A stretch of DNA of 22,419 bases from a virus (IMGVR_UViG_3300008266_000532:1-22419), one strand, 5' to 3'; shown: positions 1 through 22,419, counted from the stretch's first letter. The notes: a model not told the origin generated them from the sequence alone. Program-made: numbers and translations.

Positions 1-1
1 T

Positions 2-301
2 TACGATACTGATTTCTTAACCGATATTGATTTAGAGATACAAAGAAAAGAAAGTGTTTCAGCGGTAATAACTCGCAGACAATTCAAAATAGCCTTGGCA
101 GTATTGGGAAAGAATGAGAATGACATATTAAACGGAATAAGTCAACTACCTGAGCCGACGAAAACAATCGCTTTGATAAGTTACACCGAAGCCGGAACGT
201 TTGAAAGAAGTAATCCCGAATTAATATTCGTTGGTAAAATGTTTTTGCAAATGACCGATGAGCAAATCGATAACGTTTTCACTATTGGAAGTCAATATTA
301 A
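2..301 (+). CDS. C-terminal part of a phage protein, 5' end outside the window
   Basis: The frame is open from base 2 to the TAA at 299-301, so this is the last ~99 residues of a longer protein; no in-window start needs to be assumed. The visible part is soluble and mixed charge, with no transmembrane segment. It ends in a short helical segment that reads like the C-terminus of small tail or structural accessory proteins encoded near the end of late operons, but I do not recognise the family. It is followed 7 nt later by a membrane protein gene and then the lysis genes, so it belongs to the end of a late transcript. The function is unknown. Confidence 0.75.
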   Translation, partial: YDTDFLTDIDLEIQRKESVSAVITRRQFKIALAVLGKNENDILNGISQLPEPTKTIALISYTEAGTFERSNPELIFVGKMFLQMTDEQIDNVFTIGSQY

Positions 302-308
302 GTTAAGT

Positions 309-653
309 ATGGGGATAGTTTTATTCTTAGTTGCGGTTATTTTATTCATTCCGCTAACGTTTATAAATTTCTTTTGTGTGCTATACAAGTACCGAATTAA
401 ATGGTCAACAATTAACGGATTCTTTAGAGAAACTGCTATTGACATTGATAGGTTTGGCAATAGGAATTTTAGAACGTTATTGAATATGACATTACAAAAC
501 AACGGTTACCAATTTGGGAACATTAACGAAACGATTTCAAGTGCTTTAGGCAAAAACAAAAGGGATAATACATTAACAAAAGTAGGGTTAATTCTTTGCT
601 ACATATTAGATAGCATCGACGAAAACCATTGCATTAAATCAATACAAGAATGA
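309..653 (+). CDS. Small membrane-anchored protein, hypothetical
   Basis: This 114-residue protein has one strongly hydrophobic N-terminal helix (about residues 2-27), followed by a positively charged patch (YKYRIKW) and a soluble helical domain. That layout predicts an N-in membrane anchor with a cytoplasmic domain if the positive-inside rule holds. The ATG at 309 is preferred to the longer open frame from 258, because the longer form would run deep into the preceding gene and bury the hydrophobic start. The gene overlaps the next one by 4 nt (650-653), which suggests translational coupling. It sits in the lysis region but has no recognisable catalytic motif. It could be a lysis accessory protein or an envelope protein. 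Confidence 0.75.
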   Translation: MGIVLFLVAVILFIPLTFINFFCVLYKYRIKWSTINGFFRETAIDIDRFGNRNFRTLLNMTLQNNGYQFGNINETISSALGKNKRDNTLTKVGLILCYILDSIDENHCIKSIQE

Positions 654-901
654 GAAACGCTTTACACGTAATTTTAGGCATTTTAATAATGTTTACAATC
701 GGTTTTATAACTGATTTCAACAACTATACAACGGAGGGCAAATATATCGGAGTGCCTTTAGTATCGTTATTCTTAGGCACTTTTATAGGCTTTAGTTGGG
801 AGTTATACCATTGGGTAAAAGTTGGTGCTTATATGGATAAAAACGACATCATTCGTACTGCAATCGGGTTTTTAATCGGTGGACTATTAGCAACTTTATG
901 A
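650..901 (+). CDS. Small three-helix membrane protein, candidate holin
   Basis: The 83-residue protein has three hydrophobic stretches: about residues 5-20 (HVILGILIMFTIGFI), 33-52 (GVPLVSLFLGTFIGFSW) and 68-83 (IIRTAIGFLIGGLLATL). Size, three predicted membrane spans and position a little upstream of an endolysin without a signal peptide are all typical of class I holins, which form the inner-membrane lesion that releases endolysin. It overlaps both neighbours by 4 nt, so it is part of a tightly coupled operon. No family motif identifies it as a holin. The single-span proteins at 309 and 1385 are alternative candidates. Confidence 0.55.
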   Translation: MRNALHVILGILIMFTIGFITDFNNYTTEGKYIGVPLVSLFLGTFIGFSWELYHWVKVGAYMDKNDIIRTAIGFLIGGLLATL

Positions 902-1383
902 AAATGGGATATTTATTTTTAGTTTTTATAGTTGTTGTAGGCTCGTTAGTCTTATTCAGTCAATGTACCTACAACGAAACGCATAACTATTACTACAATC
1001 CAATAGTTAAAAATGATTTGACAGTTGAAGAAAGACATTTATTGGACTTAATCAATAACCATCGAAGTAGTTTAGGTTTAAACAAATTAATTCCTGAGAT
1101 GCTTGCAAGTGAAGTGTGCGAGATTAGAAACGTTGAGGACATCGATAATAACGTAGCACCAAATCATAACGGGTGGAATGAAATGATACAAGACAGTCAA
1201 GCGGTTGAGGGCGACCAAATCTTAGGGTATAACTTCAATAGTGTTGAAAGTTTGTTTAATGCATACCTAACAAGTCAATCGGGGCATAGAGAAGTTATAG
1301 AGAAAACAGACCGAACACACATAGGAATAAGCCTAATAGATGGCAGAAATTACATAATAGTAGTTAAACATATAAGCAGATAG
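898..1383 (+). CDS. CAP (SCP/PR1, YkwD-like) domain protein with N-terminal membrane anchor
   Basis: The 161-residue protein starts with a hydrophobic segment (about residues 4-22) that looks like a signal anchor. Cys23 follows, but FSQC is a poor lipobox. Residues ~45-161 read as a CAP domain: LLDLINNHRSSLGLNKL is the typical first helix, and the later PNHNGW (His90), EGDQILGY (Glu104) and TSQSGHREVI (His130) match the conserved His/Glu cavity residues. CAP proteins are secreted or envelope proteins of varied and often unknown activity. The location between a holin candidate and the endolysin suggests a job in the periplasm during lysis or in altering the infected cell surface. The start overlaps the previous stop by 4 nt. 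Confidence 0.75.
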   Translation: MKMGYLFLVFIVVVGSLVLFSQCTYNETHNYYYNPIVKNDLTVEERHLLDLINNHRSSLGLNKLIPEMLASEVCEIRNVEDIDNNVAPNHNGWNEMIQDSQAVEGDQILGYNFNSVESLFNAYLTSQSGHREVIEKTDRTHIGISLIDGRNYIIVVKHISR

Positions 1384-1384
1384 A

Positions 1385-1795
1385 ATGAATTTTTTAATAG
1401 ATAATTGGATAGCCTTATTAGGGTTTATTTCAGCGCCTTTAGCTTGGGTATTTGGTGGCAAGCAAGCCAAAAAAGTAGAGATTAAAAAAGCCAATGGCGA
1501 TGCAGTTTCTACAATGCAATCAGTTTACGACCAATTCTTATCCGATTATAAAGATAGAATGAGCGAGGTTATGGCTGAATTAAAATTTGTTAAAGACCAT
1601 AATAGAGAGTTGCAATCACAATTTAATAAAATACAGTTAGATTATGCAAAAGAGGTTGAGCGTTCACAAAACTGGGAAAAATTACACAGAGAATTATCTA
1701 CAAAATACACCATTTTAGAACGTGATTATGAACAACTAAAAATAGACCATTATCAGTTGAAAAAAGATTTCGATAAATATAAAAGAGCAAATTAA
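1385..1795 (+). CDS. Membrane-anchored coiled-coil protein upstream of the endolysin (candidate i-spanin-like)
   Basis: The protein has 136 residues. Residues ~5-24 (NWIALLGFISAPLAWVFGG) form one hydrophobic anchor, followed by KQAKKVEIKK and then a long, highly charged coiled coil to the C-terminus. One N-terminal anchor plus a periplasm-sized coiled coil is the plan of inner-membrane spanins (Rz), and this gene ends on the A of the endolysin start codon (1795). The basic run after the helix would, by the positive-inside rule, favour a cytoplasmic coiled coil, which argues against a spanin, so the role is uncertain. A lytic regulator or holin partner is the alternative. Confidence 0.6.
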   Translation: MNFLIDNWIALLGFISAPLAWVFGGKQAKKVEIKKANGDAVSTMQSVYDQFLSDYKDRMSEVMAELKFVKDHNRELQSQFNKIQLDYAKEVERSQNWEKLHRELSTKYTILERDYEQLKIDHYQLKKDFDKYKRAN

Positions 1796-2244
1796 TGAAA
1801 TTAGATAAAAAAGGTTACGATTTAATAAAGGAGTTTGAAGGATTAAGCCTTAAACCATATAAGTGCCAAGCAAAAATTAGCACTATCGGTTACGGCTCTA
1901 CATACTATGAAAACGGAACGAGGGTACAAATGAGCGATGCACCAATCACTAAACAACGTGCAGAGCAATTACTACAACATACAGCTGATAGGTTTGCTTC
2001 AAAGGTGGCTAATCTAATTAAAAAACCCGTTACTCAAAATCAGTTTAATGCTTTGGTTTCATTTGCTTTTAACGTTGGCTCAGGTGCTTTGGCTTCAAGT
2101 ACTTTATTAAAGTTAGTAAACATCAATCCAAATGATGCTATGATAGCTAAGGAGTTTTTGCGTTGGAATAAGGTTAACAAAGTGCCAGTGCAAGGTTTAA
2201 CCAATAGACGAATCAAAGAATCGGCTTTGTACTTTACTAAGTAG
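1795..2244 (+). CDS. Endolysin, GH24 (T4-type) lysozyme
   Basis: This 149-residue muramidase cleaves the MurNAc-GlcNAc bond of peptidoglycan to release progeny. The GH24 triad E-x8-D/C-x5-T is visible as Glu15 in FEGLSLKPY, Cys24 in YKCQAK and Thr30 in STIGYGS. The family segment QFNALVSFAFNVG (~82-94) and the C-terminal GLTNRR signature are also present. Position 24 carries Cys where T4 lysozyme has Asp20. There is no signal peptide or SAR helix, so export should depend on a holin, probably one of the small membrane proteins just upstream. It is the last gene of the left operon; about 490 bp without genes follow. The length is normal for a single-domain lysozyme without a binding domain. Confidence 0.93.
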   Translation: MKLDKKGYDLIKEFEGLSLKPYKCQAKISTIGYGSTYYENGTRVQMSDAPITKQRAEQLLQHTADRFASKVANLIKKPVTQNQFNALVSFAFNVGSGALASSTLLKLVNINPNDAMIAKEFLRWNKVNKVPVQGLTNRRIKESALYFTK

Positions 2245-2317
2245 CGTTTGTTATTATACGCAAAAACATACTATTTGTATAGAATAGCAAACATTATATC
2301 TTTATAAATATAACTTT

Positions 2318-2456
2318 TTGGGATTTCAATACTACAATGTAATTACTTTTTTGGATTACAACCTTATAAATAGCAAATATTCATATACTTTTTAGGGTTG
2401 CAACTGTATAAATAACCTCCTTTTTTATACCGATAGGGTGCAATCTGATAAAAATA
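2318..2456 (+). repeat. Degenerate tandem repeats, about 33-42 bp period
   Basis: Related units begin with GGGATTTCAATAC (2320), GGATTACAACCTTATAAATA (2353), GGGTTGCAACTGTATAAATA (2395) and GGGTGCAATCTGATAAAAAT (2436). Three of the four are preceded by a T-rich block such as ACTTTTTnGG. A related TTTATAAATA tail at 2301-2310 may be the end of a further degraded unit. Starts are 33, 42 and 41 bp apart. The units are too divergent for a CRISPR array; they look like decayed iterons or repeated binding sites. Confidence 0.6.
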
Positions 2457-2489
2457 AGCGCATTTCTTATCATATCGGGTATAATAAGC

Positions 2490-2530
2490 GGTACTACTTC
2501 GGTACTACTTCGGTACTTGGTGGGTACTTG
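2490..2530 (+). repeat. Four direct GGTACT repeats at an exact 11-bp period
   Basis: GGTACTACTTC occurs at 2490 and 2501, GGTACTTGGTG at 2512 and GGTACTTG at 2523. The spacing is exactly 11 bp each time, close to one helical turn, so all copies present the same DNA face. An AT-rich stretch follows directly. This fits a cooperative protein-binding array (initiator or regulator). Confidence 0.75.
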
Positions 2531-2555
2531 TATAATGTATGGTAAAAAAACAGAT

Positions 2556-2576
2556 AAGTATTAAAAAACAATACTT
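2556..2576. promoter_or_regulatory. Operator copy 1, AAGTAT-N9-ATACTT
   Basis: This is a perfect 6-bp dyad with a 9-bp centre (taaaaaaca). It has the same arms and spacing as the copies at 2678, 10252 and 15858, but its centre differs more from the others. A further half-site AAGTATC lies at 2591-2597. No convincing -7 box is attached; TATCTTTT at 2594 is the nearest approach. Confidence 0.65.
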
Positions 2577-2677
2577 ACTAATTAGTTAAAAAGTATCTTT
2601 TAACACTACAAAATTATATAAATAAGTAATACAAATTACACAATTTACTATTTAGACTTATTCTAAATTAATAACTA

Positions 2678-2701
2678 AAGTATCTATAAACTATACTTTT
2701 G
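2678..2701 (+). promoter_or_regulatory. Operator copy 2 overlapping a Bacteroidota-type -7 box
   Basis: The dyad AAGTAT-N9-ATACTT spans 2678-2698 and overlaps TACTTTTG (2694-2701), which fits TAnnTTTG. Transcription would start near 2707, about 25 nt before the ATG at 2732. A -33 TTG is not visible at the usual distance. Because the dyad covers the -7 box, a bound protein would be expected to repress. On the reverse strand the site differs from the 10252 copy at only one base over 22. Confidence 0.65.
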
Positions 2702-2731
2702 TTTAATTTTGAGAAACCAAAACAAAAATTT

Positions 2732-3841
2732 ATGATTAAAGACGGTAATAAGAAATTCGGCATTAAAGATAAATACGCCTTAATGTTAGGCTTAGAGTTA
2801 AACCATTCAAAGACTTATAGGTTAACTCCGCAAAAGCAAATCGAATACTACAACCTAAAAGCAAACGAGGGTATTTTAAACGCTTGTGAAAACGTAGGTA
2901 TCAATCCCGAAACAACTCCGATGTTATGGCTAAAGACTAAACACGAAAGCGTAAGAGTTACAAATCCACTTTTTAAAGCACCTGAGCAAACACAAGTAGA
3001 GGATTTACATAAAGCATTATTAAGCGATTTAAAAGACTATTCCCCAAAATACGATACTTATCAAAGACAAACTTTAAAAGACCCGCATTTATTAGTTATA
3101 GATCCCGCAGACATACATATAGGTAAATTATGTAGTGCATTTGAAGTTGGAGAAAGTTATGACAATCAAATAGCGGTTACCCGAGTGTTAAACGGAGTTA
3201 ATGGTATACTTGACAAAGTAAGTAGTTTGAACATCGATAAAATACTTTTCGTAATCGGTAACGACATTTTACATATTGACAACCCTAAACGAACAACCAC
3301 AAGCGGAACGCCACAAGATACAGACGGAATGTGGCACTCTAATTTCTTAATTGCTAAACAGTTGTATGTAGATATTATCGAGAAATTAATGTGTGTTGCT
3401 GATGTCGAAGTAGTTTTCAACCCAAGTAATCACGATTATACAAACGGGTTCTTTTTGGCTCAACTAATTGAAACGCATTTCAGAAACTGCGAAAATGTAA
3501 AGTTCGATTGTAGTATAGCGCACCGCAAATATTTTACTTATGGTGAAAACTTAATCGGCACTTCTCACGGTGATGGTGCAAAACAACAAGATTTGCCGAT
3601 GCTTATGGCTCACGAAAGTAAAGATTGGGTAAACTGCAAACACAAGTATTTTTATATACATCACTTCCACCACAAAATAAGCAAAGATTATATGAGCGTT
3701 TGTGTTGAGGCTTTACGTTCCCCAAGTGGCACAGATAGTTGGCATCATAGAAACGGCTACGAACACGCCCCTAAAGCGGTTGAGGGATTTGTACACCATC
3801 CAAAGCACGGACAAATAATGAGAATTACTAATCTATTTTAA
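2732..3841 (+). CDS. Calcineurin-like metallophosphoesterase (phage DNA metabolism)
   Basis: This 369-residue protein belongs to the two-metal phosphoesterase fold that includes SbcD/Mre11 nucleases. Motifs in order: DPADIHIGK (Asp127, His129), IGNDILH (Gly-Asn-Asp 176-178), NPSNHD (233-235, in place of GNHD), TSHGDG (His279) and YIHHFHHK (residues 309-315, in place of GHxH). The N-terminal ~115 residues have no known motif; they may bind DNA or a partner. I chose the ATG at 2732 over a TTG at 2699, because the TTG lies inside the promoter and operator. The gene is the first of the operon. The substrate cannot be told from sequence: a nuclease or nucleotide phosphatase is likely. Confidence 0.85.
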   Translation: MIKDGNKKFGIKDKYALMLGLELNHSKTYRLTPQKQIEYYNLKANEGILNACENVGINPETTPMLWLKTKHESVRVTNPLFKAPEQTQVEDLHKALLSDLKDYSPKYDTYQRQTLKDPHLLVIDPADIHIGKLCSAFEVGESYDNQIAVTRVLNGVNGILDKVSSLNIDKILFVIGNDILHIDNPKRTTTSGTPQDTDGMWHSNFLIAKQLYVDIIEKLMCVADVEVVFNPSNHDYTNGFFLAQLIETHFRNCENVKFDCSIAHRKYFTYGENLIGTSHGDGAKQQDLPMLMAHESKDWVNCKHKYFYIHHFHHKISKDYMSVCVEALRSPSGTDSWHHRNGYEHAPKAVEGFVHHPKHGQIMRITNLF

Positions 3842-3852
3842 ACATAAAAATT

Positions 3853-3960
3853 ATGCAAGTAACATTAAGAAAAGAGAATTTTATAAGTTTCGGATTCGCA
3901 TTCGGGTTCGACGGAATTACAATCGGTTTTATCGTTTGGGTGTTGGATATTAAATTTTAA
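3853..3960 (+). CDS. 35-residue hydrophobic small protein
   Basis: A short ATG frame sits between the metallophosphoesterase stop (3841) and the next gene (3964). It encodes a basic N-terminus (MQVTLRKENF) and a hydrophobic segment rich in Gly, Phe and Ile (GITIGFIVWVL, ~21-31). AAAAATT precedes the ATG, like other starts in this genome. Its fit between the neighbours (11-nt and 3-nt gaps) supports it being translated. It is probably a single-span membrane peptide of unknown function. Confidence 0.55.
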   Translation: MQVTLRKENFISFGFAFGFDGITIGFIVWVLDIKF

Positions 3961-3963
3961 CCT

Positions 3964-4245
3964 ATGTATTTAGACGAAGCAATATTTAACAGCGAATTTA
4001 ACGAAAGAGCCACAAAGGACAAACACGTTAATTCAGTAATTGAAAAATTTAAAACACGTTCCGAAATAGGATTGATAAAATACGGCACTACTTTAGAACG
4101 TAACGACTTGAACCTACTCGACTGGATAAACCATTTACAAGAGGAGTTGATGGATGCGACTTTATACTGCGAAAAACTTAAACAACTAACAAATGAGCCT
4201 AACACCACTACAAAGAATAAACCGGATAATCGCTTTTTATTATAA
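3964..4245 (+). CDS. Small helical protein, possibly MazG-like nucleotide pyrophosphohydrolase-related
   Basis: The 93-residue protein contains RSEIGLIKYGTTLERNDLN, followed by LLDWINHLQEELMDATLYCEKLK (split here at ~52 by the helix start). The combination KYG..L, then a helix with EExxD (EELMD), resembles the phage all-alpha NTP pyrophosphohydrolase family, where EExxD residues bind Mg2+. A second EExxD-type helix is not evident, so it may be a minimal or inactive member. The C-terminus is polar and probably disordered. If active it would hydrolyse (d)NTPs to the monophosphate. Its 3' end overlaps the next small gene by about 50 nt. Confidence 0.6.
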   Translation: MYLDEAIFNSEFNERATKDKHVNSVIEKFKTRSEIGLIKYGTTLERNDLNLLDWINHLQEELMDATLYCEKLKQLTNEPNTTTKNKPDNRFLL

Positions 4246-4360
4246 GCGTGGAATTAACAAAGAATCGGTTAACAAAGTACAGAGAAACATTTTAGCAATT
4301 AAATTTAAAGACAGTAAGTATTACGAAAACCAATTTAAACCAAAAAGTTATGAAAAATAA
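4193..4360 (+). CDS. 55-residue basic small protein
   Basis: An ATG frame of 56 codons (MSLTPLQRINRIIAFYYKRG at the start) fills the gap between the genes at 3964 and 4350, overlapping both (53 nt and 11 nt). It is basic (many Lys/Arg) with Tyr-rich patches and no membrane segment. A tight fit between genes and continued coding character support it; no family is recognised. It could be a DNA- or RNA-binding peptide. Confidence 0.5.
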   Translation: MSLTPLQRINRIIAFYYKRGINKESVNKVQRNILAIKFKDSKYYENQFKPKSYEK

Positions 4361-4808
4361 AATAACACTATTAATACTCGCTATAACTTTGGTAAGCTGT
4401 AGCACTCGCAAAGTAGCTAAATCCGAAGTAAAAGAAACAACCGAAGTTAAGGAAATCGACACAACAAAAACCGTAACCAATACGCAAAAGTTTGAAAGGT
4501 CAGTCGATACATCAACGGTAAGCGAAATAGAGATAGTACCGATTGATATTACTAAACCAATGGTTGTAGATGGTAAAACTTATTTAAACGCTATTTTAAA
4601 GCGTAAAGTTACTAAACTTAACAAAGTAGTTGAGATTGATACGAAAGTCGCTCAAATCCAACGTAAAGGCGTAAATAAGGCTATTAAGACGGATAAAACC
4701 ATCAAAGAAAAAGAAACCGATCGAGAAAGTGGTTTTAGTTGGTGGTGGTTACTGCTACTGATTCCGATTTATGTGATTTATAGAGAATTTAAAAACCCAC
4801 TTAGTTAG
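4350..4808 (+). CDS. Candidate unimolecular spanin (u-spanin): lipoprotein signal plus C-terminal membrane span
   Basis: The 152-residue protein has a lipoprotein signal peptide ending in a good lipobox (LVSC, Cys17). A Lys/Glu/Thr-rich extended or helical middle (~18-125) follows, then a C-terminal hydrophobic helix after WWW (WWWLLLLIPIYVIY, ~131-144) and a basic tail. An outer-membrane lipid anchor and an inner-membrane span in one chain define u-spanins such as T1 gp11, which fuse the two membranes in the last lysis step of Gram-negative hosts. The homology is architectural, not sequence-based. Oddly, it is about 2 kb from the endolysin, in a separate operon beginning with the metallophosphoesterase. 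The stop codon lies inside the terminator hairpin. Confidence 0.65.
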   Translation: MKNKITLLILAITLVSCSTRKVAKSEVKETTEVKEIDTTKTVTNTQKFERSVDTSTVSEIEIVPIDITKPMVVDGKTYLNAILKRKVTKLNKVVEIDTKVAQIQRKGVNKAIKTDKTIKEKETDRESGFSWWWLLLLIPIYVIYREFKNPLS

Positions 4809-4822
4809 TGGGTTTCTTTTTT
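4793..4822. terminator. Bidirectional intrinsic terminator between convergent operons
   Basis: The arms AAACCCACT (4793-4801) and AGTGGGTTT (4807-4815) enclose the 5-nt loop TAGTT. On the + strand TTTCTTTTTT follows. On the - strand the hairpin is followed by a short T run. It sits where the + operon (ending 4808) and the - operon (ending 4805) converge and even overlap by 4 nt. Confidence 0.88.
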
Positions 4823-5029
4823 AAATGTTTCGTTGTAGTATTGTTCGGCTTCTAACCATTCCGATTGTAGTGGTTTTTTTACTCTTGCCTCAATTATCTG
4901 TTGCTTTTCCATTTCAATAAACTTAATATAACTGTTTATAAACTCCTTTCCTTCGGTAGTGTAAACGTTGAATAAATTAGGATGTTCAATTTCTAATTTA
5001 CTGAATAATTCTTGCATTGCTGTTTTCAT
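4805..5029 (-). CDS. Small hypothetical protein, last gene of the replication operon
   Basis: This 74-residue acidic/basic helical protein (MKTAMQELFSKLEIEHPNLF at the start) has no membrane segment or known motif. It overlaps the stop of the HTH gene upstream by 4 nt (ATGA-type coupling) and its own stop is inside the shared terminator. It is well supported as a gene by context, but its function is unknown. Confidence 0.7.
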   Translation of the reverse strand: MKTAMQELFSKLEIEHPNLFNVYTTEGKEFINSYIKFIEMEKQQIIEARVKKPLQSEWLEAEQYYNETFKKETH

Positions 5030-5220
5030 AATTTAATTAGTTTTATTTTATCAAATTTGTCTTTTGTTACAATATATCCAAGTGCTTCATAAAGTTTAAG
5101 ATATCGGTAAACCGTTCTTGTATTTACGTTTAGATATTTAGCCATTGTGTGCATATTTCTCGGCTTGTCTTGAAGGTACTCCATAAGCCTAATGCATCTA
5201 TACATTTTGTGTTGGTTCAT
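5026..5220 (-). CDS. Small winged/helix-turn-helix DNA-binding protein
   Basis: The 64-residue protein is nearly all HTH. Residues ~8-18 form the first helix (CIRLMEYLQDK). TMAKYLNVNTRTVYRYLKLYE (split here at ~25-45) gives the second and recognition helices, and GYIVTKDKFDKIKLI looks like a wing. This resembles the HTH_11/DeoR-type N-terminal domain without an effector domain. It overlaps its neighbours by 4 nt on both sides. It is one possible binder of the AAGTAT dyad found four times in the window; nothing in the sequence proves that. Confidence 0.8.
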   Translation of the reverse strand: MNQHKMYRCIRLMEYLQDKPRNMHTMAKYLNVNTRTVYRYLKLYEALGYIVTKDKFDKIKLIKL

Positions 5221-5414
5221 AATAAATAAGGTTCAATTTTAGCATCGGCAATAGTTTCAAATTTCTGCGTATCAAACCAAAAGATGGTATAAAAATATCC
5301 GTTATCGGTTTTCTCACATCCTGAAAGTCTAAACTCCCGATTGCTTTTACTCTTGAAAGTCCTCACCGTAGGCGCTCCATACGTGGACTGTAAATCCTTG
5401 CTTTTCGATTTCAT
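5217..5414 (-). CDS. 65-residue hypothetical protein overlapping the VRR-NUC gene
   Basis: The frame opens at an ATG at 5414, which overlaps the 3' end of the nuclease gene by 68 nt. A GTG codon near 5366 would shorten the overlap to about 20 nt and may be the true start. The part after that codon (RTFKSKSNREFRLSG, then YFYTIFWFDTQKFETI) reads as a small beta-rich domain. The family is not recognised. The stop overlaps the next start by 4 nt. Confidence 0.6.
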   Translation of the reverse strand: MKSKSKDLQSTYGAPTVRTFKSKSNREFRLSGCEKTDNGYFYTIFWFDTQKFETIADAKIEPYLL

Positions 5415-5607
5415 CTTTTCTATATTTTTGAATTACTGATAATTTTCCTTTTGGTTGCTTTACTTCTATAAACATTGTTTTGCCATTTCTAAAACAAACT
5501 AAATCAGGTATGCCGTTGCAGTTTGTTTTTATTAGCTTAACGCAAAGCCATCCCTCTTTTTGTAATTGTGTTATTATTTTGGATTGGATTTTGCTTTCTA
5601 ATGCCAT
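5347..5607 (-). CDS. VRR-NUC domain nuclease
   Basis: The 86-residue protein consists of one VRR-NUC domain, a PD-(D/E)XK-type nuclease fold often found beside phage helicases and primases. Visible motifs are Glu4 in the first helix, GIPDLV (Asp35), FIEVKQPKG (Glu48, Lys50) and the following Gln60 in LSVIQK. These form the D-ExK(-Q) active site. The ATG at 5607 gives the canonical domain start (MALESKIQSKI); the longer open frame upstream is the shadow of the helicase gene. The gene overlaps the helicase 3' end by 71 nt. It probably acts with the helicase, for example as a Holliday-junction or flap nuclease. Confidence 0.85.
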   Translation of the reverse strand: MALESKIQSKIITQLQKEGWLCVKLIKTNCNGIPDLVCFRNGKTMFIEVKQPKGKLSVIQKYRKDEIEKQGFTVHVWSAYGEDFQE

Positions 5608-6820
5608 AATCTCGTTTAAAAATTTCGTTAGTGTAATCTTTCTTTTTGCAAACCGAAGCGTAAATCTTTGCTTCAATTCCGCCCTCTGAGAATATCCAAT
5701 AAACATCGTTTGATTTTCTATCCATTGTCGTTAATCGGTCACGGCTTTGCCAGTAGCTTACGGATGAGAAGTCGATATTGTAATAAACCAAATACTTCGC
5801 TTTTGCTAAACTAATGCCTTCACGCCCCGAAACGATTTGCAATGCGATGCTTTTATCGGTAGTGTTAAACTCGTTTAAGTCGTTGCAAACGCTACTTTTT
5901 AAAATTGACTTAATTGCATTGTATTCCTCAACAAACTTGTAAAAGATTGCTATTTTCTGTCCTTTGAATTTCTCAGCTATAAACAAAGCCTTTGAGTAAT
6001 CAATCACCTTACTACTACCATCCTCAAATTTGCACGTTCCACTATAAAGCTGATGAAGTTTCTGCTGTAGCTTTACGCTTGTGTCCGCTAATATGGTTTG
6101 ACCTTCTTTGTTAGTCACTACTAAATCGGCTTTTAACTTCTCAGCTATCTTATGAGTGATAGGGTCTAAATCGCAGTATAAAACATTCTCAAAAACTTGC
6201 GTTTCAAATCCCGCCTCAACTTGTGTAAAGGTTAGAATGTAGTATCTTATTAAATGCCAAAAGTCTTTTTTTCGTGCGTTTGAGTAGTCATTTACTTTGG
6301 CATAGCCTAAATGTTTAATCTCGATGTCAACATACTCGTTTGCCCATTTGTAAAAGTTTGTATATTCTTTAAATGGTGAATGATTACTTACCCAAAATTG
6401 GTGATACCATTGCGAATGACTTTCTGCCGTTGGCGTTCCTGATAAAAATATCATAGGCAAATCGCCAAACATTTTTTTAAATAGCTTTGCCGTTGCGTTT
6501 GGCTTTGGGTACGCTCCAAAACGATGGTGTTCATCGTGAATGACTAAATCAAAATCGCCTTGTACCTTATGCAAACTTTCATCATTTGCGATGGTCAGTT
6601 TAAAATTAAAACCTACATTATCAAAGTCAGATTGCACACTTGAAAAAGCTCTTATCTTAGTCAGGAATAATACATTTTTAGCACCGTAATTTTGAGCCGT
6701 TTGCAAAGCTGTTAATGTTTTACCGGTGCGAACTTCCATCGCTAAATAAACTATCATTTTGCGCTTTAGTGTTTCTGTTGCATCGTTGGCTAATCTCAGT
6801 TGATATTTTCTTAATTCCAT
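5537..6820 (-). CDS. SNF2-like superfamily 2 helicase
   Basis: This is a 427-residue ATP-dependent DNA translocase/helicase. Motifs: I, MEVRTGKT (28-35); II, HDEHHR (DEHH, 96-99); III, LSGTPTAE (127-130); V, SGREGISL (331-338); VI, QSRDR (358-362). RecA-like domain 1 covers ~1-150 and domain 2 ~270-380, with an insertion-like helical region between. It starts 3 nt after the primase-helicase stop and overlaps the VRR-NUC gene at its 3' end. Phage SNF2-type helicases next to a VRR-NUC gene are usual in replication/recombination modules. The C-terminal ~15 residues (NPIQNNNTITKRG) look unstructured. Confidence 0.92.
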   Translation of the reverse strand: MELRKYQLRLANDATETLKRKMIVYLAMEVRTGKTLTALQTAQNYGAKNVLFLTKIRAFSSVQSDFDNVGFNFKLTIANDESLHKVQGDFDLVIHDEHHRFGAYPKPNATAKLFKKMFGDLPMIFLSGTPTAESHSQWYHQFWVSNHSPFKEYTNFYKWANEYVDIEIKHLGYAKVNDYSNARKKDFWHLIRYYILTFTQVEAGFETQVFENVLYCDLDPITHKIAEKLKADLVVTNKEGQTILADTSVKLQQKLHQLYSGTCKFEDGSSKVIDYSKALFIAEKFKGQKIAIFYKFVEEYNAIKSILKSSVCNDLNEFNTTDKSIALQIVSGREGISLAKAKYLVYYNIDFSSVSYWQSRDRLTTMDRKSNDVYWIFSEGGIEAKIYASVCKKKDYTNEIFKRDYGIRKQNPIQNNNTITKRGMALR

Positions 6821-6823
6821 AAT

Positions 6824-9157
6824 TTAGAAATCTACTTCTTCAGTTATTAATTTTCCCGTCTTAATTGTAAACCATTGCATCCCGTTACTATTTCCGCTGT
6901 CATATTCAACATCGATAAATTTGCAATACTTCTGTACCCAAATGTTAAACTTCTTACGGGTTAAGAACTTTTGATAATCTTTGTACTCATTCACGAAATT
7001 GTTAAAGGCAAATTGTTTGTCAACTCTTTCGTTTCTTAAACAGTTGTCAGGTTCGTGTATCCATTCGTAAAACTCCATCGAGGTTTCAGCAATGAATTTT
7101 CTCATCTTAATATTTTTGGCGTTTTGCTTAACCAATCCATTAGCTAAAAACTTCTGCAAACAGTCAACCATATAATTATCGAACTTTTGAAAGTCAATCA
7201 AATCCCAATCGTCAAACAGCTGTCTGCCAAACTCATCCTCTGGAGTTAGTTTACTGCCGTAGTATTGCGCTATCTCGACTTCAAATCGTCGTCTGTCGTG
7301 GCTGTTTCCTTCTCCCTTAATTGCGTAGTTAGTTGAGATTATAAGTTTTGGACTGTCGTGTACGTTTAGCTTAATAGCATCTTTATTTTTACGCTCTAAG
7401 GTTAAGCCTTCCGTTACCAAACTAAACTTTTCCTCAAAAGAAAATCCTTTGGCTACATCGTCAAAAACTAAAATCTTTGTATCGAGTGATACCGTTTGAT
7501 AAGCGAAAGACTTTTTGCCATCAAATAACTTACCATCGATTATACTTGTTTTTCTTATTTGGCTTATACCTTGCACAAACACACCTTTACCGGTTCCGCC
7601 TTCGGGGTTTTCACTTATTACCTCGTCGTTAAGGATTACGGCTTTGTTGTTGCTTCTATTTTTATAAGTTGATAGCAAGTATCCAATCACACACTCAACG
7701 GCAAATGGTTCATTATTAGATATGTTATTAATAAAGGTTTGATAGTCATTGTCAAACTCTTCAATCTCTAAAAAGTCACGGTCTAAAATATGGTCATTCC
7801 AAATGTAGTACCCAACATCGATAAAGTCTATTAGTTTTCGTTCGTCTTTGGTAACTTCTAAAACTCCGTTTTGATAAGGTATGTAAGATTTAAACTTTGT
7901 GTCCGATAAAATTGATAGGTCAATACTTTCCAACATTAAAAGATACTGCTCACTAAATAAATTTTGATACCCAGCGCAATAGTTCCAAACTGTAAACTCT
8001 CTTTTTTCCATCAAATAGTCAAGAACAAAATCCTTTATTACTTCGACTGATGTTGTTTTAACTTTATTGCTTTGTATAAATACCCAACTCGGTTTTTGAC
8101 TGTCGTTTGGATAATGCTTTTTAAAGCCGTTACGCTCTAAAAATAACTTATACTTTAAAGGCTCTATTTTTACATTTCCTTTTTTATCAATAGTCCAAAA
8201 ATCGTCGTGGGTTTCTTCTTCCTTTAGTTCGTTGTAAACATCCTCCGCTATGTTATGCTTTTTAATAACCTCATCTTTGCCGTTCTTTAAGTCAATCTTA
8301 ATGGCTTTAATTTTATTATAGTCCTCAAAAAATTTACTATTGAACTGTCTTAAACGATATGCGCTTTTAATAGTGGTCTTTGCTTCACGTTCTGAGAAGT
8401 CACCGATTATAACGTTATTTAAGATATATCCTTCGGCTGTGCCTTCACTTATACCATATTCACAAAAAGCACCCGCTAAATCAAATATAAATGCGTTTCT
8501 TTCACCCTCTCTAAAGTCTTTGCTCCAGTTGAAAGCCATTATCTTTTCGATAATCTTATCCTCGTCGCTAATTGGGACTAAAGGGGCTTTCTCTTTTATC
8601 TCAAATCCTTCATCTATTATATTGGCTTCAAAAGTGGTTGCATCCCAATTAACATAAATGTTTGGGTCATAGCTTTCAAAACAAACTCGGTCAACGTTGC
8701 AGTTAGATATATCGAAATAATCAAAATCAAATTCCTTTTGAAAAGCCTTAAATATTTTAGGGTGTGTTTCTTTTGTTGCGGTTGGTATCTTAACTACGCC
8801 TTTAATTCCGTTCCCTGATGGGGAAATAAATAGTAATAAGAAATGCGGGTTTTCTTTAAGTAGTTTTAAGTGTTCAAACATCACCTCGTCATTCTCATAC
8901 TTATCAAAATCCACTACCATTAAACCCGAATGCTTTATTAAGGATTTTGAATTACGCTCTGAAAACTCACCCGCAAATAAAATAGACGGTAATTCAGTTT
9001 TAAGGGCGTTTCTCAACTCTTTAGTCTCTGATTTACGGATGCGATTAATTAAGTCCTTAGAAGTACCTTGTTGTATCCTTTTGATTATTTTTTCAATAGG
9101 AACTATAAAGGGAACATCCTGAGATTTAAATAAATCTTTAAAAACTGATACGTTCAT
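6824..9157 (-). CDS. Primase-helicase: VirE_N/BT4734-type AEP primase fused to SF3 (D5-like) helicase
   Basis: The 777-residue protein combines priming and unwinding. N-terminus: an archaeo-eukaryotic-type primase fold with VVDFDKYE (Asp83 and Asp85) and FISPSGNGIKGVVKI (111-124), typical of the BT4734/VirE_N family. Residues ~210-270 (FREGERNAFIFDLAGAFCEY) resemble a PriCT-type linker domain. C-terminus: an SF3/D5 ATPase with Walker A EGGTGKG (519-525), Walker B ILVFDD (562-567), sensor LIISTN (605-610) and arginines at 622-624. It is the largest replication gene. The upstream gap of 156 bp holds a 16-bp inverted repeat (9175-9275). Confidence 0.93.
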   Translation of the reverse strand: MNVSVFKDLFKSQDVPFIVPIEKIIKRIQQGTSKDLINRIRKSETKELRNALKTELPSILFAGEFSERNSKSLIKHSGLMVVDFDKYENDEVMFEHLKLLKENPHFLLLFISPSGNGIKGVVKIPTATKETHPKIFKAFQKEFDFDYFDISNCNVDRVCFESYDPNIYVNWDATTFEANIIDEGFEIKEKAPLVPISDEDKIIEKIMAFNWSKDFREGERNAFIFDLAGAFCEYGISEGTAEGYILNNVIIGDFSEREAKTTIKSAYRLRQFNSKFFEDYNKIKAIKIDLKNGKDEVIKKHNIAEDVYNELKEEETHDDFWTIDKKGNVKIEPLKYKLFLERNGFKKHYPNDSQKPSWVFIQSNKVKTTSVEVIKDFVLDYLMEKREFTVWNYCAGYQNLFSEQYLLMLESIDLSILSDTKFKSYIPYQNGVLEVTKDERKLIDFIDVGYYIWNDHILDRDFLEIEEFDNDYQTFINNISNNEPFAVECVIGYLLSTYKNRSNNKAVILNDEVISENPEGGTGKGVFVQGISQIRKTSIIDGKLFDGKKSFAYQTVSLDTKILVFDDVAKGFSFEEKFSLVTEGLTLERKNKDAIKLNVHDSPKLIISTNYAIKGEGNSHDRRRFEVEIAQYYGSKLTPEDEFGRQLFDDWDLIDFQKFDNYMVDCLQKFLANGLVKQNAKNIKMRKFIAETSMEFYEWIHEPDNCLRNERVDKQFAFNNFVNEYKDYQKFLTRKKFNIWVQKYCKFIDVEYDSGNSNGMQWFTIKTGKLITEEVDF

Positions 9158-9174
9158 AATTTTGTTGTTTTAAA

Positions 9175-9275
9175 AACATAGCAAACATTTAATCGCTTTC
9201 CTATACCCTTTTATAAATAATGAATTTCATTTTAGGGGGTGGGGGTCTTTTTTATGAAAAAATGTTTGCTATGTT
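9175..9275. repeat. 16-bp perfect inverted repeat flanking a G-run, upstream of the primase gene
   Basis: The arms are AACATAGCAAACATTT (9175-9190) and its exact reverse complement (9260-9275), separated by 69 bp. The spacer contains TTTATAAATA-like sequence (9210-9221) and GGGGGTGGGGG (9235-9245). The arm core TAGCAAACATT also occurs at 2285-2295 and, with one change, at 2371-2381. The gap holds no ORF. It could be an origin, a paired regulator site, or (as RNA from the - strand) a long hairpin before the primase start codon. Confidence 0.8.
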
Positions 9276-9313
9276 GACTTTATTAGTATTAATAGGGGTT
9301 CAAAGGGTAAACA

Positions 9314-9991
9314 TTAGAAGTTTAAATCTTCACTCTCTTCAAAAACGTTGACTGATTCCTCTACTAAAACTGGTTTTAAGTAGCTTTTTAGATAACCTTC
9401 TAAAGTATCAAAACAATTATCGGCTAAAATTGCCTCGTCACTTGTTAGGGATTTCTCAAATCCAAAGTCAGGAGTAAAGAATTTAACAGCTCCCTTTTTT
9501 CCTTCAATAGCTTTGGATACAATTACCCACTCGTCAGCTAATCGGTTTCTAACCTTTTGGGTAAACTCACCCCACTTTTGAACTGCTGAGCCTTTTAGTT
9601 GTAGGTTGGCTAAAGTGCCATCCTCTAACATAATGTAAATAGACTTTACATAGTGACCGCCAGCGGACTGCACTTTCTCTTTAATGTCTTTATAAAGACC
9701 TTTAGCGATTTCATTCCCTTTGAATGGTTTAACAGTCATAGGTTCCTTAGAAATGTACTTAACCTCGTTTGAAAAAATACCGCTTTCGGTTGCATCGTTC
9801 CATCCTTTGATGGTGTGTAGTTCATCCAGTACTAAGAATTTAAAAGGTAATGGTACTTGTACTTTCTTTTGAGCCTCTTTGTCGTAGTACTCAAATCCTT
9901 TGTCGTTTGATTTCCAATCTAAAAACTTTGTAGCTGGGTTAGATTGTGGTTGTGCGAATGCACTTCTGCGGTTTGATGTTGTATTTTCCAT
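9314..9991 (-). CDS. Probable single-stranded DNA-binding protein analogue
   Basis: I do not recognise a canonical OB-fold motif in this 225-residue protein. The size, the Gln/Asn-rich N-terminus (SAFAQPQSNPATKF), the basic/aromatic core (~25-190) and the acidic C-terminal tip ending in Phe (EESEDLNF) are nevertheless what phage SSBs show. Such tips recruit replication partners. The position directly ahead of the primase-helicase in the replication operon supports this reading. The gene is preceded by a 36-residue gene and a terminator-containing leader. Alternatives are a recombination mediator or an annealing protein. Confidence 0.6.
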   Translation of the reverse strand: MENTTSNRRSAFAQPQSNPATKFLDWKSNDKGFEYYDKEAQKKVQVPLPFKFLVLDELHTIKGWNDATESGIFSNEVKYISKEPMTVKPFKGNEIAKGLYKDIKEKVQSAGGHYVKSIYIMLEDGTLANLQLKGSAVQKWGEFTQKVRNRLADEWVIVSKAIEGKKGAVKFFTPDFGFEKSLTSDEAILADNCFDTLEGYLKSYLKPVLVEESVNVFEESEDLNF

Positions 9992-10002
9992 CTTAAAAAT
10001 AT

Positions 10003-10113
10003 TTATTTCTGATTCGGAATTAAGATGCCCGAACCTTGCATCGGTAATATTATTTCGCAGTCAACTACTTCTATTTCGTTGGCTCTCATTTCAAAGAATA
10101 AATCTTTACTCAT
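10003..10113 (-). CDS. 36-residue small protein at the head of the replication block
   Basis: The ATG at 10113 (MSKDLFFEMRANEIEVVDCE at the start) gives a 36-residue acidic peptide that stops 11 nt before the SSB-like gene. A longer open frame from 10197 would start inside the leader and read through the terminator hairpin, so it is rejected. CCCCTATAATT precedes the ATG; no Shine-Dalgarno is seen. The peptide has no known motif. Confidence 0.55.
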   Translation of the reverse strand: MSKDLFFEMRANEIEVVDCEIILPMQGSGILIPNQK

Positions 10114-10126
10114 AATTATAGGGGTT

Positions 10127-10177
10127 AAAAAAGCGCCTAAAATTGTCGGTATCCACTCCAACTCATTTAGGCGCTTT
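10127..10177 (-). terminator. Strong intrinsic terminator or attenuator in the leader of the replication genes
   Basis: On the - strand the 12-nt arms AAAGCGCCTAAA (10177-10166) and TTTAGGCGCTTT (10141-10130) pair perfectly around a 24-nt loop and run directly into TTTT (giving seven T in a row). It lies about 45 nt after the predicted transcription start and just 14 nt before the ATG at 10113, so it must be bypassed for the downstream genes to be expressed from the promoter at 10229. Confidence 0.85.
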
Positions 10178-10222
10178 AGGTATATAACTAACCTCAAACT
10201 TTTAATGTAGGTGGATATTCTA
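10127..10222 (-). ncRNA. Candidate ~95-nt leader RNA or small RNA
   Basis: A promoter-like box (TATATTTG, 10236-10229) and the perfect terminator at 10127-10177 delimit a ~95-nt - strand transcript without an ORF of its own. Near its 5' end TATCCAC (10156-10150 complement partner at 10217-10211) can pair over 7 nt with GTGGATA in the terminator loop, and AGGT...ACCT forms a small hairpin between. It may be an attenuator for the replication genes or an independent small RNA. I recognise no known RNA family. Confidence 0.5.
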
Positions 10223-10228
10223 CGTCAA

Positions 10229-10272
10229 CAAATATACAAATTATTTTCAATAAGTATAGTTTAAAGATACTT
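10229..10272 (-). promoter_or_regulatory. Replication-operon promoter with operator copy 3
   Basis: On the - strand TATATTTG (10236-10229) matches TAnnTTTG. The dyad AAGTAT-N9-ATACTT lies at 10252-10272, so it covers the -33 region. Over 22 bases the site differs by one base from the reverse complement of the copy at 2678. Predicted start of transcription is near 10222. Confidence 0.65.
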
Positions 10273-10281
10273 TATTTTTAT

Positions 10282-10551
10282 TTACATAAAATTTAATTTG
10301 CTTTCGAGTATGGTCCAAGTCGTATGAACATAAATAATCTCAGGAATAGTATCCTCTTTTCGCTTTGCGTAATCTAACACTCGGTCAATGTCAATTCGGT
10401 TTAGTCTATATTCGAAATTACCATTGTGAGTAATAGGGTATATCTTTAACTTTTGGCATCGGTAACGCAAATTTTCTTTACTGATTCCGTAAACTTTAGA
10501 AACTTCTTTTAAGTTGTAAGTCCAAAACTCATTTGGTTTCATTGCTTTCAT
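10282..10551 (-). CDS. Small HTH-containing protein (excisionase/MerR-like)
   Basis: The 89-residue protein has an N-terminal helix-turn-helix: NLKEVSKVYGISKENLRYRC (~14-33) looks like the DNA-binding helices of excisionase/MerR-type folds. It is followed by a basic linker and a beta hairpin (NGNFEYRLNRIDIDRVLDY). The C-terminus (IIYVHTTWTILESKLNF) is a distinct aromatic segment. The gene ends just before operator copy 3 and is separated by 2 nt from the gene upstream. It is a second candidate for an early regulator. Confidence 0.7.
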   Translation of the reverse strand: MKAMKPNEFWTYNLKEVSKVYGISKENLRYRCQKLKIYPITHNGNFEYRLNRIDIDRVLDYAKRKEDTIPEIIYVHTTWTILESKLNFM

Positions 10552-10553
10552 AA

Positions 10554-10733
10554 TTAAATTATTTCTAAATCCTTTTGCGAATAGCTGTTTGTAAATCCGC
10601 CCCAGTCGACTATAATTCTACTTGACGATTCGTAAGCCTTAACCACTCCGATAGTGTCTTTTGGATTGTGTCTGTCATCCTCTTTGTAGTAAAGCGATGT
10701 TTCGCTTAATTTTACTTGTGTTCCTTTGTTCAT
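10554..10733 (-). CDS. 59-residue small beta-rich protein
   Basis: The ATG frame of 60 codons fills the gap between 10551 and 10738 (MNKGTQVKLSETSLYY at the start). The pattern VKLSETSLYYKEDD, then TIGVVKAYESSSRIIVDWGG, then NSYSQKDLEII alternates like a small SH3-like barrel. This is a common fold in tiny phage proteins that bind nucleic acid or host proteins. Its exact fit between neighbours (2-nt and 4-nt gaps) supports it. Confidence 0.75.
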   Translation of the reverse strand: MNKGTQVKLSETSLYYKEDDRHNPKDTIGVVKAYESSSRIIVDWGGFTNSYSQKDLEII

Positions 10734-10737
10734 AATA

Positions 10738-11001
10738 TTAAAGTTTGATTTTAAATTTTTCGTTTAACCATTGCTCGAATGTAATTCCAACGTAACTACT
10801 ACTAAATGATTTGTGCATTTCATACTGAGCATCTTTCCAACATTCTCTTAACTGATCTACGGTGTAGATGTTCTTTAGTGCTTCCTGATAACCCTTAACA
10901 AATCCATCTCTTTGTAAGTCTGGAGAGTAAGGATAATTTTTCCCTTTGATTTCGATTTCAGTATCGGGATAAATTTTTTTTGATAATTCTTGTAGATCCA
11001 T
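10738..11001 (-). CDS. Small hypothetical early protein
   Basis: This is an 87-residue soluble protein. The middle (RDGFVKGYQEALKNIYTVDQ at ~31-50) is helical, with the GYxEA-type segment often seen in small Flavobacterium phage proteins. The C-terminus (ITFEQWLNEKFKIKL) is also helical. It shares one base with the upstream gene's stop (11001). No function is recognised. Confidence 0.7.
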   Translation of the reverse strand: MDLQELSKKIYPDTEIEIKGKNYPYSPDLQRDGFVKGYQEALKNIYTVDQLRECWKDAQYEMHKSFSSSYVGITFEQWLNEKFKIKL

Positions 11002-11207
11002 TAGAATAAATTATTAAGTTGTTGTAAAGGGTTTTGAAACATCTCATCGAGTACGTTTGGTTTTACTTCCTCAGCGTTGGCTACTTCCCAATCATTAACT
11101 ATGTCTTGGAATAGTTGTTTAGCTTGTCTTAATTCATTTTCTAAATAAGCGTTTCTAATTTCTAACGCTTGTATTCTGTCGCTTTGGTATTTGATTAAAT
11201 CTTCCAT
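11001..11207 (-). CDS. Small coiled-coil protein
   Basis: In this 68-residue protein, residues ~2-40 form a heptad-like charged helix (YQSDRIQALEIRNAYLENEL). A short acidic linker and a C-terminal LDEMFQNPLQQLNNLF segment follow. It overlaps the upstream 41-residue gene by 13 nt. It is probably a dimeric helical protein; the function is unknown. Confidence 0.7.
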   Translation of the reverse strand: MEDLIKYQSDRIQALEIRNAYLENELRQAKQLFQDIVNDWEVANAEEVKPNVLDEMFQNPLQQLNNLF

Positions 11208-11320
11208 AATGTTATTATTAAAAAGGTTAGTGTAAAAGCTATCGAAAGTGCGATTAACATTTCTTTAGCTCTATTAAAAGTTCGTCTTAGTTCTTTGCGG
11301 TCTTGCTCTGTTAGTTTCAT
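11195..11320 (-). CDS. 41-residue small membrane protein
   Basis: A 42-codon ATG frame encodes a basic head (MKLTEQDRKELRRTFNRAKE) and a hydrophobic helix (MLIALSIAFTLTFLIITLW, ~21-39), so it is a single-span membrane peptide. It overlaps the next gene by 13 nt, and its ATG overlaps the previous stop (TGA) by 4 nt. Its N-terminus resembles that of the neighbouring 47-residue protein (MKLT-x-x-x-RK), which suggests local duplication of the start region. Confidence 0.65.
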   Translation of the reverse strand: MKLTEQDRKELRRTFNRAKEMLIALSIAFTLTFLIITLWKI

Positions 11321-11460
11321 ATCTGCCAAATGTGTATTAAGTATTTAACTATTTTCTCAGGGATATGGTCAAAACTGGTATAGTGTTCAACGCCCTCAGC
11401 TTTATTATCTCGGTTGAAAAAATCCTCAACTCTTTTGCGGTTTTCTGCTGTTAGTTTCAT
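11317..11460 (-). CDS. 47-residue small protein
   Basis: A 48-codon ATG frame (MKLTAENRKRVEDFFNRDNK at the start) ends with the TGA that overlaps the next ATG, and its ATG overlaps the previous stop (11457-11460). Both couplings support translation. It is soluble and charged, with an aromatic C-terminus (YLIHIWQI). The N-terminal 18 residues parallel the 41-residue neighbour. Confidence 0.65.
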   Translation of the reverse strand: MKLTAENRKRVEDFFNRDNKAEGVEHYTSFDHIPEKIVKYLIHIWQI

Positions 11461-11669
11461 AATGCTTTTTCTTTTTTATAGATTTCTAATAGTTCTTTTA
11501 TAGTGTATTTATCTGAATAACTATATTCTAAATCAGCTTTCCACTCTGCAAATCCAATAGCAAAATCTTCTGCTATTTTTACCAACTGTTTTGAATCATC
11601 TGATATTGGAATAACATAATATTGATTCTTTGAGTCTTTGCACTTATCAAACTTTTCTTTTAGTGTCAT
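11457..11669 (-). CDS. 70-residue hypothetical early protein
   Basis: This soluble mixed-charge protein (MTLKEKFDKCKDSKNQYYVI at the start) has a predicted helical middle (VKIAEDFAIGFAEWKADLEY) and a C-terminal helix rich in Lys/Glu. It overlaps both neighbours by 4 nt. No domain is recognised. Confidence 0.7.
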   Translation of the reverse strand: MTLKEKFDKCKDSKNQYYVIPISDDSKQLVKIAEDFAIGFAEWKADLEYSYSDKYTIKELLEIYKKEKAL

Positions 11670-11974
11670 ATCGTTGGAGAGGTTAAGTCATAAAGCATTT
11701 GCTTAGTGATAGATTTAACTTCGTAAAAGTGGATGCCGTTGTAATCCATATTTACTTTAAAGGTTCTGTTTTGAAAATCTTTATAGAATAAAAGGGTAAA
11801 CTTTGTAGCGAAGTCCTCGATGTTATTCGACATCGAAAACGCTCCGACTTTATCGCCCATATTGTAGCGCATCGGCTTACCTATTTTAAGACCTAATTCC
11901 GCTATCTTATTAAATGATAGTAGTTGTCTTTGCCCATCGATAAGGACATTTAATTTTGTTTTTGAGTTTTTCAT
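11666..11974 (-). CDS. First gene of the - strand operon, hypothetical protein
   Basis: The 102-residue protein starts with MKNSKTKLNVLIDGQRQLLS and reads as mixed alpha/beta without membrane segments or known motifs. It is the promoter-proximal gene of the early/replication operon: a TAAATTTG box lies ~25 bp upstream on the same strand. It overlaps the next gene by 4 nt. First genes of phage early operons often act against the host, but that is only a positional inference. Confidence 0.7.
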   Translation of the reverse strand: MKNSKTKLNVLIDGQRQLLSFNKIAELGLKIGKPMRYNMGDKVGAFSMSNNIEDFATKFTLLFYKDFQNRTFKVNMDYNGIHFYEVKSITKQMLYDLTSPTI

Positions 11975-11998
11975 AATGTTAACTTTTAATTAGTTAGA

Positions 11999-12006
11999 CA
12001 AATTTA
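11999..12006 (-). promoter_or_regulatory. Putative promoter of the - strand operon
   Basis: On the - strand TAAATTTG (12006-11999) fits TAnnTTTG, 25-32 bp before the ATG at 11974. The -33 region is T-rich without a clear TTG. The AAGTAT dyad is absent here, unlike the other main promoters. Confidence 0.5.
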
Positions 12007-12104
12007 TAGGTATTGATTTGAATAAAAAAATTTATTTTACTTTTAAACGTTGTTTATATTGATTATAAATAACGGAATAGTATTTTTTATATCAAATTAA
12101 TATT

Positions 12105-12112
12105 TATATTTG
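12105..12112 (+). promoter_or_regulatory. Putative promoter of the IbrA/IbrB cassette
   Basis: TATATTTG fits TAnnTTTG and is followed by GCATAAATAAAAG. Transcription would start near 12119, leaving a ~90-nt leader before the ATG at 12210. It is divergent from the - strand promoter at 11999, with ~100 bp of very AT-rich DNA between. No AAGTAT dyad is found here. Confidence 0.55.
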
Positions 12113-12128
12113 CATAAATAAAAGACAA

Positions 12129-12190
12129 GTAAGGCGGTCTAAACATATTATAATTTCCCTGCCTTTGTTTGCCTTACAGCATTGGCGGGG
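12129..12190 (+). ncRNA. Structured 5' leader, H-type pseudoknot or attenuator candidate
   Basis: Two interleaved helices are possible. GTAAGGC (12129-12135) pairs with GCCTTAC (12171-12177). CCCTGCC (12157-12163) pairs with GGCGGGG (12184-12190), seven pairs including one G-U. Their order (S1, S2, S1', S2') is that of an H-type pseudoknot with inner loops of 21, 7 and 6 nt. The second helix is followed by ATTTTAATTTTT, so it could alternatively act as a terminator. It lies between the promoter at 12105 and the ATG at 12210. I do not recognise a known riboswitch class. Confidence 0.6.
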
Positions 12191-12209
12191 ATTTTAATTT
12201 TTACTAACT

Positions 12210-12596
12210 ATGGAAAGAATATATCATAGGTACGAGTATTGGGAGTGTTACAAAAATGGATTTTTTCGTAACGTTTCTGGAGATGAAAAAAAACTACTTA
12301 GTCAAAAAGTAATCGAACTTTTTAGCAATTCAGAATTAACCGAAAAGTTTATGAATAAAGTTATTGATGAGTGGCACTATTCGTGTGAACACAATCTAAC
12401 AAACATAGCTTTAAATCGTATAGCTTGGTTAGGTCAGTCAGCTTGTTGTTTATATGCAAAAATACCCTATTCTATAACAATGGAAAATTGGCGTTTTGTA
12501 GATGAACACAAAAGAAATATAGCTTGTGAGATAGCGGATAAAATAATTAAAAAATACGAAACTAAAAACAAACAACTATGCCTAAGCATTATTTAA
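12210..12596 (+). CDS. Small conserved-looking protein linked to PAPS-reductase-like genes in phages
   Basis: The 128-residue helical protein carries a distinctive block: HYSCEHNLTNIALNRIAWLG (~51-70) followed by QSACC. I recall similar blocks (SCxxNLTN..NR.AWLGQ.AC) in small phage proteins, but cannot name a family with certainty. The start motif EYWECYKNGFF resembles the same group. The Cys pair and conserved polar residues could bind a metal or nucleotide. Its 3' end overlaps the IbrA-like gene by 19 nt, so the two are probably made together. It is the first gene after the structured leader. Confidence 0.65.
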   Translation: MERIYHRYEYWECYKNGFFRNVSGDEKKLLSQKVIELFSNSELTEKFMNKVIDEWHYSCEHNLTNIALNRIAWLGQSACCLYAKIPYSITMENWRFVDEHKRNIACEIADKIIKKYETKNKQLCLSII

Positions 12597-13792
12597 ATCA
12601 AAACGTATACGATGCAAGTGTTGAAAGGATAAAATACACTTTTGATAATTTTGAGAAAATATACCTTTCATTTTCGGCGGGGAAAGATAGTACTGTTATG
12701 CTTCACTTGGTTATGGATGAAGCCGTTAAAAGAAACGTAAAAATAGGTTTGTTGATAGTTGACTTAGAGGGGCAATATAAATTAACTATAGACCATATGA
12801 CTGAATGTGTTGAAATGTATAAAGAACATTTAGAGTTTTACTGGGTTTGTTTGCCAATACATTTAAGAAATGCCGTTTCTGTATTTAAGCCATTTTGGAA
12901 GTGTTGGGATAAAGAAGTGCAAAAAGATTGGATAAGAGAAGTTCCAAAATTAGGTATAACAGACGAAAGTTATTTTCCTTTTTTTCGTGATGGTATGGAG
13001 TTTGAGGAGTTTGTGCCAGAGTTTGGGGAATGGTATTCGCAAGGTAAAACGTGCGCTTGTTTTGTAGGTATTAGAGCCGACGAAAGTTTAAACCGATTTA
13101 GGACTATTGCAAGCGATAAGAAAATAACATTTAATCAAAAGCAATGGACTACTAAAGTAACTGATAATGTTTTTAACGTTTATCCTATTTACGATTGGAA
13201 AACAGAGGACATTTGGACTTATCACGGTAAGAACAAAGATAAAAGACATAATCATTTATATGACTTAATGCAAAAGTCTGGTTTGTCTATTCACTTGCAA
13301 AGAATTTGCCAACCCTATGGAGACGACCAAAGACGTGGTTTATATCTATTTCATTTGATTGAGCCAGAAACGTGGGCAAAAGTAGTTGCAAGGGTAGAGG
13401 GTGCAAATAGCGGTGCTTTATACGTTCAAGATACTGGCAATATTAACGGCTATGGAAAAATAACAAAACCAATGCATCACACTTGGAAGTCATTTTCAGA
13501 GTTAATTTTAAACACTTTACCACAAGTAACGGCAGAACACTATAAAAATAAGATTTACACTTTTGTAAAGTGGTGGGAAGAAAGAGGTTATATTGACGGA
13601 TTACCAGATGAAGCACCGAGTATATTGGAAAGCGAAAGAGTTGCACCGAGTTGGAGAAGAATTTGTAAATCGCTATTAAGAAATGATTATTGGTGCAAAG
13701 GCTTGGGATTTACTCAACACAAAACCGATGCTTATAATAAATATTTAAAACTAAAAAAAGAACAAAGAGAACTAAACAACTTTAAACTATAA
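12578..13792 (+). CDS. ibrA-like: IbrA-like PAPS reductase family (DUF3440) protein
   Basis: The 404-residue protein has a PP-loop ATP-pyrophosphatase core. SFSAGKDSTVM (31-41) is the SGGKDS-type loop, with Ala in place of the first Gly pair. VDLEGQ (61-66), GIRADES (164-170) and YPIYDWKTEDIW (202-213) match the PAPS-reductase/IbrA pattern. The C-terminal ~190 residues (CQPYGDDQRRGL and YIDGLPDEAP) match what I know as DUF3440 of IbrA. PP-loop enzymes adenylate a carbonyl or oxyanion before replacing it, for example with sulfur or nitrogen. Its actual substrate is unknown. The gene is 4 nt upstream of the ParB-like gene, the classic ibrAB order. DndC is a relative, but the partner genes for phosphorothioation are missing here. 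Confidence 0.85.
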   Translation: MPKHYLNQNVYDASVERIKYTFDNFEKIYLSFSAGKDSTVMLHLVMDEAVKRNVKIGLLIVDLEGQYKLTIDHMTECVEMYKEHLEFYWVCLPIHLRNAVSVFKPFWKCWDKEVQKDWIREVPKLGITDESYFPFFRDGMEFEEFVPEFGEWYSQGKTCACFVGIRADESLNRFRTIASDKKITFNQKQWTTKVTDNVFNVYPIYDWKTEDIWTYHGKNKDKRHNHLYDLMQKSGLSIHLQRICQPYGDDQRRGLYLFHLIEPETWAKVVARVEGANSGALYVQDTGNINGYGKITKPMHHTWKSFSELILNTLPQVTAEHYKNKIYTFVKWWEERGYIDGLPDEAPSILESERVAPSWRRICKSLLRNDYWCKGLGFTQHKTDAYNKYLKLKKEQRELNNFKL

Positions 13793-13796
13793 AATT

Positions 13797-14447
13797 ATGA
13801 CAACTAAAATTATTGAATTAATTAAAGAATTACAGTCTTTAGACGTAGATAGCAGAGTAAGTGCATTAAACGAAATTAAAATAGCGATGCACGAAATAAG
13901 TCCTATGAAAACAGAGCCAGTCGATTGTGTGTTGTGGGTTAAAAATGATAGCGTACACGCAAACGATTACAACCCAAATAGCGTTGCGCCACCCGAAATG
14001 GAACTATTAAGGCTTTCAATTTCAGCAGATGGATATACTCAGCCGATTGTTTCTATGTTAGAAGATAACGGACAAACAAGAGAAGTAATCGACGGCTTTC
14101 ACAGAAATAGAGTTGGAAAAGAATGTGCAGAAATTCAAGCCAGAGTTCACGGATATTTGCCAGTTGTTACAATTAACGAGGACAGAACAAAGATTAACGA
14201 TAGAGTAGCTTCAACAATTAGGCATAATAGAGCCAGAGGAAAACACAAAATTGAAGCAATGAGCGATATTGTTATCGACCTTAAAAAACGTAATTGGAGC
14301 GATGAAAAAATATCTAAAAATTTAGGTATGGATAAAGACGAGGTTTTAAGGCTTTGTCAAATTGGTGGACTTGTTGAATTGTTTTCAGATAAAGAATTTA
14401 GCCAAGCGTGGGAAGCCGAAATGTACGACAATGGCAATGAAATATAG
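13797..14447 (+). CDS. ibrB-like: IbrB-like ParB/Srx-fold protein
   Basis: The 216-residue protein has a ParB-superfamily core: NDYNPN (56-61), LLRLSISADGYTQPIV (70-85) and EVIDGFHRNRVGKE (96-109), where DGFHR is the signature. The C-terminal part (~150-195, LKKRNWSDEKISKNLGMDKD, then EVLRL) is a helix-turn-helix, so it may bind DNA. ParB-fold enzymes use CTP or ATP as switch or substrate; IbrB-type members travel with IbrA. There is no ParA partner, so plasmid-type partitioning is unlikely. The 3' end overlaps the nuclease gene by 17 nt. Confidence 0.85.
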   Translation: MTTKIIELIKELQSLDVDSRVSALNEIKIAMHEISPMKTEPVDCVLWVKNDSVHANDYNPNSVAPPEMELLRLSISADGYTQPIVSMLEDNGQTREVIDGFHRNRVGKECAEIQARVHGYLPVVTINEDRTKINDRVASTIRHNRARGKHKIEAMSDIVIDLKKRNWSDEKISKNLGMDKDEVLRLCQIGGLVELFSDKEFSQAWEAEMYDNGNEI

Positions 14448-15168
14448 TTTAGATAAAAGTGTGGCTTTCGATAGTGTTAGCCACACTTATACTAAAAACG
14501 GCAAAAAACTTATTTCTGTTACTTCTTTTATATCGCAATTTAAAAACGAATTTGATAGCGATTACTGGTCTAATAAAATAGCTTTAAGGGATAATAAAAC
14601 ACAAAAAGAAGTTTTAGCAGAATGGAAAGCAAAAGCCAAAAAGTCTTGTGATATTGGAACGGCAATACATAAAATATTTGAGGACTATATCGATGGAAAT
14701 TTCAGCATAGTAAACGACGAAATAGAAGTTAATTTTTTAGAAATAGACGAAAGTTGTATTTTAGACTTCATTCCTAAATCAAAACAAGCGATTGAATTTA
14801 TAAAAGACTTTTTTATTAGTGGGAGATTAATTCCGCTTTATACTGAATATATTGTGCATAATGATATTTTAGCGGGGCAAGTGGATTTGATATGTAAAGA
14901 CAAAGAAAATAACTTTTACATTTTAGACTTTAAGACAAACGAAAAGATTGAAGTTAATTCGTATGGAAAGAATTTAAACGGAAAATTTAAAGATATTCCA
15001 GATAGTACCTTTTATCATTATTCTTTGCAATTAAGCATCTATAAACAAATGTTTGATAAAGATATTAAAGGATTGTTTTTAGTTCATATAAAGCCAGATA
15101 AATACGATTTTATAGAGTGTGTAGATATATTTAAAAACTTTAATATTGAATTTAATAAATTATTTTAA
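14431..15168 (+). CDS. PD-(D/E)XK nuclease, RecB/Cas4-like exonuclease family
   Basis: The 245-residue protein has the order typical of phage RecB-like nucleases: GTAIHKIFEDY (76-86, His80), TEYIV (Glu139), GQVDLICKD (Asp152), YILDFKTN (Asp166, Lys168) and YSLQLSIYK (Gln200 and Tyr204, the QxxxY motif). The true start is the ATG at 14431 or 14437, overlapping the end of the IbrB-like gene. An upstream frame back to 14362 is a shadow of that gene. It follows the IbrAB pair directly, so it may process DNA for the same pathway, or simply be a recombination exonuclease. Confidence 0.85.
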   Translation: MAMKYSLDKSVAFDSVSHTYTKNGKKLISVTSFISQFKNEFDSDYWSNKIALRDNKTQKEVLAEWKAKAKKSCDIGTAIHKIFEDYIDGNFSIVNDEIEVNFLEIDESCILDFIPKSKQAIEFIKDFFISGRLIPLYTEYIVHNDILAGQVDLICKDKENNFYILDFKTNEKIEVNSYGKNLNGKFKDIPDSTFYHYSLQLSIYKQMFDKDIKGLFLVHIKPDKYDFIECVDIFKNFNIEFNKLF

Positions 15169-15172
15169 TAAT

Positions 15173-15766
15173 ATGAAAAATTGGAAAGAGTTACAAGGGT
15201 ACAACGGAAAGTATTTTATTAGTGATTTAGGCAATGTAAAGACTAAACACAAAAACGGAACTGAAACAATAAGTAAAGGTAGTATTTCAAAAAGCACGGG
15301 GTATTACAGAAAAACGCTTTGTAACGACTTAAATAAAAAAGTTTATGAGATACATAAGTTAGTTGCTATTTGTTTCTTAAATCATACGCCAAACGGCTTA
15401 AAAATAGTTGTAGACCATATAGACAATAACAAACTAAATAATAAAGTTTGCAATTTGCAAACAATTAGCCACCGATTAAACACCCAAAAGAATAGAATTA
15501 ATAAAAATAAAATTTTAGGAATTAAACAGAATAACGGAAAGTTTGAAGCGAGTATAAAAATAAACGGTAAAAAAATATACTTAGGATTATTTAATACCGA
15601 TATTGAAGCGGGTGAAATTTATCAAAAAGCAAATAGCAATCTTAACTTTTATAATGGTAATCCAAAAGACTTTAGAAATTATCTAAAAGAAACTACTTTA
15701 ATATACCTTACTAAGCAAAACGAGATTAACCGTAAGGAGATAATGGATAAATCGCCTGATTTATAA
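15173..15766 (+). CDS. HNH homing endonuclease (NUMOD4-HNH-AP2)
   Basis: The 197-residue protein has three parts. Residues ~2-45 (WKELQGYNGKYFISDLGNVK) are a NUMOD4 domain. Residues ~60-105 (HKLVAICFLNH, VVDHIDNNKLNN, NLQTISHRLNT) are an HNH_3 nuclease with the His-Asp-His core. Residues ~112-155 (LGIKQNNGKFEASIKINGKK, then YLGLF) are an AP2 DNA-binding domain. The domain set is typical of free-standing phage homing endonucleases that spread by cutting DNA lacking the gene. It starts 4 nt after the PD-(D/E)XK stop and is the last gene before the late promoter, as expected for an insertion between genes. A longer start at 15146 overlaps the previous gene and is rejected. Confidence 0.9.
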   Translation: MKNWKELQGYNGKYFISDLGNVKTKHKNGTETISKGSISKSTGYYRKTLCNDLNKKVYEIHKLVAICFLNHTPNGLKIVVDHIDNNKLNNKVCNLQTISHRLNTQKNRINKNKILGIKQNNGKFEASIKINGKKIYLGLFNTDIEAGEIYQKANSNLNFYNGNPKDFRNYLKETTLIYLTKQNEINRKEIMDKSPDL

Positions 15767-15772
15767 ACCAAA

Positions 15773-15801
15773 AATCCCCTAACAAATCAATGTAGGGGAT
15801 T
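15773..15801 (+). other. 9-bp hairpin downstream of the HNH gene, followed by a 5-codon frame
   Basis: AATCCCCTA (15773-15781) and TAGGGGATT (15793-15801) pair perfectly around an 11-nt loop. No T run follows on the + strand, so it is not a standard intrinsic terminator there, though it may protect the mRNA end. It is followed by TAACCAAAAAAACATT and a tiny frame ATG...TAA at 15825-15842 (MKNQR). This resembles a Bacteroidota gene start that has lost its gene. Confidence 0.6.
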
Positions 15802-15857
15802 AATGAACTAACCAAAAAAACATTATGAAAAACCAAAGATAAAAAATATTTTGATAA

Positions 15858-15892
15858 AAGTATAGTTATTCGATACTTTTTTTGTAGCTTTG
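15858..15892 (+). promoter_or_regulatory. Late-region promoter with operator copy 4
   Basis: The dyad AAGTAT-N9-ATACTT (15858-15878) shares AAGTATAGTT and GATACTT with copies 2 and 3. TAGCTTTG (15885-15892) fits TAnnTTTG and places the start of transcription near 15898, almost on the ATG at 15897. The dyad occupies the -33 region, where no TTG is seen, so the bound protein may either block or replace the normal -33 contact. Confidence 0.65.
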
Positions 15893-15896
15893 TTTT

Positions 15897-16115
15897 ATGG
15901 AAGTAGCAAAACTATTAATGTACGGCTTAACTGATGAGGATGGATACTTTGTTGACTTCTATTTTGACATTAACCAAGCGCAAGGAGTATTTGTAAATGA
16001 GGATGGCTATATCGGGTTAGTGTTAAGCGGTCAAATATACGAGTTGGAATATAGCCAAAGCTTATTCGATAATATAAAGGCAGTACTTAGTTTAAAAACT
16101 TTAGGATTTAATTAG
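15897..16115 (+). CDS. Small acidic hypothetical protein, first gene of the late operon
   Basis: The 72-residue acidic protein (MEVAKLLMYGLTDEDGYFVD at the start) appears beta-rich, with two EDGY(F/I)-type turns (DEDGYFVDF and NEDGYIGLV) that look like an internal repeat. The first ATG coincides with the predicted transcription start, so the mRNA would be leaderless. The ATG at 15918 (MYGLTDEDG) would give a ~20-nt leader and is a serious alternative. Its TAG stop is followed directly by the ATG of the sigma-like gene. Confidence 0.65.
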   Translation: MEVAKLLMYGLTDEDGYFVDFYFDINQAQGVFVNEDGYIGLVLSGQIYELEYSQSLFDNIKAVLSLKTLGFN

Positions 16116-16580
16116 ATGTTAGAGCAATTAGCAAAAATGGATAAGTACTGGCGTAAAATGGCTTTGCAAATTTGCGGGGACAGAATGACAGCCGACGACC
16201 TTGTACAGGATATGTATTTAAAGTTTGCTAATTACGATAAAGAATTAAATGAGTACTATGTTTTTTTCGCTTTGCGTTCTATTCACATAAACAACCTAAA
16301 GAAGCGTAAGATTGAAACGGTATCAAATGAGGTCGAAAACCTTTCTTTAAATGAAGAGGACTATTGCGAAGAGACAGATTTTTTAAAGGAACTTATATTA
16401 AAAGAGGTTAACGATTTGCCTTATTTTGAAAGAGAAACATTAAAAGTCACTCAGATAATAAGCCAAAGGGAATTGGCAAGGCAAACGGATATACCTTTTG
16501 AAACGATAAACAAGACGATTAAAAAGACAAAACTACAATTAAAAGAGATATGGCAAGACCAAAAAAAATCAAAGGCTTAG
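16116..16580 (+). CDS. Sigma-70 family-like protein
   Basis: The 154-residue protein has a sigma region 2-like segment (ALQICGDRMTADDLVQDMYL, ~16-35; DDLVQD is the core-binding signature) and a region 4-like HTH (LPYFERETLKV, then SQRELARQTDIPFETINKTI, ~101-137). Region 3 is missing, as in ECF sigma factors. It could direct host RNA polymerase to late promoters, or be a divergent HTH regulator. It is the second gene of the operon controlled by operator copy 4, immediately before the terminase genes. The last 31 nt overlap the next gene. Confidence 0.75.
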   Translation: MLEQLAKMDKYWRKMALQICGDRMTADDLVQDMYLKFANYDKELNEYYVFFALRSIHINNLKKRKIETVSNEVENLSLNEEDYCEETDFLKELILKEVNDLPYFERETLKVTQIISQRELARQTDIPFETINKTIKKTKLQLKEIWQDQKKSKA

Positions 16581-16885
16581 GCGATGTAATAGCAACTATT
16601 ACCGATGCGGTAGGAATTGAACCTTGCGAGGGATGTAAACAAAGACAAGAGAAGTTAAACAAACTTTTACCTTTCGGTACTAAAGACTTAACAGATTATC
16701 AAAAAGAATATCTAAACGAGTTTTTCAGTCAAGAGCATAACGAACTTACACCAACTCAGCAAAAGGAATTGATTGGCATATATTTTGAGGTGTACCAAAT
16801 TAAACCTTTTACGCCTTGCACGGGTTGTAGTGGCGTTTGGAAATCAATTATTAAAAAACTAAAAAAACTAAATTATGAAAACTAA
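16550..16885 (+). CDS. Small CxxC protein, possible zinc-binding
   Basis: In this 111-residue protein two Cys pairs, CEGC (~26-29) and CTGC (~91-94), flank a helical middle and could form one zinc site. The N-terminus MARPKKIKGLGD is basic. The gene starts inside the end of the sigma-like gene (31-nt overlap) and its end overlaps the next gene by 11 nt. I recall similar small CxxC proteins near terminase genes of Bacteroidota phages, but no function is known. Confidence 0.7.
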   Translation: MARPKKIKGLGDVIATITDAVGIEPCEGCKQRQEKLNKLLPFGTKDLTDYQKEYLNEFFSQEHNELTPTQQKELIGIYFEVYQIKPFTPCTGCSGVWKSIIKKLKKLNYEN

Positions 16886-17144
16886 AATTATGTTAATTGC
16901 TTTGGCGTTCGGGTTAATGTCAAGCACGTGTTCAAGTGAAGACCAACCGCAAGATGAAAACCTTTGCGAATGTCAAAAAGTATATTATGACTATGGCGTT
17001 ACGGGTTGGCAGAATGGAATATCTCCGATTTGGGGGTATACCAAAGTTGGAGAAGAGCAAGCTACACAAATGGATTGTGATTTAGACACGGGCGAATATA
17101 TCCAAATCGACAGCAATAGTTATTATAAAATTGAATGTGAGTAA
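16875..17144 (+). CDS. Secreted Cys-rich protein, probable surface lipoprotein
   Basis: The 89-residue protein starts with a signal peptide (MKTKIMLIALAFGLMSS). The following TCSSEDQPQDEN gives a Cys directly followed by acidic residues. The lipobox is imperfect (Thr at -1), but the acidic stretch resembles the Bacteroidota lipoprotein export signal that sends lipoproteins to the cell surface. The mature part has several more Cys (LCECQK, MDCD, IECE) and aromatic residues. Phage surface lipoproteins often block superinfection by masking receptors, which is a possible role here. It sits between the CxxC gene and the terminase genes. Confidence 0.65.
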   Translation: MKTKIMLIALAFGLMSSTCSSEDQPQDENLCECQKVYYDYGVTGWQNGISPIWGYTKVGEEQATQMDCDLDTGEYIQIDSNSYYKIECE

Positions 17145-17170
17145 AATTGATTAATCAATCTTTTTCAATT

Positions 17171-17449
17171 ATGGATAAAAGAAAAACAAATGGCGGAGCA
17201 AGGGATGGAGCAGGCAGAAAATCTAAAGCCGATGAAATTTCTATTATCGAAAGTATGGATGCTGTATTGATACCACAAGAGGCGTGGCAAAAGTTAGCAG
17301 ACAAAGTAAAAGAAAACGATGTACAAGCGATTAAAACTTGGTTAAGTTATCGATATGGAATGCCAAAGCAAACAGTTGATAATAATACAAACCTAACTAT
17401 TGACGATTTCAATTTAAAAGAGGTAATTAAATTTGATAACCTTAAATAA
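17171..17449 (+). CDS. terS: Terminase small subunit
   Basis: The 92-residue protein begins MDKRKTNGGARDGAGRKSKA, the glycine/arginine-rich GGxRxGAGRK signature of many small terminase subunits. Helical segments follow (WQKLADKVKENDVQAIKTWL). It recognises phage DNA and recruits the large subunit. The ATG at 17171 is preferred to a TTG at 17147. The large-subunit gene begins inside its 3' end (17-nt overlap), which supports the assignment. It is shorter than many TerS proteins, with little C-terminal oligomerisation domain. Confidence 0.8.
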   Translation: MDKRKTNGGARDGAGRKSKADEISIIESMDAVLIPQEAWQKLADKVKENDVQAIKTWLSYRYGMPKQTVDNNTNLTIDDFNLKEVIKFDNLK

Positions 17450-18638
17450 TAAATACAAACCTTTATTTGAAAACGATACTCGATATTTTATTATAACGGG
17501 TGGAAGAGGGTCGAGTAAATCTTTCGGGGTTGGTACTTTTACCAACCTTTTGTCGTTTGAAGCGGGGCATAAAATCCTATTCACTCGTCAAACTATGACA
17601 AGTGCGCACCTTTCAATTATCCCTGAGTTTCAAGAGAAGATTGATTTAATGGAATTGAATAACTTTTTTGAGGTTAACAAATCCGAGATAAGAAACAAGC
17701 AAAGCAAATCCGATATTATATTCAGAGGGATTAAAACAAGTTCCGGCGACCAAACCGCAAACCTTAAATCTTTGCAGGGAGTTACCACTTGGATATTAGA
17801 CGAGGCGGAAGAGTTAACAGATGAAACGACTTTCGATAAGATAAACTTATCCATTAGACAAAAGGGCAAACAAAACCGCATTATCCTAATCTTAAACCCT
17901 GCAACAAAAGAGCATTGGATATACAAACGTTTCTTTGAGGACAAAGGCGTTCAAGAGGGATTTAACGGAATTAAAGACGATGTTACTTACATTCACACCA
18001 CTTACGAGGATAACGTGGCAAACTTAGATGAAAGTTTTATAAATGAGGTGTTAAGAATTAAAGAAACAAACCCCGATAAATACAAACATCAAATCTTAGG
18101 AGGTTGGCTAAACAAAGCTGAGGGTGTAGTTTATTCTAATTGGCGGATTGATAACTTTAGCGACTTAGGTAATTCAATTTACGGGCAGGATTTTGGTTTT
18201 AGTATTGACCCTACAACCTTAGTGCAGGTTTCAATCGATAAGGCTAAAAAGGTAATCTATGCTAAAGAACTTCTTTACAAAGTATCGTTAAACACTACCG
18301 AGATATACAAAGAGAACTATCGTTACTGTGGAAATCGTAACTTAATAATAGCAGATAGCGCAGAGCCTCGACTGATTTCAGAGTTAAAGAGTAGAGGTTT
18401 AAATATAAAAGGAATCGATAAACCAAAGATAATTGATAGGATTGCCTTAGTAAACGATTATGAGTTGGTAGTTGACCCCGAAAGCACGAACTTAATAAAA
18501 GAATTAAACAACTACGTTTGGCACGATAAGAAGTCAGAAACCCCAATCGATGACTACAATCACTTGCTCGATGCTTTAGGGTATGCCGTTTGGAACTACA
18601 TAGGCAAACCCAATAAAGGTAAATATGACATTCGTTAA
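17433..18638 (+). CDS. terL: Terminase large subunit
   Basis: This is the 401-residue packaging motor. ATPase: Walker A GGRGSSKS (23-30), Walker B WILDEAEE (120-127) and coupling motif ILNPATKE (153-160). Nuclease (RNase H fold): GQDFGF (Asp253), IADSAEP (Asp308) and LLDALGYAVW (Asp380). The only possible start in this frame is the TTG at 17433, because a TAA lies 9 nt upstream and no ATG is near. It follows TerS with overlap; the tail chaperone gene comes next rather than portal and capsid genes, so the head genes must lie elsewhere. Confidence 0.95.
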   Translation: MITLNNKYKPLFENDTRYFIITGGRGSSKSFGVGTFTNLLSFEAGHKILFTRQTMTSAHLSIIPEFQEKIDLMELNNFFEVNKSEIRNKQSKSDIIFRGIKTSSGDQTANLKSLQGVTTWILDEAEELTDETTFDKINLSIRQKGKQNRIILILNPATKEHWIYKRFFEDKGVQEGFNGIKDDVTYIHTTYEDNVANLDESFINEVLRIKETNPDKYKHQILGGWLNKAEGVVYSNWRIDNFSDLGNSIYGQDFGFSIDPTTLVQVSIDKAKKVIYAKELLYKVSLNTTEIYKENYRYCGNRNLIIADSAEPRLISELKSRGLNIKGIDKPKIIDRIALVNDYELVVDPESTNLIKELNNYVWHDKKSETPIDDYNHLLDALGYAVWNYIGKPNKGKYDIR

Positions 18639-18668
18639 AACAAAACGCTTTTTTGTTGTTATTAAGGT

Positions 18669-19262
18669 ATGGAAATTAACATACCTACATCTTTAAAAGA
18701 TATTAAAATAAGTCAGTTTATTGCCTTTGAAAAGAGCGATAAGACCGACGACGAATATATCATACACCTTTGCGAGTTTGCAAATCCGAAACTTTTACCG
18801 AAAAAAGAATATACTGAAATTGTAACCTTACTAAAAGAGGTTATGCAAAGCGATGTTGAATTTCATAAGATATTCAAACACGATGGTATTTACTTTGGAT
18901 TCATTCCAAACTTAGATAAGATAACAGCTAACGAGTTTATGCATATTGAAGAATATATCAAACAACCTGACACGTGGCATAAAGCCTTAGCGGTTTTATA
19001 CAGACCATTAACCAAACGCAAACGTAATTGGTTTAAACGTGGTGCGGATGATTTGTATGATGTATTGCCTTATCAAGAGGAAAACGCCTTTGAAAAGTTG
19101 ATGCTCGATGTGAGTTGTGTTTACTACTTAGGGGCGATGGTTTTTTTTTACAATTTAGGGAACGACTTACTAAAATATATGCAGGACTATTCCAAAGTTC
19201 TGGAGAGCAGAATAAACGAGAGCAACACTTCAACGAAAAGTGGGGATGGTATGTTAGCGTGA
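18669..19262 (+). CDS. Tail assembly chaperone, short form (lambda G-like)
   Basis: The 197-residue protein has features of Bacteroidota tail chaperones: IYFGFIPNLDKITANEFMHI (~75-94), WHKALAVLYRP (~102-112), and LGAMVFFYNLGNDLLKYM (~154-171). It ends with a polar SGDGMLA tail. A -1 frame open from 19094 overlaps its 3' part and continues to 19405, as in the lambda G/GT pair, where a frameshift makes a longer form. The chaperones bind the tape-measure protein during tail assembly. The ATG is 30 nt after the terminase stop. Confidence 0.8.
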   Translation: MEINIPTSLKDIKISQFIAFEKSDKTDDEYIIHLCEFANPKLLPKKEYTEIVTLLKEVMQSDVEFHKIFKHDGIYFGFIPNLDKITANEFMHIEEYIKQPDTWHKALAVLYRPLTKRKRNWFKRGADDLYDVLPYQEENAFEKLMLDVSCVYYLGAMVFFYNLGNDLLKYMQDYSKVLESRINESNTSTKSGDGMLA

Positions 19263-19405
19263 GAGCGTTAGCAGAATTAAACAAGGTTGAAGAGGAAATA
19301 GTTTTAGACTATACGATTAATAAGTTTTACCGATTGTTGGAGTTTGAGAAAGACCGAGCAGAGGTAACAAAAGAAATGATTAAGAACGCAAGCAAAAAGC
19401 AATGA
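19094..19405 (+). CDS. Tail chaperone frameshift extension (lambda T-like, -1 frame)
   Basis: The -1 frame is open from 19094 to 19405 and has no ATG near its beginning. Its conserved-looking part starts at HFNEKWGWYVSVRALAELNK and continues with IVLDYTINKFYRLLEFEKDR, which resembles the C-terminal domain of Bacteroidota tail chaperones. It is therefore best read as the extension made by a -1 ribosomal frameshift from the upstream gene, not as a separate protein. A run of nine T (19141-19149) gives a canonical T-TTT-TTT slip site in frame; a later slip near 19240 would keep more of the short form. Confidence 0.7.
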   Translation, partial: KVDARCELCLLLRGDGFFLQFRERLTKIYAGLFQSSGEQNKREQHFNEKWGWYVSVRALAELNKVEEEIVLDYTINKFYRLLEFEKDRAEVTKEMIKNASKKQ

Positions 19406-19857
19406 GAGAATTTTATAAAGTAGTTGATTATTTAAAGACCACCTTAGAGGCGGATGTAAACGTACATACAATTACGCACGGGTTAAGGTCAATGACTGAC
19501 ATCGATAAAAAGAATATATTTCCTTTAGTTCATTTGCAGGTAACGAGTTCAAGTGTTTTAAACGGTAGCGTTAATTTTACTTTTGAAGTTGCTGTAGTCG
19601 ATTTGCGTAATATATCTAAACAGATTGTAACAGATAAGTTTTTAGGTAACGATAACGAACTCGACAACCTTAACACTTGCCACGCAGTATTAAACCGATT
19701 AGTATCTATTTTAACCAATCAAAATAATGAGTTTGGAATACAGTTAGTAAATGCACCGACTTTGCAACCTATCATATTTGAAGAGAGTAATTTGTTGGAT
19801 GGGTGGAGAACTGATTTAGAGTTAATAATTCCTAATAACGAGATAGTTGTCTGTTAA
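19402..19857 (+). CDS. Tail terminator/completion-type protein
   Basis: The 151-residue alpha/beta protein starts MREFYKVVDYLKTTLEADVN; strand segments VHLQVTSSSVL and FTFEVAVVDL follow, and then a helix AVLNRLVSIL. This pattern (helix, two strands describing a D-type loop, helix, strands) matches tail terminator or neck proteins. It lies between the tail chaperone and a head-tail joining-type protein. It overlaps the chaperone extension by 4 nt and the next gene by 11 nt. The assignment is by pattern and context. Confidence 0.6.
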   Translation: MREFYKVVDYLKTTLEADVNVHTITHGLRSMTDIDKKNIFPLVHLQVTSSSVLNGSVNFTFEVAVVDLRNISKQIVTDKFLGNDNELDNLNTCHAVLNRLVSILTNQNNEFGIQLVNAPTLQPIIFEESNLLDGWRTDLELIIPNNEIVVC

Positions 19858-20368
19858 GAACGAAAATACAGAAAAGGCTTTAAACGCGTTTTTAAAGTAC
19901 ACGGTTAGTCAAGCCAAAGCAAACCTAACCCGTAGAAAGAAAAACAGCAGTAAGGCTTTGTATGATAGTTTAACCTATGATTATACAGTTAGTAAGAATA
20001 GTTTTCAAGCCTCAATTAGTGCAGTCGATTACGCAACGTTTCAAGACTTAGGGGTTAGCGGTGTAAAAAAGAAATACAATACGCCTTACTCATACAAAAG
20101 TAAGATGCCACCTGCAAAGGCTTTTGATAAATGGATAGTAAGAAAAGGGATTGCACCGAGAAACGAACAAGGACAGTTTCAAAGCAGAACGGGTTTAGCT
20201 TTTGCGATTGCTCGAAGTGTATTTATAAACGGTATCAAACCGAGTAGATTTTTAAGTGACCCATTCGAGAAAGGATTTAAAAAATTACCGGATGAAATAA
20301 TAGAGGCTTACGGCTTGGATGTCGAAACCTTTTTAAAACAAATAATAAACAATGGCAAAACGAGTTAA
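19847..20368 (+). CDS. Head-tail joining protein (HK97 gp10-like)
   Basis: The 173-residue basic protein has ALYDSLTYDYTVSKNSFQAS, then ISAVDYATFQDLGVSGVKKK, the strand-and-GxxxxxxK pattern of HK97 gp10-like neck proteins. FQDLG is followed by the typical long insertion (PYSYKSKMPPAKAFDKWI). The only start is a TTG at 19847, because a TAG precedes it directly. It overlaps the neighbours by 11 and 17 nt. The function is inferred: it connects the tail to the portal. Confidence 0.65.
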   Translation: MSVKNENTEKALNAFLKYTVSQAKANLTRRKKNSSKALYDSLTYDYTVSKNSFQASISAVDYATFQDLGVSGVKKKYNTPYSYKSKMPPAKAFDKWIVRKGIAPRNEQGQFQSRTGLAFAIARSVFINGIKPSRFLSDPFEKGFKKLPDEIIEAYGLDVETFLKQIINNGKTS

Positions 20369-21746
20369 GATAACATTTTTAAGTAACCCAATACCAACAG
20401 TCAATTTGGTTTTAGGTGTGGCTTATACACCATTCTCAAATACGATAGGAGTTAATATTGGAACTACTGTAACAATCGGAGCGACTAAAGAGGATACAGC
20501 ATCAAATCTTTACACTTATTACAACGGATTAACTTTACCTGCGTGGTTAGATGCATTTACAACCATTACGTTAGCCTCTAATATTATTTATTTTGACTTC
20601 GCACCTGACAACGATGAAAACCTTTCGTTCCCTACTTTAATTTCGAGCCAGTCAAGTATCACAATAGAGGAAGTTGAATTACCGAGTGTTGGCGATTTTG
20701 AAATTGGTTTAGTACGTTCTACTTTATCGCTTAGGCTTATCCCGAATGTAAACTTTGATACTGCAACATTAGACCTTTACAATTACACAGGGGATATTTC
20801 TTTAGTGCCTGCCGTTCCGAGTTATGCTTTATCAAAGGCGGTTGTACAATTAGGGCAATCGGTTATTAACTTTGATATAAACGAACTAAGCAAAACGGGG
20901 ATAACGCCTACAATCGCAAACTATACTTTATCAGGTGTTCAGCCTATTCCATTTGACCAAAGCTGTTGGAGTTATTACAACGCTACTTGCTTTGATGGAG
21001 ACGATATTGTTTACACTAAAGAGGGTATATATTTATGCCTTTATGGATATGGGTATTTTCAGGACTTATACAATCCGCAACCGACATCGAATGTATTAAT
21101 AGACGGCAACAGTCATACCCATTTAAGAGGCTATGATAATAGAGTGCATTTCTTAACAAGAGATTTAACGAGTGTAACAGTAAACGGGTCAGCAGTAACA
21201 GTCAGCTTTGATACAGACTTTAACTATAACAATATCGTTTCTTTAAACTTAAACGATTACGATACAAGTGCTACGACTTTAACGGTTGTGTTTACCTATG
21301 CAGAAGAAACAAGGACTTTAATTTTTACAGTTAAAGAGGAGTGTAAATATGAAGTTGTTAATTGTGTATTCATTAATAAATACGGTTTGCCTCAGTCTTT
21401 ATTTTTTACCAAAGCACAAAAGAGAAGCGACGAAATAGAGGCATCTGAATACAGAGGTTTAATTTCTGACTTTGGAGTTTACAATACAACCTCACACGTT
21501 TACAAAGCGTTTAATTCAAACGGGCGTACAAAGGTAACGTGCAATACTGATTACTTAAACGAAAGCGAAAACGATACGTTTAGACAAATGATGTTAAGCG
21601 AGAGTGTTTGGCTAATTGAAAGTGGAATTATAAACCCAGTTAGTATCGATAAGAAATCAATAGAATACAAAACAAGTTTAGTTGATAAACTTATCCAATA
21701 CTCAGTTGATTTTAAATATGCATTTGATATAATTAACCAATGTTAA
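20352..21746 (+). CDS. Large virion structural protein, probably tail-associated
   Basis: This 464-residue protein is beta-rich with many Thr, Asn and Tyr. No signal peptide or enzyme motif is seen. The N-terminal half (~1-110) and middle (~115-330) read as consecutive beta-sandwich domains (VTVNGSAVTVSFDTDF). The C-terminal ~110 residues (LPQSLFFTKAQKRSDEIEAS, then YKTSLVDKLIQYSVDFKYAF) look like a separate conserved domain. The position after neck genes suggests a tail tube, baseplate or fibre component. I do not recognise the family. Its stop overlaps the next start by 7 nt. Confidence 0.6.
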   Translation: MAKRVKITFLSNPIPTVNLVLGVAYTPFSNTIGVNIGTTVTIGATKEDTASNLYTYYNGLTLPAWLDAFTTITLASNIIYFDFAPDNDENLSFPTLISSQSSITIEEVELPSVGDFEIGLVRSTLSLRLIPNVNFDTATLDLYNYTGDISLVPAVPSYALSKAVVQLGQSVINFDINELSKTGITPTIANYTLSGVQPIPFDQSCWSYYNATCFDGDDIVYTKEGIYLCLYGYGYFQDLYNPQPTSNVLIDGNSHTHLRGYDNRVHFLTRDLTSVTVNGSAVTVSFDTDFNYNNIVSLNLNDYDTSATTLTVVFTYAEETRTLIFTVKEECKYEVVNCVFINKYGLPQSLFFTKAQKRSDEIEASEYRGLISDFGVYNTTSHVYKAFNSNGRTKVTCNTDYLNESENDTFRQMMLSESVWLIESGIINPVSIDKKSIEYKTSLVDKLIQYSVDFKYAFDIINQC

Positions 21747-22419
21747 AAGTTAGTATCTACGTAGAGGGTCAGGAACTTGAATTATTCAAAGATGAAAACA
21801 TCGAAATCAATTCGACGGTACAGAATATTGCGGATATATCAAAAACATTTAGCGATTTTAGTCAAAGTTTTACAGTTCCTGCATCAAATAAGAACAACGC
21901 TATATTTCAACACTATTATAACACCGATATTGATGGTACATTTAACCCAAATATTAGAGTTTTAGGCTATATTGAACTTGGAAGCTTGCCTTATAAGTAT
22001 GGAGTTATTCAATTAGAGGATGTAAAAATCAAAAATCAAAAGGCATACGCTTACACAATTAGGTTTTTTTCCTCTACAGTAAGTCTTTCGGACTTATTTA
22101 AAGAGGATGAACTTAGTGTTTTAGACTTTTCAGACTACGACCACGAGTTTGACACTTCAATTTTTAACGCTACATTCAACGAAACGATAGCGGGTGGCGA
22201 TGTTTACTACCCTTTAATGACTTCTTTGCGTAATTACAACGTAGGAACGGGCGGTATTTTAGACATTACCAACACCGCAGGGGCGATTAAGTACTTTGAA
22301 TTAAAGCCTGCGCTACGTTTAAATAGGATTTTCGACGTAATACAGTCGCATTATGGCGTTACTTTTAGGCAAGACTTCTTAAATCGTTCTGTATTTGACA
22401 ACCTTTTTATGTGGTTACA
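21740..22419 (+). CDS. Structural protein, 3' end beyond the window
   Basis: The frame opens at ATG 21740 (MLKVSIYVEGQELELFKDEN at the start) and is open to the window edge, giving at least 226 residues. The start resembles the N-terminal domain of baseplate or tail proteins: IADISKTFSDFSQSFTVPAS is followed by NKNNAIFQHYYN. Later segments are beta-rich. It is linked to the previous gene by a 7-nt overlap and is probably part of the same structure. The frame was read directly and has no internal stop in the window. Confidence 0.75.
   Translation, partial: MLKVSIYVEGQELELFKDENIEINSTVQNIADISKTFSDFSQSFTVPASNKNNAIFQHYYNTDIDGTFNPNIRVLGYIELGSLPYKYGVIQLEDVKIKNQKAYAYTIRFFSSTVSLSDLFKEDELSVLDFSDYDHEFDTSIFNATFNETIAGGDVYYPLMTSLRNYNVGTGGILDITNTAGAIKYFELKPALRLNRIFDVIQSHYGVTFRQDFLNRSVFDNLFMWL

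Follow-up and report, generated by a model that had tools for sequence, protein, structure and literature searches.

A small all-helical protein, an IbrA-like PP-loop enzyme and an IbrB-like ParB-type protein (here designated S, A and B) are shown by gene neighborhoods and natural gene fusions to constitute one functional unit, which, as judged from sequence comparison, represents the IbrA-IbrB pair as it occurs in phages, extended by S as a third subunit. The DNA analyzed here (the window) is a 22,419-base virus record from IMG/VR (IMGVR_UViG_3300008266_000532). All four ORFs that the original prediction placed between 12210 and 15168 are present, all on the + strand and with boundaries close to those predicted. 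S, the proposed third subunit (12210-12596, + strand), is 128 amino acids long and belongs to no Pfam family; A (12578-13792, + strand) contains PAPS_reduct and DUF3440 domains, with the PP-loop motif SFSAGKDS at residues 31-38; B (13797-14447, + strand), of the ParB/Srx type, carries the motifs DGFHR and IRHNRARGKH, both invariant among its relatives; and N (14434-15168, + strand, with its ATG at 14434) encodes a PD-(D/E)XK exonuclease that is a linked neighbor, not a core member. Adjacent genes share 19 nt in the case of S and A and 14 nt in that of B and N, and A and B are separated by 4 nt; an HNH/NUMOD4 endonuclease ORF (15173-15766, + strand) starts 4 nt after N. Relative to a 95%-identical relative of the window (L005), dN/dS was low for S (0.05), A (0.03), B (0.04) and N (0.14), indicating that these four are real genes under purifying selection.

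Phages, plasmids and bacteria commonly carry IbrA-like genes. These are often labeled as sulfur-metabolism genes, and their chemistry is not established. What is new here is the small, previously undescribed protein S, tied to IbrA-IbrB by gene order and by natural fusion. The suggestion that the set may be an undescribed system is supported for S-A-B, in that none of the papers in the literature collection searched deals with this trio; its publications on IbrA/IbrB, on YbdN/YbdM, and on ParB together with PAPS reductase likewise gave no account of S or of the chemistry.

To define which genes belong together, relatives of all four proteins were taken from viral contigs, and those of A also from bacterial and archaeal genomes, and every ORF of the fetched loci was scanned with a profile of each protein. 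Each scan lists the best-scoring matches to queries drawn from the window's clade, so the proportions that follow apply to the window's relatives. The predicted pairing of A and B is supported and is obligate: the two were adjacent in 79 of 80 viral loci and in 79 of 80 bacterial loci. Viral loci found via A contained S in 78 of 80 cases and B in 79 of 80; none of the 75 new loci found via S lacked A; and the new loci found via B included S in 71 of 79 and A in 77 of 79. B was present in 79 of the 80 genome contigs with A (downstream of A in 76, with the one exception stopping at the contig end), and S in just four of the 80, which we take to be virus contigs. In most viral relatives S lies immediately upstream of A; the median overlap is 19 nt, and the spacing is 50 nt or less in 226 of 240 cases. 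The gene order across relatives is either S-A-B or B-S-A, and the position of S just before A is unchanged in both. Within a collection of cultured phages, 216 records have A and 218 have B, the tallies by organism being nearly equal, compared to only six records for S, which is thus not universal among phages. In each of the four cultured phages examined, S lies within a cluster with partner genes, and the cultured phages with intact sets include Amjad_SA, XCL1123, Mwe-JY13 and Gaia.

These counts define a core that consists of A-B everywhere and of S-A-B in many phages, with N as a local companion. Inclusion of the small protein in the set was therefore sound, given both the counts and the natural B-S fusions described below. 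The proposed four-gene cassette was one gene too large: when the neighborhoods of the four families were compared, S, A and B co-occurred, whereas N was absent from most S-A-B loci, and was rejected as a core member. It adjoins the trio only in about a dozen close relatives, with a distant homolog beside A in mycobacteriophage Gaia.

S has no Pfam match and only a partial match to a PHROG, one without an assigned function. The AlphaFold model of S is all-helical (pLDDT 94.6). Against the PDB, S gave no match by profile, and by fold nothing better than a Foldseek E value of 3.9 and a VIA-align Z score of 3.5; nothing was found for S in PADLOC or NCBIfam, and the one viral protein with a clearly matching fold is an unnamed 116-amino-acid phage protein. 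The context of S is more informative. B and S are fused into a single ORF in 22 loci, and the eight such fusions that were aligned in detail consist of a full B domain, a short linker and a full S domain, followed by A. Further, a separate gene immediately after S encodes A's C-terminal domain (profile positions 322-402) in about 12 loci (L101, L107, L110, L117-L120, L122, L133, L134, L139, L156 and L245), as well as in the cultured phages Gaia (L241:7829-8143) and XCL1123 (L335:6242-6598). Gene orders with this split-off C domain are S-C-A-B, A-EctC-B-S-C (XCL1123) and N-A-B...S-C (Gaia). S, its fusion to IbrB, and its coupling to the C-terminal domain of IbrA indicate that the IbrA-IbrB pair works as a complex; from gene fusion and gene order, we infer that S, A and B would form a complex together. 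S alone, the B-S fusion and the C-domain split give small testable constructs, including those from the intact sets of cultured phages.

In a tree of 159 A proteins, those accompanied by S fell into several separated clades, one of which groups with E. coli YbdN, although the placement of the long-branched Gaia and S-C-A-B members is unsure. The YbdN branch falls inside the large clade that holds the window's A. A search for residues that mark S-bearing A proteins yielded ten scattered positions and no cluster.

The A protein matches the Pfam families PAPS_reduct (5e-14) and DUF3440 (3e-34), both above the gathering score, as well as phrog_2302 (3e-84). The original prediction of a PP-loop enzyme of the PAPS-reductase/DUF3440 type holds with regard to the domains and the loop: residues S33, G35, K36, D37 and S38 are invariant across an alignment of 62 diverse members, and the loop motif was detected by pattern in 282 of 325 A sequences. 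A is not, however, a PAPS reductase, as the catalytic ECGxH motif of that enzyme is found in none of the 325 proteins, and A scores only 28 bits against the NCBIfam CysH equivalog, whose cut-off is 254.2; a role in sulfate reduction was rejected on these grounds. That A might be a cysH, an auxiliary gene of sulfate assimilation that would raise the sulfur metabolism of the host, is the common annotation for such genes in viromes and an idea invited by the PAPS_reduct match and by literature that links cysH with viral auxiliary metabolic genes; in view of the missing motif, the low score and the strict pairing with a ParB-like protein, we consider it hardly credible.

Structural comparison using the model of A (pLDDT 88) returned effectively tied matches to the PAPS domain of FAD synthase (Z 15.4), APS/PAPS reductases (Z 14-15) and CysD (Z 14.3), each spanning approximately residues 5-269 and thus not the helical C-terminal part. 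The SxGKDS loop and the Z scores of 14-15 to FAD synthase, CysD and CysH identify an N-type PP-loop/AANH fold (ATP pyrophosphatase/adenylyltransferase), of which TilS, NcsA and LarE are further relatives. This fold is compatible with adenylylation, reduction or sulfur transfer alike, and does not separate them. FAD synthase and CysD transfer AMP, and A has the intact PP-loop of these AMP-transferring members and lacks the reductase cysteine, from which we infer adenylyl transfer as its probable activity. A differs from FAD synthase, CysD and CysH in its additional helical C-terminal DUF3440 region, in being devoid of ECGxH, and in its association with a ParB-like partner and S. When A was examined for Fe-S or DndC-like cysteines, none of its cysteines proved invariant; C373 (94% conserved) and C244 (90%) are nearly so, and A may thus carry out sulfur or other chemistry instead.

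A minimal Dnd-like system of DNA phosphorothioation, with A as DndC and B as DndB, would account for the pairing itself, since DndC-DndB (and also BrxP) similarly combines a PP-loop enzyme with a ParB-superfamily protein, and A is partly similar to DndC (E 2e-7). We nevertheless judge such a system very improbable: the score of A against the NCBIfam DndC equivalog, 24.9 bits, is far under the cut-off of 290.4, and the DndD and DndE families were not recognizable among the commonest neighbor families of our scans.

The B protein matches phrog_2159, annotated as ParB-like (2e-68). Its match to Pfam ParB_N is weak (31 of 32 relatives match, the best at 2e-5, with the window's member under the cut-off), as are its profile matches to ParB (E 0.01), SbnI (E 0.78) and Noc. 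Together with the DGFHR-type motif, these matches tentatively relate B to the ParB/Srx superfamily (ParB, Noc, SbnI/SerK, sulfiredoxin and DpdB), from which it is distinguished by its partnership with A and by its fusions, to S in the 22 loci noted above and to an ectoine-synthase domain in Gaia. Proteins with the ParB fold bind CTP, ATP or GTP (PMC12704722), and DndB, which has been named ParB-like (PMC12704722, PMC12839542), and DpdB both partner DNA-modifying enzymes as members of the ParB superfamily (PMC12839542). Nucleotide binding by this fold and the DndB and DpdB precedents make DNA modification a reasonable possibility.

We tentatively propose, at somewhat less than an even chance, that S-A-B is an AMP-transferring complex that is brought to nucleic acid by B, bridged by S, and active early in the lytic cycle. 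A would use ATP in N-type PP-loop chemistry to place AMP onto an acceptor; B, as an NTP-binding protein of the ParB/Srx type with a C-terminal helical region, would direct this reaction to nucleic acid, and may itself act on the acceptor, like its Srx/SerK relatives; and S would bridge B and A. The set would modify phage nucleic acid, or something bound to nucleic acid, in a way that favors lytic growth. Early action is probable because, in the window, the set comes first in the rightward transcription unit of a divergent region and, in relatives, is located among replication and recombination genes; the viral neighbors of the cassette include DnaB, ERF, RecT, NinG, YqaJ and DnaN.

We consider it rather unlikely that S-A-B is the core of a hitherto undescribed lytic-phage machine for nucleic-acid modification, in which B would direct ATP-dependent adenylyl transfer by A to DNA, S would couple the two, and add-on enzymes would elaborate the mark. 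The add-on enzymes of some lineages would be an ectoine-synthase-like cyclase and acetyl-, glycosyl- and methyltransferases. In Microbacterium phage Dewdrop (L337:91-5146), A comes at the end of a run of genes annotated as three glycosyltransferases, one acetyltransferase and one methyltransferase, and B is gene 1 of the linear record; in phages 022DV001 and Salgado, A-B has a methyltransferase and another ParB as neighbors; and in phage Bernardo the A-B pair precedes the terminase. The glycosyl-, acetyl- and methyltransferase neighbors in some distant phages fit modification and speak for the AMP-transferring complex that we favor, but the Dewdrop glycosyltransferases could serve another pathway.

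The same fold relationships (TilS, NcsA, LarE and FAD synthase) could instead mean that S-A-B modifies another target, such as host tRNA, RNA polymerase, another protein or a small molecule, for host takeover. Small-molecule chemistry is suggested by the ectoine-synthase-like domain (E about 1e-33) that is fused to B in Gaia (L241:6308-7204) and is encoded by its own gene between A and B in XCL1123 (L335:5078-5470); as a general partner it was rejected, having been found in these two phages only. A further point in favor of another target, and one that counts against the complex that we favor, is that the pair is present in E. coli K-12 and on plasmids, from which no such DNA modification is known. 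A target of this kind is unlikely, given the ParB-type partner and the replication and recombination gene setting.

In E. coli, IbrA/IbrB and their K-12 paralogs YbdN/YbdM belong to the same two families, are adjacent, and have A ahead of B; K-12 has the pair as ybdN-ybdM. These pairs are without S, reside on chromosomes, plasmids and prophages, in contrast to the mostly integrase-free phages with S, and have been described as a regulator. A-B pairs without S are often found in prophages, as their genome neighbors, SNF2 helicases and phage integrases, indicate. A was found in 653 plasmid records (PLSDB), frequently on Klebsiella and Escherichia plasmids, and on the two plasmids examined (L333 and L334) the pair is near autotransporter, iroB or fimbrial genes. 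It is possible, if somewhat unlikely, that IbrA-IbrB (with S) is a transcription regulator, in which B clamps DNA like ParB or Noc, A and S tune it, and host or phage promoters are switched. According to the summary in PMC4541368, the pair is named a co-activator of prophage genes and has been tied to immunoglobulin binding in E. coli; ybdNM is itself repressed by CitR (PMC9068703), and the weak ParB and Noc matches of B, like the plasmid location beside autotransporter and iroB genes, are consistent with regulation. For a pure regulator, however, the invariant PP-loop active site of A would be superfluous, and no common operator was found upstream.

The region upstream of S in the window is a divergent intergenic region of 235 bp (11975-12209). 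It contains a TATATTTG box at 12105-12112, and a hairpin followed by a T-rich stretch at about 12155-12198 (z -2.3), immediately before the S start codon. The prediction that the cassette has its own promoter is plausible, as the intergenic region is divergent and holds TATATTTG, but the motif shows no enrichment in the window, with 46 sites versus 36 expected. The hairpin and T-rich stretch could function in attenuation or antitermination. An operator or leader conserved among relatives was rejected, as their sequences upstream of S do not align; a similar hairpin and T-rich stretch upstream of S in L012 was the sole resemblance among them. A scan of the window with Rfam yielded a single sub-threshold Trp_leader match, outside the cassette.

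Comparison with two sister phages, L341 (terminase 99% identical to that of the window) and L357, revealed how the set is placed in this phage line. Identity of 80-98% extends up to 11955 and resumes at 15685. In place of the window's intervening block (11956-15684), the sisters encode an HTH_3 repressor-like gene, a 94-amino-acid protein and a tyrosine integrase (PF00589, 2.5e-15), the corresponding segment being 5396-8018 in L341. The C-terminus of the window's HNH ORF, KETTLIYLTKQNEINRKEIMDKSPDL (26 residues), is identical to, and in frame with, that of the sisters' integrase, whose 3' end thus supplies the last 26 codons of the ORF; no such tail aligns in the other HNH relatives. The matching flanks and the shared terminal codons indicate that S-A-B-N-HNH was exchanged for the repressor-integrase module, which links the set to phage lifestyle. 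N and the HNH gene arrived in the same block, which displaced the lysogeny module of this line and left a remnant of the integrase. A was absent from all 19 sister contigs that extend 6 kb or more upstream of the terminase. More broadly, a tyrosine integrase scored above the cut-off in 0 of 45 S-bearing viral records versus 4 of 20 that have a related terminase (Fisher p about 0.007), where records of either group may be fragments. S-bearing phages are not strictly virulent: a serine recombinase is present in two of the 45 viral records, and an integrase in Gaia.

The block is accessory, being absent from those 19 contigs, and it might act against rival phages or host defense, with N as effector. 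N matches a PHROG exonuclease family (phrog_298, 6e-31) and, just under the gathering score, Pfam PDDEXK_1 (3e-4), and homologs more than 50% identical to it are next to S-A-B in 8 of 8 loci. Still, most S-A-B loci are without N, and PADLOC gave no match for S or N (A had weak partial matches to DndC and BrxP, and B a single weak partial match), so we regard this function as quite improbable.

Two further differences between the window and its sisters lie outside the exchanged block: segments 10747-10998 and 11462-11656 have no match in L341 or L357, within flanks that are 88-98% identical. To the right of the block, positions 16116-16577 encode a sigma-factor-like protein (Sigma70_r2, 0.006; phrog_1740, 1e-9), which adjoins the terminase in most sister phages.
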